From Bdellovibrio bacteriovorus HD100 (lineage in GTDB: Bacteria; Bdellovibrionota; Bdellovibrionia; Bdellovibrionales; Bdellovibrionaceae): 64,000 nucleotides of DNA. Position 1 is the first letter of the stretch; each line of letters begins with the position of its first letter. Below the pieces are notes generated by a model. The model saw only the letters and a program-made list of their open reading frames with translations. It had not been told where the DNA came from and ran no database searches. The stretch lies in NCBI RefSeq assembly GCF_000196175.1, contig NC_005363.1:744001-808000 (forward strand), in the 5' to 3' direction. Positions 1 through 64,000 of the stretch are shown one piece after another. A program made the translations under genes and the position numbers.

Positions 1-599
1 AGCGAGTGATGGTGATTGAAGACTCCTCCGAGCTGCAGGTTGATTACGAGCACGTGGTGATGTTTGAAACCCGCCAGGCCGATGCCATGGGTAAGGGTGA
101 AGTCACGATCAAGGATCTTTTAAAGTCCGCCCTGCGTTTGCGTCCCGACCGAATCATCGTGGGGGAGGTTCGTTCCAGTGAAGCGATGGAACTGCTGAAC
201 GCCATGAATACCGGTCACAAAGGATGTATGGGAACGGTCCACGCCAACACGCCAGAAGATGCGATTGTGCGGTTGGAAGCCCTGGCTCAAGGTGGTGATG
301 CGAAGATCAGTGAGAAGGCTTTGCGCTCTCAGGTGTCTTCGGCGATTGAAATTATTATCCAGGTCTCACGTTTTTCGGACGGATCTCGCCGTATCGCAGC
401 AATCAGCGAAGTGCGCGGATTCAGTGCGGATGGTTCATACAACGTGATCCCGATCTTTGAAATGTCCCGCCTAACACGCCGTCCCGACGGAACCCTGGAA
501 GGAAAACTCCAGCCCACAGGCAACGTGCCGTCGTTCATGGAAGAAATCATCGACAACAACCTGCCCTTCCCAAAATCCAAGTTCGCAAAAGTCGCCTAA
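1..599 (+). CDS. cpaF: CpaF/TadA-family secretion ATPase, C-terminal part
   Basis: The 5' end lies outside the window; the open frame runs from base 3 with no start needed. This is the C-terminal half of a type II/IV secretion hexameric ATPase of the CpaF/TadA class, which powers Flp/Tad pilus assembly or related secretion at the cytoplasmic face of the inner membrane. Seen: an Asp-box region ([11 protein letters not shown]), Walker B ([12 protein letters not shown]) and a His box ([17 protein letters not shown]). The Walker A loop would lie upstream and cannot be seen. The protein ends with a short Pro/Lys-rich tail. No other tad genes follow, so in this window it is the last gene of its unit; whether it serves a Tad pilus depends on upstream genes. 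Confidence 0.88.
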
Positions 600-684
600 A
601 AGGTGCCTGGTGACTTTTTACACCTACGCCGCGTTAATCCCATAACGCAGTTGCTCTGCACAGAGTGAAATATCGTTCGTTTTT

Positions 685-713
685 TTGTGTTTAAAGAGTG
701 GAAAAACTAGGCT
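685..713 (+). promoter_or_regulatory. Putative sigma70 promoter before the 726 gene
   Basis: TTGTGT (685-690) and TAGGCT (708-713) are 17 bases apart. Transcription would start near 720, only about 6 bases before the GTG at 726, so the leader would be almost absent. No Shine-Dalgarno sequence precedes the GTG. Confidence 0.35.
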
Positions 714-725
714 AAGACCTTCTTC

Positions 726-1751
726 GTGCACTTTAGTTGTAAGATTTCAAACGCAGTTTTAACCGTTCTGGAGCAGCAAGGCGAAGACCTCAGCCCGCTG
801 TATGAGCAGATCCATCTTCCGATGGAATTGCTCAAAGACTCGTCTTATTGGATGACTGCGCCTGAAATGGAAAACTTCCTGGAAACCGTACTGCGCCTTC
901 CGCTGAAGCGAGAAGAAAACATTCTGCAGCGTGCGGGACATGAAGGGCCGGAGTTGCGTGCGTGGGGAGTGCTGGACAGCGTTCTGCGCATGATGCCGCA
1001 CCCTCAGGAAATCTTCAACCAACCAGAGCAGTTCCTTTCTTACTTTATCTCTCCAAAACCACCGATTGAAAATCTTCGCCGTGATGAAGCCAGCATCTCG
1101 TTTGATCTGCCTTTGCCGGCAGAGCAATACCCGCTGGTGACGACTTACCTGAAGGCGGCGTTCGAGTCCCTGCCGGTTTACGTTGGTCAGCCGGCGGCGG
1201 TCTGTAACTGGGAAGGCATCACCATTCAGCTGAACTGGTCGACTCAGCAAAGTTCGATCTTCAGCGAATCGGTCGGCCATCAGGTCAGCCCGGCTTTGTT
1301 CCAAAGTCTGATCGATGATCTTCAGCGCACCCAGCGTGAACGTGAAGATCTGCAAAAATATGTCGGTGACCTTGAAGAAAGAATCCGTACAATTGAAAAA
1401 CAGAATCTGAAGTCCGCCACCGGCGTTCAGGCGGAAGTGCCAGAGAATGCAGCGTCTTCGCTGCTGCCTCATGAAGGCTCTTTGTCCCACCTGAATTTCG
1501 ACAGCGAAACTCCGGGCTATGTTTTGAGTCAGAATCTGGCGCGCCTGCACGACTACATGGTGCGCGCCCAGCAGCTGATCACCATGCTTGCAGCCCAGGG
1601 GAAAATGACCCCGGCGGTGAAAGAAGCCATGAGACGCGTTGACTGGGAGTTCGTAAAAACCCAGTACCCGCGCACGGTCTTTGAAAGCATGGATCTGGTT
1701 AAGAAAACGATGAATAAAAACGCCGACAAAGAAGGAAATCAACATGTCTGA
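726..1751 (+). CDS. Uncharacterised coiled-coil protein upstream of enolase
   Basis: A 341-residue cytoplasmic protein without signal peptide or membrane segment. The first 190 residues form an alpha/beta domain that faintly recalls the arabinose-binding-like or heme-NO-associated regulatory folds; I would not assign it. Residues about 200-230 ([26 protein letters not shown]) are a clear coiled coil, and the last 80 residues are helical and basic. The GTG start at 726 follows the promoter-like pair at 685-713 and lacks a ribosome binding site. The end overlaps the eno start by 8 bases, so the two genes are probably cotranscribed and translationally coupled. Function unknown. Confidence 0.7.
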
Positions 1752-3012
1752 AATCATCAGTGTCATCTCTCGTGAAATCCTGGACAGCCGTGGAAACCCG
1801 ACTGTAGAGGTTGAAGTTACAACAGCTGACGGCAATATGGGCCGCGCAGCAGTTCCATCTGGTGCCTCCACAGGTGCTCACGAAGCTTGCGAGCTTCGCG
1901 ATGGCGACAAAAACCGTTTCCTGGGTAAAGGCGTTTACAAAGCTGTCGACAATGTTCGTGAAAAAATCGCTCCGGAAATCGTGGGCCTTCAGGCAACTGA
2001 ACAGGTTTACATCGATAAAATCCTGCGCGACATCGACGGCACTGAAAATAAATCCAACTTGGGCGCAAATGCGATCCTGGGTGTTTCTTTGGCAGTTGCC
2101 AAAGCGGCAGCTAAAGACTGCCGTTTGCCGCTTTACCGTTACGTTGGTGGCTCTCAGGCTTCTCGCTTGCCGGTTCCATTGATGAACGTTCTGAACGGTG
2201 GCGCGCACGCGAACAACGGTTTGGATATTCAGGAATTCATGATCGTTCCAACTGTGAACAACTCATACGCTGAGTCCCTGCGTGCAGGTACTGAGATCTT
2301 CCACACTCTGAAAAAGATCCTGGCGAAAAAAGGTCTTTCCACAGCAGTAGGTGACGAAGGTGGCTTCGCGCCGAAATTGGGTTCCAATCAGGAAGCTCTT
2401 GATTTGCTGATGAATGCGATTGTGGATGCTGGTTATGATCCAGGTCAGAACGTGTTCCTGGCGTTGGACGTGGCTGCAACTGAAATGTTCAAAGAAGGCA
2501 AATACGAATGGCAGGGTGGTCACATCAGCCCGACCGAACTTCTTGGCATCTACAAATCCTGGGCAGAGAAATATCCTCTTGTTTCCATTGAAGACGGCTT
2601 CGCGGAAGACGACTGGGATTCCTGGGTTCAGTCCACAGCTCAAATGGGCTCCACTATGCAGTTGATTGGTGATGATTTGTTTGTGACCAATCCAAAACGT
2701 CTGCGCATGGGTCTTGAGAAAAAAGCGGGTAACGCTTTGTTGGTGAAAGTAAACCAAATCGGTACTTTGACTGAAACTTACGAAGCCGTGAACCTGGCTC
2801 AACGTAACAAATTCCGCACAATCATGTCCCACCGCTCTGGTGAGACGGAAGATGTGACGATTGCAGATCTGGCTGTAGGCCTGAACTGCCATCAGATCAA
2901 AACAGGCAGCTTGTGCCGTGGTGAAAGAACCGCGAAGTACAACCAGCTTCTGAGAATCGAAGAAGACTTGGGCGGTATGGGCCTATACTGGGACAAAGCC
3001 GCCTTCCGATAG
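1744..3012 (+). CDS. eno: Enolase
   Basis: Phosphopyruvate hydratase, converting 2-phosphoglycerate to phosphoenolpyruvate in glycolysis. The 422-residue length is that of bacterial enolases. Seen: N-terminal [17 protein letters not shown], the flexible loop GAxSGASTGxxE ([17 protein letters not shown]), the metal-ligand regions [22 protein letters not shown] and [12 protein letters not shown], the catalytic Lys region [13 protein letters not shown] and the signature [31 protein letters not shown] before the ATG gives a ribosome binding site, inside the end of the upstream gene. A long structured intergenic region with a terminator follows. Confidence 0.98.
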
Positions 3013-3018
3013 GCGGCC

Positions 3019-3236
3019 GCTGAAAAGGGTCCGACTGACTTCGTTGTGCTGCGGGCATCCTGCCCTTGCCCTTCGGGCTGACGCGCAAGAATAGCTTCCT
3101 GCTATTCTTGTCGGGCTCTCTCCTTCTCTCCGACGTGCTTGGAGCACGCCTCCGTTTCGGAGAGAACCCTCCGCCTTGCATTCGAGCCCTTTTGAGCGAC
3201 CTTGGTTTTGGGGTGGCTTTGGGGGACTGGCTCAAA
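3019..3236. repeat. Multi-hairpin intergenic structure after eno
   Basis: The 295-base gap between eno and the cupin gene is packed with inverted repeats: GGGCA 3053-3057 with TGCCC 3061-3065; a perfect 10-bp pair CAAGAATAGC 3086-3095 / GCTATTCTTG 3101-3110; a perfect 9-bp pair TTCTCTCCG 3124-3132 / CGGAGAGAA 3158-3166 enclosing CGTGCT 3134-3139 / AGCACG 3143-3148; and an outer imperfect pair around 3019-3031 and 3182-3196 (GCTGAAAAGGGTC against GAGCCCTTTTGAGC). No convincing ORF is present. It may be a mobile intergenic palindrome, a small RNA or an mRNA 3' structure. Confidence 0.5.
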
Positions 3237-3237
3237 A

Positions 3238-3260
3238 GCTCGCCTTTGGCGGGCTTTTTT
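3238..3260 (+). terminator. Rho-independent terminator downstream of eno
   Basis: GCTCGCC, loop TTT, GGCGGGC (one G-T pair), then six T. It closes the eno unit and separates it from the cupin gene. Confidence 0.75.
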
Positions 3261-3307
3261 GCGTTTTGGGAGAGAGTGTTCGTAAGTTTTTTATTGAGGA
3301 TACTTAG

Positions 3308-3685
3308 ATGGAAATAAATAGATTAGCCGATCGAAGTTTTCGTCAGTTGACGTCGTCGAAGACGGGTGAGGAGTTTTCCTTGTCGGCGGTGATCTCAGGT
3401 GCTTTGGGGGCTCAGGGGCTTTTTATTTCTCATGAGATATTGGAGCCTGGGAAGTCTTCATCGGCGCCTCACTTTCATAACGGCACGGATGAAGTGGTTT
3501 TCGTTACCAAAGGCAGTGTCGTTGCCAAGGAAGGTTCCGAAGAGCTGATCTTGCTGGTCGGTGACAGTGCTTGCTTTAAGGCTCAAAGTGGGTTGCCACA
3601 TTTTATTTCTAATCAATCCAGTGAGGTGGCCGAGTTTGTTCTGATTCGTTCTCGTCTTGACCAATCCGATGTCGTTTATGGCTAA
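3308..3685 (+). CDS. Cupin-domain protein
   Basis: A 125-residue single-domain cupin. Motif 1 is visible as SAPHFHNGTDEVVFVTKG (metal-binding His and Glu), followed by the Gly-rich turn VGDSACFKAQSGLPHFISN (motif 2 with Pro-His). Small cupins of this kind are sensor-like or isomerase/dioxygenase-like proteins and the substrate cannot be read from sequence. GAGGA seven bases before the ATG supports the start. The gene is convergent with katA and shares a hairpin terminator with it. No signal peptide, so cytoplasmic. Confidence 0.8.
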   Translation: MEINRLADRSFRQLTSSKTGEEFSLSAVISGALGAQGLFISHEILEPGKSSSAPHFHNGTDEVVFVTKGSVVAKEGSEELILLVGDSACFKAQSGLPHFISNQSSEVAEFVLIRSRLDQSDVVYG

Positions 3686-3720
3686 AAGGCCCGTTGCGCA
3701 AGTTGTGCAACGAGCCCTTT
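3686..3720. terminator. Shared terminator of cupin gene and katA
   Basis: Hairpin GGCCCGTTGCGCAA / TGCAACGAGCC (3688-3716) flanked by AAAA on the left and TTTC on the right, in the gap between two convergent genes, so it can act in both directions. Confidence 0.65.
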
Positions 3721-3722
3721 CG

Positions 3723-5156
3723 TTAGTCTAATCCCAATTTGGCGGCGATGCGGCCGCCATAATCCGGATCGCATCTCTTGAAGTGTTCTATGTTTTTGGT
3801 TTGCAGGTCCTCTGAAATGGTTTTCATCGTGCCTGCGATGTTGGATGTTAAACGGTCTTTTTCTTCTTCGCTGAGCATTCGATACAAATTTCCGGCCTGC
3901 GTGAAGTCGTCATTGTCTTTGTGGGAGTCATGACGATCCAGAGTGCCTGACAAATTCAAGGCAGGGTCTTTGAAGCTTTCGTTCTGTACCGGACCGCCAA
4001 AACCATTGGGTTCATAGTTGTCCTGTCTTCCTCCGTTGCCGTCGAATCTCATGCTGCCATCGCGGTGATAACTGTTTACTTCCGAGTGCGGGCGATTCAC
4101 TGGCAGGTACTGATAGTTTACCCCCAGGCGATAGCGTTGGGCATCCGGATAGGCGAACAGTCGTCCTTGCAGCATCTTATCCGGTGAAAAACCCACGCCC
4201 GGTGGGACGTTGCTTGGTGAAAAGGCGGCTTGTTCGACTTCAGCAAAATAGTTTTCCGGATTTCTGTTCAGCTCAAGAATCCCGACATCCAACAGTGGGA
4301 ATTCGCTGTGTGGCCACACCTTGGTAAGATCAAACGGATCAAACCGGAATTGTTCGGCCTGACGTTCAGTCATAATTTGAACCTTCAAAGCCCAGCGTGG
4401 GAATTCCTTTCTTTCAATCGCCTCGAATAGATCGCGACCGGCATAATCCGGATCAGTTCCCGCCAGTTCGACGGCTTTGGCGACAGGAAGATTTTTGATC
4501 CCTTGCATGGATTTGAAGTGGAACTTCACCCACACGCGTTCGTTTTTATCATTGATAAAGCTGAACGTGTGGCTACCGTAGCCATTCATAAAGCGATAGC
4601 CATCTGGGATTCCGCGATCACTGAATAAGATCGTGATCTGGTGCAAAGCTTCAGGAGCTTTGGACCAGTAATCCCACATACGCACCGGGTTTTTATATCC
4701 TGTTTGCGGATCGCGTTTCTGCGAGTGGATGAAGTCCGGGAACTTCAAGGGATCTCGTTCAAAGAAGACCGGCGTGTTGTTGCCCACGATGTCCCAGTTG
4801 CCTTCTTCGGTATAGAACTTTAAGGCAAAGCCGCGCGGGTCGCGCTCGGTATCTGCGGAACCTTTTTCTCCTGCGACAGTTGAAAAGCGCAGGAAGGCTT
4901 CGGTCTTTTTGCCGATCTTTGAAAAGATCGCCGCTTTGGTGAAGCGCGTGATGTCATGAGTGACGGTGAAGGTGCCATAGGCGCCAGAGCCCTTGGCATG
5001 AACCACGCGCTCTGGAATGCGCTCGCGGTTGAAGTGCGCGAGCTTTTCAATCAGGTGATAGTCCTGCAAAGCCACCGGGCCGCGCGGGCCGGAAGTAAGG
5101 CTGTGCTGGTTTTCAGAAATGGGAATGCCTGCGGATGTTGTGAGTGTCTTTTTCAT
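3723..5156 (-). CDS. katA: Catalase (monofunctional, heme)
   Basis: Small-subunit (477 residues) heme catalase that dismutates hydrogen peroxide. Seen: distal His region [18 protein letters not shown], the Asn region [16 protein letters not shown], and the proximal Tyr motif [14 protein letters not shown]. There is no C-terminal flavodoxin-like domain, so it belongs to the small clade. It has no signal peptide. It lies 3 bases downstream of an ankyrin-repeat gene on the same strand, an arrangement known for catalase/AnkB pairs, in which the ankyrin protein supports catalase activity. It probably defends the cell against peroxide during aerobic growth or attack. Confidence 0.97.
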
Positions 5157-5159
5157 AAA

Positions 5160-5645
5160 TTAACCTCGTGCGGGGATGAAGAAATGGGATAAAGCCTGCA
5201 GACGGCGCCAGAGGCGTGATCCTGGGGCGGGTGGTTCAGATTGAAGCTCATTGAACAGTCGCACCAGATCGTCGCGGCCAAAGGCTTCGGCAAAGCTCAA
5301 AGCAGTCTGCCCCTTGGGGTTGCGGGCATTCAGGTCGGCGCCGGCTCGGAGCAGCTGGCGGGCGATTTTGTCATGGCCCTTAAAAGCCACGCCCATAAGG
5401 ATGGTATTGCCACTGTTGTCGCGCGAATTGACGTCGGCGCGACAGGAGATCAGCAGACTTACCAGGGAAAGGTGGCCATTATAGGCGGCCAGCATCAGCA
5501 GGGAGTGGCCCTTGTGGTTTTTCAAGTCGGGATTTCCCAGATTCTTCAGATAAGTCATTACCTGGCTGTAGTCATTTTGGCGAACGGCCTCAAAAACCGG
5601 GTCTTCGGTTTGTGCCGTCTTAAGATAGTCTGCCCACGTTCTCAT
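5160..5645 (-). CDS. Ankyrin-repeat protein paired with catalase
   Basis: 161 residues with about four ankyrin repeats (HKGHSLLMLAAYNGHLSLV, DNSGNTILMGVAFKGHDKIA, NPKGQTALSFAEAFGRDDLV). It sits first in a two-gene unit with katA, 3 bases apart. In Pseudomonas, AnkB encoded next to KatB is needed for full catalase activity, and the same role is inferred here. No signal peptide is visible, so unlike the known Bdellovibrio ankyrin protein that shields the predator from its own DacB enzymes in the periplasm, this one should stay in the cytoplasm. The start has no close alternative. Confidence 0.85.
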   Translation of the reverse strand: MRTWADYLKTAQTEDPVFEAVRQNDYSQVMTYLKNLGNPDLKNHKGHSLLMLAAYNGHLSLVSLLISCRADVNSRDNSGNTILMGVAFKGHDKIARQLLRAGADLNARNPKGQTALSFAEAFGRDDLVRLFNELQSEPPAPGSRLWRRLQALSHFFIPARG

Positions 5646-5694
5646 AACACCTCTCTTGCTTTCACTAAGATCGGCGAAATGAAGGTATAAATCG

Positions 5695-5724
5695 AATCGA
5701 TAATAAATATGAGAACTATCGATA
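5695..5724. promoter_or_regulatory. AT-rich inverted repeat in the ank-katA / ftsB gap
   Basis: AATCGATA (5695-5702) and TATCGATA (5717-5724) form an inverted repeat separated by 14 bases, between divergent genes. It could be an operator, for example for a peroxide regulator of ank-katA, but no known consensus is matched. A GC-rich hairpin (5739-5770, AAGGCT...GGACC / GGTCC...AGCCTT) lies beside it. Confidence 0.3.
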
Positions 5725-5787
5725 TTAACTATAAAGGCAAGGCTGGACCTAGGCTTCGGTCCTGTAGCCTTCGTCTGGGTATATAGC

Positions 5788-5793
5788 TAGAAT
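5788..5793 (+). promoter_or_regulatory. -10-like TAGAAT just before the division gene
   Basis: TAGAAT ends 7 bases before the ATG at 5800, the distance expected between a -10 element and the transcription start. No good -35 is seen. It fits the leaderless pattern found at other genes here. Confidence 0.35.
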
Positions 5794-5799
5794 GGATTC

Positions 5800-6105
5800 A
5801 TGTCTTACACTCAGTTTGCGGTAGGTTTACGTCGATTTCTGAACAGTCCCACAAAAGTGGCGCTGGTTTGTTTGCTGATCTTTTCAGTTTCCATCGTTGT
5901 GAATGGAAATGCCTTCCGCCTGTGGGGTCTGCACCGTGATTTTGATAGAATCACATTTGAAATCCAGCAGACGCGTCAGAACATTGCGGCTCTGACCGGC
6001 CAACTTAAGCAGGCTAAGGACCCTTCCTTTATTGAGCGCCAGGCTCGCGATAAATTGGATCTGGCGGGCGAGCACGACCTGGTTTTTGTATTCCCTGAGC
6101 AATAG
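5800..6105 (+). CDS. ftsB: FtsB/DivIC-family septum formation protein
   Basis: A 101-residue bitopic membrane protein: short cytoplasmic N-terminus, one membrane segment (about residues 19-38, VALVCLLIFSVSIVVNG), a periplasmic coiled coil (DFDRITFEIQQTRQNIAALTGQLKQ) and the family C-terminus FIERQARDKLDLAGEHDLVFVFPE. FtsB/DivIC works with FtsL and FtsQ/DivIB to activate septal wall synthesis. In many proteobacteria ftsB follows eno; here eno is only 2.8 kb upstream, which supports the assignment. It has no Shine-Dalgarno sequence; a TAGAAT hexamer 7 bases before the ATG suggests a leaderless mRNA. Confidence 0.88.
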   Translation: MSYTQFAVGLRRFLNSPTKVALVCLLIFSVSIVVNGNAFRLWGLHRDFDRITFEIQQTRQNIAALTGQLKQAKDPSFIERQARDKLDLAGEHDLVFVFPEQ

Positions 6106-6204
6106 CCAATAACCCATCGCATTATCTAGTGTCTTCCGGGTATAATACAAATAGTATTCCTGCTCTATTCGGGGATACTTTTTGAAGTGATCCCAGGGGT
6201 TTAT

Positions 6205-6510
6205 ATGCTAGATAATAATATTCAGCAGCTTGATTGGAATAAAGAATCTCTCCGTGACCTCCGCCTGCGTTTGGGCTGGAGCCGATCCGATCTTGCCCGT
6301 CGTTTGCATTGTTCAATTGGTGACATCGAAGCTTGGGAAGAAGGACGCCGCTCTGTCGAGTCCTCCATCCGTGGCGATCTGGAGATCATTCTTCGTCAGG
6401 CGGAAGCTTGCAGCGATGAGGTCAAATACACTCCGGCTGCGGAAAACGAGCTGGATAAAAATGCCCTGGAACAAATCGATTTCACTCGCGTGAAAGCCGA
6501 ATTGAAATAG
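6205..6510 (+). CDS. Small helix-turn-helix (XRE-like) regulator
   Basis: 101 residues with a helix-turn-helix at about 16-70: SLRDLRLRLGWSRSDLARRLHCSIGDIEAWEEGRRS, the Cro/XRE layout, followed by an acidic tail. Likely a DNA-binding regulator of unknown target. I chose the ATG at 6205 because AGGGG lies five bases upstream; an in-frame GTG at 6187 would add six residues but is poorly served by a ribosome binding site. The gene lies alone between ftsB and polA. No effector domain is present. Confidence 0.7.
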   Translation: MLDNNIQQLDWNKESLRDLRLRLGWSRSDLARRLHCSIGDIEAWEEGRRSVESSIRGDLEIILRQAEACSDEVKYTPAAENELDKNALEQIDFTRVKAELK

Positions 6511-6573
6511 GCATCAATCATCGACAATCAGGCCTGTGCGGTGTAGACCTTTGGTTTACATCCGGAGGCCTTC

Positions 6574-9165
6574 ATGAAGAAAATCTACCTTATTGACGTC
6601 AGTGCCATGTTCTTTCGCGCCTTCTACGCGATTCGTGCCCTTTCGTCTCCAAGCGGAGTTCCGGTTAACGCCGTTTACGGCTTCCTTTCCATGATGATCA
6701 AACTTCTGAAAGAGGAAAAACCCGAGTATCTGGTTTTCTGCTATGACCGCAAAGAACCCTCTTTCCGAAAAACCATGTACGATGGCTACAAAGCTCACCG
6801 TACCGAGATGCCGGACGAACTGGCCCAACAAATCCCTTATATCAAAAGACTGGCAGACCTGCTGGGAGTTCCCGCATTTGAAGTCGAATCCTTCGAGGCC
6901 GATGACATCATCGGGACATTGACTAAATGGAGCCGTCGCAATGGCATGGAAGTGTTCATTGTCAGCGGCGATAAAGACTTCGGCCAGCTGATCGAAGACG
7001 GCGTCACGCTGTACGACACGATGAAGGGTGTTCGCTACAACGCTGAAGGTGTCTTTGAAAAGTGGGGTGTGCGCCCGGATCAGTTTATCGACTATCTGGC
7101 GATTGTGGGGGATGCTTCGGACAACGTTCCGGGCGTAAAGGGTGTCGGGGAAAAAGGCGCCATCAAGCTTTTGGAGCAGTTCAAACACGTCGAAGACATC
7201 TATGAAAATATCGACAAAGTTGAAAGCAAAAGCGTTCGTGAAAAGCTGATTGCCTCCAAAGACAATGCACTACTGTCCAAAAAGCTGGTGACTATTTCCT
7301 GCGACGTACCGATGCCGGATGACCTTGAGGCCTACAAACTCAAGCCGTTCAAGGCGGACGAACTGCGTGCCTTCCTGCATGAGCTGAATTTTAAATCCTT
7401 CGAAAAAAGTCTGTTTGGAACAGTGGACACGACTCCGGCAGCGGCGGCACCAGCGGCTCCGGCCGGTCCGTTGATCAAGACGGCAGCCCCCTCCGCGCCA
7501 TTGAGTATTGCCGATGATGTCGCGCCGACCATCGTGATTGCCAAAGAAGAGCGTCAGTTCACTGAAAAAAGCATGACAACCCGCGAGCTGGCCGACTTCC
7601 TGGCGGAACACCAAAGCCTTTGGGGCTTTAGCGACATGCGTGGAGTCTTCATCGGAACTGAGTCCCAGATCATCCAGGTCCCTGATCATGAATATCTGGG
7701 GAAGTTGACCGACACTTTCCAAGTTCAATGGCATGGCTATGACCTGAAGTCCTTCTGGCACAAGATCGGAGCGAAAACTCCGGTGGCGGCCTGGGATTCC
7801 CAGTTGGCGGCTTATGTGTTGAAGGCCGGTGACACCTCCGATTTTGCCAAGATCTACACTCGCTTTATGGCCGATGTGTTGCCGGATTTGGCATCACCAT
7901 CGCAGCTGTACAATGCTCAATTGAATTTTGCCACAACCCTGAAATCCCAGTTGCAGACCGTGCAGGGTGAAAAGGTTTATCAGGAACTGGATCTTCCATT
8001 GGCCCGTGTGCTTTTGTCCATGGAGCGTCTGGGGGTTCGCATCGACAAGGATCTTTTGGCCAAACAAAGTGAAGAGCTGGCGAAAGACATCGCAGAAATC
8101 GAAAAACAAATCCACGAAGCGGCAGGGGAGTCCTTTAACGTCGGAAGCCCGAAGCAGCTGGGCGTGATCCTGTTTGAAAAACTGGGCCTGCCTGCCGGGA
8201 AAAAAACAAAAACCGGCTATTCCACAGACGAAGAAGTGTTGTTGGGTCTGGAGCATCCGATTGCAAAACTGGTTTTGCAATGGCGTGAGATGTCCAAGCT
8301 GAAGTCCACTTACGTCGATGCCTTGCCAACCATGATTGATCCTAAAGACGAGCGCGTGCACACGAGCTTTAATCAGGCCCTGACCACCACGGGCCGTCTT
8401 TCCAGCACGCAGCCGAATTTGCAGAATATTCCAATTCGTACCGCGCGCGGCCAGCAGGTGCGCAAGGCGTTCATCGCGGCTCCGCGCATGAAGCTTCTGT
8501 CGGTGGATTATTCCCAGATTGAACTGCGCATCCTGGCGCATATTTCCGAAGACCCGAACTTGTGCAAAGCCTTTGCTGAAGACCTCGACATTCACGCGGC
8601 CACCGCAGCGGAAGTGTTTGGGGTGCCTTTGAAAGATGTGACTGCTGAACACCGTCGTTCTGCGAAGGCCGTGAACTTTGGAATTGCTTACGGTCAGGGG
8701 GCCTTCGGTCTGGCGGAAAACCTGGGTATTTCACGCACCGAAGCCAAGGATATTATCGAGCGCTATTTCAACCGCTTTAAAAACGTCCGCGAGTATATCG
8801 ATGGCACCATCAAGATGGCTCACGAAAAAGGCTATGTTGAAACGCTGTTTGGACGCCGCCGTTATATCGACGAGCTTCAGTCCAAGAACATGGCTTTAAA
8901 AAAGTTCGGCGAGCGCGCCGCGATCAACGCCCCGATTCAGGGGACTGCCAGTGATCTGGTGAAAAAGGCGATGATCGAAGTGTTTGAAAAAGTGCCGGTG
9001 CGCATGCTGTTGCAGGTGCACGATGAATTGATCTTCGAGGATTTCGAGGAGAATCTGCAGAAACATTCCCCTCAGTTGGTTTCAATCATGGAAAACGTGA
9101 TGAAGCTGAAAGTGCCGTTGAAGGTCAATTATGCGATCGGGAACAACTGGGACGAAGCTCACTAG
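6574..9165 (+). CDS. polA: DNA polymerase I
   Basis: 863 residues. The N-terminal 5'-3' flap exonuclease (about 1-290) is intact: IYLIDVSAMFFRAFYA, FEADDIIGTL, VSGDKDFGQL and the helix-hairpin-helix region GDASDNVPGVKGVGEKGA. A Pro/Ala linker (about 288-310) follows. The middle domain has the proofreading fold but its first exonuclease motif (normally DxE) reads GFSDMRG, so proofreading is probably lost, as in Taq and Bacillus enzymes. The polymerase domain is intact: motif A LLSVDYSQIELRILAHIS, motif B RRSAKAVNFGIAYGQG, motif C LLQVHDELIFE. A strong GGAGG site precedes the ATG. It works in Okazaki fragment maturation and repair. Confidence 0.97.
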   Translation: MKKIYLIDVSAMFFRAFYAIRALSSPSGVPVNAVYGFLSMMIKLLKEEKPEYLVFCYDRKEPSFRKTMYDGYKAHRTEMPDELAQQIPYIKRLADLLGVPAFEVESFEADDIIGTLTKWSRRNGMEVFIVSGDKDFGQLIEDGVTLYDTMKGVRYNAEGVFEKWGVRPDQFIDYLAIVGDASDNVPGVKGVGEKGAIKLLEQFKHVEDIYENIDKVESKSVREKLIASKDNALLSKKLVTISCDVPMPDDLEAYKLKPFKADELRAFLHELNFKSFEKSLFGTVDTTPAAAAPAAPAGPLIKTAAPSAPLSIADDVAPTIVIAKEERQFTEKSMTTRELADFLAEHQSLWGFSDMRGVFIGTESQIIQVPDHEYLGKLTDTFQVQWHGYDLKSFWHKIGAKTPVAAWDSQLAAYVLKAGDTSDFAKIYTRFMADVLPDLASPSQLYNAQLNFATTLKSQLQTVQGEKVYQELDLPLARVLLSMERLGVRIDKDLLAKQSEELAKDIAEIEKQIHEAAGESFNVGSPKQLGVILFEKLGLPAGKKTKTGYSTDEEVLLGLEHPIAKLVLQWREMSKLKSTYVDALPTMIDPKDERVHTSFNQALTTTGRLSSTQPNLQNIPIRTARGQQVRKAFIAAPRMKLLSVDYSQIELRILAHISEDPNLCKAFAEDLDIHAATAAEVFGVPLKDVTAEHRRSAKAVNFGIAYGQGAFGLAENLGISRTEAKDIIERYFNRFKNVREYIDGTIKMAHEKGYVETLFGRRRYIDELQSKNMALKKFGERAAINAPIQGTASDLVKKAMIEVFEKVPVRMLLQVHDELIFEDFEENLQKHSPQLVSIMENVMKLKVPLKVNYAIGNNWDEAH

Positions 9166-9174
9166 GGCTTCGTC
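9151..9174. terminator. Hairpin between convergent polA and lipoprotein gene
   Basis: GACGAAGC (9151-9158) / GCTTCGTC (9167-9174), a perfect 8-bp stem that overlaps the polA stop codon, followed by a short T-rich run. It probably ends both convergent transcripts. Confidence 0.55.
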
Positions 9175-9813
9175 TTATTCAGTTTCCCAGCCAACCACGC
9201 GTCCGCCTTCAAAATACACATAACGTGTTTCTTTGCGGTAGCCTTCCGGGGCGGACACAAACTTCTGATATTTCCAGCGTTCATTTTTGTACAGAGGATT
9301 GCCCGAGACTTCGACACTCATCGGGTCCCCCCAGGATCTTTTGACATAATCCTGTGGCATTCCCACGGCGATATCCTGGGATTCGATCAAACCCTTCATT
9401 TCCTCCTGCGGAGCTTGAGATCGGTTCCACACGCTGTTGCGGTTCACCCAGGCCTGACGGCCTTCGATGGATGGGATGGACAGAACTTCGATTTTTTCTG
9501 CATCATTTTTAAGCCAAGGCAGGATCTTGGAGTACTGTTCGCGCTCTTTGCGCGAGGACAGGCTGCGTTCCAACTGGCGCAGTTGCTGACGGTCGCGAAC
9601 GGCCTGCAGGTCACGACCACTCAAGGAAGCTGGGTCCAAACCCAACTCATACGCTGTCTGGCGAGTTTGGCGGTCATAGACAGCACGGTTGGAGTTGTCG
9701 CTATAGCGGACATCTTCCGGTGCCGGGGCATAGCCGCTGTCCGCGGAACGGTGAAGATGGGAACAACCACTCAAGGCCCCCAGGGCCACAATGACGGATA
9801 CAAGGACTTTCAT
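9175..9813 (-). CDS. Predicted lipoprotein of unknown function
   Basis: 212 residues. The N-terminus MKVLVSVIVALGALSGCSHL has a lipobox (LSGC), so the mature protein starts at Cys17 and is membrane anchored. The middle is basic and helical (RDLQAVRDRQQLRQLERSLSSRKEREQYSKILPWL), and the C-terminus (GMPQDYVKRSWGDP...NERWKYQKF...RYVYFEGGRVVGWETE) resembles the SmpA/BamE-like 'outer membrane assembly lipoprotein' fold, in which a GM-x(6)-WG-P motif is typical. That resemblance is my reading only. AGGAGA precedes the ATG at 9813; the TTG one codon earlier is less likely. Confidence 0.75.
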   Translation of the reverse strand: MKVLVSVIVALGALSGCSHLHRSADSGYAPAPEDVRYSDNSNRAVYDRQTRQTAYELGLDPASLSGRDLQAVRDRQQLRQLERSLSSRKEREQYSKILPWLKNDAEKIEVLSIPSIEGRQAWVNRNSVWNRSQAPQEEMKGLIESQDIAVGMPQDYVKRSWGDPMSVEVSGNPLYKNERWKYQKFVSAPEGYRKETRYVYFEGGRVVGWETE

Positions 9814-9871
9814 CAAAGATCTCTCCTGCAGTCTTAATGCTAGCCGATGGACTTCTGTTTATAAATTGTTC

Positions 9872-9901
9872 TTGCGACGTATTTGATTCCTTCCTTACAA
9901 T
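9872..9901 (+). promoter_or_regulatory. Putative sigma70 promoter of the FliL-domain gene
   Basis: TTGCGA (9872-9877), 18-base spacer, TACAAT (9896-9901). The start would fall near 9908, giving a short leader with a G-rich ribosome binding site before the TTG at 9920. Confidence 0.45.
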
Positions 9902-9919
9902 CGTCTTGGGGGAATCGCA

Positions 9920-10903
9920 TTGGCTGAACAGGAAAACACGACCAAGGTAGAGGAAGAGATCAAGGACGGCGCTCCGGAAGGGGAAGCTGAGGATTTGATG
10001 TCCCTTGAGTCCTTGGACTCTGCACTGGCGGAAGCAGACCCCGAGTTTGCTCAGTCGCTGAATGAAATCGGCCCCGATATGGCCGGTGATGCCTTGATTT
10101 ACGAAGAAGGCATCGAGCTTGAATACACCCTCGCAGAAGAAGAAAAGCTGTGGCAGTCCGCGACCGGATTCCGGAAGAAGCTTTTGAAGATTCTGCCCTT
10201 CCTTCCGCGCATTTCCTATAAAGTAAAAATGAAGCGCACCGTGATGCGCTTAAGTTGGAGAAAGTTCAAAGAGCAGCTTCGTCATCGCATTGTGAATGGC
10301 GGACCGCTTCTGCTGGCGTGGGCGAAAAGAACTGCCCAGGGCTTTAGATCCGGCCTTGGCGAATTCATGGCGACCTTTAAGTCGTTTTCGCTGGTTAAAA
10401 AACTTGCATTGGTGGGCTTGCTGGTGGTGACGGCGGGGGCTGGTGTGGTGCTTTATCGTCTGGCCACGAAAGGTCTGATTCCTCAGCACGAGGATCTGTT
10501 CATTCATTCGATGGCGGACTGGTCCTCGCAGAAATATCAATACGATCCCAAAACCGAAGTGGAATCCTTCTATGACTCCACCCGTGCCGCGCAAAACGTG
10601 TTTCTGATGCAAAGAATGGTGGTGAATTTGCGCCGTTCCGCAGAGTCCGGCACCAATCCCATGGGGGCTTTTGAGTTCTATGTGGAAGGCGCGGCCTCTG
10701 ATGTCGTTGTCGAAATCAAAGACCGCGAAGCGGAAGTGGAAGACCTGTTCCTGAGAACGATCGAGGAGATGACTTTCGATCAGGCCGCCTCAGGGGAGGG
10801 CAAACAAGAGCTTTGCGAACGTCTGCGCAAAGAAGTGAACAAGATCCTGACCAAGGGTTACGTGCGCCGGATCTTTATCAAAACCGCGATCGTTAAACCT
10901 TAA
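9920..10903 (+). CDS. FliL-domain inner-membrane protein
   Basis: 327 residues. A long acidic cytoplasmic region (1-75), a basic amphipathic stretch (about 80-150), one membrane segment (about 157-180, [20 protein letters not shown]) and a periplasmic C-terminal domain that looks like Fli[12 protein letters not shown]...FEFYVEG...[25 protein letters not shown]...[23 protein letters not shown]. FliL proteins surround ion-driven stators and influence torque. This one has a much larger cytoplasmic part than flagellar FliL (about 160 residues) and is not next to flagellar genes, so it may serve another motor, possibly the Agl/Glt motor encoded later in the window (inference). The start is TTG with GGGGG upstream. 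Its end overlaps the convergent regulator gene. Confidence 0.65.
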
Positions 10904-12122
10904 AGCTCGTGATATCGATGTCATAGTATTTCAAACGGTCATGCAGCGTGCTTTTGGGCATGCCCAGATCCTGAGCCGTTCTTCGCTGGTTTCCTTTATT
11001 CGCCTGCAGGCGTTTGATGATCATCTGTTTTTCAATCTCTTTAATCACCGGCATGTCGTTGCTGACGCGTTCTTCGGATTTTTCCAGAAGAGTTTTGTCC
11101 AGTAGCTTTTCAACGTGGTTTTCGGTGATGTGAATGCGCGGGTAAAGAGCCGCTGCGCGACTGACCAGATTTTTCAATTCACGAATATTCCCCGGCCATG
11201 GATGCTTTTTCAGTCGGGCAATGGCGCCGAATGAGAAGCGCACACGCATTTTGCGGGCAAAGGTGTAAAGCAGCTCTTCAAAGTCCTCCATGCGCAAAGC
11301 CAAAGCCGGTGGCGCCACCGACACCACATTCAGGCGGAAATAAAGATCCGACCGGAACAGACCTTCGCGGATTTTTTCAGACAGATTCTGGTGGGTGGCG
11401 GCGATGATGCGAACATCGGTGCGGACATTGCGATCCGCACCCACTGGGCGGATTTCGTTGTTTTCCAGGGCGCGCAGCAGTTTGGCCTGCAGGCTGTAGG
11501 AAAGATCCCCGATTTCATCCAGAAACAATGTGCCGCCGCGGGCGGCTTCAAAAGCCCCTTTGCGGTCGTTGATAGCGCCGGTGAAGCTGCCTTTCACGTG
11601 ACCGAAAAGCTCACTTTCAATCAGGGTTTCGCTCAAGGCACTGCAGTTCACGCTGACGAACGGGCCCTTGTCGCGAAGGCTGTTTTCATGCAGAGCCTGG
11701 GCAATGACATCCTTGCCTGTTCCGGAAGGGCCCAGAATCAGGACCGGGAACTCGGTTTTGGCGACGTTGGAAAGAGCCTGCAGTTCTTCATTCCAGACAT
11801 CGTTGCGACTTTTGATTGGGAAGGGGGTGGTGGTCTCTTCCTGGGTTAAGAACAGGAATTCCTGTTCCCCCAACCTGATGATGTCGCCTTCTTGCAGGAA
11901 CGCTTCCATCACGCGGGCATCATTCACATAGGTGCCTTGCGGGGTGCGCAGATCGCGGATCAAATATGATTGATCTTTCTTTTCGATGCGAGCGTGGCGT
12001 TCCGCCACTTGTTCACCTTGGACCTGAATCTGGCACTGAGAGTCTTTGCCCAGGGTGACGAACTCCTGCAAAGACATGGTTTTGGGGTTTTCGTCCATTG
12101 TTTTCAAAAATGCTTGTGACAT
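10893..12122 (-). CDS. FHA-domain sigma-54-dependent activator
   Basis: 409 residues: FHA domain (about 22-95, [34 protein letters not shown]), sigma-54 AAA+ domain (about 115-345) and a Fis-type helix-turn-helix at the end ([21 protein letters not shown]). Seen in the ATPase: Walker [13 protein letters not shown], the sigma-54 contact loop as GSFTGA instead of the usual GAFTGA, Walker [12 protein letters not shown]. The FHA domain reads phosphothreonine, so activity is probably set by a Ser/Thr kinase rather than a histidine kinase. Such FHA activators are common in myxobacteria and Bdellovibrio. rpoN itself lies in this window at 46392. AGGAG five bases before the ATG supports the start. 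Its 3' end overlaps the FliL-domain gene by 11 bases. Confidence 0.93.
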
Positions 12123-12144
12123 GGGGTCTCCTGCTTAAAAAGTG

Positions 12145-12180
12145 CCCACCTTTGTGGTGGGGAATGCGATGACCCACCAC
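12145..12180. other. Overlapping alternative hairpins upstream of engB
   Basis: GGTGGG (12156-12161) can pair with CCCACC (12145-12150), while GTGGTGGG (12154-12161) pairs perfectly with CCCACCAC (12173-12180). The two hairpins exclude each other. It may be part of an operator or leader between the divergent genes; no terminator T run follows. Confidence 0.3.
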
Positions 12181-12272
12181 TTCAAGACTTTGACCGGGCT
12201 GGATTCGAATATAAGTGGGGCTCGGGCTTTTCGACTCGCCAAATTATCCTGCGACGGACTAGGTTCTCGGAA

Positions 12273-12301
12273 TTGAGAAATGGGGGGAGCTCTGATAGTC
12301 T
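12273..12301 (+). promoter_or_regulatory. Putative sigma70 promoter of engB
   Basis: TTGAGA (12273-12278), 17-base spacer, TAGTCT (12296-12301). Start predicted at about 12307-12308, that is on the ATG itself, so a leaderless transcript is suggested. Confidence 0.45.
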
Positions 12302-12306
12302 TGGCT

Positions 12307-12878
12307 ATGCCAAAGACGATTCAGTTCATTAAAAGCGCCGTTCTGGAAAAAGACTTCCCTGTACACAAGAAAGCTGAAGTAGCCATCGCTGGCCGCTCCA
12401 ATGCCGGAAAGTCGTCTTTCATCAATGCCCTGACCAAAAACAAGATTGCGAAAGTCAGCTCCACGCCGGGTAAAACCCGTCTGCTCAATTTCTTTGAGCT
12501 GGATCAGTCCTATGTGATGGTGGATATGCCGGGTTACGGCTTTGCGGCACGTTCCGGTGATGAAATGCGTGAATGGCACCGCATGATTGAAACTTATCTG
12601 ATGAACCGTGAACAACTTCGTGGACTGCTTCTGGTGATGGACATCCGTCGCTCGTGGACTGAAGACGAAGAGCTTTTGAAAGAGTTCTCTGAACGTCGTG
12701 GTTTCCCGCTGGCTGTGGTGCTGACCAAAGCCGACAAAATGTCACGCAGTCAGATGCTGCAGGCGGTGGCGAAAGTGAAGAAGGCCTCGGGCCTGAGTGC
12801 CGTGTTTGGTGTGTCTGCCCTGAAAAAAGAGGGCCAGGACGCGGTTGAAGACTACATCTATGAAAATTGGATAAAAGA

Positions 12879-12882
<4 letters not shown>
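12307..12882 (+). CDS. engB: Ribosome biogenesis GTPase EngB (YihA/YsxC)
   Basis: GTPase needed for late large-subunit assembly. G1 AIAGRSNAGKSSFIN, G2 region STPGKTRLLNFF, G3 VDMPGYGF, G4 LTKADK, G5 VSALKKEG are all visible. The start at 12307 gives 191 residues, the family length, beginning MPKTIQFIKSAVLEK; an upstream in-frame ATG at 12280 would add nine residues that look non-family, and the promoter-like hexamers overlap that stretch. The stop overlaps the kdsB start (ATGA), so engB, kdsB, pyrG and kdsD form one operon. Confidence 0.93.
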
Positions 12883-15286
<2,404 letters not shown>

Positions 15287-15303
15287 GAAAGGTTCGTTAG
15301 AAT

Positions 15304-16284
15304 ATGTCCAAAGTTATTCAACAGGGTCTGAAAGTTCTAGAGGTTGAGGCCCAGGCCATTCTGGCATTGAAAGAGCGCCTTGGGGACTCTTTTGAACAAG
15401 TGGTGAAGATGATCACAGCCTGTGACGGCAAAATCGTTCTGACGGGCATGGGTAAATCCGGCCAGATCGCCAGAAAGCTTGCCAGCACTTTTTCTTCCAC
15501 CGGAACTCCGGCGGTGTTTCTGCATCCGGCAGAAAGCTCGCACGGGGATTTGGGCCTTGTTGAAAACAACGATGTGGTGATTGCGCTGTCTTATGGCGGT
15601 GAGTCCCCTGAGTTCGCAGGCATCTTAAGATTTGTTTCCCGCAAAGGCATTCCTTTGATCGCGATCACCGGCAAACCGGAATCGTCATTGGCGAAAGCCG
15701 CTCAAGTCACTTTGAATGTTCATGTGTCAGAAGAAGCTTGTCCATTGGGTCTTGCACCCACGGCCAGCAGTACAGCGACCCTGGCAATGGGCGACGCTGT
15801 GGCAATGGCGGTGATGGCGGAAAAAGGCTTCAGCTCTGAAGACTTTGCTGAATTTCATCCCGGCGGCAGTCTGGGGTATCGCCTGTTGACCCGCGTGCGC
15901 GATGTTATGCACGGTGGGGATGCCTTGCCGACAGTGACCCTGGATACACCGATTCGTCAGGTGTTCTCGATCATGACCCACAAGGATGTTCGCGGCGCTG
16001 CCGGTATCGTCGATGAAAAAGGCGATTTGGTCGGGGTGATCACGGATGGTGATATCCGTCGTCGCCTGGAAAAATCCAATGACCCGCTGACCGGTCTTGC
16101 GAAGGATCTGATGACCACCAATCCCAGAACCATTGATGCCAACGAATTGGCTGAAAAAGCCTTGTTCGTCATGGAGCAGTTCCAAATTCAAATGGTCTTT
16201 GTGCTGGATAAAGAGTCCTCAAATCCGCGCAAACCCGTGGGAATCCTGCACATCCAGGATCTATTGCGCGCCAAAGTTCGTTAA
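15304..16284 (+). CDS. kdsD: Arabinose-5-phosphate isomerase
   Basis: KdsD/KpsF/GutQ family: interconverts ribulose-5-phosphate and arabinose-5-phosphate, the first step of Kdo synthesis. 326 residues: SIS domain (about 35-175) with VLTGMGKSGQIARKLASTFSSTG and HPAESSHGDLGLV, then two CBS domains (about 205-265 and 275-326; DVRGAAGIVDEKGDLVGVITDGDIRR). It lies 17 bases after pyrG and is followed by a terminator. Which paralogue name (KdsD, KpsF or GutQ) applies cannot be settled from sequence; the Kdo context favours KdsD. Confidence 0.94.
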   Translation: MSKVIQQGLKVLEVEAQAILALKERLGDSFEQVVKMITACDGKIVLTGMGKSGQIARKLASTFSSTGTPAVFLHPAESSHGDLGLVENNDVVIALSYGGESPEFAGILRFVSRKGIPLIAITGKPESSLAKAAQVTLNVHVSEEACPLGLAPTASSTATLAMGDAVAMAVMAEKGFSSEDFAEFHPGGSLGYRLLTRVRDVMHGGDALPTVTLDTPIRQVFSIMTHKDVRGAAGIVDEKGDLVGVITDGDIRRRLEKSNDPLTGLAKDLMTTNPRTIDANELAEKALFVMEQFQIQMVFVLDKESSNPRKPVGILHIQDLLRAKVR

Positions 16285-16292
16285 TTTGTGAG

Positions 16293-16325
16293 GCCGCCTT
16301 TGGTTGTCACAAAAGGCGGCTTTGA
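16293..16325 (+). terminator. Terminator of the engB-kdsB-pyrG-kdsD operon
   Basis: GCCGCCTT (16293-16300) / AAGGCGGC (16313-16320) stem followed by TTT and a T-rich tail. Confidence 0.7.
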
Positions 16326-16365
16326 TTCCTAATACCTGAAAACAGGCAAAACGCAGGAGTCTGAT

Positions 16366-16731
16366 ATGTCCCTAAAGAAGTCATTGTTAGTTTTTGTAAT
16401 GGGTGTGTTTGTTGTTTTGGCGGGTATGATCAGTCCAGCCAAGGCTGCTGAAGCATTGGAGATCGTGCCGAATCAAAAAGTCTGCATGGTGACCAATATG
16501 GTTTTTCCACGCGATCAGATTCCGGTAAAGCAGGGTGGTAAAACTTATTATGGCTGCTGCGAAAACTGCAAAAAGACCCTGGCTGAAGACGCGAACGCCC
16601 GTACAGCGATCGACCCGGTATCAGGTAAGTCCGTCGACAAAGCGACAGCGGTGATTGCCGCTCGTGCCGATGGTTCCGTGGTTTATTTCCAGAATAAAAA
16701 GAACTTCGAAAAATTCCGCGCGCGTAAATAA
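16366..16731 (+). CDS. Secreted TRASH-like cysteine protein
   Basis: 121 residues. Signal peptide MSLKKSLLVFVMGVFVVLAG...AKA (cleavage about residue 27-28). The mature part has CMVTNMVFPRD followed by YYGCCENCKKTL, a Cys-x(n)-Cys-Cys-x2-Cys layout like TRASH/YHS domains that bind copper or other soft metals, then DPVSGKSVDKA and VVYFQNKKNFEKF, which is also YHS-like. Likely a periplasmic metal-binding or metal-sensing protein. CAGGAG precedes the ATG. The next gene is 15 bases downstream, so the two may be cotranscribed. Confidence 0.72.
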   Translation: MSLKKSLLVFVMGVFVVLAGMISPAKAAEALEIVPNQKVCMVTNMVFPRDQIPVKQGGKTYYGCCENCKKTLAEDANARTAIDPVSGKSVDKATAVIAARADGSVVYFQNKKNFEKFRARK

Positions 16732-16746
16732 TTTCCAGGAGATCCC

Positions 16747-17232
16747 GTGACCCATTCCTTTACACAAAAGGCAGATATCAAGATTGTCGGCATTTCAGTT
16801 CGCACCAGCAACGGCGCTGAAATGAAGGGAAGTGGCAAGATCGGGGCCCACTGGCAGAAGTTCTTCAGCGATGGGGTGATGCAAAAGATCCCGAATCAAA
16901 TCGCTGAGGGACCGATTTATGCCATTTACACTGACTATGAAAGCGATGTGAACGGCGAGTATTCATTCGTTCTGGGTAAAGAGGTTTCTTCCTTTGATAA
17001 TTTGCCGGACGGCCTGATTTCCAAAGTATTGCCGGCATCCAGATATGCCGCGTTCACTTCCAAACAGGGACAGATGCCCAATGTCGTGATCGAGCTTTGG
17101 CAGCACATCTGGGGCTTGAGTCCGGCGGATCTGGGCGCTGAGCGTGCCTACGAGGCAGACTTTGAGGTTTATGATCAGCGCAGTGCGGATCCTCAAAACT
17201 GCCAGGTGGATGTGTTTTTGTCGGTTCGTTAA
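16747..17232 (+). CDS. GyrI-like / effector-binding domain protein
   Basis: 161 residues forming a stand-alone AraC effector-binding (GyrI-like, SOUL-type) domain: VGISVRTSNGAEMKGSGKIGAHWQKFF, PIYAIYTDYESDVNGEYSFVLGKEV, ASRYAAFTSKQGQMPNVVIELWQHIWG, EADFEVYD. These proteins bind small cationic or aromatic ligands in a hydrophobic pocket; integron-borne Cass2-like members are similar. No DNA-binding part is present. The GTG start has AGGAGA upstream. Its stop overlaps the stop of the convergent phosphatase gene by four bases. Confidence 0.82.
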   Translation: MTHSFTQKADIKIVGISVRTSNGAEMKGSGKIGAHWQKFFSDGVMQKIPNQIAEGPIYAIYTDYESDVNGEYSFVLGKEVSSFDNLPDGLISKVLPASRYAAFTSKQGQMPNVVIELWQHIWGLSPADLGAERAYEADFEVYDQRSADPQNCQVDVFLSVR

Positions 17233-17708
17233 ATCTTGTCGCTGCGGTCCTGAACTTTGTCGATCAGGCCTTCGATGGCGTCTTCCAGAATATCCAACAC
17301 GTGATCAAAACCGTCGACGCCTCCATAGTAAGGGTCTGGCACGCCTTTGACTTTAAATTCGGAGCAGTAATCGGTGACCAATGAAATCTTGTCCAACAGG
17401 GTTTTATCCGGGCAGCGTTGGCGCAGATGTTCAAGGTTGCTGGCGTCCATCGCCAGGATCCAGTCAAAATCATAGTAGTCTGATTCGCGAATCGCACGGG
17501 AGATACTTGTCAGGTCATACCCCCGGCGTTCGCCATGCAGGATGCTGCGTGGGTCGGCCATTTCCCCGTCATGGGCTCCGGACGTTCCGGCGGAATCAAC
17601 CACCCACGGCAAGTCCCGTTGTTTGATGAGATGCGCTGCCACGGCTTCGGCAGTGGGGGAGCGACAAATATTTCCTAGGCAGACAAAGAGTAATTTTTGG
17701 CTTTTCAT
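17229..17708 (-). CDS. Low-molecular-weight protein tyrosine phosphatase
   Basis: 159 residues from the ATG at 17708. Catalytic P-loop CX5R is intact (LLFVCLGNICRSPTAEA; Cys10, Arg16) and the general-acid Asp lies in VPDPYYGGVDGFDHVLD. Family members dephosphorylate tyrosine on BY-kinases and polysaccharide export proteins, or act as arginine phosphatases; the partner is not in this window. An in-frame ATG at 17744 would add 12 polar residues and is less family-like. Convergent with the GyrI-like gene and divergent from the tRNA. Confidence 0.9.
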   Translation of the reverse strand: MKSQKLLFVCLGNICRSPTAEAVAAHLIKQRDLPWVVDSAGTSGAHDGEMADPRSILHGERRGYDLTSISRAIRESDYYDFDWILAMDASNLEHLRQRCPDKTLLDKISLVTDYCSEFKVKGVPDPYYGGVDGFDHVLDILEDAIEGLIDKVQDRSDKI

Positions 17709-17751
17709 TTGAATTATTTTAGGGCTATTATTTTGTCTTGTCATTATAAGT

Positions 17752-17827
17752 GGGGCCGTAGCTCAGCTGGGAGAGCGCAACGCTGGCAGTGTTGAGGTCG
17801 TCGGTTCGATCCCGATCGGCTCCACCA
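17752..17827 (+). tRNA. tRNA-Ala (GGC)
   Basis: Complete 76-base cloverleaf: acceptor GGGGCCG / CGGCTCC (one G-T pair), D arm GCTC...GAGC, anticodon stem CAACG / TGTTG with loop CTGGCAG (anticodon GGC, reads GCC), T arm GTCGG-TTCGATC-CCGAT, and an encoded CCA. Followed by a strong hairpin terminator at 17897. Confidence 0.97.
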
Positions 17828-17896
17828 AATTCTCTTTATTTCCGTTTAATATGTTTGTTAGCAGGCTTCGTGTTGGTTTTTCCTGCCGATCGGGAA

Positions 17897-17929
17897 GCGA
17901 TAAAAAGCGCCACTGGCGCTTTTTATCGC
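17897..17929. terminator. Bidirectional terminator after tRNA-Ala
   Basis: Perfect 15-bp inverted repeat (17897-17911 / 17915-17929) with a 3-base loop and A5/T5 tracts inside the stem, so it can end transcripts from both sides: the tRNA from the left and the small ORF at 17960-18031 from the right. Confidence 0.8.
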
Positions 17930-17959
17930 GGGCATAAGGTTCGCTCCCTTGGTTGATGT

Positions 17960-18031
17960 TTAGGGGGAGGTGGCGATTGAGAATGCTATCAGTAGCATGA
18001 TTGATACTGAATAGATCAGGTTCAGTTTCAT
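17960..18031 (-). CDS. Very small hydrophobic protein (23 residues)
   Basis: On the minus strand, a 23-codon ORF begins at ATG 18031 and ends with TAA at 17960. The peptide is MKLNLIYSVSIMLLIAFSIA followed by TSP: one positively charged residue, then about 18 hydrophobic ones, like small single-span membrane proteins. The start has an ideal ribosome binding site, AGGAGG five bases upstream, one of the best in the window, and a bidirectional terminator lies 30 bases after the stop. These bracket a complete small transcription unit in a region otherwise free of genes. Coding status needs proof; I recognise no family. Confidence 0.5.
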   Translation of the reverse strand: MKLNLIYSVSIMLLIAFSIATSP

Positions 18032-18128
18032 GGAGGCCTCCTGATGGGTATTGGGCCACCGTTTTTGTTCTTATTTTATCTTTCTGAGGTCTGGGGAGTT
18101 GAAAGACATTGGGTTTTTAAATGGAAAA

Positions 18129-18157
18129 AGCCCGCTTTTGAGGCGGGCTTTTTTTTA
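18129..18157. terminator. Terminator of the 18181-19227 gene
   Basis: AGCCCGC (18129-18135) / GCGGGCT (18143-18149), A-rich on the left and eight T on the right. For the minus-strand gene ending at 18181 the left A run gives the U tail; on the plus strand it is equally good. Confidence 0.75.
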
Positions 18158-18180
18158 CATCCACTTGTCTTGTGGCAGTA

Positions 18181-19227
18181 CTATTTGGTTACTACAGAAG
18201 CGCTGCGGACTTGCTGGATGTACGTGATGATCTGCCCTTCAGCAGCAGCGCGAACGTCAGCTTGTTTTTTGGCTTTTGCGATTTGACCGTTCATCAGCAC
18301 TTTCTGAATTGTATCGTCCACTTCGATGGCATGGCCGGCGTCTTTCAGGATTTTACGTGTATCCAGCACGGCCTTCAGATAACGGGTCATTTCGTTGACC
18401 TCAACGTCATTGTACTTGCTCAAATCCAAAGTCCACTTCATGCCTAGCAGACCCAACTTCACTTTGTTCTTCAGGCCCTTGTCGATGTTGCTCGCTTTAG
18501 CCACCAGCATGGTCAGGATGAAGTTCTGGCGGGCTTGCAGGATCTGAATAAGTTTGCTTTCAAATGCCAGCAGGTCATAAGAAGACGCCTTCAGGTCGTT
18601 CAGGGAAATACGACCTGCATCCAGATCGGACTTTTGTTTCAAAGCACGCTCGATCAAAGACAGCATCGACATGTGTTCGATCCCTTTCGGGTCGACACGG
18701 TTTTTTTGTTTGTCATTCACTTCGTGCAGGATTGTGACCAACGCCAGGAAGTTCATGTCGCGGTTGTCGTCAGAAGTCGGAGAGATAAAGTCCTCTGTCG
18801 GGGCATATTCATGAATTTCACGAATGAATTCACGAGCGGCCGAAGACGCCAGTTCTTCACGGCGGTGATCGTTGTCCAGACCCTGCATGGACCACAATTG
18901 GAATTCATAAGCCCAGAAATACTTCACACCCAGGCTTAACTTTTTCGCCATTTCCTTGGATTCATTCAGCTGTTGTAGGAATTCTTTGCGCAGAAGAGCG
19001 GCGTTACCCTGTCTTAGGGCATCGTAAAGCTCGGCGGTTTTGTTATCCAAAGACTCGGATTTTTTATCCAGCTCGCCGGTTTTCTCTTCCATACGTTTGG
19101 TGGTTTCATTCATTTCCACCGTGGATTTGTGCATATCATCCAGATTCTTTTTCATCTCGCAAGCAGAAGTCAGGCCGCCCACACAGGCCAGCAACAGCAG
19201 GGTTTTCAAATGTGAATCGCGAAGCAT
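18181..19227 (-). CDS. Predicted lipoprotein with coiled coil
   Basis: 348 residues. N-terminus MLRDSHLKTLLLLACVGGL then TSAC gives a lipobox with Cys23. Residues about 25-75 are a regular coiled coil (LDDMHKSTVEMNETTKRMEE, KTGELDKKSESLDNKTAELY), and the rest is helical (FLQQLNESKEMAKKLSLGVKY, and later TRYLKAVLDTRKILKDAG). No enzyme motif is present. Probably an envelope-anchored structural or tethering protein. It stands alone, with its own terminator. I recognise no named family. Confidence 0.8.
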   Translation of the reverse strand: MLRDSHLKTLLLLACVGGLTSACEMKKNLDDMHKSTVEMNETTKRMEEKTGELDKKSESLDNKTAELYDALRQGNAALLRKEFLQQLNESKEMAKKLSLGVKYFWAYEFQLWSMQGLDNDHRREELASSAAREFIREIHEYAPTEDFISPTSDDNRDMNFLALVTILHEVNDKQKNRVDPKGIEHMSMLSLIERALKQKSDLDAGRISLNDLKASSYDLLAFESKLIQILQARQNFILTMLVAKASNIDKGLKNKVKLGLLGMKWTLDLSKYNDVEVNEMTRYLKAVLDTRKILKDAGHAIEVDDTIQKVLMNGQIAKAKKQADVRAAAEGQIITYIQQVRSASVVTK

Positions 19228-19343
19228 AGTTCCTCCAGAACGGTCGGTGTCCAGAGGGGAAGAGCATAAAGGATGCCATCAGAACTAGAGCTTGAAATCT
19301 AATACCGAGATTTACACGGGTTTGTCTGAAGGCACTGTAATGA

Positions 19344-19380
19344 AAGAACTGTCTTCCTTTTTGACAGGAAGGCAGTTCTT
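19344..19380 (-). terminator. Hairpin terminator after the propeller-cytochrome gene
   Basis: 15-bp stem with one G-T pair: 19344-19358 / 19366-19380, directly downstream of the minus-strand gene that ends at 19392. Confidence 0.6.
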
Positions 19381-19391
19381 ACAAAACCGAT

Positions 19392-21503
19392 TTAGCGAGA
19401 GATATAGTACACACCGTCTTCCGGTGCCGGGCAGGCTTGTTTGTACAGACGGCTGTGGGAAGGCACCATATAGATGCGGCTCCATTTATAGCCGTCAGCA
19501 GATATCACCGTGGCCGGGCGAGGGTCCAAATACACGATGTCACCTTGAGCAACCTGCCCACAGACAGTAGCGCTGGTGGACGGCTTGGCGCGGATGTTTC
19601 GTTTGTCCGCCATTTTGAACTGGCTGTAGCGGTTGTCGATATCTGTCGGCAAAGAATTCACCCAAGACGAGATGATCTTATTCACTCGTTCGCCTTCAGC
19701 AGTGCCAAAGATCTGCTCTTTGTCGGCCGGAGGCATCGGCGTGTAACCTTCCACGCGGGCAACGCTGCCATACAGTTTGCTGCGCTCAAGGTTCCCCGGC
19801 AGGATCCATTCATTTTTCACCAGGAAATCCAGATTGCTGAAGCGGTCCTTGCCGAAGTCCTGCGCCTGCATGTTGCCGTGACAACCCAGACAGTGTTTTT
19901 GAATCAGCTCGGTTTGAACTTTGCGATAGCCTTCTTCCAGAACAGGACTTTCTTTGATCGCGGATCTCCACGCCAGAAGCTGCACTTGCGGGTCGTTGGC
20001 GGCCGCGGCGCTCTTATCACAGGGCTCCTGGTGATTGGCGCTTGCGGATCTAGCCAGGCGCACGATGCTGCGAGTTTCACGGTCTTCGACAATCCACAGG
20101 GATCCATCCGAAGCTTCGGTGAATGCCACCGGAGCCCCCTTAGGGCGAATGCCTTTGACTTCGTCCCACTTGGAAATGATCTCGGTATAGGAACCGTGAC
20201 GGGCCATTCCGCCATGAGGAGTAAAGGCCTTGCGCGTGCTGCAGGCACCTTTTTGATTGAATCCAAAAGTGGAGCTGGATTCTTTCGCCAGTGGCAGACC
20301 ATTGCTGTCCACATTGTAGGCGACCAGACGATGTCCAGTGGGTTGATAGCCGTGCCACGTAACCAGCAACTTATCGCCGAAAAGATCACCGAACATCTCG
20401 CCCTTATAGTAAGCCATGTGCAAAGGGGCCACGTGAGGCGGCATCAACAACCACGGCGCTTGATAGTCACCGATACCGGAAGGATTGGTTTGGGAGCAGT
20501 CCACTGGTTTTTTGAACTGTTTGTGCAAAGGAAGGCTTTTATTTTCCGGGAATAGCCACTCGGGTGAAGTCGCGTGGAAGTTATAGCAATAGGGCCAGCC
20601 ATAGTGGCGACCGACGCCGTTATCCAGATCCACGACGTTGATTTCTTCGTAAGGTTCTTCCAGTTCGGCAAAGTCCCGGCTGTTTTCACCCTGAATCAGA
20701 TATCCTCTGTCTGAAATCGCCATGGCCATCGAGTTGCGCAAACCCAGGGCGGTTATTTCATAGTTTTTGACTCCACCCGCAGGAAGGTTTTTCAGAAGTT
20801 GGGCTGGGATGCGATAGATGGCGCCATTGCCTTGAGCTTGATCTTCAGGGCAGGATTTGTAGACGCCAGTTCCCTGAACCACGCAGTGATCGCTGGGTGA
20901 GCCGGAGTTGATGTAAAGGTCCCCGTTGCGCGGATCAAACACGAACTGCGAAAGCGGGTGCATATAGCCCTCTTTGCGCGCCAGATTTCCGACGACCATC
21001 GTCCAATCAGTGACCTGATTGTTTTTCAAATGAAATTTCGAAATGCGCGTGCGTTCACCGATATAGTAAAAACCATCCGGGCCCAGTGCCAGTCCATGCG
21101 GAGTTTCCAGATTCAATTTCAAAGTTTTGATTTCATAAGGGGCCGAGCCCGAACGAGTCAGCAGGAACAAGCGACCGTTTTGCGGGCTCCATCCGCCCAT
21201 GTCGACGACCAGAAAATCCTGGGTCCCGGCGATCTGCAAAATGGTGCGTGGTTTGATAAAGCTTTTGTCGTTGCTGCGATCCACGGCGCGATCCCGTGGC
21301 ATCACCATCCCCAGGCAAGTACCAGGCATGGTTTCCACCTGCAGGCGCGGGAAACCGTCGCAAGAGGTGTCTAATGGGTCGTAAAGATAGCCGCTTTTAT
21401 CCAGCACCATGCGCGCAGCCGCTGTTTTGCGGTCCGCAGTTTTTTGCAGAGACGTACACTGAACCAAGGAAAAAGCCAGAACCAGCCAGAATAAAACGCG
21501 CAT
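19392..21503 (-). CDS. Lipoprotein: sugar-dehydrogenase-like propeller, cytochrome c, SH3
   Basis: 703 residues with lipobox LVQC (Cys16). Residues about 85-500 form a glucose/sorbosone-dehydrogenase-type beta-propeller (LETPHGLALGPDGFYYIGE, FDPRNGDLYINSGSPSDH, GLRNSMAMAISDRGYLIQGE, YGWPYCYNFH, GMARHGSYTEI, VAFTEASDGSLWIVED). Residues about 535-620 are a mono-heme c-type cytochrome with CLGCH for the heme and a likely Met ligand in YTPMPPADK. The last 70 residues look like a bacterial SH3 domain (RNIRAKPSTSATVCGQVAQGD...GYKWSRIYM), which often binds wall material. Expected to be periplasmic and membrane anchored, oxidising a sugar or alcohol and passing electrons to its own heme; substrate unknown. 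GGGGA precedes the ATG. Confidence 0.8.
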   Translation of the reverse strand: MRVLFWLVLAFSLVQCTSLQKTADRKTAAARMVLDKSGYLYDPLDTSCDGFPRLQVETMPGTCLGMVMPRDRAVDRSNDKSFIKPRTILQIAGTQDFLVVDMGGWSPQNGRLFLLTRSGSAPYEIKTLKLNLETPHGLALGPDGFYYIGERTRISKFHLKNNQVTDWTMVVGNLARKEGYMHPLSQFVFDPRNGDLYINSGSPSDHCVVQGTGVYKSCPEDQAQGNGAIYRIPAQLLKNLPAGGVKNYEITALGLRNSMAMAISDRGYLIQGENSRDFAELEEPYEEINVVDLDNGVGRHYGWPYCYNFHATSPEWLFPENKSLPLHKQFKKPVDCSQTNPSGIGDYQAPWLLMPPHVAPLHMAYYKGEMFGDLFGDKLLVTWHGYQPTGHRLVAYNVDSNGLPLAKESSSTFGFNQKGACSTRKAFTPHGGMARHGSYTEIISKWDEVKGIRPKGAPVAFTEASDGSLWIVEDRETRSIVRLARSASANHQEPCDKSAAAANDPQVQLLAWRSAIKESPVLEEGYRKVQTELIQKHCLGCHGNMQAQDFGKDRFSNLDFLVKNEWILPGNLERSKLYGSVARVEGYTPMPPADKEQIFGTAEGERVNKIISSWVNSLPTDIDNRYSQFKMADKRNIRAKPSTSATVCGQVAQGDIVYLDPRPATVISADGYKWSRIYMVPSHSRLYKQACPAPEDGVYYISR

Positions 21504-21644
21504 GATATCCCCATGAAGAAGTCCTTATTCAATTATGGGGGCTTTTATGCCCTTATCAAATGCAAATTTTCCATAATCATTCCTTTGTTGGGGTTGGTTT
21601 TCCCGATATGCCGGGGTCCGGTGTCATCATCATAGGGAGGCCTC

Positions 21645-22289
21645 ATGGTTGGAGCCAAACTTCTTGTCAGTCTTGTTACCTTGTTGATTGTGAACCCGAC
21701 CCTGGCCAGCACGGATCGCATGGATTGGGGAACTGGCAGTTCCAGTTTTAAAATGCCCAGGGTGAAGGACCGTGAAAAACTCAGCTTGCTGCTGCCATCA
21801 TTCGTGGTTCACGGAATCAAACCGACGATGACCGCGTCCGTGGAAATGCCCCGTAAACTGGACGGCAATGGAGCGGCCGTGATCACGCCGGGGGTTGGGT
21901 TGGAATATCAAACAGCCAGCGGCGTCACCTTTCTGGCGGCTATGGTGAAGGACTGTTACGACAATTTGGCTGGAACTTTTCAGATTGGTCGCAACTATGA
22001 GCTGAGCGACAGGGTCAGTGCGGGATGGTCCATGGGAGTATACGCCCGTCAGACGCCGATGGCCTGTGAAGAGACGAGTTTCGGTCCGTATTCCTACCGG
22101 GAGTGCTATGAGCTGGACAGCTATAAATGGAAGTTCATGGGCAGTGTGAACGGGCATTCGGTGGATGTGATCCCGATGCCATTTGCCCACCTGACGGCGG
22201 CCCTTTATAAAAGCCGCGACATGCAGGTGGATTTGAAAATCATGAGCAATGTGTTTTTGAACGAAGTGGGGATTGGCATCCCCTTCTAA
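21645..22289 (+). CDS. Small predicted outer-membrane beta-barrel protein
   Basis: 214 residues. Signal peptide MVGAKLLVSLVTLLIVNPTLA (cleavage about 21-22). The mature part alternates hydrophobic and polar residues (KLSLLLPSFVVHGIKPTMTASVEMP, GVGLEYQTASGVTFLAAMVKD, AGTFQIGRNYELSDRVSAGWSMGVYARQ, VDLKIMSNVFLNEVGIGIPF) and ends in Phe, as outer-membrane barrels do. The fold faintly recalls PagP-type eight-stranded enzymes, but I see no catalytic triad I trust. GGAGG precedes the ATG. Convergent with dacB, three bases apart. Confidence 0.6.
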   Translation: MVGAKLLVSLVTLLIVNPTLASTDRMDWGTGSSSFKMPRVKDREKLSLLLPSFVVHGIKPTMTASVEMPRKLDGNGAAVITPGVGLEYQTASGVTFLAAMVKDCYDNLAGTFQIGRNYELSDRVSAGWSMGVYARQTPMACEETSFGPYSYRECYELDSYKWKFMGSVNGHSVDVIPMPFAHLTAALYKSRDMQVDLKIMSNVFLNEVGIGIPF

Positions 22290-22292
22290 AGA

Positions 22293-23603
22293 CTACTTCT
22301 TGGAAAGATTCACAACTGGGGCGTTGGCTTCGGTCAGGTAAGAGTTTTGATCAAACGGCAGCGCCAGAATTTCAGTGTACTGAATTTCTTTGGGGCCGGA
22401 GCGTTTGTTGATCAACTGACTTATTTTATTTTTGATCATCTGAGAAGCCACACCACGGTCGGAGCTGCTCTGATCCATATCGGTGTGCAAAAGAATCGCA
22501 AAATAGAATTCACCCTCTTTGGTGGAAATGGAACCTGCCAGGGTCTTGGCTTTATTCACGGTTCCGGTCTTGGCGATCATTGATCCTGCAGCATTGCCGC
22601 CGAAGTTGTCTATCGTGGAATCGCTGTCTTTGTTGGCCACGGAAAGTACATCACTCAGTTTGTAACCCTTGGCTTCCAGGGATTTGTTCAGCGTGTACAA
22701 AGTTTTAATCATCGTCTCACATGTGGCTTCGTTGTAGATCGGCTTGGCCGTGGTGCCTTCGTTGTTGCCAGATCCGTTATGGAATACGATCTGGTTTTGG
22801 TCGGCTTTCAGTGTGGCTGCTGCAAAGGCGTTAAATGCTGCTGTGCCACCCAGGTTCCAGTACAGATTGTCAGCGATGTAGTTGTTGGACTGATTGTTCA
22901 TGCGCTTTAGGATTGTGCGCAGTGGTGCCGACTGCAGAACCACGCTGCCTGTGTATTTGTCCTTCTTGTAATTGTTCTTTGGCAGGAATGAAATATTACG
23001 CACTTCAATGGTGGGCTTTTCCAGCATAAAGACTTTGGCTTTGGTGGCTCTTTCACGCAGCTTGCTGTACATGGCGCGGTTGATAGCGGTTGAAAAAGAC
23101 TCTTTCAGATTCTTGATCACGGCCTCGGCCTGCTGTTCGATGGTTTCATAACGGGGAGTCACACCACCAATGCGCGGGGACTCTTCCGCCAGCCAGTCCA
23201 GCAGGAAGTTTTCATCAAAGGTCAGGTTTTCAATTTTGGTGACCTTCATGCGGTTCAGTTCAGATATCAGGAAATAGCTTAGGTTGCGACCGAAGATCGG
23301 ATCACGGCTGCCTTCCACGTGCAGATCCATAGAGCCATTGGCTGTTGGAGTCAGGTGCAGAACTGTTTTGTGGCGATAGTCGACGCCCAGCTTTTCAATC
23401 GCCCACAACGTCGTGATGACCTTGGAAATAGAGGCCAGAGGAAACTTCTTTTGCATGTCTCCTTCGCCTTCCACCTTGCCGGCGGTGGCGGCAGCTTTCA
23501 TATGGCAGACGGAATTGACATAAACCTTGGCAGAGGCCGTGGAGGCCATCAAAACGGGGGCAGCCAGGGCCGCCAGGATACCAAGTTTGAATGTCGAAGC
23601 CAT
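22293..23603 (-). CDS. dacB: D-alanyl-D-alanine carboxypeptidase/endopeptidase (PBP4, DacB)
   Basis: 436-residue S13-family penicillin-binding protein with a signal peptide (MASTFKLGILAALAAPVLMA, cleaved near residue 25). Active-site motifs: SxxK as ASISK (Ser58, Lys61), SxN as QSNNYIADN, and KTG as IAKTGTVNKAKTLAG. It trims or cuts peptidoglycan cross-links in the periplasm. In B. bacteriovorus two DacB enzymes (Bd0816 and Bd3459) are exported into prey to round it; this gene's position about 10 kb before a gliding locus suggests it is the Bd0816 counterpart, but that is from memory of gene order. It is shorter than E. coli PBP4 (477), so the accessory domain is reduced. Confidence 0.92.
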   Translation of the reverse strand: MASTFKLGILAALAAPVLMASTASAKVYVNSVCHMKAAATAGKVEGEGDMQKKFPLASISKVITTLWAIEKLGVDYRHKTVLHLTPTANGSMDLHVEGSRDPIFGRNLSYFLISELNRMKVTKIENLTFDENFLLDWLAEESPRIGGVTPRYETIEQQAEAVIKNLKESFSTAINRAMYSKLRERATKAKVFMLEKPTIEVRNISFLPKNNYKKDKYTGSVVLQSAPLRTILKRMNNQSNNYIADNLYWNLGGTAAFNAFAAATLKADQNQIVFHNGSGNNEGTTAKPIYNEATCETMIKTLYTLNKSLEAKGYKLSDVLSVANKDSDSTIDNFGGNAAGSMIAKTGTVNKAKTLAGSISTKEGEFYFAILLHTDMDQSSSDRGVASQMIKNKISQLINKRSGPKEIQYTEILALPFDQNSYLTEANAPVVNLSKK

Positions 23604-23873
23604 ACGTCCTCCTATGCCGCGTTTTCGGCGACCGACTGGCAGAGTTCATATTCCGTGCCGGGGCCATTTTCAATGAGTCAGAGCCAAGGGGCCTTTATAG
23701 GTCTTTTTCCGTCCAAAGTGACGGAAATTGGCAGTCAATTTGTCAATTGCCATGCTCAGGGATTGCGGCCCTGAAAGGGCAATTAAGTCTTCGTCATTCT
23801 GTTTTATTTTGGTTGTGATCAAGGGGTAAAGGCTGACAATGATCGTCTTTTAGCCAGCTTCCGGGGGAAGAGT

Positions 23874-24557
23874 ATGTTGGATTTTTCTGTTCTTAACTCA
23901 TCATTTGCCAACCCGACGTGGATTTCTATCATCTATGCTTTTTTGCTTAGTTTTATTCTGGGGACGGCCTTGGCCGTGGCCTATGTGAGGACCTTCCGCG
24001 GTCTTTCTTATTCATTGAACTTCCTGCATGGCCTGGTGCTGTTGCCGATTGTAATTGCTATTGCGATGCAGGCCATTGGAGACAATGTCGCTCGTGGTAT
24101 CGGCATGATTGGAGCGTTGTCTTTGCTGCGGTTTCGCACGAACGTCAAAGATCCGAGGGACATGTTCTTTATTTTTGCCTCGCTGGCGGTGGGCCTGGCT
24201 TCCGGGGTTCATGCCTATGGTATCGCCATTTTAGGAACCGTCTGCTTTATTCTGGCTTTGACTGTTCTGCAGAAGTCTCCCTTCGCTGCAGGTCCGCAGT
24301 TTGACGGTCTTTTGCGCCTGAATCTGTCCAGATCCGGTCAGGATCAGCGTGAAGTGGAAGGGGTGCTGGAAAAATCCTGCCGGCATTTCGCACTGGCCAC
24401 CATCCGGGAAATGGGCCAGGGGGAGCGGTTGGATTTTTCCTATCAGGTGCGCTTAAAGCCTCGTCAAACCTCGGCGGAACTTGTGGAAGAGCTGGGTCGT
24501 ATTTCTTCTGTGCGTGGCCTGAACTTTATGAATCAAGAATCTGTGATCGAGGTGTAA
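23874..24557 (+). CDS. DUF4956-family membrane protein
   Basis: 227 residues. Four membrane segments in the first 140 residues (IIYAFLLSFILGTALAVAYV, LNFLHGLVLLPIVIAIAMQA, MFFIFASLAVGLASGVHAYG, IAILGTVCFILALTVLQ) around the family signature GMIGALSLLRFRTNVKDPRD, then a cytoplasmic ferredoxin-like C-terminal domain. DUF4956 genes are commonly beside VTC-domain (polyphosphate polymerase) genes, as here. It starts a four-gene unit: the next start codon is one base after its stop. GGGGGAAG lies before the ATG. Biochemical role unknown; a partner or channel for the polymer made by the VTC enzyme is a reasonable guess. Confidence 0.85.
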   Translation: MLDFSVLNSSFANPTWISIIYAFLLSFILGTALAVAYVRTFRGLSYSLNFLHGLVLLPIVIAIAMQAIGDNVARGIGMIGALSLLRFRTNVKDPRDMFFIFASLAVGLASGVHAYGIAILGTVCFILALTVLQKSPFAAGPQFDGLLRLNLSRSGQDQREVEGVLEKSCRHFALATIREMGQGERLDFSYQVRLKPRQTSAELVEELGRISSVRGLNFMNQESVIEV

Positions 24558-24558
24558 A

Positions 24559-26307
24559 GTGAAACTAGGTGACGTCGTCGGGACCGAGAACCGTTTTCTG
24601 TTGGGCTGCTGGAGTGTGGCCGTGGTTCTGGTATTGATGCTGGGACTGGTGCTGGGGTCTGATCCCGTCAGCATTCTGGGGGTCGCAGAATCCCGCGAAT
24701 TTCAGGTGAACTTCGACAGTCCGGTTGAAATCAAACATATCTATGTGCTTCCCAGTCAGATAGTGCGCAAAGGGGATCTGCTGGCAGAACTGGGGCAGTC
24801 GGAATGGGAATCCCAGCTGCGTGTTCTGAAAAGCCGTTACGACAAGCTTAATGCTGAGATGCACTTGCGCCAGCAACTGGCCGGAGTCGTCAAAGACCTG
24901 GGTCATCTGGCTCCTTCAGCCGATCCATTGCTGGTGGAGCTTGAGGATGCAAGAAGGGAAATGGCCTTGATCGAAGGCCGCATGAAGAACCTTTTTGTCT
25001 TTGCCGAGGTTGACGGCGCCGTGGGTGCGGTGAACTTCAAAAATGGAGAAAAGGCGCCGGCGTTTGCTCCCTTGATTACGTTAGTTCCGCTCAATCCCAC
25101 TTATGTGAACGGTTACATCAACGAAAACCTGTCATCAACTTTGTCTGTGGGGCAGGTGGTGGAAGTCAGCTCTGCCGGAGGCAAGGTGGTGCGGGGTTCG
25201 GTGGTCAGTATCGGATCCCGTATTGTGCAGATTCCTGATCGTCTGTTGCGAATTCAAACTTTGCCGGCCTGGGGACGTGAAGTCGTGATCAAGATCCCCC
25301 GCACCAATGAGTTTTTGCTGGGAGAAAAGGTCTTTGTTCAGAAGAAATGGAACTTGTCATTGTTAAGTCTGGCCAATGCCGACGAAGCGACGCAGGCTCT
25401 CGAATCTCAGCAGCAAGATCCCCGGGAAATGGACATTCCGCTGAATATTGTTGAGACCTTCAAGCCCGAGATGTCAGGCGTGGTCTTCGTTCCGGAGCTC
25501 AAGCAGTTTGTTTTGGTTTCAGATGACTATCCTGACAACCGTCCGGTGCTGTTCCTGATGAATGAACAAGGCCAGATTCAACCCCACCAGATCCAGGTTT
25601 CAGGACTGCCGGCGATGGCGGACATTGAATCGGTTTCGGTCCAGGGCCAGCACCTGTACTTGCTAAGCTCTCTGTCAGCGACCAAAAAAGGCAAGCTTAA
25701 AGAGGAGCGTCAGATCTTCGCGCAGATCAAACGCAGTGGTCTGCGCTACAGCGTTGAAAACCATGTGGATCTGCGCAAGACGCTGTTGAGGGCCCTGAAA
25801 GACTCACAAGATCCGGTTTTGAAATCAGTCTATGAAGCTGATTTGAAGGTGGCTAAAGAGGGATTTGAAGTCGAAGGTCACGCCATTGACGACAAGGATT
25901 TGTATCTGTCGCTGAAAGGCCCCGTACTTCGTCGCAACGAAGGGCTTATCTTGAAAGTTTCGGACTTTGCCTCGGTCTTTGACGGGGGCCTGAAGCCGGC
26001 ACAAGTAACACTGGCCGCGCGGTTCGATCTGAAGTTGCCCCATCAGGATGTCGAGATGGTGCTGACGGATCTGATCAAGCAGGGGGATGCTTTCTATCTT
26101 GCTTCATCCTGTCGAGGAGCCTCGTGCAGTGCGATCTGGAAGGTGACTGCAGGCCAAACGGCCCCGGAGCTGCTGCATGAATTCCGTATGCGACATCTGG
26201 AAGGTTTGGCCCTTCATCCCCACACCCGTCAAATGTTTGCTGTCTTTGACAGCAAAAGCTCCAGTCAGTATGCCGTCGTCAGTCTTGTGGATAAAAGGAC
26301 GCCCTGA
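24559..26307 (+). CDS. HlyD-type membrane fusion protein fused to a beta-propeller
   Basis: 582 residues. Residues 1-35 hold one membrane segment (LLGCWSVAVVLVLMLGLVLG). About 40-275 is a HlyD/biotinyl-lipoyl layout: barrel-sandwich half motif (SPVEIKHIYVLPSQIVRKGDLLAEL), a coiled-coil hairpin (LRVLKSRYDKLNAEMHLRQQ, LLVELEDARREMALIEGRM), the second half (EVDGAVGAVNFKNGEKAPAF) and a beta-barrel. About 300-582 is a DUF3616-like propeller (EMSGVVFVPELKQFVLVSDD, DIESVSVQGQHLYLLSSLS, EVEGHAIDDKDLYLSLKGPV, HLEGLALHPHTRQMFAVFDS). The joining of the two is unusual. GTG start, one base after the DUF4956 stop; its stop overlaps the next ATG. It should bridge inner membrane and the TolC-like protein encoded next. 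Confidence 0.8.
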   Translation: MKLGDVVGTENRFLLGCWSVAVVLVLMLGLVLGSDPVSILGVAESREFQVNFDSPVEIKHIYVLPSQIVRKGDLLAELGQSEWESQLRVLKSRYDKLNAEMHLRQQLAGVVKDLGHLAPSADPLLVELEDARREMALIEGRMKNLFVFAEVDGAVGAVNFKNGEKAPAFAPLITLVPLNPTYVNGYINENLSSTLSVGQVVEVSSAGGKVVRGSVVSIGSRIVQIPDRLLRIQTLPAWGREVVIKIPRTNEFLLGEKVFVQKKWNLSLLSLANADEATQALESQQQDPREMDIPLNIVETFKPEMSGVVFVPELKQFVLVSDDYPDNRPVLFLMNEQGQIQPHQIQVSGLPAMADIESVSVQGQHLYLLSSLSATKKGKLKEERQIFAQIKRSGLRYSVENHVDLRKTLLRALKDSQDPVLKSVYEADLKVAKEGFEVEGHAIDDKDLYLSLKGPVLRRNEGLILKVSDFASVFDGGLKPAQVTLAARFDLKLPHQDVEMVLTDLIKQGDAFYLASSCRGASCSAIWKVTAGQTAPELLHEFRMRHLEGLALHPHTRQMFAVFDSKSSSQYAVVSLVDKRTP

Positions 26308-27467
26308 TGTTTTGGTCTTGGATCCTTTTGGGGGGACTTTCTTCTTTTGCGGTGACGCCCGAGCAGGTATTAAAAACAGCCTGGTCCGACACGGCTTATA
26401 CTTCGCAGGAAGAAATGCGAACGACCGACTCTCGTAATCCTCTGCGCAATGTTGAGGGCTTTGTCAGTGCTGAAAAAGAAGATGATAAAAATGAATATGA
26501 AGTCGGGTTGAAGTTTCAGTTTCGCTCCTGGCCGGAATGGAAGCTGGGGCCTGATTCCGAGCCGCGCAAGAAAGTTTTGAAAGAGGCTTCATTGGCGTGG
26601 GCTCTGCATGAACGGTATTTGAATCTGATTTCTTATGAAATCAGCCAGAAGAAACTGGCCGTTTTGAACAGTTCTATGAAACTGTCAGAAGGTTATTTGA
26701 AGGCACAAAGCCTTTCACTGCGGGCTGGGCGCACTTCGACCAAGTCCTTTTTGGGGGCCCAAGGGGACATCTATAAGCTGAAGCGCCTTGAAAGTGTGAT
26801 TGCCCAGGAAAATAAACTGGCGGCAAGAAAAATAAAATCCTGGGTTCCACAGTGGGGCGAAAGCCCGCTGGAGGGCTTTGACCTGCTCAGCGTCCAGGAG
26901 GTGGTCGACGCTCTCGGCAGTCAGCCAACGCCCGATGTTTCTTTAACCGCACGAATTTCCGAAACTGAGTTTAAAGACATTTCCCGGGAGCTTGAGATTC
27001 TACGGGGCCGCGAAGATCAGTGGGTGAAAGGACTGGATGTATCCCAAACCCATAAAGATGACGGAATCGGTTACAAAGTTGAACTGACTCTGCAGCTACC
27101 GCATCTGGGATCTGATGATCTGTCCCGGCAAAAGCAGAATGAATTGATTCTTAAAAAAGCGCTGAAACAAAAAGAGGCCGAAGACAGCAAGGACCACTTG
27201 TTAAGTCTGAAGAATCAAATTCAGAATCTGGTGGGCCTCTATAAAATGACCAGCCAGGGCTTGAAAGAAAGCCAAAAGATGAAAAACCAGGACACTTTGT
27301 CCGTGCTGGAAGGGCGCCTGTTGCAGGAGCAGACCGAGCTGGATTTGCTCAGTCAGCAACAAGAGATTCTGACTTTGTATGTGGAATATCTGCTGGAAAG
27401 TGAAAGGCTGGCGGCTGAGCCTGCAAAAAACCATCTGAGCAAAACCCTGAAGGTGGTGTCCTTGTGA
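26307..27467 (+). CDS. TolC-like outer-membrane-factor protein
   Basis: 386 residues with an N-terminal signal-like segment (MFWSWILLGGLSSFAVT). The rest has two long helical hairpin regions (SLAWALHERYLNLISYEISQKKLAVLNSS..., QNELILKKALKQKEAEDSKD...LLSQQQEILTLYVEYLLESERLAAE) separated by beta-strand-like stretches (EYEVGLKFQFRSW, GYKVELTLQLPHLGSDD), the two-fold layout of outer membrane factors. It is shorter than TolC (about 470) and divergent. It overlaps both neighbours (1 and 4 bases), so it is translated with the HlyD fusion and the VTC enzyme. Likely the outer-membrane exit or an envelope-spanning partner of the HlyD protein. Confidence 0.7.
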   Translation: MFWSWILLGGLSSFAVTPEQVLKTAWSDTAYTSQEEMRTTDSRNPLRNVEGFVSAEKEDDKNEYEVGLKFQFRSWPEWKLGPDSEPRKKVLKEASLAWALHERYLNLISYEISQKKLAVLNSSMKLSEGYLKAQSLSLRAGRTSTKSFLGAQGDIYKLKRLESVIAQENKLAARKIKSWVPQWGESPLEGFDLLSVQEVVDALGSQPTPDVSLTARISETEFKDISRELEILRGREDQWVKGLDVSQTHKDDGIGYKVELTLQLPHLGSDDLSRQKQNELILKKALKQKEAEDSKDHLLSLKNQIQNLVGLYKMTSQGLKESQKMKNQDTLSVLEGRLLQEQTELDLLSQQQEILTLYVEYLLESERLAAEPAKNHLSKTLKVVSL

Positions 27468-28249
27468 GCGGCCCGGTTTCCCCTCTGGCTCTGGAGCGAT
27501 ATGAATTAAAGTACCTGATTCCGGCAAGTCTGGTCGAGCCGATCTCGCGGTTCGTGGAAACGTATTGTGAAATGGATTACTACTCGACGGTTTCGCCAGA
27601 CAAACACTACACCATCAACAGCCTTTATCTGGACACACCCAGCTTGTACCTGCTGCGGTTCAAGGAATCGGCCAATGCCTATAGCTTTAATATGCGGATC
27701 CGTTCCTATGGAGACAACCCCAAGCCGCCCTATTTCTTCGAGATTAAATACAAACTGCGTGAGTTCGTGCGCAAGAAGCGCGCACTGGTGCATGATGAAA
27801 ACTGGGCGGATATTCTGGAGTGGGGAGCTATCCCGGCGCACATCCAGGGGAGTTCTCGCGGCAATCTCGAAGAGTTCCTACGTGTGAAAATGACTTATAA
27901 TGTGGGCCCGGTGATTTTGACCCAGTACCGGCGCAAGGCCTATCTTTCTGTTGTGGATGATTATGCCCGAGTGACCTTCGATCGGGACTTGCGCTATCAA
28001 GAGATGAATGAGTGGTGTGTGCGGCCGAACGCTCATCTGTTAAGCCACTATGACCATCCTGATTCCTTTGAAGAGCCCGGATGCAATGTGGTCCTGGAGC
28101 TGAAGTGTGAAAAAAAGATTCCTTACTGGATGGTGGATCTGATTAGGCGCTTTGAACTGGAAAGTGGCTCGTTCTCGAAGTTTGGCAACTCGATGTTAAC
28201 TCTTTTTGGGGTGCCTGAGGTCTTATCCCCAGGCCCGTTGTATCTTTAG
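27464..28249 (+). CDS. VTC-domain protein (polyphosphate polymerase family)
   Basis: 261 residues, a stand-alone VTC tunnel domain of the triphosphate-tunnel superfamily. Seen: ERYELKYLIP at the start (basic and acidic tunnel residues), SLYLDTPSLYLLRFKES, the Arg strand FNMRIRSYGD, the Lys strand FFEIKYKLREFVRKKRALV, TQYRRKAYLSVVDDYARVTFDRDL, and NVVLELKCE plus GSFSKFGNSM at the end. Eukaryotic VTC4 uses this fold to make polyphosphate from ATP; bacterial members are found with DUF4956 and CotH-like kinases. The GTG start overlaps the TolC-like stop (GTGA). It faces a convergent kinase-like gene. Confidence 0.88.
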   Translation: MSGPVSPLALERYELKYLIPASLVEPISRFVETYCEMDYYSTVSPDKHYTINSLYLDTPSLYLLRFKESANAYSFNMRIRSYGDNPKPPYFFEIKYKLREFVRKKRALVHDENWADILEWGAIPAHIQGSSRGNLEEFLRVKMTYNVGPVILTQYRRKAYLSVVDDYARVTFDRDLRYQEMNEWCVRPNAHLLSHYDHPDSFEEPGCNVVLELKCEKKIPYWMVDLIRRFELESGSFSKFGNSMLTLFGVPEVLSPGPLYL

Positions 28250-29610
28250 ATATTGCACGGTGTGACCGGAGGACGCGCTCCCGGCAGGTATGTCTCCAGA
28301 TCCAGATCAAACTTCAACTGACCGGTGCGGCAGGTGCCCGTCAGGATCTCTTTGGCTTTTCTGGCGTTGTCCTGCAAAGATCTGTAGTCCTTGTCAGTAA
28401 AGAGCATTTCCGTTTTGAAGTAGTCCTTGGTGGCAGGATGTGCCAGCGATTTTTCAAATGCCATAAAGTAGCGATAGGTCAGATAGCTCATGTGACGAAC
28501 TTTTTCCAGAACACTGAAAGCTCTCATCATATTGTCTTTGATAAACCCACAATCGTTGTCCTTCAGGACCATTTCTTTTAAGACCACGGCTGGCCGGCCC
28601 GCCATTTGGCGCTTTTCTTCCGCCGGCACGACAATCTGGCCTTCCACCAGCTCGGCGTCGGATTTGGAGCGCTCAATGCGATGGGTGGAAGGGTTGATAG
28701 AATACCAATAGAATTTGTAGTGAATGTTCCCGATGCGATCCTGCTGGTTCATCAGGGTGTCGATCAGAACCATGTCGGCGACGTCTTTCATTTGAATCAC
28801 ATCCTGAGCCACGCGGGTGAACTCAGTGGAACCGACAAGCTGGGCCACGGTTTTGGAGCTGGCCACCTTCAGGAAGGGCTTTTGTTTTAGGAAACGCTGA
28901 TAGCGGCTGTTGTAGCTGCCACGCCCACTGACATCATAGTAGATCTCTTCATTTTTTACGTTGTCAGAAAGTCCGCCATAAAGCTGAGTCAACGTGCTGT
29001 CCACCAGTTGGGGAAAGGCGCCGGGGTTCAAATGCATTTGTCCCAGTTTGCGCCAACCCTCAGCGATAGTGTCTGTTGAATCACGAAGGGCATGCACTGC
29101 TTTGGTGGTCAGCTGATTGTGAACGTTCAAGTCCATAGTGCGGATCACGGCTACAGGAACCCGGCCAACCCCGCCCAGAATGCGGGACATATGATAATAG
29201 GCAAGGATCGACGGGGTGTAAGAACAAGTGATGGTCTGTTTGAACTTGGCTTCGGTTTTCACACCCATTTTTTTGACATTGCAGTCAGAAGCATCAATGG
29301 CCTCTTTGTCGTATTTGGCATTCGGAGCAAGCAGCAGAACGCCGGGATTTGTGGAGTTGTATTTTGGACAAATACCCACGAAGCGATAGAAGTCATAACC
29401 ACACAGAGTGCTCTCTTTACCAGTGTCCTCGCTGCGATAGGCAGCCCCCGGCCACTTTTTAGGAACAACACAAAGTTCACGCACTCCGTAAGGGGAAAGA
29501 TGTTCTGTGCGCGTTTCTCCTTTGAGATTTGCAAGATCGATCGCGAGAGCACTTGAGAAGGAAACCAGGACGGATATAACAGCAGAAGAACAGACTGCGA
29601 CGAGCCTCAT
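28246..29610 (-). CDS. Exported kinase-like protein (FAM20/HipA/CotH-like), predicted
   Basis: 454 residues with a signal peptide (MRLVAVCSSAVISVLVSFSS then ALA). The C-terminal half carries what looks like an atypical kinase core: a membrane-helix-like STPSILAYY region, MNQQDRIGNIHYKFYW (catalytic-loop-like Asp291 and Asn295) and MVLKDNDCGF (metal-binding-like Asp351/Asp353), the order seen in FAM20, HipA and CotH kinases. Cys pairs in the N-terminal part (ELCVVP, STLCGYDFYR, VGICPKY) suggest disulfides in the periplasm. CotH-type kinases are known neighbours of VTC genes. It is convergent with the VTC operon, overlapping by 4 bases. The kinase assignment is my motif reading, not proof; substrate unknown. 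Confidence 0.55.
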   Translation of the reverse strand: MRLVAVCSSAVISVLVSFSSALAIDLANLKGETRTEHLSPYGVRELCVVPKKWPGAAYRSEDTGKESTLCGYDFYRFVGICPKYNSTNPGVLLLAPNAKYDKEAIDASDCNVKKMGVKTEAKFKQTITCSYTPSILAYYHMSRILGGVGRVPVAVIRTMDLNVHNQLTTKAVHALRDSTDTIAEGWRKLGQMHLNPGAFPQLVDSTLTQLYGGLSDNVKNEEIYYDVSGRGSYNSRYQRFLKQKPFLKVASSKTVAQLVGSTEFTRVAQDVIQMKDVADMVLIDTLMNQQDRIGNIHYKFYWYSINPSTHRIERSKSDAELVEGQIVVPAEEKRQMAGRPAVVLKEMVLKDNDCGFIKDNMMRAFSVLEKVRHMSYLTYRYFMAFEKSLAHPATKDYFKTEMLFTDKDYRSLQDNARKAKEILTGTCRTGQLKFDLDLETYLPGARPPVTPCNI

Positions 29611-29733
29611 CAGACCCCCTTTTTTTTAAGTGAGCATTTAGATCCTTCTTCGTTTATATCGAGGAATGGAATGTATAAATACTTACAAGTTCAGAAGGTC
29701 AGACTGGGATAGCTGTGTTCTCTAACAGAAGGC

Positions 29734-30477
29734 TTAGGAAGGAGTTTCGTGGAACCGCAAGACCTTCCCCAGGAAGGTCCGGGTTCTTTCGCTCTCAGCG
29801 CGGCTGAAGATCTTCTCGGGTGGTCCTTGCTCGACGACCTGGCCTTCATCCATGAATAAGATGCGATCACTGACTTGTCGGGCGAAACCCATCTCGTGGG
29901 TGACAATGACCATGGTCTTTCCGCTGTGAGCCAGCGATTTGATCACATCCAAAACTTCTCCAACCATTTCCGGATCCAGAGCTGAAGTGGGCTCGTCAAA
30001 CAACATCACTTGCGGTTCCATGGCCAGTGCTCGTGCAATGGCGACACGCTGTTGCTGTCCTCCGGAAAGTTCGTGTGGATAGCTGTCGGCTTTTTCAGCC
30101 AAGCCCACACGGGCCAGCAGTTCCCGGGCCTTGGCTTCCGCGGCCTCCTTGGAAAGGTGTTTCACCTTCCTGGGGGCCAGCATAATATTCTGCAACGCCG
30201 TTTTGTGCGGGAACAGATTGAAGCGCTGAAATACCATGCCCACGTGAGCCCGCAGTTTGTTCAGATCCGTCTGCGGGTTGGTGACCTCAAAGCCGTCGAC
30301 CTTGATGGTGCCCGCTTGGGCGATTTCCAGGGCGTTGATGCATCTTAAAAAGGTGCTTTTGCCAGAGCCGGACGGTCCAATCACACACACCACTTCGTTG
30401 TCCTTGATTTCACAGGACACGTTTTTAAGAACCTGGCGGCTGCCAAAGAATTTGTCCAAGGCTTGAATCTGAATCAT
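29734..30477 (-). CDS. Polar amino acid ABC transporter, ATPase
   Basis: 247 residues. Walker [15 protein letters not shown]-loop [16 protein letters not shown], signature [15 protein letters not shown], Walker [15 protein letters not shown] and switch His in [10 protein letters not shown]; the GlnQ/HisP/ArtP subgroup. Last gene of a three-gene importer operon, its ATG overlapping the permease stop. Energises uptake through the permease encoded next to it. Amino acid specificity cannot be read; useful for a predator living on prey protein. Confidence 0.95.
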
Positions 30478-31217
30478 GCGGATTGGTACCTTTTCTCAAG
30501 ACGGTGAACCACAAAGGACATGCCCAGGGTGATGATCAGATAAATCAACGAAATAAACAGATATGGTTCCCAATAGCGGGCATAGGCTCCCGCAGCGGTG
30601 CGGGCGGCGTAAGCCAGTTCTGCCAAACCGATGGCCGACACCAAAGAAGAATCCTTCAGCAGGGTGATGGCTTCATTTCCCAACGGAGGCAGCATGCGAC
30701 GAAACGCCTGCGGAATGATGATGGACTTCATCGTGTGGAAGTAACTCAGGCCCAGAGATCTTGCCGCTTCAAATTGGCCGCGATCAATGGACTGGATCCC
30801 GGCACGGAATATTTCGGCGATATAAGCCGCTGAATTAAGACTTAATGCCAACGCACCGGAAATAAGCGCGCCGTATTCCCGTTTCAGGTAAAGAGCCATG
30901 TCACCCGAGATCAGCAGCCCGTCTTCGGGATGAATCAGCAAAGGGACCAGGGCAAAATGAATCAGCAGGATTTGCACAAACAGGGGAGTGCCACGGAAAA
31001 AGCCAATATAGATTTGCGATGGCAGACGGACGAACAAGTGAGTCGGCCAGCGCCAGGGGCCACGTTCTATGCGGGCGATTTTCCCCAGTCCCAAAAACAG
31101 GCCCAGGATGGTGCCAAAAAAGATTCCGATCAAAGTCAGTTGCAGGGTGGTGGCCAGCCCCTGCATGAAGAGAGGCCAGTATTCGATGATGATGTCAGTG
31201 CGAAACCACGAAAACAT
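30474..31217 (-). CDS. Polar amino acid ABC transporter, permease
   Basis: 247 residues with five or so membrane segments and the HisM/GlnP signature: [58 protein letters not shown] and the EAA loop [32 protein letters not shown]. It sits between the binding lipoprotein (1-base overlap) and the ATPase (4-base overlap). Probably works as a homodimer since there is only one permease gene. Confidence 0.94.
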
Positions 31218-32005
31218 CAGTTCTTCTTTTCTCCGAAGTATTTTTTGAAGATGCTGTCATAGGTGCCGTCGGCTTTGATGGCCGCCAGCCCGTCATTGAT
31301 CTTCTTCAGCAGGTCTGTGTTGCCCTTTTTAACCGCGATGCCATATTGCTCTTTCGAGAATGTGGTGTCTGACAGGACCTTGAAGTCTTTCGGGTTGTTG
31401 GCAAAGAAGTTGTTGATGACGCCGTTGTCGGCAACAACAGCATCCACTCCGCCGTTGATCAGTTCTTGCAAAGCCAAAGGGGTGCCTTCAAAGCGTTTGA
31501 TGTTCGAGCTGGCTCGGCCCAGCAGGCGGGTGACGACTTCGTCTCCGGTGGTGCCGATCTGAACACCGACCTTCAGTTTTTTCAAGTCATCGAACTTGCT
31601 GACCTTGGAGCTGTTGGGAACCGCAATGAGCTGAACGGCATCAAAATAGGGCTCTGAAAAGTCCATTGTTTTTTTGCGTTCGTCATTGATGGTGATGGCG
31701 GAAATCAGGATGTCGCGATCACCGGACTCCAGTTGGCTGAACAGGCCTTCCCAGGGGGTGTTCACTATATTCAGAGTCAGGCCTTGTTTGGCCGCGATGG
31801 CTTGAATGATCTCGATGTCGAAGCCACTGATGCTTTTGTCGGCGTTTTCGATTTCAAATGGGGCGTAGGCGGCATCCGTTCCAACGGTGAGTTCTTTTTT
31901 TGCTGATGTTTTTGCCGCAGTGTCAGCGGTCCCGGACTCTTTTTTGGTGCAACCCAAAGTCATTAGCAGAAGGCAACTGGTGATAAGAAGCGAAAGTCGT
32001 TTCAT
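31217..32005 (-). CDS. Amino-acid-binding lipoprotein of ABC importer
   Basis: 262 residues. Lipobox in MKRLSLLITSCLLLMTLGCT (Cys19). Family 3 solute-binding fold: LTVGTDAAYAPFEIENADKS, ISGFDIEIIQAIAAKQGL, SGDRDILISAITINDERKKTMDFSEPYF, LKVGVQIGTTGDEV and DAVVADNGV. It is first in the operon and catches the ligand in the periplasm. The Asp and Arg expected to bind amino-acid groups lie in these segments; the side-chain specificity is unclear. Confidence 0.94.
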   Translation of the reverse strand: MKRLSLLITSCLLLMTLGCTKKESGTADTAAKTSAKKELTVGTDAAYAPFEIENADKSISGFDIEIIQAIAAKQGLTLNIVNTPWEGLFSQLESGDRDILISAITINDERKKTMDFSEPYFDAVQLIAVPNSSKVSKFDDLKKLKVGVQIGTTGDEVVTRLLGRASSNIKRFEGTPLALQELINGGVDAVVADNGVINNFFANNPKDFKVLSDTTFSKEQYGIAVKKGNTDLLKKINDGLAAIKADGTYDSIFKKYFGEKKN

Positions 32006-32090
32006 TCAAAATCCCCCGAAAGTGTCTACTGGACCCGTTCACTTGACCACCGCTTCTGTTTTGAGTCAAATGTCATTTCGGGAGTAATTC

Positions 32091-32513
32091 ATGAAATCCG
32101 TTCTGGTCAAGGTTGTTGGCTCCATTCTGCGCAGCCTGTTTGTTTCCATCGTGATGTTTGTCATTGTTTTTTCTGTGATCACCCGCGAATTCCCGCCCAA
32201 CTTCGGAAAGCTTCAGGGAAGCTGGCAGAATCTGCAGCAGATGGCGCAGCTCAGCCGGCAGATTCATGATCAGAACAAGGTTTTGAAATCGCAGCAGGCC
32301 CAGGACGGTTTTGTCGAGGACGCGGATCTGGAAAAACTGCAGGAGCTGAACTTGAAACGGGCCGAACTCGGAGCGGGTCTATTAAGTGGAGAAGCGGTGG
32401 GTGTTGCCGCCTCTGCGGACACCGAGGCGCTTAAAGTCCGGGTCCAGGAACTTGAAAAGCAACTATTCCGTTTGCAGCAAAGAGTGAACGAACTCGAGTC
32501 AGCCCGACCTTAG
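32091..32513 (+). CDS. Small membrane protein with coiled coil, upstream of kdsC
   Basis: 140 residues: membrane segment about 8-31 (VGSILRSLFVSIVMFVIVFSVI), a Gln-rich helical part, and a C-terminal coiled coil (TEALKVRVQELEKQLFRLQQRVNELESA). Short cytoplasmic basic start and Leu-zipper end suggest a bitopic scaffold protein. GGGAG precedes the ATG. It is the first gene of the rightward run that leads through kdsC into the gliding locus, 53 bases before kdsC. No family recognised. Confidence 0.7.
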   Translation: MKSVLVKVVGSILRSLFVSIVMFVIVFSVITREFPPNFGKLQGSWQNLQQMAQLSRQIHDQNKVLKSQQAQDGFVEDADLEKLQELNLKRAELGAGLLSGEAVGVAASADTEALKVRVQELEKQLFRLQQRVNELESARP

Positions 32514-32566
32514 TCGGTGTGTCCACACAACCCTAAGTCCTGTATCAGAGTGGGGCACTTGCTCCA

Positions 32567-33097
32567 TTGTCTTTTATTTTTCACAATGATTCAGTGGCAT
32601 TAGAAATTTCAAAACTTAAAAATATCAAGATGTTGGTTCTCGACGTTGATGGCGTATTAACTGACACACGCGTGTGGTTTGATGGCACTGAATGGCGCCG
32701 CTTTTATTCCATCCGGGATGGCGTGGGCATCAAACGTCTGATGGAATCCGGTTACAAAATAGCAGTGATTACAGGCAGTAAGGCAGAGGATATTCGCGCT
32801 CGCGTGAAGGCTCTTGGTATTCAGTATTTCTATGAGGGTGCTCTCGACAAAGAGCCCTCTTTCTTGCAGCTGCAGCAGGAATCCGGCCTGAAGCCTGAAG
32901 AGATGGCGTATGTCGGTGATGATATTTTTGATATTCCCATGATCGAGGCGGTGGCATTTGGAGCAACGGTTCCAGAGGCGGTCGATGAAGTTATGGAAGT
33001 GGCTGATTATGTGACCCGCAGACCTGGTGGTTTGGGGGCTGTTCGTGAAGTTTGTGATTACATCTATAAATACGGTGCATTTGCATCGGGTAGGTAA
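32567..33097 (+). CDS. kdsC: 3-deoxy-manno-octulosonate-8-phosphate phosphatase
   Basis: HAD phosphatase that releases Kdo from Kdo-8-phosphate. 176 residues, C0-type HAD without cap: motif I LVLDVDGVLTDTRV, motif II AVITGSKA, Lys in GALDKEPS, motif III YVGDDIFDIPM, and the family tail VADYVTRRPGGLGAVREVCDYI. TTG start at 32567; the next in-frame start would cut into motif I, so TTG is preferred. It stands three bases before the first gliding-locus gene. In E. coli kdsC is followed by lptC-lptA-lptB-rpoN-hpf; here that order resumes 11.5 kb later. Confidence 0.95.
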   Translation: MSFIFHNDSVALEISKLKNIKMLVLDVDGVLTDTRVWFDGTEWRRFYSIRDGVGIKRLMESGYKIAVITGSKAEDIRARVKALGIQYFYEGALDKEPSFLQLQQESGLKPEEMAYVGDDIFDIPMIEAVAFGATVPEAVDEVMEVADYVTRRPGGLGAVREVCDYIYKYGAFASGR

Positions 33098-33100
33098 GAA

Positions 33101-33823
33101 ATGCTAAAAAATGGTTTCAAGGCCGCTCTCATCATAGTTCTTGCGCTGATGCTGCATAAGGCGGCTTTTGCGGAAGTGGTGAATCTTCCTACAGAGGAAC
33201 TGGCACAAGAGTCCGTGCTTCCGGTTTTCGATAAACCCGTCAGCGTGAAAAACCGCAACGTGGTGACAGCCGGTCGTTTTGAAGTCGATGGTTTTTACGG
33301 CTATGCGATGACAGAACCTATCGCCAACGTTTCCAAACTGGGCCTGGGTATCTATTATAACACCAGCGAAGCCCATGCCTGGGGTCTATTGATTGCCAAA
33401 AACTTTGCGGGCCTTTCCAGCTATGCCGATCAGCTGGATCAGCAGTTCAGTCTGGATTTCAGCCGCGCCCCGGCTCCAGAGATGACGATCATGGGTGATT
33501 ACAATCTGAAAGCTTTCTACGGAAAAATGAGTCTGACCAAATCCCTGGTGTTCAACACGCTTCTTTACGGATCCGCTTCCGTGGGGGCGGTGAAGTTTGT
33601 GCACAAAACTTACCCGGCGGTGGCTGTGGGTATCGGTCAGAAATTCTATTTCACCAAACAATGGGCCTTGCGCTTTGATTTGCGTCTTTATGCCAATCAG
33701 GCTCCGATTCCATTCCTGAACGGAGCGCTGAAACCCGGCGATCCAAAGCCTGACTACAGTGATTTCCAAGAGCGTCTAACCTACACTACAAACCTGGATG
33801 TGGGTTTGTCCTATCTGTTCTAA
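33101..33823 (+). CDS. Outer-membrane beta-barrel protein of the gliding locus (GltA/B type)
   Basis: 240 residues. Signal peptide (FKAALIIVLALMLHKAAFA). The rest is an OMP_myx_plus-type barrel: RFEVDGFYGYAMTEPIANVSKL, GLGIYYNTSEAHAWGLLIAK, TMIGDYNLKAFYGKM-like strands, VAVGIGQKFYFTKQWALRFDLRLYA, ending TTNLDVGLSYLF with a terminal aromatic. In Myxococcus GltA and GltB are outer-membrane barrels of the gliding complex and come in pairs, as here with the next gene. It starts three bases after kdsC, so expression is probably joined. The A versus B identity is not resolved. Confidence 0.78.
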   Translation: MLKNGFKAALIIVLALMLHKAAFAEVVNLPTEELAQESVLPVFDKPVSVKNRNVVTAGRFEVDGFYGYAMTEPIANVSKLGLGIYYNTSEAHAWGLLIAKNFAGLSSYADQLDQQFSLDFSRAPAPEMTIMGDYNLKAFYGKMSLTKSLVFNTLLYGSASVGAVKFVHKTYPAVAVGIGQKFYFTKQWALRFDLRLYANQAPIPFLNGALKPGDPKPDYSDFQERLTYTTNLDVGLSYLF

Positions 33824-33836
33824 GAGGAGCTGACAG

Positions 33837-34637
33837 ATGTTAAGCAGAAAACTCACTTCTCTGGTAATTGTGTCCCTGGCGCTGATGGCGCCGGGCCTGG
33901 GTTATGCCCAGTCTGAAGGTGACGAACTGGATGTGATCGAACTGGAGCTTGAAAAAGAGGCGCCTAGACAGCAGCCGTCCATTTCTGATTCCACGCCGTC
34001 CTATCAGGAGACCGCTCCCAAGGACAACACTCTGACGGACTTCTCGGGACTGGGCACCTTGGCTCCATTCCAGGAAATTTCCATCATTCAAAAACGCTTC
34101 CTGCCCAAAACCGGCCGCTTCCAGTTGTTCGGTGGTTTGACGACAGTGACGAATGATCCGTTCTTCCTGACATTCGGGGGGGTGGCGAAAGCCAGCTACT
34201 TTATGTCTGAAAGCTGGGGTCTGGAGCTGAACTATTTCGGTCTGACCACCTCCAGTCGCCAGGCAACGGATGAACTGAAGGAAATTCAGGGTGTCAGCAC
34301 CGAGAACCTGGTTTATCCAAAGTCCTTTATCGGTGTGGATCTGATGTACATCCCGGTTTACGGTAAAATGACCTGGTTCAATGAAACGATCGTTCCATTT
34401 GACCTGTATCTGTCTGCTGGTTACGGCAACACCGAAACCCAGTCCGGTGAAAGCGCAGGAACTGTGCACTTGGCAGCAGGGCAGATCTTCGCCCTGAGCA
34501 AAGCCTATGCGGTTCGCTGGGATTTCAGCTGGAACTTCTTCAATGCCAAAGGCATCGACGGCTCGACAAATTCTTTCAACAACCTCTTCCTTACCGTGGG
34601 TATGAGTTGGTTCTTCCCGGAGGCTAGTTACCGATGA
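33837..34637 (+). CDS. Second outer-membrane beta-barrel protein of the gliding locus
   Basis: 266 residues. Signal peptide (LTSLVIVSLALMAPGLGYA), then an acidic linker (EGDELDVIELELEKEAPRQQ), a YhcB-like Pro/Ser stretch, and a barrel with the same strand pattern as the preceding gene (GRFQLFGGLTTVTNDPFFLTFGGVA, ASYFMSESWGLELNYFGL, AAGQIFALSKAYAVRWDFSW, NLFLTVGMSWFFPEASYR). AGGAG precedes the ATG 13 bases after the previous stop; its stop overlaps the next ATG. Tandem duplication of the barrel gene is likely ancient, since identity is low. Confidence 0.78.
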   Translation: MLSRKLTSLVIVSLALMAPGLGYAQSEGDELDVIELELEKEAPRQQPSISDSTPSYQETAPKDNTLTDFSGLGTLAPFQEISIIQKRFLPKTGRFQLFGGLTTVTNDPFFLTFGGVAKASYFMSESWGLELNYFGLTTSSRQATDELKEIQGVSTENLVYPKSFIGVDLMYIPVYGKMTWFNETIVPFDLYLSAGYGNTETQSGESAGTVHLAAGQIFALSKAYAVRWDFSWNFFNAKGIDGSTNSFNNLFLTVGMSWFFPEASYR

Positions 34638-36223
34638 AGAAATTATTACCTCTCCTGATTGCCGCAAGTATTGCAGTTCCGGTGGTGGGCGATGCCCAAC
34701 AGCGAAAAACGCTGAAAAAGCAGCCAGCTCCGGCACGTCGTGCAGCTCCGCTTGTATCGGGGAACACACGTGAAGCGACCCTCAGAAACCAACTCAGCAA
34801 CGCCCTTCGTATGGCCCAAAGCGGGCAGTATGAATCCGCTGCCAATGCGCTGTTCTCGCTCAGCCGCCGTTCCGAACTGGCTTCGGAGCGTCCGCAGATC
34901 AAGTACATCCTGGGCACCATGCTGGTTGAGCTGAAACTTTATCAGACGGCCGCATTCCAGTTCGTGGATGTGATCCGCATGAAACATCCCAAGTATTCCA
35001 AAATGGCGATCGAAAAGCTTTCGATCGTGGCGGACTCCCTGGGTGATGACACGATTCTGAACTACGCGATTTCCCGTGTGGACCTGAATGACTTCCCGGC
35101 GAATCTGCGTGACATGATCAACTTCCGTTTGGGTGAAATCCGCCTGCGCAACCGCGAATTTGCCAAAGCCGCGGACCTGTTCAGCCGTGTTTCTCCGACC
35201 AGCAGCTATTATTTCCAGGCTTTGTACGCCAAGGGTCTGGCAGAACTTGAAGCCAACCAGCCGTCTTTGGCTGTGGGCACCTTCAACAAAATGCTCGATG
35301 CCCGCCGTCGCGCTCCGGTGACGGACACGAACAAAGTGGCCGCTCAAATGGGTCTTGCCCGTGCCCTTTATCAAAAGCAGGATTGGGATGCTTCCGTGGA
35401 AGCCTATTCCCAGGTCCCTCGCGATACTTTGATGTGGCATGACGCGGTCTTTGAGCAGAGCTGGGCGATGCTGCGTGCGGCGCGCTTCCGTTCTTCTTTG
35501 AGTAACTTCCAAACTCTCCACTCGGCATATTACGAAGACTTCTATATGCCGGAGAGCTTGCTTTTGCGCTCGATCGTCTACCTGTACATCTGTAAGTACG
35601 ACGAGATGGAAAAGGTCCTAAGCCTGTTTGAAAAAACCTATGGCCCGGTCCGCTCCAAAATCGGTGACTTCCTGAAGTCCTCCAACGAAGCCGGAACCTT
35701 CTATGCAGAGGTTGAAAAAGCCCACCTGATGAAGACCACGGACAAGTCGGCGAACCTGCGCCTGCCATACATCGTTCTAAGAAACGTGCTGGATCAGGGG
35801 GATGTGAAGCGTTCCATGCATTATCTGGAAAAGCTGAACCAGGAAAAAGCGCGTGTGGAATCCAACTCCGCGTTCCGTGCTTCTCCGCTGGGTCAGTATT
35901 CCCTGAAGATCCTTGCAAACCGCAGCAAGAACACCAAGTTCGCTATCGGCGACATGGTCAAGGCGCACTTGCTGAACATGCGTGTGGAACTGCGTGACCT
36001 TTACGAACAGGCCGGATTCATCCGTTACGAGATGATCACGGGCCGCAAGGAAAGTATCAAAAAGAAAATCGCGGGTAAAGACATCAGCGGTGACCAGATC
36101 GATGAAAACGTGAACCGCAAGTTCTACATCGAAAACGGTTATGAGTACTATCCATTCCAGGGTGAGTACTGGCTGGATGAAGTTGGAAACTACCACTACC
36201 TTGGAAAACAGAGCTGCGAGTAA
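34634..36223 (+). CDS. Periplasmic TPR protein of the gliding locus (GltC type)
   Basis: 529 residues. Signal peptide MKKLLPLLIAASIAVPVVG, a basic Lys/Pro/Arg linker, then TPR-like helical repeats from about residue 45 to 330 (ALRMAQSGQYESAANALFSL, YILGTMLVELKLYQTAAFQF, AKGLAELEANQPSLAVGTFNK, GLARALYQKQDWDASVEAYSQ) and a C-terminal helical part ending in a Tyr-rich segment (FYIENGYEYYPFQGEYWLDE). The position between barrel genes and the long TPR protein matches GltC of the Myxococcus complex. ATGA overlap with the previous gene. Confidence 0.72.
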   Translation: MKKLLPLLIAASIAVPVVGDAQQRKTLKKQPAPARRAAPLVSGNTREATLRNQLSNALRMAQSGQYESAANALFSLSRRSELASERPQIKYILGTMLVELKLYQTAAFQFVDVIRMKHPKYSKMAIEKLSIVADSLGDDTILNYAISRVDLNDFPANLRDMINFRLGEIRLRNREFAKAADLFSRVSPTSSYYFQALYAKGLAELEANQPSLAVGTFNKMLDARRRAPVTDTNKVAAQMGLARALYQKQDWDASVEAYSQVPRDTLMWHDAVFEQSWAMLRAARFRSSLSNFQTLHSAYYEDFYMPESLLLRSIVYLYICKYDEMEKVLSLFEKTYGPVRSKIGDFLKSSNEAGTFYAEVEKAHLMKTTDKSANLRLPYIVLRNVLDQGDVKRSMHYLEKLNQEKARVESNSAFRASPLGQYSLKILANRSKNTKFAIGDMVKAHLLNMRVELRDLYEQAGFIRYEMITGRKESIKKKIAGKDISGDQIDENVNRKFYIENGYEYYPFQGEYWLDEVGNYHYLGKQSCE

Positions 36224-36226
36224 AGT

Positions 36227-39200
36227 ATGAAAATCAACAGGCATCAACTTCTTGTTTCCGGATTTATGAGTCTTGTTCTGGCGTCCACTGCGGGCGCCCA
36301 GACCAAAACTGTTAAGACCACCAAAACCGTCAAGAAAAAGACTGTCGGTGAACTGTTGTCCCAGGCCAACGAAGGCAGTCGCGGCGGCAGAGTGCAGATG
36401 TCCAAAACGGACACCTCACTGCCTTCAGCGAACATGGGTTTCAAACAGGATGTCCAGAATTACAATCTGGAATCCGTCAAACCTCCGCGCTCTTCTGAAA
36501 TCATGCAAAGAGACAGCGGCAACGGTCAGGCCGAGTACGAAAGAGTTCTGGATCAGCAGATCCGTGAACTGTACAAACTGACACAGAAATTCAAAACCAG
36601 CCCGAACCGCGGGGAGTTGTGGTTGCGTCTGGCCGAGCTGTATGTCGAAAAAGCCAGTCTGATTGATTCGCGCAAGCAGGATGAATACGACGCGAAACTG
36701 CGTGCGTTCCAGGCCGGCAAAACCAAATCCAAACCTCGTCTGGATACGGCGGAAGCCCGCGAATACAACAAAAAGGCCGTTCAGCTTTATGAATGGTTCC
36801 AGCGTGACTTCCCACGCGACGAAAAGATGAGCCAGGCGCTCTTCTTCCTGGGGTACAACTATTTCGAACTGGGTGAAGTAAAAAAAGGTGCGGATTACTA
36901 TGAAAAGCTAACCCGCGGCTATCCGAACTCCCAGTTTGTCGGCGAGGCGCACTTCGCCCTGGCTGAATATTATTTTGAAAATGAAAGATGGGCGAATGCC
37001 TATAAAGAGTATTCTTTCCTGATCAAGGAAAAGAAGCACCGTCTTCACACCTTTGCCCTGTACAAGGGTTCATGGTGCTTGTTCCGTCTGGGTAAGGTTC
37101 AGCAGGCGATGACGTATCTGGAATACATCATCAAAGCCGGCAAGAATGAAACCGGCGATCAACTGGCAAGCCGCATGAAAGTGAACCGCACGCGTCTTGA
37201 GGGCGAAGCCCTGCGTGACATCGTGGTGTTCTATGCGGAAGGCGGCGATCCAAACAAAGCGGCGGATTACTTCAAGAACCTAGTGGGCAACAACTACAGC
37301 CCTTACTTGGAAAGACTGGCGTATCAGTATTCGGACCGCGGTAACAAAGATGCGTCCCGTGATGTGTTCAAACTTCTGATTTCTCAGAACCCGACGGCAC
37401 CCAAAGCCTTCGAGTACCAGTATCAGATTGTGCAAAACTACTTCTACGCAAAGAACACTCAGCGCTTTAAAACCGAGCTTTACGGTTGGGTGAAAGACTA
37501 TGACTCTTCCGGGGCGTGGTATGCCGCGAACAAAGGCAATAAAGAGCTGATTGAGAACTCGTACAAGCTGCGCGAAACCACGCTGCGCAACTATGTTTTG
37601 CAGCAGCACCAAACAGCGCAAAACTCCCGCGCCCAGTATTCACAGTCCCAGGCTTACGAAGGGTACCAATTGTACCTGCGTGAGTTCCCGGATTCAGCGA
37701 CCGCAGCCGACATGCACTTCTACTTCGGTGAATTGCTGTACGATATGGGTAAATACGATGAAGCATCCATGCAGTACAAGTGGGTGGTGGATAACGCGCC
37801 TCAAAGCAAGTTCTATGGCAAATCAGCCCAGAACTTGATCTTGTCTGTCGAGCGCAGCATCCCGTCTGATCAGGAAATGCAAAAACGCGTCGGAAATTCC
37901 ACCGACCCGGTTCCGTTGGAGCCGAAAGTGGACCGCTTTATCAAAGCCGGTCAGTGGTATGTGGAAAAGTTCCCATCGTCTGAAAAAGCCGTGGAAATCA
38001 AATTCCGTATGGGTCGCCTGTACTATCAAAGCAATCACTTTGATCAGGCAACGGCTCACTTCCGTGACATCGTAAAACAGCATCCGAACACCAAGTACGC
38101 CGAATACTCGGCCAACTTGCTGCTGGATATTTACAATCTCAGAAAAGACTATGCGGGTCTGGAGAAAACCGGGGCCGAACTTCTGGCTGTTCCGGGCATT
38201 GCCTCCTCCAAAGCGGGGGCGGACATCCGTGGCGTGATGGAAAAAGCGTCCTTCAAGCGCGGTCAGGATCTGGAGCTTGAAAAGAAATACGCGGACAGTG
38301 CACAGGTGTTTGAATCCTTTGCAAAACAGAATCCGAAGTCCAATCTGGCAGTCAATGCGAACTTCAATGCGGCTGTAAACTATGAAAGAGCAGGGATGAA
38401 TGCTCCGGCGATCGCGGCTTACCAGGGGGTTCTGGCCTCCAAGGATCCGGCAGCGGACAAATTGAAGCCCAAAGCCCGCCGTTTGCTGGCGAAGCTTTAC
38501 CAGGATTCTGCCCAGTTCGAGGAAGCAGCGAAACTTTACCGTCAGGCAGCTCAGGAAAATCCAACCGATTCCCTGGCTCCGAACCTGATGTTCAATGCGG
38601 CTGTATTGTATGAAGCCCTGGGTAAATCGGATGAAGCCATCCGTTCTTACACGGACTTCACTAAAATGAACAAAAAACACAGCGACAACGTTGAAGCGGT
38701 GTTCAGCATGGCCCAGATCCATCGCAAAGCCGGTCAGACTGGTGCTGCGATTGCCCGCTACATGGAATACGTGGAAGCCGGCGGTCGTGATCAAGAGCGT
38801 GTGGTTGAAAGTGCTTACTGGGTCAGCGAACTGTCAACTCGTCAGAAAGCGACAACAAGAGCTCAGGAATGGCGCCAGAAAACTTTGGCGATCCAGAAGC
38901 GCTTTGCGCCGAATAAGAAGGGTGTGGGTGCGACTTACGCCGCCCGTATCAAGCTGGCTGAAGCAGAAGATACTTTCAAAGAGATGAAATCCGTGACCTT
39001 CCCTAAAGATCCGGCCAAACAGAAGGCCGCGGCTGACAAGAAAGTCGCGTTGCTGACCAAGTTGACCGGCGAACTGGCGGAAGTGATCAAGTATGACAGT
39101 GCAGAAGAAATCGTAAGCTCGCTTTCGATTCTGGGCGATGCCAACTTGAATATGGCTCAGGCGATCATCAATGCGCCACTGCCTCCGGGGCTGAACGCAG

Positions 39201-39427
39201 AAGAAACGAAGCAGTACAAGGCGGGTGTGGAAAAGTTCGCAGAACCGTTCAACTCCAAGGCTCGTGAAAGTTACAAGGCCACGGTGGATCGCGGTCTGGA
39301 ACTGGAAGTGTACAACGACGGCTTCAAGTCTGCTTATGAGTACATGAACAGCAAGGATCCAAAGGGTTATTATAACGGTGGCGAAGTGGGCTCTGACATT
39401 CGTCTGGTGAATTGGATAGGTCAATAA
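36227..39427 (+). CDS. Very large periplasmic TPR protein of the gliding locus (GltD/AgmU type)
   Basis: 1066 residues. Signal peptide, a Thr/Lys-rich start (KTVKTTKTVKKKTVGELL), then a nearly continuous array of TPR/BamD-like repeats (ALFFLGYNYFELGEVKKGAD, HFALAEYYFENERWANAYKE, HFYFGELLYDMGKYDEASMQ, EIKFRMGRLYYQSNHFDQAT, FNAAVNYERAGMNAPAIAAY, NAAVLYEALGKSDEAIRSYT). GltD/AgmU in Myxococcus is a long periplasmic repeat protein that links inner- and outer-membrane parts of the gliding machine. The next gene's ATG overlaps its stop by one base. Closest to GltD by size, position and repeats. Confidence 0.75.
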   Translation: MKINRHQLLVSGFMSLVLASTAGAQTKTVKTTKTVKKKTVGELLSQANEGSRGGRVQMSKTDTSLPSANMGFKQDVQNYNLESVKPPRSSEIMQRDSGNGQAEYERVLDQQIRELYKLTQKFKTSPNRGELWLRLAELYVEKASLIDSRKQDEYDAKLRAFQAGKTKSKPRLDTAEAREYNKKAVQLYEWFQRDFPRDEKMSQALFFLGYNYFELGEVKKGADYYEKLTRGYPNSQFVGEAHFALAEYYFENERWANAYKEYSFLIKEKKHRLHTFALYKGSWCLFRLGKVQQAMTYLEYIIKAGKNETGDQLASRMKVNRTRLEGEALRDIVVFYAEGGDPNKAADYFKNLVGNNYSPYLERLAYQYSDRGNKDASRDVFKLLISQNPTAPKAFEYQYQIVQNYFYAKNTQRFKTELYGWVKDYDSSGAWYAANKGNKELIENSYKLRETTLRNYVLQQHQTAQNSRAQYSQSQAYEGYQLYLREFPDSATAADMHFYFGELLYDMGKYDEASMQYKWVVDNAPQSKFYGKSAQNLILSVERSIPSDQEMQKRVGNSTDPVPLEPKVDRFIKAGQWYVEKFPSSEKAVEIKFRMGRLYYQSNHFDQATAHFRDIVKQHPNTKYAEYSANLLLDIYNLRKDYAGLEKTGAELLAVPGIASSKAGADIRGVMEKASFKRGQDLELEKKYADSAQVFESFAKQNPKSNLAVNANFNAAVNYERAGMNAPAIAAYQGVLASKDPAADKLKPKARRLLAKLYQDSAQFEEAAKLYRQAAQENPTDSLAPNLMFNAAVLYEALGKSDEAIRSYTDFTKMNKKHSDNVEAVFSMAQIHRKAGQTGAAIARYMEYVEAGGRDQERVVESAYWVSELSTRQKATTRAQEWRQKTLAIQKRFAPNKKGVGATYAARIKLAEAEDTFKEMKSVTFPKDPAKQKAAADKKVALLTKLTGELAEVIKYDSAEEIVSSLSILGDANLNMAQAIINAPLPPGLNAEETKQYKAGVEKFAEPFNSKARESYKATVDRGLELEVYNDGFKSAYEYMNSKDPKGYYNGGEVGSDIRLVNWIGQ

Positions 39428-40272
39428 TGAAAAGAATAATCACTTGTTTCAGTTTGCTGGCACTGGCGGCTTGTTCTTCCAGTCCAACCAAAGAAACCGC
39501 AGAAGAAACCAAAACAGCAGTGGCGGAAGCCCCGAAAGTGGAGGTTGATGAGTTCAAGGATCTGGAAAAGGTCGAGCCGGTTCGTCCGGTGACTCCACCC
39601 GCGCCCTCTCAATATGCGGCGTTGAATGAGGCGATCAAGTCCCAGTCTGATGAAAGAATCTATCAGGCTTCGACGCAGATTCTGACCCAGTCCCCGAATG
39701 ATGCCCGCGCCCTGAATGCCCTGGCGATGTATCACTATAAACGTGGACGTTTTGATCTGTGCCGTTACCTGTTGGGGAAAGCCATCAGCTCCAGTCCCAA
39801 AACAGCAGAGCTTTACTCCAATCTGGGCATCGTCCAGCTGGCGCAAAACGAACGCCGTGATGCTGTGAAGTCCTTCCGCAAAGCTTTGGATATCAACAAT
39901 GACGAAGCGGTGGCAGCCGCAAATCTGGGCGCGATCTATGTTCAGGAACGTGACTTCGCGAAAGCCGGAGTTGTGCTGGAAACGGCCTATCGCAAGGGTG
40001 TGCGTGATCCTCGCGTTTTGAACAACTATGGTATTGCACTGACGGCTCAGGGAAAACTGGACCGTGCTGAAGATATGTACAAGGCGGCTTTGAAAGACAG
40101 CGGTAACAACAAAGAGGTGCTGTTCAACTACGCCATTCTGCTGGTCGATCACATGCAGAAGTATCAGGACGGTTTGGAAGTCATTAACAGACTAAAGTTT
40201 GTAGGTGGACCTGCAGATAGCCGTAATCGCATTATTGCTTTGGAAAATAAGGCGAAAGCTGGGATAAAATAG
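39427..40272 (+). CDS. TPR lipoprotein of the gliding locus (GltE/AglT type)
   Basis: 281 residues. Lipobox in MKRIITCFSLLALAACSSS (Cys16), an acidic and Pro-rich linker, then three to four TPRs (DARALNALAMYHYKRGRFDLCRY-type, ELYSNLGIVQLAQNERRDAV, AAANLGAIYVQERDFAKAGV, VLNNYGIALTAQGKLDRAED, VLFNYAILLVDHMQKYQDGL). AglT/GltE is the lipidated TPR protein of the Myxococcus gliding complex, here in the expected place after the long TPR protein. I use ATG 39427; a longer frame from 39412 would lack a lipobox at a normal distance. Confidence 0.8.
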   Translation: MKRIITCFSLLALAACSSSPTKETAEETKTAVAEAPKVEVDEFKDLEKVEPVRPVTPPAPSQYAALNEAIKSQSDERIYQASTQILTQSPNDARALNALAMYHYKRGRFDLCRYLLGKAISSSPKTAELYSNLGIVQLAQNERRDAVKSFRKALDINNDEAVAAANLGAIYVQERDFAKAGVVLETAYRKGVRDPRVLNNYGIALTAQGKLDRAEDMYKAALKDSGNNKEVLFNYAILLVDHMQKYQDGLEVINRLKFVGGPADSRNRIIALENKAKAGIK

Positions 40273-40294
40273 AGTGAAGGATCGGGTGAGGACT

Positions 40295-40603
40295 ATGTTG
40301 CGATACGTAAGACACATGACAATTATGCTGGCCGCACTTTTCATTTTCGAAGTGAGCCATGCGCAGTCATCCTCTCGGTCCTCGACGACCACGACCACAA
40401 CAACGACAACGACCACGAAGAAGAAAGCGACGCTGAACTTCGAGGACGAGTTGGTTGAGGGGTCGACGCAAAAGCCGGAACTGTTTTATCTCTTTCAGAA
40501 GAAAAACTTCAACTATAAGAGATTGATCAAGTTGAGAGAAAACTTTTTACCCGAGATGAGACGAACAACAGAGGATATCCAGCGGGTCCGGGGTGCTAAT
40601 TGA
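40295..40603 (+). CDS. Small secreted gliding-locus protein with poly-Thr tract
   Basis: 102 residues from ATG 40295, which has GAGG just upstream (an in-frame GTG at 40274 is less likely). Signal peptide MLRYVRHMTIMLAALFIFEV (cleaved after SHA), then Ser/Thr-rich RSSTTTT... with eleven Thr in a row encoded by mixed ACN codons, a Lys triplet and a conserved-looking domain (NFEDELVEGSTQKPELFYLF, RLIKLRENFLPEMRRTTEDI). Its position between the TPR lipoprotein and the FHA/TonB-like protein fits a small periplasmic gliding component. The Thr tract may be a flexible or modified linker. Its stop overlaps the next start by four bases. Confidence 0.68.
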   Translation: MLRYVRHMTIMLAALFIFEVSHAQSSSRSSTTTTTTTTTTTKKKATLNFEDELVEGSTQKPELFYLFQKKNFNYKRLIKLRENFLPEMRRTTEDIQRVRGAN

Positions 40604-42723
40604 GATCGCCGTTAATATTTAGAATTTTCAAAAACAATCAGCTCGTTGGTGTTAAACAGTTCGATCAGGATCAAATCGTGGTCGGACACAATGCTGAAGT
40701 GCATCTGGATCTGGATGCCGACGGCGTTTCACCCATTCACTGTCTGATCGAACTTCGTGACAACGGATGGTATGTCTGTGATTTGGGTTCCTCTCAGGGG
40801 ACTTTCAAAAACGGGCAGGCTGTTCTGGATGAAGCCATCGCTTCTGGCGATGAAATCGAAGTGGGTCCTTTCCGTATTGCCTTCTTTGTGGGTGTGCCGA
40901 AGCCTAAAGTGGTTCCGGGCGCGCCAGCTTCTGAAGCTGTGGCTCCAGTGGCTGAAGTGCCAGCGCCACCTCCGCCAAAGCCGGAGCCCTCCATGCCGCC
41001 TGCGGCCGTGGTGAAGACGGAAGAAATCAAAGTCACTCCGGTGATCCCGGCGGTGACTCCGAGCATTCCAGTGGAAGCTCCGAAGGCCGAGGAAAAGCCT
41101 GTTCTGACTACGGCTCCGGTAAAACCTGAGATCCGCAAAGAACGCTCTTCTTACAAAAAGGCCAAGAAAAGCAAAACATTCGCTCCTCCAAGCGAGATTC
41201 AGAATCTGAAATCGCACCTGAAGCCTGGTAAAGGCACGACGGTCGAAGTTCTGGTCACCTGGAAAGAGCGCATTCTGACGACTTATCATTTCAAGGGCAA
41301 CAAAACCATCCGCGTGAATGCGGGCGGGGACTTGTCTGTGGCTCTTCCTGACGGACTGGTGCCGCGCGGTTATCCGCTGCTGGACATGTCTGCAGGTCTG
41401 CGTGTGAACACCACCAACGAGATGGACACCGAAATGGTGATCTCTGGCGGCGTGACCCAGCACGTGGAAGACCTTGCCAAATCCGGCAAGGCACAAAAGG
41501 GCGGCAACGGTTACAGTGTGCGCGTGGATCAGAACGAAATGCTGTGTGTGAATCTGCCGGGTGGAAACCTGTGCCTTTACATCCGCTTCGTTCCGCAGGC
41601 GCCAACGGTGCCGATGCTTCCAATGATGCTTTCCGGTTCTGAAATGACGGGTTTGGCAATGTCCCTGATTATCGTGGGACTGCTGGCTTTGTATATTTCC
41701 GCAACCATTCCGAAAGACTGGCAGGAAAACAAGCAGGAAGAGGTTCAGCGTATTGCCCAGGTGGTGTTCACTAATCCACCGCCGGCGCCAACGCCGACCC
41801 CGACGCCTCCTCCACCAGTGCCTCCGACTCCGCCGCCGCAACCGGTGGCGACGCCGACTCCGCCTCCACCTAAGAAAGTGGTTGTGGCTGATGCGAACAA
41901 GGAAGCACAGAAAAAAGGAACGACCGGACAGCAGGCTCAGCGTGCCCAAGTGGCGGCAAGAGCCAGCGAAGTGGCTCCGAAGCCCAACGCGAAAGACCGC
42001 ACCAAGAAGTTCACGTCCACTCGTCAGGGGGGCGCGATCAAAACGGGTAACACGGCCGGTGCGAATGCTCAGTCTTCCAACAAAGATCTTTCCAAAGTGG
42101 GTCTGTTCAGCGCCTTCGGTGGCGGTGGCAGCCGCGCCAACATCGACAAAGCCTACTCTGGAGCCGGTGAGGTTCTGGGTATGGCCGACAAGGCGACCGG
42201 AACGGCGGGCTTCAATGAAGACCGTGCTGGTGATGATCTGGGATCCAAATTCAAGGATGCCGGAGCTGGTGGAAAAGGGACCGCAACTCAAGGTATCGCC
42301 GGAATCGGCACCAAGGGTCGTGGGTCAGGTCAGGCTGCTTACGGTGCGTCTGAGGGCTTCGGTTCGAAGACCACAGTGGCTATCGAAGGCGGTGGTGCTG
42401 AAGAATCCTTCGACGCTACCATTGACAAAGAAGCTATCCGTCGTGTGATCCGCTCTAAACTTAACGAGGTGAAAAGCTGCTACGAGCGGGCTTTGAACAC
42501 TCTTGAGAAGGGTAAGAAGATGGAAGGTAAAGTGATTCTTGCTTGGGAGATCATCGAGCGAGGTCAGGCACGCAACGTGAAAGTTGTCGATTCCACACTG
42601 GGCAACCCTGGAGTGGAAGAATGTATCCGCCGTCGTCTGGCAAGCTGGGTGTTCCCAGAGCCACCGACCGGAATGACAGCTGAAGTACAGGCGTACCCGT
42701 TTGTTTTGAATCAGGCTAATTAA
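40600..42723 (+). CDS. gltG: FHA - transmembrane - TonB-like gliding protein (GltG type)
   Basis: 707 residues. Cytoplasmic FHA domain (about 20-95; VVGHNAEVHLDLDADGVSPIHC, CDLGSSQGTFKNGQAV), a Pro/Ala linker, a second small beta domain (about 205-345), one membrane segment (about 350-370, GLAMSLIIVGLLALYISATI), a periplasmic Pro-rich stretch (about 390-427), a Gly-rich stretch, and a C-terminal AgmX/PglI TonB-like domain (IDKEAIRRVIRSKLNEVKSCY, VEECIRRRLASWVFPEPP). GltG of Myxococcus has this layout and transmits force from the AglRQS channel to periplasmic parts. The FHA domain suggests control by Thr phosphorylation. TTG start overlapping the previous stop. Confidence 0.85.
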   Translation: MRSPLIFRIFKNNQLVGVKQFDQDQIVVGHNAEVHLDLDADGVSPIHCLIELRDNGWYVCDLGSSQGTFKNGQAVLDEAIASGDEIEVGPFRIAFFVGVPKPKVVPGAPASEAVAPVAEVPAPPPPKPEPSMPPAAVVKTEEIKVTPVIPAVTPSIPVEAPKAEEKPVLTTAPVKPEIRKERSSYKKAKKSKTFAPPSEIQNLKSHLKPGKGTTVEVLVTWKERILTTYHFKGNKTIRVNAGGDLSVALPDGLVPRGYPLLDMSAGLRVNTTNEMDTEMVISGGVTQHVEDLAKSGKAQKGGNGYSVRVDQNEMLCVNLPGGNLCLYIRFVPQAPTVPMLPMMLSGSEMTGLAMSLIIVGLLALYISATIPKDWQENKQEEVQRIAQVVFTNPPPAPTPTPTPPPPVPPTPPPQPVATPTPPPPKKVVVADANKEAQKKGTTGQQAQRAQVAARASEVAPKPNAKDRTKKFTSTRQGGAIKTGNTAGANAQSSNKDLSKVGLFSAFGGGGSRANIDKAYSGAGEVLGMADKATGTAGFNEDRAGDDLGSKFKDAGAGGKGTATQGIAGIGTKGRGSGQAAYGASEGFGSKTTVAIEGGGAEESFDATIDKEAIRRVIRSKLNEVKSCYERALNTLEKGKKMEGKVILAWEIIERGQARNVKVVDSTLGNPGVEECIRRRLASWVFPEPPTGMTAEVQAYPFVLNQAN

Positions 42724-42751
42724 TTAAAGTTTTTAAGAAGGAGAACTTCCC

Positions 42752-43417
42752 GTGAACCCAACAGTTACAGTAGACAACATGAATTTCATCCAGCGTGCTT
42801 TCGCCGAGGGTGGTTTCGTCATGTACGTGATCGCAGTTATCGCCATTCTGGCGCTTTTTGTGATCATCGAAAGAATGATGAAGCTTAAAAATCTTGCCGT
42901 GGACAAAAAAGAGTTCACTGACCAGATCTTCAGAATGGTTGTAGCTGGCGATCTGCGCCAGGCCATCAGCTATTGTGATGCTCGCCCGGCTCCTTTGACT
43001 AATACAGTAAAAGCGGGTCTTGTTCAGGCGATGAACAAGCGTCCTGATGAAGAAGTGCAAGTGGCAATGGATGCAGCAGTGATGCGCGAAATGCCAAAAG
43101 TGGAAGGTTGGACTTCCTTCCTGGCGGTCTTCGGTAACGTGGCCGTACTTGCGGGTCTTCTTGGAACGATTATCGGTATGATCGGTTCCTTCCGTGCGGT
43201 GGCGGCAGCCGATCCTGCAACCAAAGCTCTGGAACTTTCCAAAGGTATTTCCCACGCCCTGAACTGTACGGCGTTTGGTCTTTTGGTGGCGATCATCTCT
43301 ATCGTGGCTTACGGTCTGTTCCAGCACCGCATCCAGAAAACAGAAAATGAAGTGGTTGAGACCAGCATGAGTCTGTTGAACCTGGTTGTTGCAAACAGAG
43401 AAAAAATCAAAGACTAA
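42752..43417 (+). CDS. aglR: TolQ/ExbB/MotA-family proton-channel subunit (AglR type)
   Basis: 221 residues with three membrane segments (VMYVIAVIAILALFVIIERM, WTSFLAVFGNVAVLAGLLGTIIGMIGSF, TAFGLLVAIISIVAYGLFQH) and the family Gly/Thr-rich region GLLGTIIGMIGSFRAVAAADP. With the two ExbD-like proteins encoded next it forms a proton-driven motor; in this context it corresponds to AglR, which powers gliding in Myxococcus. GTG start with AAGGAG eight bases upstream. Confidence 0.88.
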   Translation: MNPTVTVDNMNFIQRAFAEGGFVMYVIAVIAILALFVIIERMMKLKNLAVDKKEFTDQIFRMVVAGDLRQAISYCDARPAPLTNTVKAGLVQAMNKRPDEEVQVAMDAAVMREMPKVEGWTSFLAVFGNVAVLAGLLGTIIGMIGSFRAVAAADPATKALELSKGISHALNCTAFGLLVAIISIVAYGLFQHRIQKTENEVVETSMSLLNLVVANREKIKD

Positions 43418-43429
43418 CAGAGGTTTTCA

Positions 43430-43906
43430 ATGGCTCACATAGATAGCGGCGATTCCAGCGGCAGAAAAAAGAATATCGAGCTGAACCTCGTGCCTTTCAT
43501 CGACTTGATGAGCGTTCTTATCACGTTCCTGCTTATCACGGCCGTTTGGACTCAAGTGTCTATGATTCAAATTGGTAGTTCCCTCTATGGGAAGAAATCG
43601 GACACGCAACCCAATCCGACACCTCCACCGAACGCCGATGTGGTGCTGAAAGTGGATGTGAAGGAAATGGGTTATGTTTTAACTGTTGGGAAACAAGTGA
43701 TCAGCCTTCCCATGGTGAACGAACAATTTGATGAAGCGGGTCTTGTGGCGCAACTGCAGCGTGTGAAACAGCTGTATCCTGAAAAAGTGGATGCGATTGT
43801 TTCCGTTGCAGACGTCATCCCCTATGAACAACTCATCAAGGCAATGGATAACTGTCTGACCGCAGGGTTCTCGGCAATATCCGTTGCGACGGGAGGGCCG
43901 CAGTAA
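43430..43906 (+). CDS. aglQ: ExbD/TolR-family motor subunit (AglQ type)
   Basis: 158 residues. One membrane helix carries the proton-binding Asp (NLVPFIDLMSVLITFLLITAV), followed by a periplasmic domain (DVVLKVDVKEMGYVLTVGKQ, VASVADVIPYEQLIKAMDNC-like end). Partner of the ExbB-type subunit 12 bases upstream. The final codons overlap the next gene by one base. Order R-Q-S as in Myxococcus; which of the two ExbD genes is Q and which S is inferred from order only. Confidence 0.85.
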   Translation: MAHIDSGDSSGRKKNIELNLVPFIDLMSVLITFLLITAVWTQVSMIQIGSSLYGKKSDTQPNPTPPPNADVVLKVDVKEMGYVLTVGKQVISLPMVNEQFDEAGLVAQLQRVKQLYPEKVDAIVSVADVIPYEQLIKAMDNCLTAGFSAISVATGGPQ

Positions 43907-44496
43907 TGGCCATCTTCAGACCTGGTGAACGTCATCGTTATCACAATATTTTAAGCAAGAAAAAAGGGAAGCGTGACGTGACGGCGTTGCTGTCACTGAC
44001 AGCGATGGTCGACATGTTCACGGTTTTGGTTATTTTCCTGCTGCAGAACTACAATGCCACGGGTGAAATTCTTTACATCCCGAAGGATGTGGTTTTGCCA
44101 AAGGCCACCAGCGTGCGTGAGCTGAAGCCTGCTCACGTCATCACGATTTCCAGCAACGAGATTCTGCTGGACAGGGACGTGGTGGCGACCTTTGACGAAG
44201 TCAAGGGCACGGAAGAATGGCTGATTCCCAAGCTGAAGGACACTTTGGCTGAGGCTCTGGTGAAATCCCGTACCGAACAGGAAGGCAAGCTTCAAAACAA
44301 GATTCGCGACGTGGTCGAAACCACACGTGGAGAGGCGGAGGAAGACCCCAACGCCTGGAGCAAAGTCACAATTCAGGCCGACAAAGGCGTGGATTTCCTG
44401 ACGGTCAAAAAGGTTCTGTTCACTGTGACAGAGGCCGGGGCTGGCGAAATCAACTTTGCGGTGACCAAGCTTCCTCAGGAAACGAATTCGAATTAA
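43906..44496 (+). CDS. aglS: Second ExbD/TolR-family motor subunit (AglS type)
   Basis: 196 residues. The membrane helix with the critical Asp is TALLSLTAMVDMFTVLVIFLL. The periplasmic part is longer than in the preceding paralogue, with an inserted charged helical stretch (about 115-150, ALVKSRTEQEGKLQNKIRDV) before the usual VTIQADKGVDFLTVKKVLFT segment. Having two different ExbD-like proteins with one ExbB-like one is the hallmark of the AglRQS gliding motor. A terminator follows at 44514, closing the gliding operon. Confidence 0.85.
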   Translation: MAIFRPGERHRYHNILSKKKGKRDVTALLSLTAMVDMFTVLVIFLLQNYNATGEILYIPKDVVLPKATSVRELKPAHVITISSNEILLDRDVVATFDEVKGTEEWLIPKLKDTLAEALVKSRTEQEGKLQNKIRDVVETTRGEAEEDPNAWSKVTIQADKGVDFLTVKKVLFTVTEAGAGEINFAVTKLPQETNSN

Positions 44497-44513
44497 GAAT
44501 AAAAATACATGAA

Positions 44514-44543
44514 AGCCCGGTGAAAACCGGGCTTTTTGTTTTT
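44514..44543 (+). terminator. Terminator closing the gliding operon
   Basis: AGCCCGG (44514-44520), loop TGAAAA, CCGGGCT (44527-44533), then TTTTGTTTTT. It separates the gliding genes from the LPS-transport unit. Confidence 0.85.
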
Positions 44544-44573
44544 CATCCCGGTACAGCATCCGACGCGGAAGTT

Positions 44574-44602
44574 TTGACCGCGGGTCTGTGATGGTTTAAG
44601 AT
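44574..44602 (+). promoter_or_regulatory. Sigma70-type promoter of lptC-lptB-rpoN
   Basis: TTGACC (44574-44579), 17-base spacer, TAAGAT (44597-44602): one of the best promoters in the window. Transcription should start near 44609, five bases before the ATG at 44614, leaving practically no leader. It gives the LPS-transport genes a promoter independent of the gliding operon. Confidence 0.6.
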
Positions 44603-44613
44603 TCTTGTCATCT

Positions 44614-45630
44614 ATGGGTAAATATAAGAATTATATTTTTCTGGCTCTTCTCGTCGCTTTGTTCGTCGAGATTCTTATTATTTTCCCATCGCATCTGGAG
44701 CATGAGGACGAGGTCGCCCTGCGCCAGCGGGTTGAAAAACGCGACAAAGAAGCCAAAGAACGCAAGAAAAAGGGCATCAAGGAAGATCCGGGTCCTTCCA
44801 GTCTGGCCGATCAAAAAATGGGCGGCGTGCACTTGGTGGAAAGCCAGTCCGGCAATCGGGACTGGGAGTTGTTTGCGGTCTCTGCTGAGGGCAGTCAGGC
44901 CGGCGGCAAGTGGAGTCTGCAGCAAGTGCGGGTGCTTTTTTATAACCAGGAAAAGCTCGAGTTCACCGTCACCGGGGATGAGGGTACCATCGACGATAAA
45001 TCCAAAGATCTGAGTGTTATCGGAAATGTCGTGACCAAGTCCGAGAACGGCTATGTTTTTAAGACGCCATCAATTTTTTATTCGTCAAAGACCCGTCAAA
45101 TAGTCAGCCCCGAGCAGGTGCTGATGGAGGGGCCTAGGGATTCTTCCGGCGGCGGTCTGTTTTTAAAGGGCGCCAGCATGAAGGTTCTGGTTGAGCAGTC
45201 CAAGATGCTGATTCAGAACAAGGTGACGGCGCAAAAGCCGATGAAGGACGGAAAAACTTTTGATATTTCCGCGGACGGCGCCGAATTCAGCGGTAAAAGC
45301 CGCGAGGCCCGCTTCCTCGGGGCTGTTCGCATGAACTATGACAACATGAAACTGGAAGGGCCCGAGGCTTCATTCCTTTATGGAAAGGGCGCGGATATTC
45401 TCAGTTCCGTGGCGGTGAAAGGCGGGGTGCGCGTCAGTGACGTGGACAAATTCGCCACCTCCGAGAGTGTGAATCTGGACCTGCTGGCAAATCAGTACAC
45501 GTTCAAGGGTCGCCCCAAGGTGATCCAGAATAATGATGAGCTGACCGGAGAGGAAATCGTCTTCCTTGAAGGCGGAAAAAAGGTTAAAGTGGAACGAGTA
45601 CGAGCGAAGGTGGAGAATAAAGATCAATGA
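44614..45630 (+). CDS. lptC: LPS export periplasmic protein, fused LptC-LptA
   Basis: 338 residues. One N-terminal membrane segment ([20 protein letters not shown]), a charged coiled linker (about 30-60), an LptC domain (about 65-220, [40 protein letters not shown]) and a C-terminal stretch like LptA/OstA (about 220-325, [60 protein letters not shown]). E. coli has separate LptC (191) and LptA (185); here no separate lptA is found before lptB, so one polypeptide may carry both beta-jellyroll units of the bridge. ATG 44614 is preferred over TTG 44605, which would precede the predicted transcript start. Overlaps lptB by four bases. Confidence 0.82.
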
Positions 45631-46349
45631 GCATGCTCACCATCAAAGACATTTCTAAGTCCTTTAAAAAGCGCAAGGTCGTTGATGGCGCCTCTTTTTC
45701 TGTGGAGTCCGGTCAGGTTGTAGGCCTGCTGGGCCCGAACGGTGCCGGCAAGACCACTTCGTTCTATATGGTCGTGGGTCTGGTTCAGCCGGATTCCGGC
45801 ACGATCAACCTGGATGAAACCAATATCACTCAGGAGCCGATGTACAAACGCGCCCGCGTGGGTCTGAGCTATCTGGCTCAAGAGCCCAGCATTTTCCGCA
45901 AACTGACCGTGGCAGAAAATATCATCGTGGCCCTGGAGGCTCATGGTTATTCTGGGGCGTCCCGTTCTGAAAAGCTGGAACAGTTGATTGGGGACTTCCA
46001 CGTCGGTCACATCCGCGACAGTTATGGCTATGCCCTGTCCGGGGGGGAGCGCCGCCGTGTGGAGATCGCCCGCGCCCTGGCCGGGTCGCCGAAGTTCATT
46101 CTTCTGGATGAGCCCTTTGCGGGGATCGATCCCATTGCGGTCGCTGACATCCAGAATATCATCCGCGAACTTAAGGCCAAAGGTATAGGAGTTCTGATCA
46201 CAGATCATAACGTGCGTGAGACTTTGGGCATTTGCGACTATGCTTATATATTGAAGGACGGGAAGATTCAGGTCAGCGGAAGTTCTGATGAAATCGCAAA
46301 TTCCGAATTGGCACGTAAGTTCTATCTCGGCGAAAACTTTAAGCTGTAA
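45627..46349 (+). CDS. lptB: LPS export ABC transporter ATPase LptB
   Basis: 240 residues. Powers LPS extraction from the inner membrane together with LptFG (not in this window). Walker [20 protein letters not shown]-loop [17 protein letters not shown], signature [15 protein letters not shown], Walker [16 protein letters not shown], switch His in [11 protein letters not shown]. The typical LptB C-terminus [20 protein letters not shown] is present. ATGA overlap with lptC; rpoN follows 42 bases later, the classical order. Confidence 0.97.
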
Positions 46350-46391
46350 AGCCATCCCGGCTGTTACGGTTCTTGGGAAAGGGAAATTTTA

Positions 46392-47828
46392 ATGGCTCTT
46401 CGACAGACGATGAACCTGAGCCAGTCTCTGGTAATCACTCCACAGCTGCAACAGGCGATCAAGCTTTTGCAGATGTCGCGTATGGAGTTGGAGTCGGCTG
46501 TGCGCTCCGAGCTGGAAGAAAATCCTATTCTGGAAGAAGCCGAATCCGCGCTGAAAGAAGAAGACCTTCAAAGAACCAAAGAGGCTGCCAACGAAGTTGA
46601 GCATTCCGAAACTCCGGACCAGCAGAACATTCAGGATCCGCAAAAGCAGGATGAATTCGAGTGGGAATCCTACATCGAAGCCAACCAAAAGCCTCCACAG
46701 TCCGGCATGGCGGGTTCTGAAGAGATCATGAACTATGAGAACGTCATCACGGCGTCTCAAACCCTGCACGATCACCTTTACTGGCAAGTTAAAATGAACG
46801 GCTTCTCTGAAGAAGAGGAAAGAGCCGCAGACGCCCTGATCGGCGCCATTGATGATGACGGGTATATCAAAGTTCCTCTGGAGCAGATCGCTGAAGAGGA
46901 AAAAGTGGATCTGGCCCTGCTGGAAGACACTCTGACCCTGATTCACGAATTTGATCCCCCGGGTGTGGGTGCCCGCGATCTGCAGGAATGTCTGCTGATC
47001 CAGGCCAAACACATGGAAGAGGACACCCACGATCTGGTCACGCTGATCAAAAATCATGTGAAGGATCTGGAAAAGAAAAACTACGAGGCCATCGCCAAAG
47101 CCCTGAACCGCGACGTTGAAGACATCGTGGAAATCTGCAAAATCATCTATGCGATGGATCCAAAGCCGGGTCGTGCGTTTGTCAGCAGTGACACGCACTA
47201 TGTGACTCCGGATGTTTACGTTTACAAAGTGGGTGATGATTACGTGGTGTCTTTGAATGAAGACGGTTTGCCGCGTTTGAAAATCTCCAACTTCTATAAA
47301 AACATGCTTAAAGGTGGCAAAACCACCGGCGACAAGACCCAGGATTATATCCAGGAAAAACTTCGTTCTGCCGTTTGGTTGATCAAGTCCATTCACCAAA
47401 GACAGCGCACGATCTACAAGGTGACTGAGTCGATCGTAAAACACCAGCGCGAGTTCTTTGAAAAAGGCTCTGAGCACTTAAAACCGATGGTTCTGCGTGA
47501 TATCGCCAATGATATCGGCATGCACGAATCCACGGTCAGCCGTGTGACCACGGCGAAATACGTGCACACACCACAGGGTATCTACGAACTGAAATACTTC
47601 TTCAATTCCGGTATCAGCTCTTCGGATGGTGATTCACTGGCTTCCGAGTCAGTTAAAATCAAAATCAAGGATCTGGTGGCCAAGGAAGATCCGAAAAATC
47701 CATTGTCCGATCAAAAGATCGTGGATTTGCTGAAGGTCGAAGGTATTCAGATCGCACGTCGTACGGTGGCCAAATACCGCGACGTTCTTAAGATTCTTCC
47801 TTCTTCTCAACGTAAGAAGTACTTCTAG
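46392..47828 (+). CDS. rpoN: RNA polymerase sigma-54 factor
   Basis: 478 residues. N-terminal activator-interacting region rich in Gln and Leu (LRQTMNLSQSLVITPQLQQA, IKLLQMSRMELESAVRSELE), acidic linker (about 55-110), core-binding domain (FDPPGVGARDLQECLLIQAK), cross-linked/HTH region (LRDIANDIGMHESTVSRVTT, KYVHTPQGIYELKYFF) and the RpoN box (ARRTVAKYRDVL) near the C-terminus. It directs transcription from -24/-12 promoters and needs activators such as the FHA protein at 10893-12122. Located after lptB as in many proteobacteria. Confidence 0.98.
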   Translation: MALRQTMNLSQSLVITPQLQQAIKLLQMSRMELESAVRSELEENPILEEAESALKEEDLQRTKEAANEVEHSETPDQQNIQDPQKQDEFEWESYIEANQKPPQSGMAGSEEIMNYENVITASQTLHDHLYWQVKMNGFSEEEERAADALIGAIDDDGYIKVPLEQIAEEEKVDLALLEDTLTLIHEFDPPGVGARDLQECLLIQAKHMEEDTHDLVTLIKNHVKDLEKKNYEAIAKALNRDVEDIVEICKIIYAMDPKPGRAFVSSDTHYVTPDVYVYKVGDDYVVSLNEDGLPRLKISNFYKNMLKGGKTTGDKTQDYIQEKLRSAVWLIKSIHQRQRTIYKVTESIVKHQREFFEKGSEHLKPMVLRDIANDIGMHESTVSRVTTAKYVHTPQGIYELKYFFNSGISSSDGDSLASESVKIKIKDLVAKEDPKNPLSDQKIVDLLKVEGIQIARRTVAKYRDVLKILPSSQRKKYF

Positions 47829-47843
47829 TCTTTTGCGAAGAAC

Positions 47844-47972
47844 GGCTTGGGATGAGCTATCCCGGGCCGTCTGCTTCGGACAGTCCTCGCTCGTTTTTCC
47901 CCTTCTTGTTTCTCGTCGTTTTATTCCTCGCTGCGGAACTCGCAGTCGACCCGGGATAGCTCATCCCAAGCC
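47844..47972. repeat. Long perfect palindrome downstream of rpoN
   Basis: A 23-bp perfect inverted repeat: arm 47844-47866 and arm 47950-47972, 83 bases apart. Each arm contains a nearly palindromic core (GGGATGAGCTATCCC), so each can fold alone or pair with the other. The spacer holds further short repeats (TGCGGAACTCGCA). The 331-base gap between rpoN and the next gene otherwise shows only a T-rich stretch at 47996-48006 and nothing gene-like. It could be a transposed intergenic element, an attenuator or a terminator. Confidence 0.75.
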
Positions 47973-48159
47973 CTCATGCTGATGTTCGAAGTGTTTCTTT
48001 TTTTTTGAGGAAGGAAGCTCTTTGCGTATGGTGTTGCTTTCGCGTTGGGAGGGGAATGGGGAGCTTTTTGGGGTTTGTTCCGAAAGTGTCGGTGAGATTG
48101 TTTAGTGATTACTTAAGTGTAAGGTGTATTGAGGGTTCTTGGTTTGTTAAGTAGCAGGG

Positions 48160-48984
48160 ATGGGTCGATTTGGTTTCTTGCTGGTAATTCTTGTTTGTTT
48201 TGACGCTTGGTGTGCTCCTGTGAAGTTGATGGTGGAGGATTCTTGGCCGCCGTTTGCTTTTCGCGAGAAGGGGCGGGCTGTGGGCATGTCCGTGGATATT
48301 GTGCGGGCCGCTTTTAAGAATGTCGGTGAGGATGTGGAGCTTTTTCAAGTGCCTTATCCGCGCTGTCTGGCGCAGACCCAAAGTGGTAAGTTTGTGGCCT
48401 GCTTTAATTCTGCGCGCAGCAAAGAGATGGATGCGGATTTTCTTTTTCCCAAAGAGCCACTTTTCAAAAGCAAGGGTTTGATCGTTGCTTTGCGCACGGG
48501 GACCTCAACAAAGGTGCAAAAGGTGAAAGATCTTGAGGGGCGCACTGTGGCGCTGCCGAATGGATTTCCCTTCGGGGTGGAGTTTGATGAAAACTCCAAA
48601 ATCAACAAAGTCTTTACGGCCAATGATCTGACCAGTCTGATGATGCTGAATTCCCGGCGCGTTGGATATGTCGCTATCGATGAATATGTTTTCTATTATT
48701 ATCTGAAAAACAAACCGGAATTCCGGGACCGGTTCAAAGTCATCATCGAGATGAGTGAAGAGCCCATCTATGTGCACTTTTCAAAAAAGCATTCGGACGC
48801 CAAAGGTCTGATAAAGAAATTTGAAGTGGGCCTGGCCTTGCTCAAGGCGTCTTCCGGCTATAAAAACATTCTGGAAAACTGGGTTGGGCCCGAAGGTCAG
48901 CGCAGTGTGAATGTGGCTGCGCTGGTATATCAACCAGCGCAGTTCCGCGCGCCTCTTTATTTTCCGGGCTTGATGGTGGAATAG
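48160..48984 (+). CDS. Secreted solute-binding protein (family 3)
   Basis: 274 residues. Signal peptide MGRFGFLLVILVCFDAWCA. Family 3 periplasmic binding fold: VKLMVEDSWPPFAFREKGRA, VGMSVDIVRAAFKNVGEDVE, GKFVACFNSARSKEMDADFL, VKDLEGRTVALPNGFPFGV, and a C-terminal lobe (VGYVAIDEYVFYYYLKN). No transporter genes adjoin it, so it may work as an orphan binding or sensing protein, like several in Bdellovibrio. A weak ribosome binding site (CAGGG) is near; a TAAGTA hexamer seven bases before the ATG is another option. Confidence 0.83.
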   Translation: MGRFGFLLVILVCFDAWCAPVKLMVEDSWPPFAFREKGRAVGMSVDIVRAAFKNVGEDVELFQVPYPRCLAQTQSGKFVACFNSARSKEMDADFLFPKEPLFKSKGLIVALRTGTSTKVQKVKDLEGRTVALPNGFPFGVEFDENSKINKVFTANDLTSLMMLNSRRVGYVAIDEYVFYYYLKNKPEFRDRFKVIIEMSEEPIYVHFSKKHSDAKGLIKKFEVGLALLKASSGYKNILENWVGPEGQRSVNVAALVYQPAQFRAPLYFPGLMVE

Positions 48985-49047
48985 ATTTCCTTTACTCACA
49001 GCAGGGTTTCCCTTAAGAATAAGGGTGCAACTGCCAAGGAGTGGCCC

Positions 49048-49545
49048 GTGGATTTAAAGAGCCTGATTCGTGATGTTCCTGATTTCCCCAAGCCAGGGAT
49101 TATTTTCCGTGATATGTCCCCGCTGCTGCAAAACGCTGAAGCCCTCAGTTTTGTTTCCCACAATCTTTTAAAGCACGTCGATCTGACTCATGTGGATTAT
49201 TTCGCCGGCATTGAATCCCGTGGATTTATCCTGGCAGCCCACATGGCGGCGACTCACAAAAAAGGCTTCCTGCCAATTCGTAAAGCGGGGAAGCTGCCGC
49301 CTCCGACGCGCAAGGTTTCCTATGCTCTGGAGTACGGTACAGCTGAAATTGAGCTTCCTCCGGGCCGCGGGAATGTGGTGATCGTGGATGATGTTCTGGC
49401 GACCGGTGGCACGCTGCAGGCGGCGATTGACCTCTGTCTGCTGGCCGGGTACTCCGTGGAGTCAGTGGCAGTTCTGGTCAATCTGACGTTCCTTAACAAG
49501 ATGACCTACAACGATCAAAAGGTGGCTTCGCTTGTTCAATATTAA
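49048..49545 (+). CDS. apt: Adenine phosphoribosyltransferase
   Basis: 165 residues. Makes AMP from adenine and PRPP. Family features: LIRDVPDFPKPGIIFRDMSPLL, FAGIESRGFILAA, LPIRKAGKLPPPTRKVSYALEYG, and the PRPP loop VVIVDDVLATGGTLQAA. GTG start with AAGGAG upstream. It overlaps the MTA nucleosidase gene by 14 bases, so the enzyme that frees adenine and the one that reuses it are made together. Confidence 0.95.
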   Translation: MDLKSLIRDVPDFPKPGIIFRDMSPLLQNAEALSFVSHNLLKHVDLTHVDYFAGIESRGFILAAHMAATHKKGFLPIRKAGKLPPPTRKVSYALEYGTAEIELPPGRGNVVIVDDVLATGGTLQAAIDLCLLAGYSVESVAVLVNLTFLNKMTYNDQKVASLVQY

Positions 49546-50113
49546 TGACGTGGCTTTGGTGATGGCGCTTCCGGGCGAGTCTCAGGGCTTCTTTGAAAAA
49601 GAAAATATCCCTGTGGTCTATACCGGCATTGGCAAAGTGAATGCCGCGCTGGTGGCTATGGATGTGATTCATAAAACCAAGTGCAAAGTCATGATCAACC
49701 TGGGAACCGCGGGCAGTTCCCGTTTTAAAACCCATGACCTTGTCGAGGTTTCAAGCTTCGTGCAAAGAGACATGGACATTTCCCCTTTGGGATTCAAGGT
49801 CGGTGAAACACCGTTTGATCCGCTTCCAGGAGCGATTGACCTGATTCCTTACTTCCCGGAGCTGTCTCATGGGGTGTGTGGCACAGGGGACAGCTTTGAA
49901 ACCGGCACTCCAAAAGTGCCTTGCGAGCTGGTGGACATGGAAGGTTATGCCCTGGCCAAGGTTTGTCGCAAAATGAACGTGCAGCTGATCTCACTGAAGT
50001 ACATCACCGACGGGGCGGATCACAATGCCCACAATGATTGGGAGGCCAATCTGGTTCATGGGGCTAAAAAGCTTCTGGAATTTTATAAAAAAATGGTGAC
50101 CATCCCAAGTTAG
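49532..50113 (+). CDS. MTA/SAH nucleosidase-like protein
   Basis: 193 residues of the nucleoside phosphorylase superfamily (MTAN/Pfs subgroup): MALPGESQGF, YTGIGKVNAALVAM, MINLGTAGSSRF, CGTGDSFETG, VDMEGYALAKV and catalytic Asp in KYITDGADHNAHNDW. It would split methylthioadenosine or S-adenosylhomocysteine to free adenine. It is shorter than E. coli Pfs (232). TTG start at 49532 retains the first beta strand; a later ATG (49561) would lose it. Overlap with apt by 14 bases and closeness to metK fit SAM recycling. Confidence 0.82.
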   Translation: MFNINDVALVMALPGESQGFFEKENIPVVYTGIGKVNAALVAMDVIHKTKCKVMINLGTAGSSRFKTHDLVEVSSFVQRDMDISPLGFKVGETPFDPLPGAIDLIPYFPELSHGVCGTGDSFETGTPKVPCELVDMEGYALAKVCRKMNVQLISLKYITDGADHNAHNDWEANLVHGAKKLLEFYKKMVTIPS

Positions 50114-50118
50114 AATTG

Positions 50119-50149
50119 AGCGGGCTCCGACAGGGGCCCGTCTCTTTTT
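50119..50149 (+). terminator. Terminator after the apt-nucleosidase pair
   Basis: CGGGCTCC / GGGGCCCG stem (one G-T pair) followed by TCTCTTTTT. It precedes the ATG at 50155 and argues against the TTG start at 50116. Confidence 0.55.
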
Positions 50150-50154
50150 GGAAC

Positions 50155-50679
50155 ATGGAAAAACCTCATCTTTGGTCCGGGATTGCCGATAAGTTTTCCA
50201 TGATCAAGCCAGCTAACATCGCCATGTATGCCGTGGCCCTGACGGGACTGACCCTGGGGCTGATTGCCAACCCCTTTGGCTCCAAAAAACACAAAATGGA
50301 TCCTGCTGAAATCGAAGCCCTGCACGAAAAGGCGCAGGTGTATTTCGAAGCCGGCAACTATGAGGGGGCTTTGGACACGTCCCGCAAGATCCCGTCCCAT
50401 GTGCCGAAGTATTCTGACATCCGGGAACTGCGCCGCAAGTCAGAAAATGCGCTCCGTGAATATAAACGAAAAATAGAAAGCGGCGAAGCTGAGCCCAGAA
50501 CGGTGGATCGACTGCCCGCGGCCCTTCGTGATTCTTATTTCGACGCAAAGCTCGAATTCAGCCGTGGTCAGTGCAAAGAGGCCTTTGCCGCCATGAGCCC
50601 GGTTGCCAAATATCTCAACAATAAGCAGGACGATGAAATTTTTAAGGCCTGTTTATTAACCCAAAGAAAAACCAAATGA
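50155..50679 (+). CDS. Small membrane-anchored protein with TPR-like helices
   Basis: 174 residues from ATG 50155. One membrane segment (about 17-38, PANIAMYAVALTGLTLGLIA), then a helical region with a TPR-like hairpin (EIEALHEKAQVYFEAGNYEGA, LDTSRKIPSHVPKYSDIREL) and a C-terminal helix pair (YFDAKLEFSRGQCKEAFAAM). The terminator at 50119 sits before this start, so ATG 50155 is preferred. I do not recognise a named family. Between mtn and hpf, both well conserved, it is a lineage-specific insertion. Confidence 0.65.
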   Translation: MEKPHLWSGIADKFSMIKPANIAMYAVALTGLTLGLIANPFGSKKHKMDPAEIEALHEKAQVYFEAGNYEGALDTSRKIPSHVPKYSDIRELRRKSENALREYKRKIESGEAEPRTVDRLPAALRDSYFDAKLEFSRGQCKEAFAAMSPVAKYLNNKQDDEIFKACLLTQRKTK

Positions 50680-50772
50680 GTCTCAAAATAGGGCTCATCT
50701 TTAGTCCGGCTGGACCGATAAGAAGTCCAGCAAGCAATCAAAGGCCTTGAAAGGGGCTGAGAAGGAGAAAAC

Positions 50773-51123
50773 ATGAAACTCAACTACACCTTTAAGCATC
50801 TGGACCACTCTGAATCCCTTGAGACCTACACAGAAGAAAGAATGGCCGAGGTGGGGCGCTTCCTGCTTAGAGAAGGTTACGGCAACGTGTATTTCAGTAA
50901 GGTAAAAAATGAATTCTGCGTTGAGATCTCCGTGAACACCCGCGAAAAATATTTCAAGGCGACTGCATACGGTCCTGATGTCTATGGTGCTGTGGACGCA
51001 TGTGCCGAAAAAATGGAGAAACAGTTTTTGAAGACCAACAAGCAATACAAGGATCACAAAAAGCCAGAACTCACCAAGGGAGCACGTCAGGAGACGTTCT
51101 CACGCTGGAAAAAGGCGGCGTGA
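50773..51123 (+). CDS. hpf: Ribosome hibernation-promoting factor
   Basis: 116 residues, short-form HPF/YfiA (once called sigma-54 modulation protein because it follows rpoN). Seen: LNYTFKHLDHSESLETYTEERMAEVG-type start, FCVEISVNTREKYFKATAYG, DVYGAVDACAEKMEKQFLK. Binds the 30S decoding centre in stationary cells. AAGGAG precedes the ATG. In the predator's non-growing attack phase such a factor should matter (inference). Confidence 0.93.
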   Translation: MKLNYTFKHLDHSESLETYTEERMAEVGRFLLREGYGNVYFSKVKNEFCVEISVNTREKYFKATAYGPDVYGAVDACAEKMEKQFLKTNKQYKDHKKPELTKGARQETFSRWKKAA

Positions 51124-51151
51124 TTTTCGTGCAAATTTTCTGATCCGCGAT

Positions 51152-51157
51152 TATACT
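51152..51157 (+). promoter_or_regulatory. -10-like TATACT before the membrane-sensor gene
   Basis: TATACT ends six bases before the GTG at 51164, so transcription would start on the start codon. No clear -35. The following GAGGTGG (51161-51167) / CCACCTC (51174-51180) hairpin with a T-rich tail could instead be the hpf terminator. Confidence 0.35.
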
Positions 51158-51163
51158 AAGGAG

Positions 51164-51805
51164 GTGGAATTATCCACCTCTTGTATTTTGGAACGTTGCT
51201 TGGAACAGGAAGAACAGATTCATTGGGGAACCTCCCTTTTTTCCCTGGATGTGAAGGAAGACCTGCACGTCCGTCACTATAAATGGCGCCTGCTGCTTCT
51301 GATCACGCTTCTTACCGGTCTGCTGATGTGGACCTACAGCTTCATCTCTTTATTTTTCGTTGAAGATCCGACCCTGGCTCAGATCGGCTTTACCTGCTCG
51401 ATTTTGCACGCCCTGTCTCCTTTGGTTTACCGTTGGACCCGCTCCATGCCGGTGGCCGCCTACAACATGGTGATCTCGGGGATGGTCTTTCAGTTTTCCT
51501 TCTCGTTCTTTACAGGGGGATTTTTCTCTCCGACACTGATCTGGTTTGCGGTGCTGCCGTTGATCGTGGGGCTGCTGACCAAACGCTTTCATGCGGTGGT
51601 GTGGACCTTTCTTTCTGTCGGGGCCTATATGCTGATGTTCCTGTTTCAGAACAAGGGCTTGGTGCCGGAATCCTCGATCAGCGAACTGGGGCGCACCCTG
51701 GCTCAGTTTATGATTGGCCTGGGGCTGATCGGCCTGGTTGGAGGCTTTACAGTGTTTTTCCTAGAACTGGCTTATTTTTATCACCACAAACCCAAGGATC
51801 CTTGA
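51164..51805 (+). CDS. Six-span membrane protein, sensor-domain-like
   Basis: 213 residues with about six membrane segments (LLLLITLLTGLLMWTYSFIS, AQIGFTCSILHALSPLVYRW, MVISGMVFQFSFSFFTGGFF, LIWFAVLPLIVGLLTKRF, VVWTFLSVGAYMLMFLFQ, IGLGLIGLVGGFTVFFLELA). The pattern resembles the membrane input domain of some histidine kinases, but no kinase follows the stop, so it is an isolated membrane module or a remnant. GTG start at 51164 is uncertain: the G-rich AAGGAGG there overlaps it. The first 40 residues are cytoplasmic. Confidence 0.6.
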   Translation: MELSTSCILERCLEQEEQIHWGTSLFSLDVKEDLHVRHYKWRLLLLITLLTGLLMWTYSFISLFFVEDPTLAQIGFTCSILHALSPLVYRWTRSMPVAAYNMVISGMVFQFSFSFFTGGFFSPTLIWFAVLPLIVGLLTKRFHAVVWTFLSVGAYMLMFLFQNKGLVPESSISELGRTLAQFMIGLGLIGLVGGFTVFFLELAYFYHHKPKDP

Positions 51806-51868
51806 CCCCTCCGGGTGCTTTTGATAGTTTGGCCGCTCGCTAAATTCCAGCTCAATTTGACTGTATTT

Positions 51869-51929
51869 TAGGATGGTCCCAGAGGGGGCCGAGCTCATTA
51901 ACACCATTCCCTAATGAGGAACGAACGCA
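51869..51929 (+). promoter_or_regulatory. metK promoter/leader with SD-sequestering hairpin
   Basis: A -10-like TAGGAT (51869-51874) with a weak -35 TTCCAG (51845-51850) would start a leader near 51881. In it CTCATTA (51894-51900) pairs perfectly with TAATGAG (51912-51918), burying part of the metK ribosome binding site (GAGG 51916-51919). Upstream ATGGT (51873-51877) could pair with the loop ACCAT (51903-51907). I match no known SAM riboswitch class. Confidence 0.35.
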
Positions 51930-53093
51930 GTGAAAAACTATCTCTTTACGAGTGAATCTGTATCCGAAGGTCACCCCGACAAAATGGCCGATCAAATCTC
52001 TGACGGTATTCTGGATGCCATCCTGGCTCAGGATCCGAAGGGCCGTGTTGCCTGTGAAACCCTGCTGACAACCGGTTTGGTGGTTGTTGCCGGTGAGATC
52101 ACAACTTCGGCAAAAGTGAACTTCTCTGAAGTGGCTCGTGATGTTGTAAAACGCATTGGCTACGACCACTCTGACAAGGGCTTTGACTACAAAACATGCG
52201 GCGTGATGATTGCCGTGGGTCAGCAGTCCCCGGATATCGCGGTGGGCGTTAAAGAAACTCTTTCTGACAATCAAGGCGCTGGTGATCAGGGTCTGATGTT
52301 CGGTTACGCTGTGAACGAAACTCCAGAGCTGATGCCTTTGAGCATCGCGATGTCTCACAAACTGGTGAAAGACCTGGCGGCTCTTCGCAAAGCCAACAAA
52401 GTGGACTGGTTGCGCCCGGATGCAAAATCCCAAGTGACTGTTCAGTACGAAAACGGCATTGCAAAACGCATCGATGCAGTGGTTATCTCCACTCAGCACG
52501 CCGACAGTGTTTCCAACTCCACAATCCAGGAGTTCATCACTGAAGAGCTGATCAAAAAATCCATCCCAGGCAACTGGATCGACTCCAAAACCAAATTCTT
52601 CATCAACCCAACAGGCCGTTTCGTAACGGGTGGTCCAATGGGTGATGCGGGTTTGACCGGTCGTAAAATCATCGTGGACACTTATGGTGGTCACGGTGCT
52701 CACGGTGGTGGCGCGTTCTCTGGTAAAGATCCTTCCAAAGTGGACCGCTCTGCCGCTTACGCATCACGTCATATCGCGAAGAACATCGTGGGAGCGGGTC
52801 TTGCGGAACGCTGCCTGGTTCAGGTGGCTTACGCGATCGGTGTGGCTGAGCCTGTCAGCATCACTGTGAATGACTACGGAACAAGCAAAGTTGGCCCGGA
52901 AGTGCTTGAAAAAGCGGTCCGCCAGGTCTTCGATTTGCGCCCAGCTCGCATTACAAAGGATCTGGACCTGCTAAGACCGATTTACAGCCCGACAGCGGCT
53001 TACGGCCACTTTGGTCGTAACGAAGAGTCCTTCACTTGGGAGCGCCTGAACAAGGTCGACCAGCTGAAAGACGCTGTAAAGACTTTGGCTTAA
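51930..53093 (+). CDS. metK: S-adenosylmethionine synthetase
   Basis: 387 residues. Makes SAM from methionine and ATP. Signatures seen: [71 protein letters not shown] and [22 protein letters not shown] start with GAGGAAC upstream; the leader may fold to hide this site. A perfect-stem terminator follows. Placed near apt and the MTA nucleosidase, which recycle by-products of SAM use. Confidence 0.98.
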
Positions 53094-53116
53094 ATTTTTA
53101 TAAAACCTTAATCATT

Positions 53117-53150
53117 GCGCCGAGTTGTCACTAGCAACTCGGCGCTTCTT
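53117..53150 (+). terminator. Terminator of metK
   Basis: Perfect 11-bp stem GCGCCGAGTTG (53117-53127) / CAACTCGGCGC (53135-53145) followed by TTCTT. It overlaps a longer lepA reading frame, supporting the later lepA start. Confidence 0.8.
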
Positions 53151-53153
53151 ATT

Positions 53154-53159
53154 TATACT
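53154..53159 (+). promoter_or_regulatory. -10-like TATACT before lepA
   Basis: TATACT ends eight bases before the lepA ATG (53167), so the transcript would start at about 53166. The -35 position overlaps the metK terminator and has no good match. There is no Shine-Dalgarno sequence, consistent with a leaderless mRNA. Confidence 0.4.
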
Positions 53160-53166
53160 ACCGCCC

Positions 53167-54966
53167 ATGGATCCTAAATACATACGCAATTTCTCTATTA
53201 TCGCTCACATCGACCACGGCAAATCTACTTTGGCTGACGGTCTTCTTTCCGCCACCGGCTCATTGTCGGATCGTGAGAAAAAGGATCAGTTCCTCGACAA
53301 CATGGAACTTGAGCGCGAACGCGGCATCACCATCAAAGCTCAAACAGTCTGTCTGGATTTCAAATCCAAAGACGGCAACATGTATCAGATCAACTTGATC
53401 GATACACCGGGGCACGTGGACTTCTCTTACGAAGTGTCCCGTTCTTTGGCCGCTTGTGAAGGCGCGATTCTTGTCGTTGACGCCGCTCAAGGGGTGGAAG
53501 CACAAACCCTGGCGAACGTTTATCTGGCCATGGAAAATAATCTTGAGATCATTCCTGTTCTGAACAAGATTGATCTTCCGTCCGCAGATCCAGAAGGTGT
53601 TGCGAAGCAGATCGAAGACACTGTCGGCTTGGATTGCACAGGGATCATTCACGCGTCGGCGAAAGAAAAGATCGGTATCACCGATATTCTGGAAGCGATC
53701 GTTGAAAAAGTTCCGCCACCAAAAGCGGACCGCAGCCTGACACCAAGAGCTCTTATTTTCGACTCTTGGTTTGATGCTTATCAGGGCGTTGTTGTCCTGG
53801 TTCGTATGGTCGACGGCGTGATCAAAAAAGGTGACAAGATCAAGTTCATGGCCACCGATCGTGACTATGAAGTTCTGCGCATGGGTAAGTACAAACCATT
53901 CCCGTTAATGCAGGATGTTCTTGAGGCGGGTGAAGTGGGCTTCATCGTCTGTGGTATTAAAGATATCCGTGACGTTCAGGTGGGTGACACCGTCACTTCC
54001 GCAAAACACCCGGCGACCCAGCCTTTGGCAGGTTTCCAGCGTATCAAGCCGATGGTTTTTGCCGGTATCTTCCCGGTCGTGGCTTCTGAATACGAAAACC
54101 TGAAGGACGCTTTGGACAAACTTTGTCTGAATGACTCGTCTTTGACGTTCGAGGTTGAAAAATCCGCGGCACTTGGTTTCGGATACCGTTGCGGTTTCCT
54201 GGGGCTGTTGCACATGGAAATCGTTCAAGAGCGTCTTGAGCGAGAATTCAATCTGGATCTGATCACCACGGCGCCGACGGTTGTTTACCGTATCACAAAA
54301 ACAGACGGCACCGAGATGATGCTGGAAAATCCGTCCGGTATGCCGGTGGAAACCCAGATTGCCAAGTTTGAAGAGCCGTATGTAAAAGTGACCCTGCACA
54401 CGCCGACTGATTATATCGGCGGCATTCTGAAGCTGTGCGAGGACAAGCGTGGTATCCAGCAGAAGATGGAATACGTCACCGACAAAAAAGTCATCATTGA
54501 GTACAAGTTGCCGATGAATGAAATGGTGATGGACTTCTACGATCGTTTGAAATCCATCTCCAAAGGTTATGCTTCTTTGGAGTATGAATTCGTCGGTTTT
54601 GAGGAATCAGACCTGGTGAAGCTGGATATTCTGATTAACGGTGAGGCTATCGATGCCCTGTCTTTGATCGTTCACCGATCCAAGGCGCAAAACCGTGGCC
54701 GCTTGCTGGCTGAAAAAATGAAAGAACTGATTCCTCGTCAGATGTATCAGGTGGCGATCCAGGCAGCTATCGGTGCCAAGATCATCGCGCGTGAGACTCT
54801 GGGGGCAATCAGAAAAGACGTGACCGCCAAGTGTTATGGTGGTGATATTTCCCGTAAGCGTAAGCTTCTGGAAAAGCAAAAAGAGGGTAAGAAGCGCATG
54901 AAGGCCATCGGCCATGTCGAAGTCCCTCAAGAAGCCTTCCTCGCGATCCTGAAAGTCGAAGACTAG
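53167..54966 (+). CDS. lepA: Elongation factor 4 (LepA)
   Basis: 599 residues from ATG 53167 ([20 protein letters not shown]), the family length. Translational GTPase: G1 [16 protein letters not shown]2 [12 protein letters not shown]3 [13 protein letters not shown]4 [11 protein letters not shown]5 ASAKEKIG; the LepA C-terminal domain follows ([20 protein letters not shown]). It back-translocates or helps remodel ribosomes under stress. A longer frame from TTG 53125 would run through the metK terminator and is rejected. lepB follows 10 bases after the stop, the classical lepA-lepB pairing. Confidence 0.97.
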
Positions 54967-54976
54967 GAGAATCAAC

Positions 54977-55765
54977 ATGAGCGACAAACAACCAAAAAGC
55001 TGGGACTTTAGAACGAAACACTTCTGGACAGAGGGTTGGGGCTCTTTGTTCCTGGCGGTGTTCATCGCTTTGTTCATTCGCTGGGGCTTCATCGAAGCTT
55101 ACGTGATTCCATCGGGCTCGATGCTGCCGTCGCTTTTGATTCATGACCATATCTTCGTGAACAAGCTGACTTACGGTCTGCGTGTTCCTTTCAGCGAAAA
55201 ATGGCTGGTGAAATTCAACGAACCTGAGCGTGGGGAAGTGATTGTCTTTAAATATCCTAAAGACATGAGCACTTTCTTCATCAAACGCATCGTGGGCGAG
55301 TCGGGCGACAAGGTTTACTACGAAAACGGGACTCTTTATATCAACGACAAACCGGTTGAAAAAAAGGTTCCAGCCAACATGGATGACTTTGCATGGCTTC
55401 GCGATGCGGACTTCCAGCGTGATGGCAATATCAATGATAGCAAAGAAAACTACGTCGAGTTCACTGAAGTCCTGCCGGCGGGCAAAGCTGCCAAAGAAGG
55501 TAAAGAGCATGCCATCCTTCTTCGCAAGGGTGATATCTATGAAACCTTTGGCCCGGTGACCATTCCGGATGACCATCTGTTTGTCATGGGCGACAACCGC
55601 ATGAATTCTTCAGACAGCCGTGTGTGGGGTTTCCTGCCAAAACAAAACATCCTGGGTCGTGCGATGTTCGTATGGCTAAGTTGCGAAGAAACGGTGCCGA
55701 TGCTTCCGTTCCTGTGCAACCCGCTGACCATCCGCTGGGGACGTTTCTTCCACTCTGTGAACTAG
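54977..55765 (+). CDS. lepB: Signal peptidase I (first of three)
   Basis: 262 residues. One N-terminal membrane anchor (about 20-38, GSLFLAVFIALFIRWGFIEA), then the S26 protease domain: catalytic Ser in VIPSGSMLPSLL, Lys in TFFIKRIVGESGDKV, and box VMGDNRMNSSDSRVWGF. An insertion of about 45 residues (EKKVPANMDDFAWLRD ... NYVEFTEVLPAGKAAKEG) is absent from the third copy. It cuts signal peptides of exported proteins at the periplasmic face. RBS GGAGA before the ATG; last base pairs run into the next gene. Confidence 0.95.
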   Translation: MSDKQPKSWDFRTKHFWTEGWGSLFLAVFIALFIRWGFIEAYVIPSGSMLPSLLIHDHIFVNKLTYGLRVPFSEKWLVKFNEPERGEVIVFKYPKDMSTFFIKRIVGESGDKVYYENGTLYINDKPVEKKVPANMDDFAWLRDADFQRDGNINDSKENYVEFTEVLPAGKAAKEGKEHAILLRKGDIYETFGPVTIPDDHLFVMGDNRMNSSDSRVWGFLPKQNILGRAMFVWLSCEETVPMLPFLCNPLTIRWGRFFHSVN

Positions 55766-56473
55766 ATGTCTGAACCCAAGGCCACTCCCAATCTGAAAGG
55801 AACATGGAATCAGGCGATCCTGACTTTCTTGTTTCCGATTCTGCTGGTGATGGGAGTGCGCTGGGCCTTGTTTGAGCCCTTCGTGATCCCGTCCGGGAGC
55901 ATGATTCCGAATCTTCTGATCCATGACCACATTCTGGTAAAAAAATTCGCTTACGGTCTGCACATCCCTTTCAGTGACAAGTGGCTGGTGCAATGGTCAA
56001 CGCCTGAGCGCGGGGATATCGTGGTTTTCAAGTACCCTGAAAATCCGGATGTCTATTATATCAAGCGTTTGATTGGCCTGCCCGGGGATCAGATTGAAGT
56101 CCGCGCCGGTCGCATTACAGTCAATGGCAAGGCTTTTGAGATGGCTCCTTACGAGGGCCCCCTGGTGAACAATAAAGAGTTTTATTATTTCACTGAAAAC
56201 AACACTCAGAAGTCCTACGTGGTGCGCTTCCTCAGTGAAGAAAACTCGGCCGATGTGCAGGTCTATCAAGTTCCGCCGGATCAGTTCTTCTTTATGGGTG
56301 ACAACCGGGACCAATCCAGTGACTCACGTTTCTGGGGTTTTGTGAAAAACGACTATCTGGTCGGAAAAGCGTCGGTTATCTGGCTATCTTGTAACAGCAC
56401 TTTGCCGACAATGACGTTTGTGTGTGACCCCTCACAAATCCGCTTCAACCGTTTATTTAAGACCTTGGATTAA
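55766..56473 (+). CDS. lepB: Signal peptidase I (second of three)
   Basis: 235 residues, starting directly after the stop of the first copy. Membrane anchor about 14-33 (LTFLFPILLVMGVRWALFEP). Catalytic Ser VIPSGSMIPNLL, Lys YYIKRLIGLPGDQI, box MGDNRDQSSDSRFWGF are intact. Very similar in layout to the first copy (same SDKWLVQW-type stretch and C-terminal CDPSQIRFNRLF against CNPLTIRWGRFF), so the two are a recent tandem pair. Substrate split among the three copies is unknown. Confidence 0.94.
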   Translation: MSEPKATPNLKGTWNQAILTFLFPILLVMGVRWALFEPFVIPSGSMIPNLLIHDHILVKKFAYGLHIPFSDKWLVQWSTPERGDIVVFKYPENPDVYYIKRLIGLPGDQIEVRAGRITVNGKAFEMAPYEGPLVNNKEFYYFTENNTQKSYVVRFLSEENSADVQVYQVPPDQFFFMGDNRDQSSDSRFWGFVKNDYLVGKASVIWLSCNSTLPTMTFVCDPSQIRFNRLFKTLD

Positions 56474-56513
56474 TAGGTCGTCTAAGAAATAATTGAAAGC
56501 CCTCAGAATTGCT

Positions 56514-56543
56514 TTGAAGGTCTCGCCCAAGTCCGTTTAGGAT
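56514..56543 (+). promoter_or_regulatory. Putative sigma70 promoter of the third lepB
   Basis: TTGAAG (56514-56519), 18-base spacer, TAGGAT (56538-56543). Transcription should start at 56550, the A of the ATG, so the message would be leaderless. Confidence 0.5.
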
Positions 56544-56549
56544 TTAGGG

Positions 56550-57224
56550 ATGAATCGTTGGCGGGAATATCTAACAACTTTGGTTTTGGCAGTGGTGTGT
56601 GCACTTTTTGTGCGTCACTTTCTGGTCACCGCTTATAAAGTCCCGACAGGTTCCATGCAACCGGCTCTAAAGCCCGGTGATTTCATCTTTGCCTCACGTG
56701 TGTCTTACGGTGTGCAGATTCCGTTTGCTTCCAAGCGCTGGAATCTGACTTTGCCAGCTCGCGGGGATATCGTGGTGTTCAGTTATCCCAATCAGCCGTC
56801 AGTCACTTACGTCAAACGCGTGGTGGGTTTACCTGGGGATCGGGTGCAGATCGTAAAAGGCCGTCTCGTTCTGAATGACGAACCGGTGTCTTATGAAAAA
56901 TTGGATGCGGCTTCCGATAATCCCAATGCGGAACTCTTTGATATCTTCAAAGAGACTTCCGGTGCCGACTCCTGGCGTGTGATCTTCCAGAAAACTCCAG
57001 ACGACAAAGATTTCGGCCCGCTGGTTGTGCCTCCAGGAGAGGTTTTCCTGTTGGGGGATAATCGTGATGCCAGTGACGACTCGCGCTATTGGGGCACGGT
57101 TCCTATGACCCAGGTGGTGGGCCGCGTGGCTTTAATTTGGCTTTCGCTGGATTGGCAGCAGAAATGGGGTGGCGATCGCTATCCTTCAGTGCGTTGGGAC
57201 CGAGTTTTTTCTACGGTTCATTGA
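56550..57224 (+). CDS. lepB: Signal peptidase I (third of three)
   Basis: 224 residues. Membrane anchor about 8-25 (LTTLVLAVVCALFVRHFLVT), catalytic Ser KVPTGSMQPALK, Lys VTYVKRVVGLPGDRV, box LLGDNRDASDDSRYWGTV. It is more distant from the first two copies, is separated from them by 76 bases and has its own promoter-like hexamers, so it is expressed separately. It is the last of three intact paralogues in 2.3 kb. Possible specialisation for lipoproteins, pilins or prey-directed exports is speculative. Confidence 0.94.
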   Translation: MNRWREYLTTLVLAVVCALFVRHFLVTAYKVPTGSMQPALKPGDFIFASRVSYGVQIPFASKRWNLTLPARGDIVVFSYPNQPSVTYVKRVVGLPGDRVQIVKGRLVLNDEPVSYEKLDAASDNPNAELFDIFKETSGADSWRVIFQKTPDDKDFGPLVVPPGEVFLLGDNRDASDDSRYWGTVPMTQVVGRVALIWLSLDWQQKWGGDRYPSVRWDRVFSTVH

Positions 57225-57249
57225 CAAGGTCTGCCCAAGTACCTAGTCT
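57221..57249 (+). promoter_or_regulatory. Sigma70-type promoter of the pyrB-car operon
   Basis: TTGACA (57221-57226, a perfect -35), 17-base spacer, TAGTCT (57244-57249). The transcript would start near 57256, four bases before the pyrB ATG. The -35 overlaps the stop of the third lepB. No attenuator or PyrR site is seen. Confidence 0.6.
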
Positions 57250-57259
57250 TGGGTTCTAG

Positions 57260-58162
57260 ATGTCGTCTAGGAAAAATTTCTCCATTCTTGATCTTCGTTC
57301 GCTTGAAAAAACAAAAATCGATTTCCTATTCTCTATTGCCGACTCTGTTGCGGCATCAAAATCGGCTCCTATTCAGGGCTTCGGAAAAACCGGAGCCCTT
57401 TTGTTTTTTGAAGCCAGCACTCGCACCCGCATGAGCTTTGAAACGGCCTGTGCTCGTTTGGGAATCCATCCGTTGCGCCTGGATGGCAGCGCGGGCAGCA
57501 GTCTTGAAAAAGGCGAAACCCTGGAAGACACCGTTTTGAATGTCGAGGCCATGAAGCCAGCATTTTTGGTGATCCGCTGTGGGGATGATCTGGATCTGAA
57601 AGATCTTTCCGAAAAAATCAGCACCCCGATTCTGAATGCCGGCTGGGGAAAGAAGGGGCATCCGACGCAGGCGTTGCTGGATGCTTACACACTTCGCAAG
57701 CATCTGGGCACGTGTTCAGGCCAAAAGCTTTTGATCGTGGGCGATGTTCGCCACAGCCGGGTTGCGGCCTCTCACTTTGAGCTGGCAGAAAAGCTGGGTT
57801 ACGAAGTGGCTCTGTGTGGTCCAAAAGAATTTCTTCCGGCCCAGCCACCATGTCGTGTGTTTGCCACTTTGAAGGAAGGCCTTCAGTGGTCCACAGCGAC
57901 GATGGCGTTGCGAGTGCAGTTGGAGCGTCACGAGAATAAATATTCTTTGGCGGACTATCGTGACCAGTATGGTTTCACTGCCAAAAATCTGCAGTCCCTT
58001 TCGGACCAGGCCTTGATCATGCATCCGGGTCCGATCAATCAAGGGATTGAGCTTGATTCCGACGTTCTGAAGGATCCGCGCTGCAAGGTGCTGGATCAGG
58101 TTTCCAATGGTGTTTTGATTCGTCAAAGTCTGATTCAAATGACGTTGAAAGAGGGGGAGTGA
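57260..58162 (+). CDS. pyrB: Aspartate carbamoyltransferase catalytic subunit
   Basis: 300 residues. Joins carbamoyl phosphate to aspartate in pyrimidine synthesis. Carbamoyl-phosphate motif FFEASTRTRMSFETA is intact, with GSSLEKGETLEDT, GKKGHPTQALLDAYTL, VGDVRHSRVAASH and MHPGPINQGIELDSDV. No pyrI-type regulatory gene or dihydroorotase gene adjoins it. It opens an operon with carA, an unknown gene and carB, which make the carbamoyl phosphate it uses. ATG 57260 has no ribosome binding site but follows a strong promoter closely. Confidence 0.96.
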   Translation: MSSRKNFSILDLRSLEKTKIDFLFSIADSVAASKSAPIQGFGKTGALLFFEASTRTRMSFETACARLGIHPLRLDGSAGSSLEKGETLEDTVLNVEAMKPAFLVIRCGDDLDLKDLSEKISTPILNAGWGKKGHPTQALLDAYTLRKHLGTCSGQKLLIVGDVRHSRVAASHFELAEKLGYEVALCGPKEFLPAQPPCRVFATLKEGLQWSTATMALRVQLERHENKYSLADYRDQYGFTAKNLQSLSDQALIMHPGPINQGIELDSDVLKDPRCKVLDQVSNGVLIRQSLIQMTLKEGE

Positions 58163-59226
58163 TGCGCGGCTATCTGGTGCTTGAAGGTGGGGAAGTCTAC
58201 ACCGGTCAATGGCAGGGTGGTGAAGATCGCGCCGGCGAGGTTGTGTTCAACACCTCCCACTCCGGTTACGAAGAAATTGCCACCGATCCGTCTTATTTTT
58301 CTCAAATTGTGGTGATGACCGCCCCCATGCAGGGGAATTATGGGGTTGAAGACGCTGTCTGGGAATCGCGGAAGCTCTGGATCGAGGGCTTCATCTGTCT
58401 GGAAGTTCAGGACAGCGAACGCGACCATGCCTGGAAAAAACGACTGACTGACAATAAAATTCCGATGCTCACCGAACTGGACACGCGGGCTTTGGCTTTG
58501 CGATTGCGTCAGGGCGGAACTCCCTGGGGGGCACTGGTTCAGGCCGGCTCCGAGGCTGAAGCTTTGAAAAAGGCAGACAGCCTGATAGCCGCAAAAAAGA
58601 CTGTTGATAAAGACTGGGTGTACATCGTTTCCCGCAAAGAAGCAGAAACCCGCCGCGGTGAAAACATGGTGGGCCCGAAGGTGGCGGTTCTGGATTTTGG
58701 CAGCAAAGAAAACATCCTGCGTGAACTGCAAAACCGCTGTTCTGAAATCAAGATTTTCAACAGCCGCTCCTCGGTTCAGGAGATTCTGGCTTACAATCCG
58801 GACGGGATCATGCTGACCAACGGCCCGGGCGATCCGGCGGACGTAAAAGTGGCCATCGGCACAGTTCGCGAACTTTTGGGTGTAAAACCGATCTTTGGTA
58901 TCTGCATGGGACACCAGATTCTGGGGCTGGCCCTGGGGGCAAAGACCTACAAGTTAAAATTCGGCCATCGTGGGTCCAATCATCCGATTCGCGACACCCT
59001 GCTTAATCAGATTTATATGACCAGCCAGAACCACGGATACGCCGTGGAAGAGGCTTCTTTGCCTTCTGACGTGAAGGTCACCCATGTGAACCTCAATGAC
59101 GGCACTGTGGCAGGTTTTTATAGTGAAAAACGCAAGTGTTTAGGAATACAATATCACCCGGAAAGTTGTCCTGGGCCGCATGAGGCTTCAGGGCTGTTTA
59201 GCTACTTTGTAGAGCGGATGATATGA
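58162..59226 (+). CDS. carA: Carbamoyl-phosphate synthase small subunit
   Basis: 354 residues. Hydrolyses glutamine and passes ammonia to CarB. N-terminal CPSase domain (RGYLVLEGGEVYTGQWQGGE, NTSHSGYEEIATDPSY), and class I glutaminase with nucleophile in IFGICMGHQILGLALGAKT and His-Glu in IQYHPESCPGP. The ATG at 58162 overlaps the pyrB stop by one base; the GTG one codon earlier is possible. Overlaps the next gene by four bases. Confidence 0.97.
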   Translation: MRGYLVLEGGEVYTGQWQGGEDRAGEVVFNTSHSGYEEIATDPSYFSQIVVMTAPMQGNYGVEDAVWESRKLWIEGFICLEVQDSERDHAWKKRLTDNKIPMLTELDTRALALRLRQGGTPWGALVQAGSEAEALKKADSLIAAKKTVDKDWVYIVSRKEAETRRGENMVGPKVAVLDFGSKENILRELQNRCSEIKIFNSRSSVQEILAYNPDGIMLTNGPGDPADVKVAIGTVRELLGVKPIFGICMGHQILGLALGAKTYKLKFGHRGSNHPIRDTLLNQIYMTSQNHGYAVEEASLPSDVKVTHVNLNDGTVAGFYSEKRKCLGIQYHPESCPGPHEASGLFSYFVERMI

Positions 59227-59891
59227 ACGAATACGAAAAACTGATCGAAAAAATTCTTAACCACTTTGTCAGCGACGCATTCAAGGACGAATTGGCCATG
59301 GCCAAAAAAGAGTTCTTTGAAAACGCCGGTACTCTGGATGAAAACTCCGAGCACTATGAGTCTCGCATGGCGCAGTTCTACGACTGGTATTTTTTCACCC
59401 GTGAACTGAAGGGTTTCGGTCAGACGCCGCTGGAGGCCTGCCTTCTGGTGCGTGAACTTCGTTTCTCTGAGGAAGAGCTGAAAACTCTGGAAGTGCTGAA
59501 GCAGCACCGCCATTCCATTTTCGAGTTTGTGAAAATCAAGGACGGCGACGTCTATATCAAGGATATTCTGCAGAACAAAAAAGGCTTCTTCTCTTCCAAC
59601 GTGATGGTGGTGAAGGCGTCTCCGTTTGTTTTCGGCTTTGACCAGGATGAGTTGTTTGAAGTGCGTTTGATCCCTCAGGGTGATTCCTATGTCTTCACCC
59701 GCGGCTTCTGCTTCCATCCTGAAAGTGCGAAGAAGTTCATTCTGAGCGAGGCCAAGCGTCATCGCAAAGATCCGGATCTGGATCCGGATCTGCTGATGCT
59801 TCGCCTGATTAAAATGCGTTATAAATTTGAACAGTATAAACATGTGAAGCCTGAGCTCATTTACTCCAATGAGGGGAAGCTCGGGATCTAG
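59223..59891 (+). CDS. Uncharacterised protein inside the carA-carB operon
   Basis: 222 residues, acidic and basic mixed, no signal peptide or membrane segment. Helical N-terminal half (EKLIEKILNHFVSDAFKDEL, HYESRMAQFYDWYFFTRELK), a beta-rich centre (IFEFVKIKDGDVYIKDILQN, NVMVVKASPFVFGFDQDELF, RLIPQGDSYVFTRGFCFHPE) and a basic end (KRHRKDPDLDPDLLMLRLIK). It lies between carA and carB, overlapping carA by four bases and 15 bases before carB, so it is cotranscribed with both. I recognise no family; a regulator or assembly partner of the synthase is only a guess from position. Confidence 0.75.
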   Translation: MNEYEKLIEKILNHFVSDAFKDELAMAKKEFFENAGTLDENSEHYESRMAQFYDWYFFTRELKGFGQTPLEACLLVRELRFSEEELKTLEVLKQHRHSIFEFVKIKDGDVYIKDILQNKKGFFSSNVMVVKASPFVFGFDQDELFEVRLIPQGDSYVFTRGFCFHPESAKKFILSEAKRHRKDPDLDPDLLMLRLIKMRYKFEQYKHVKPELIYSNEGKLGI

Positions 59892-59906
59892 TTCGAGGAG
59901 GAAAGA

Positions 59907-62900
59907 GTGCCGCGCAAGTCCAGTATTAAGAGAGTTCTTATTATCGGATCTGGACCCATCGTTATTGGACAAGCCTGTGAGTTTGATTACTCCGGCACTC
60001 AAGCCTGTAAGGCCCTGATGAAAGAGGGCCTCGAAGTCATCCTGGTGAATTCAAATCCCGCCACGATCATGACTGATCCAGAGATCGCCACCCGCGTTTA
60101 TGTTGAGCCTTTGAAGGTCGACTATCTGGAAAAAATCATCGCCAAAGAAATGCCCGATGCGGTGATTCCCACTCTGGGCGGCCAGACGGCTCTGAACCTG
60201 GCTTTGGATCTGCATGCCAAGGGCATCCTGCAAAAATATAAAGTTCAGCTGCTGGGCGCGACACCTCAGGTGATCAAAGCCGGTGAAGACCGCGAAATCT
60301 TCCGCGGTTTGCTGGACAAGATCGGCGCGAAATACCCAAAAAGCCACCTCATCCGCACCTACGAACACGGTCTGCAAATCGCCGATGAACTGGGTTATCC
60401 GATGATCCTGCGCCCGAACTACACTCTGGGCGGGGGCGGCGGTGGTATCGCTTACTCTCCGGAAGAATACAAAAAAATGCTGGTGACAGCTCTGCATGAA
60501 AGTCCGACGTCCGAAGTTCTGGTGGAAGAAAGCATCCTGGGCTGGAAAGAATATGAACTTGAGGTCATGCGTGATCACAAGGGCACGTTCGTGGTCGTAT
60601 GCAGTATCGAAAACCTGGATCCTTGCGGCGTGCACACCGGCGACAGCATCACGGTGGCGCCTCAGCAGACTTTAAGTGATCGTGAATATCAGTCCATGCG
60701 TGATGAGGCCTGCAAGATCATCAATGAAGTGGGTATTGAAACAGGCGGGGCCAACATTCAGTTTGCCGTTCACCCAACGACAAAAGAACGTGTGGTGATT
60801 GAGATGAATCCACGGGTCAGCCGCTCTTCGGCGCTGGCAAGTAAGGCGACGGGGTTCCCGATTGCCAAGATCGCGGCTTTGCTGGCGATTGGTTATTCTC
60901 TGGATGAACTTCAAAATGACATCACCAAAGTAACACCTTCTTGTTACGAACCGGCTTTGGACTACATCGTTACCAAGATCCCGCGTTTCGCCTTTGAAAA
61001 GTTCGCGGGCTCAAAGGACTCCCTGACCACCCAGATGAAAAGCGTCGGCGAAGTCATGGGAATCGGGCGCACGCTGCAGGAATCTTTGATGAAGGCTTTG
61101 GCCAGTCTTGAAAAAGACCCTCAGGCCATTCCAGAGGTGGAACTAGAGACCGGCAAGATCTCTTATCCGAACAGCCGTCGCATCTATCATCTGTTCCAGG
61201 CCTTCCGTGATGGCAAAACCGTGGCGGAAATCGAGGAACTGACGCGCATCAATCCTTATTTCCTGGAGCACATTGAGGCCCTGATCAAATTCGAAAGAAT
61301 GTTCAGGGCGGATTTCACTGAAAACAATGTCGATCTTCTTTTGAAGGCCAAACGCAAGGGTTTCACGGATGCCCGTTTGGCAGCTTTGATTGGCAAAAAG
61401 GAAGCTGACATCCGCGCTTTGCGCGAAAAGCATCAGATGTTCCCGCGCTATCAGCAGGTGGACACTTGTGCCGGTGAATTTGAATCCTCCACGCCGTATT
61501 TCTATTCGTCTTACTGGCCAATGGCTTCGGCCAAAGTTGACGCGCCGGATGCTGTCGTGGTGATCGGCAGCGGTCCGAATCGCATCGGGCAGGGGATCGA
61601 ATTTGATTACAGCTGTGTGCGCGGGGTGAAGGGTTTCCAGAAAAACGGTCGCAAGGTGATTATGGTGAATTCCAATCCCGAAACCGTTTCCACTGACTAT
61701 GACACTTCAGACGTGTTGTTCTTTGAACCTTTGACGGTGGAAAGTCTCTCGGAAATCATGCGCTTTATGAAGCCCTATGGTTTTGTGGCTCAGCTGGGTG
61801 GGCAGACTCCGATTGGGGTGGCTCCGGATCTGGTGAAAGCCGGTTACCGTCTGCTGGGCTCTTCACTTGAAACCATCGATCTGGCGGAAGACCGCGGATT
61901 GTTCTCTAAAATTTGTCGTGAACTGAATTTTGAAATTCCAAACTCCGGCATGGCCGGTTCTTTGGAAGAAGCCCTTCGCATTGAAAAAAATGTCGGTTAC
62001 CCGATGATCTGCCGTCCAAGTTATGTTCTGGGCGGCCGCCGCATGGAAGTGATCGAAAACACTGAGGAGCTTCTGTCTTACTTCCAGCGCCACAAAGACT
62101 ACATCTCTCCTGAAAAGCCGTGCCTGATGGATCAGTTCCTTGCCGGTGCTTTGGAAGTCGACGTCGATCTGGTGCGCGGGGAGGACTGGGTTGTGGTCGG
62201 CGGAATTGTCGAGCATATCGAGGCCGCCGGGGTTCACTCGGGGGATTCCATGGGGGTGTTGCCTCCGCACCGTTTGAAACCGGAAACTTGCGAGCGCATC
62301 GAAGACCTCAGTAAACAACTGGCCAACCGTATCGGTGTGATCGGCCACTTGAATCTGCAATTGGCCGTGAAGAACGATGTGGTGTACATGCTTGAAGCCA
62401 ATCCGCGCAGTTCCCGCTCGGTGCCGTTCGTTGCCAAGGCTACGGGCATTCCGCTGATTGATCTGGGTGTGGCGGCGATGCTGGGTAAAAAGAAGAAAGA
62501 CCTGAAGCTTGAAAACCTCAACTGGAGAAAAACCGAATCCGTGTCCGTAAAGGGTGTGGTATTCCCATTCAAGAAATTCCCGGAATCTGACTCCATTCTG
62601 GGGCCGGAAATGAAATCCACCGGTGAAAGCATGGGCCGCGGAAAGAACTATTCCGAAGCTCTGGCGAAGGCCTTCCTTTCAAGTAACATAAGACTTCCAA
62701 AAATCGGTCAGGTGTTCTTCTCTTTGCGTGATAAAGACAAAGAAGTCATGCTTCCTTTGGCGCGTGAACTTCAGCGCATGGGTTACGGGGTGTCGGCGAC
62801 AACCGGAACAGCGAATTTCTTCAACGAAAAAGGTGTGAACTGCCTTTCGCTTAGAAAAGTCGATGAAGGCCGCCCTCACTGTGTGGACAAGATCCGGTCG

Positions 62901-63101
62901 GGCGATGTGGCCTTTGTGATCAACACCACCTCGGGCCGCCGTGCGATCGAGGCCAGCTTCGACATTCGTCGAGCTTGTACTGACTATAATATTCCATGCC
63001 TCACCGAAAGTGACGCTGCTGAAGCCTTCATTCTTGCTTTGAAAAACGAAAGAAATGAGTCATCATCAGTCGAGGCCCTGGGGGCCATGGAGGAATTTTG
63101 A
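59907..63101 (+). CDS. carB: Carbamoyl-phosphate synthase large subunit
   Basis: 1064 residues with two homologous ATP-grasp halves: [20 protein letters not shown] and [20 protein letters not shown] mark their starts, with [16 protein letters not shown] and [16 protein letters not shown] in the ATP sites, and an MGS-like allosteric domain at the C-terminus (about 930-1064; [40 protein letters not shown]). Makes carbamoyl phosphate for arginine and pyrimidines. GTG start preceded by GAGGAGG. The PhnD-type gene overlaps its stop by four bases. Confidence 0.98.
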
Positions 63102-63988
63102 AACGACTTATTCTCGGACTGCTGACACTTCTTTCGATCTCCACAGCTTTTGCGGCGGAGGGCACCTCTGAAGCAGTCCCTCCCAGTATCACGATTGGCG
63201 TGATCCCTGGAGGCAATCCCGAGAATCTGCGTGAACAGGGCCTGGCTCTGGCAAAAGAGCTTCAGGCCAAACTCAACATTCCGGTCAATATCTACGTTTC
63301 CAAGAACTATGTCGGCTTGATCGAGGCCATGAAGACCAAGAAGGTGGATTTCGCCTTCTTCAGTTCTTCAACATATGTTTTTGCTGAACAGCAGGCTCAA
63401 GCCAAGGTCCTTCTAAAGAAGGTATGGCACGAGCCGTACTACTATTCCATGATCATCACGCCGCAAAGATCCGGGATCAAAAGTCTGAAAGCTTTGAAAG
63501 GCAAAAAAGTGGCCTTCGTTGATGACAAGTCCTCTTCCGGATATTTGTATCCTCAGGTGGCCCTGCGCAAAGAGGGTTTGAGTGATACGGACTTCAAAGA
63601 AGTTGTATTCACCGGCAATCACCAGGCATCCATTCAGTTCCTGGAAGCCAAGAAAGTCGATGCTGCCGCCGTCTTCAGTGACGATGAAAAAGGCACGCAA
63701 GGGGCTTGGGAAAAGTTCGGCACCGATAAAAAAGCGAAATACCGTATTTTGTGGAAAAGCGCTCCGATCCCGAATGATCCATTCTGCGTTCGTCAGGATT
63801 TCTATGATGCTTATCCCAAGACAACCCACACTTTGATGTTCGCGTTGATTGATGCTCTGGAACAGAACCGCAATAAAGACACATACTCTGAAATTTTGGG
63901 TTCTCGCGACTTGATGCCAGCCACCTCCAAACAGTATGATCCTGTCAGGGAGATGGTGAAAGCTTTGAATATCGAGCTGAAGCCATAG
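63098..63988 (+). CDS. PhnD-type phosphate/phosphonate-binding protein
   Basis: 296 residues. Signal peptide [19 protein letters not shown]. Binding-protein fold of the PhnD/PtxB/phosphite group: [94 protein letters not shown]. No permease or ATPase is seen downstream before the window ends, so it may be an orphan or the first gene of a transporter operon. TTG start overlapping the carB stop with GGAGGAA upstream. Confidence 0.85.
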
Positions 63989-64000
63989 TTTTTCATGGCT

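Follow-up and report, generated by a model that had tools for sequence, protein, structure and literature searches.

A four-gene operon of Bdellovibrio bacteriovorus HD100 is a new form of a known, functionally unsolved gene set that combines VTC, DUF4956 and CotH genes, and it is co-inherited with a facing gene for an exported, Fam20-like predicted kinase (KIN1). The operon lies in a stretch of 64,000 nucleotides (contig NC_005363.1, positions 744,001 to 808,000), here called the window, to whose first letter all coordinates refer. Our preferred reading, to which we give slightly less than an even chance, is that of a trans-envelope polyphosphate exporter, coupled to synthesis of the polymer on the one side and to surface phosphorylation on the other.

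Gene content and organization

The original prediction of DUF4956, HlyD, TolC-like and VTC genes facing an exported kinase-like gene is borne out: all five are found where it had placed them, with the domains or folds it had named. The constituent features are:

23874..24557, + strand: 227-aa membrane protein of the DUF4956 family, proposed as the inner-membrane pore (Pfam DUF4956 at 1.3e-13, alignment, hydropathy)
24559..25431, + strand: periplasmic adaptor part of HlyD type, residues 1-291, anchored in the membrane by one N-terminal segment (HlyD_3, HlyD_D23, TM segment)
25432..26307, + strand: propeller-like C-terminal part of the same adaptor protein, residues 292-582 (DUF3616 and Phytase-like matches, alignment)
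26307..27467, + strand: TolC-like protein, predicted outer-membrane channel, 386 aa (AlphaFold2 model, Foldseek, weak OEP)
27464..28249, + strand: cytosolic VTC catalytic domain of 261 aa, a candidate polyphosphate polymerase (Pfam VTC, profile match to Vtc4, invariant residues)
28246..29610, - strand: KIN1, exported Fam20-like predicted kinase of 454 aa, encoded convergently to the operon (AlphaFold2 model, Fam20 fold matches, distribution)

The four genes of the operon (23874-28249, + strand) are tightly coupled. A single base pair separates the DUF4956 stop from the adaptor start, the adaptor and TolC-like genes overlap in TGATG, and the TolC-like and VTC genes overlap in GTGA; the VTC gene in turn shares 4 bp with the convergent KIN1 gene. 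Promoter and terminator scans gave results at chance level. The order of the four genes is not due to chance, since relatives retain it even though their adaptors share only 26-94% identity with that of the window.

The VTC protein consists of the catalytic domain alone, with neither an SPX domain nor a TM segment. It matches Pfam VTC (PF09359) over the full length of the model (positions 2-235 of 235, 1.6e-52; 178.8 bits, cut-off 23) and gives no match to CYTH families. A profile comparison with the PDB aligns it end to end with Vtc4 (3g3q, 9e-24). Residues E14, K16, R78, R80, E93, K95, R157, E212 and K239 are invariant among 26 aligned sequences. By reference to the catalytic residues of Vtc4, we take K16, R78, R80, K95, R157, E212 and K239 to be the active-site basic residues and metal-binding glutamate; judged from the alignment, the active site appears complete, with its catalytic residues conserved. 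A separate PPK1 is encoded in 23 of the 24 Bdellovibrio genomes, HD100 included. VTC is thus not the only polyphosphate enzyme of the cell, and would not be needed merely for storage polyphosphate.

The DUF4956 protein matches its Pfam family above the cut-off (1.3e-13), A81, R86 and R88 being invariant within the motif, and a simple hydropathy scan gives about five hydrophobic segments. Weak matches to MgtC-like (2.9e-5) and MgtC/SapB (3.6e-6) models were also found. The C-terminal part looks regulatory rather than transporting, which counts against a role as a pore; an ACT domain has been reported for the DUF4956 protein of S. intermedius (PMC12345266).

The adaptor had been described as a HlyD-propeller protein, of which the first half holds: HlyD_3 matches above the cut-off (1.3e-5), HlyD_3 and HlyD_D23 are found in 20 of 20 homologs, a TM segment spans residues 14-32, and the PDB relatives are MacA and EmrA. 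The propeller tail is weakly assigned. It matches DUF3616 at 2.3e-7 in the window protein and Phytase-like in 8 of 14 homologs (best 8e-4), it carries conserved acidic and basic residues, and a sequence search of the PDB returned no solved relative; the adaptors of some relatives lack it altogether (e.g. locus L046).

For the TolC-like and kinase-like proteins, sequence searches against Pfam, NCBIfam and the PDB gave nothing usable; their identities are resolved solely by predicted folds. The AlphaFold2 model of the TolC-like protein (pLDDT 83.0) contains the two helix-strand-strand-helix repeats of the TolC fold and matches TolC with a Foldseek E of 2.7e-12 and a Z of about 21 over 356-376 residues; a weak OEP match (Pfam) occurs in 3 of 17 homologs. 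The model of KIN1 (pLDDT 84.7) finds Fam20 in all of its first 15 Foldseek matches (E 3.6e-6) and superimposes on hydra Fam20 with Z 17.0 (rmsd 4.1, 265 aligned), as compared to Z 10.1 for CotH, which has the same broad fold. A kinase fold is thus predicted for the kinase-like core, as the original prediction required. K122, K124, D291, R292, N295, D351, N352 and D353 are invariant in 13 homologs, none of which matches a Pfam Fam20 model at E up to 1. KIN1 starts with a hydrophobic, signal-like segment (residues 6-24). No match to PF08757 (CotH) was found in KIN1 or anywhere in the HD100 genome. A second paralog, KIN2, is about 25% identical and lies near 2.4146 Mb of the HD100 genome, and in relatives both kinases are accompanied by lipoprotein phosphatase-like partners.

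Distribution and co-inheritance

Counting copies truncated at contig ends, the operon is present in 26 of 144 genomes of the class, and its co-occurrence and gene order are conserved in relatives as the original prediction required. Of 24 Bdellovibrio genomes, 16 have both the operon and the Fam20-like kinase, and the others have neither. One apparent case of a kinase without operon (G019) is explained by a contig that ends inside the TolC gene, the DUF4956 and adaptor genes being present. The proposed tie between the convergent kinase and the operon goes beyond adjacency, as indicated by this identical distribution and by a separate linkage of KIN2: in one genome (G023), KIN2 and its phosphoesterase partner are located directly upstream of the operon, whereas KIN2 orthologs of other genomes are unlinked to it. 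Two further genomes (G007 and G010) retain both kinase and operon although the two lie far from each other. On a RecA tree of Bdellovibrio, at least 4 concordant changes fall on supported branches; the corresponding tree-based test comprises 4 pairs (p 0.125), too few supported changes for significance. Relatives of KIN are widespread in class genomes without VTC.

The operon encodes no ABC, MFS or RND transporter, and none is recurrent among its 20 closest neighbourhoods. We considered the ABC genes at 29734-32005 as the transporter of a pump and rejected them, since by sequence they are of amino-acid-importer type and they adjoin the operon in only 4 loci. Likewise, no glycosyltransferase or synthase recurs among the 20 closest neighbourhoods. 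No polysaccharide gene was recognised among the recurrent neighbours in a search without Pel-specific models, and no Pel gene was seen to adjoin the operon.

Relation to known systems

The association of VTC with a HlyD-type protein, originally regarded as unusual, proved to be the usual form in diderm bacteria: an adaptor is encoded beside VTC-DUF4956 in 26 of 30 diderm loci, as opposed to none of 47 monoderm or archaeal loci, which mostly contain CotH, an exported kinase, in its place. Within our sample the adaptor is restricted to diderm loci, as would be expected if its job is to cross the outer membrane. At loci of other phyla, the proteins of about 357 aa that iterated profiles label 'HlyD' are adaptors, judging from matches to NCBIfam adaptor models (18 of 18), a profile comparison at 96% probability, and PDB relatives that are MacA and CzcB-like, although two of these proteins have no Pfam match. 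A linked TolC gene is unusual, found in Bdellovibrionota and one Bacteroidota locus (L074); most VTC loci of other phyla have none, in a search that is weak for divergent TolC.

The closest described arrangement is found in Gram-positive Pel clusters, where cotH, a polyphosphate polymerase (VTC) and DUF4956 are accessory genes (PMC7112168). Both sets have adjacent VTC and DUF4956 genes with an exported kinase nearby; HD100 differs in having a Fam20-like kinase instead of CotH, and a HlyD-propeller adaptor and a TolC-like protein in the operon. A gene set of the cotH/VTC/DUF4956 type is also formed by SIR_1592-1594 of S. intermedius (PMC12345266).

The eukaryotic VTC complex (Vtc4 with Vtc1 and Vtc2/3) has in common with the operon a catalytic VTC domain whose active-site residues are the same, and a membrane partner that could conduct the product. 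The bacterial protein, however, lacks the SPX domain and the fused transmembrane part, and the membrane partner in HD100 is the unrelated-looking DUF4956, supplemented by an adaptor and an outer-membrane channel. Tripartite efflux pumps and type I secretion systems likewise combine a TolC fold with a HlyD/AcrA/MacA-type adaptor, but the HD100 operon has DUF4956 and a polymer-synthase-like enzyme instead of an ABC, MFS or RND component, and its adaptor carries a propeller-like tail. KIN1 resembles the Fam20 kinases of the secretory pathway in predicted fold, export, and the placement of the catalytic-loop D-R and the following motif. It differs by a DRI in place of the D-x-H of Fam20B, by the lack of a Pfam-level sequence match, and by being bacterial and partnered with lipoprotein phosphatase-like proteins. 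With CotH kinases it shares the broad fold and the position beside VTC-DUF4956, but it has no PF08757 match and is structurally closer to Fam20. Neither a bacterial Fam20 kinase nor a VTC-HlyD pairing is described in the literature searched, which excluded subscription papers.

Proposed function and alternative explanations

In the proposed exporter, the cytosolic VTC protein would use ATP to build a phosphate polymer, which is most likely polyphosphate. Instead of an ABC, MFS or RND transporter, DUF4956 would pass the growing chain through the inner membrane, by analogy to the membrane-spanning part of the VTC complex of eukaryotes; that complex makes polyphosphate and is thought to thread it through a channel in the membrane (PMC10657179). 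Periplasm and outer membrane would then be crossed by way of the HlyD-propeller adaptor and the TolC-like channel. The exported kinase, which in relatives has lipoprotein phosphatase-like partners, may act in the same envelope process, probably phosphorylating surface proteins or glycans and taking the place held by CotH in other bacteria.

This assignment is favoured by the VTC active site, the TolC and HlyD folds, the lack of another transporter gene, the diderm bias of the adaptor, the presence of PPK1 and the pairing with KIN. Against it stand the regulatory appearance of the DUF4956 C-terminus, the few linked TolC genes elsewhere, the KIN relatives without VTC, the p of 0.125, and the S. 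intermedius VTC deletion, which is not among the deletions reported to alter aggregation or Pel (PMC12345266). We found no biochemical evidence for a bacterial VTC of this type in the literature searched.

VTC is usually described as a eukaryotic polyphosphate synthase and is listed under Eukarya only in a 2026 paper (PMC13318637), and DUF4956 is a family without assigned function; a testable role for both would follow from a recurring operon that links VTC to an exported kinase and to a likely export route across two membranes. If correct, the proposal implies export machinery that lacks a classical transporter; it also raises the question which surface targets are phosphorylated in a predatory bacterium. 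The pairing of operon and kinase points to an undescribed handling of phosphate compounds outside the cell.

A less probable, though serious, alternative is a surface-glycan module, in which the target of the operon is a polysaccharide to be exported, modified or regulated, as seems to be the case for the CotH-VTC-DUF4956 accessory genes of Pel clusters. The kinase would phosphorylate sugars, like the sugar kinase Fam20B (PMC5865150), and VTC would provide a phosphate compound or signal instead of synthesizing the exported material. In favour of this, the VTC-DUF4956 pair and an exported kinase are found next to the Pel genes of Gram-positives (PMC7112168), and S. intermedius mutants that lack the DUF4956 or the cotH gene are altered in aggregation and in the level of Pel (PMC12345266). 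It is disfavoured by the absence of a recurrent glycosyltransferase or synthase from the 20 closest neighbourhoods, and by the operon having an adaptor and a channel of its own that share a transcription unit with VTC.

The triphosphate-tunnel superfamily includes hydrolases as well as VTC, and it is conceivable, if rather unlikely, that the protein hydrolyses triphosphate or polyphosphate, or senses nucleotides, and regulates a DUF4956-adaptor-TolC channel for another small molecule or ion, e.g. in phosphate or magnesium homeostasis. The weak MgtC-like matches of DUF4956 would fit, as would the N-terminal ExK of the VTC protein, which resembles the hydrolase branch more closely than it does the TxK of Vtc4. 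The full-length VTC match without any to CYTH families, however, and the retention of all expected polymerase-type basic tunnel residues in 26 sequences argue against this reading.

It is improbable that the kinase has no functional relation to the operon and shares its distribution only through hitchhiking on a common genomic island. This view would fit the many KIN relatives found without VTC in other genomes of the class, the adjacency in most genomes, by which one deletion could remove both, and the small number of supported independent changes. Against it, G007 and G010 retain both at a distance, G023 has a different paralog joined at the other end of the operon, and CotH, another exported kinase, fills the neighbour role at other VTC loci.

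As an extension of the exporter proposal, and one we regard as a long shot, exported polyphosphate might serve as the source of both phosphate and energy for kinases outside the cell, where ATP is scarce. Such polyphosphate-fuelled kinases would explain the recurrence of VTC-DUF4956 with two exported kinase families (CotH and Fam20-like), as well as the exported phosphatase-like partners in Bdellovibrio.

Gene organization and protein families

The HD100 genome is a single contig of 3,782,950 bases, with the window at its positions 744001-808000. Gene calls in the window confirm that the five genes of the original prediction are real and that their coordinates are correct:

23874-24557, + strand: DUF4956 gene
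24559-26307, + strand: HlyD-type adaptor with a C-terminal propeller-like part
26307-27467, + strand: TolC-like protein gene
27464-28249, + strand: VTC-domain protein gene
28246-29610, - strand: KIN1, 454 aa with an N-terminal export-type signal, convergent with the operon

The junctions of the operon (the first four genes) read TAA-A-GTG, TGATG and GTGA in order, which suggests translational coupling. KIN1 and the VTC gene overlap by 4 bp.

The VTC protein consists of the catalytic domain and nothing else. The whole domain is matched (Pfam, 1.6e-52), and a profile built from 26 Bdellovibrionota VTC sequences matches the crystal structure of Vtc4 (3g3q) nearly end to end (9e-24). Invariant residues in the alignment of 26 Bdellovibrionota sequences are E14, K16, R78, R80, Y82, E93, K95 and K104, as well as Y155, R157, R169, D173, E212, K214 and K239. 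The DUF4956 protein has about 5 hydrophobic segments and the invariant residues A81, R86 and R88 (alignment). The adaptor has one membrane anchor and its PDB relatives are MacA and EmrA; HlyD_3 and HlyD_D23 are matched in 20 of 20 homologs. Structures were predicted for the TolC-like protein and for KIN1; the AlphaFold2 model of the former (pLDDT 83.0) has a TolC fold, with Z about 21.

Distribution of the operon

VTC is present in 37 of the 144 genomes of the class, in two kinds of neighbourhood. The order DUF4956-adaptor-TolC-VTC is found in Bdellovibrio and relatives, in 26 genomes according to the adaptor search (propeller-only matches excluded, some operons being broken by contig ends). 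In the rest of the class, VTC and DUF4956 occur without an operon-type adaptor, in several cases with CotH nearby.

The original prediction considered the joining of VTC to HlyD unusual, which does not hold across phyla. A DUF4956 scan of GTDB genomes, itself a sample, yields at least 80 loci from many phyla. The GTDB matches listed include 30 diderm loci (Bacteroidota, Ignavibacteria, Zixibacteria, Neomarinimicrobiota, KSB1 and others), of which 26 have an adaptor next to VTC-DUF4956, whereas none of the 47 loci from monoderms or archaea does. Since diderm or monoderm status was taken from record titles and the loci are related by descent, the Fisher value of 1e-16 is descriptive only. Separate checks confirm the adaptors in other phyla. 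In the same listed matches, 36 of 39 Firmicutes loci have CotH close to VTC, against 9 of 30 diderm loci, and 7 loci combine VTC, adaptor and CotH. By these counts the joining of VTC and HlyD is a diderm rule; what sets the operon in the window apart is that a TolC gene is linked and CotH is absent.

A literature search limited to openly available papers found no description of VTC paired with HlyD/TolC. Accessory genes of Gram-positive Pel loci comprise cotH, a polyphosphate polymerase and DUF4956 (PMC7112168). S. intermedius strains mutated in cotH or in the DUF4956 gene show altered aggregation and Pel level; no such change is reported for the VTC mutant (PMC12345266). C. perfringens NELoc-2 (CP4_0460-CP4_0465) encodes two proteins of 222-226 aa beside VTC genes and one CotH gene, both annotated as tubulin/FtsZ GTPases (PMC2879425); judged by length and position, both may belong to the DUF4956 family.

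G004 is the sole Bdellovibrio genome of 24 without a PPK1 match, though the VTC operon and KIN (KIN1 or a relative) are present.

A predicted Fam20-like kinase co-inherited with the operon

KIN1, previously described as kinase-like, is covered by no family in a Pfam search. The first 15 Foldseek matches of its AlphaFold2 model (pLDDT 84.7) are all Fam20 kinases, with a Z of 17.0 versus 14 for PI4KII, 10 for CotH and 9 for HipA. Model and alignment place the invariant K122 and K124 within a strand, the invariant D291 and N295 after a long helix, and D351-N-D353 after a strand at the expected place of the metal-binding motif. The literature search found no description of a bacterial Fam20-like exported kinase.

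KIN1 and its relatives (KIN) occur in 45 of the 144 class genomes, mostly without VTC. Within Bdellovibrio, the operon is present in 16 of 24 genomes (counting G019, whose operon reaches a contig end) and KIN in the identical 16 (Fisher 1.4e-6, descent not taken into account). Supported branches of a recA-region tree carry at least 4 changes of state, and the best tree has 6; all changes are concordant because the two distributions are identical. For this sample of 24 genomes and one marker tree, the sign test has 4 pairs to work with and returns p = 0.125, which is the lowest value attainable. G007 and G010 keep both operon and KIN, though distant from each other. In G023, the operon is 80-96% identical to that of the window and KIN1 is missing; a second paralog, KIN2, lies with its partner gene immediately upstream and co-directional. 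This KIN2 shares about 25% identity with KIN1 and 75% with the unlinked second copy of HD100. Two paralogs thus became neighbours of one operon, each at a different end. Beyond Bdellovibrio, operon and KIN are weakly associated (KIN in 6 of 10 operon genomes, Fisher 0.013).

We note that the RecA match of G006 is split at G006:C1:3287626-3288330 (L193, L195), with model positions 183-211 missing between abutting stretches, which is either an internal in-frame deletion or an assembly error.

Phosphatase-like partners

Both paralogs have lipoprotein-like, phosphatase-like neighbours:

L150:7581-10439 (genome about 2.4136-2.4164 Mb): KIN2 (568 aa) and phosphoesterase pair of HD100
L033:10853-11743 and 12 further loci: c5, the PTP-like protein often beside KIN1

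In each of the 7 KIN2 loci seen, the gene before KIN2 encodes a calcineurin-type phosphoesterase of about 376 aa; the two of these partners that were tested match Metallophos (9e-20 and 1e-20). The usual neighbour of KIN1 is c5, encoded divergently, which has an invariant PTP-like HCWNGWH loop without the usual arginine and matches Y_phosphatase2 weakly. Of the 33 class genomes carrying c5, KIN is present in 32. The close relatives G006 and G009 keep c5 between KIN1 and ABC genes; it was not found in the HD100 genome, including window positions 29611-29733. HD100 has lost c5.

Proposed function

Based on homology, gene order and co-inheritance, we favour a synthesis-coupled exporter, because the VTC active site is complete, the operon contains no classical transporter, the adaptor occurs only where an outer membrane exists (among the GTDB matches listed), and the same genomes have a separate PPK1. 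VTC would build the chain in the cytosol, DUF4956 would conduct it through the inner membrane, and the adaptor and TolC-like channel would carry it outward. The precedent is the yeast VTC complex, where polyphosphate is made on one membrane side and is thought to cross via the complex's own channel (PMC10657179). The kinase and phosphatase-like proteins would work outside the cell; candidate targets may be envelope protein or glycan, or, most speculatively, they might use the polymer itself.

Propeller-like proteins

The adaptor tail, which is missing from some relatives, weakly matches DUF3616 and Phytase-like families. Proteins without the HlyD part align to adaptor model positions of about 293-586 (adaptor search, class genomes); they are found at G007:C1:288214-289056, G030:C6:3126-3989, G053:C5:142529-143392, G034:C2:18188-19036 and G032:C1:30681-31484. 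The window also encodes, at 19392-21503 (- strand), a lipoprotein-like protein of 703 aa with a glucose/sorbosone-dehydrogenase-like propeller and weak planctomycete-type cytochrome c and SH3-like stretches.
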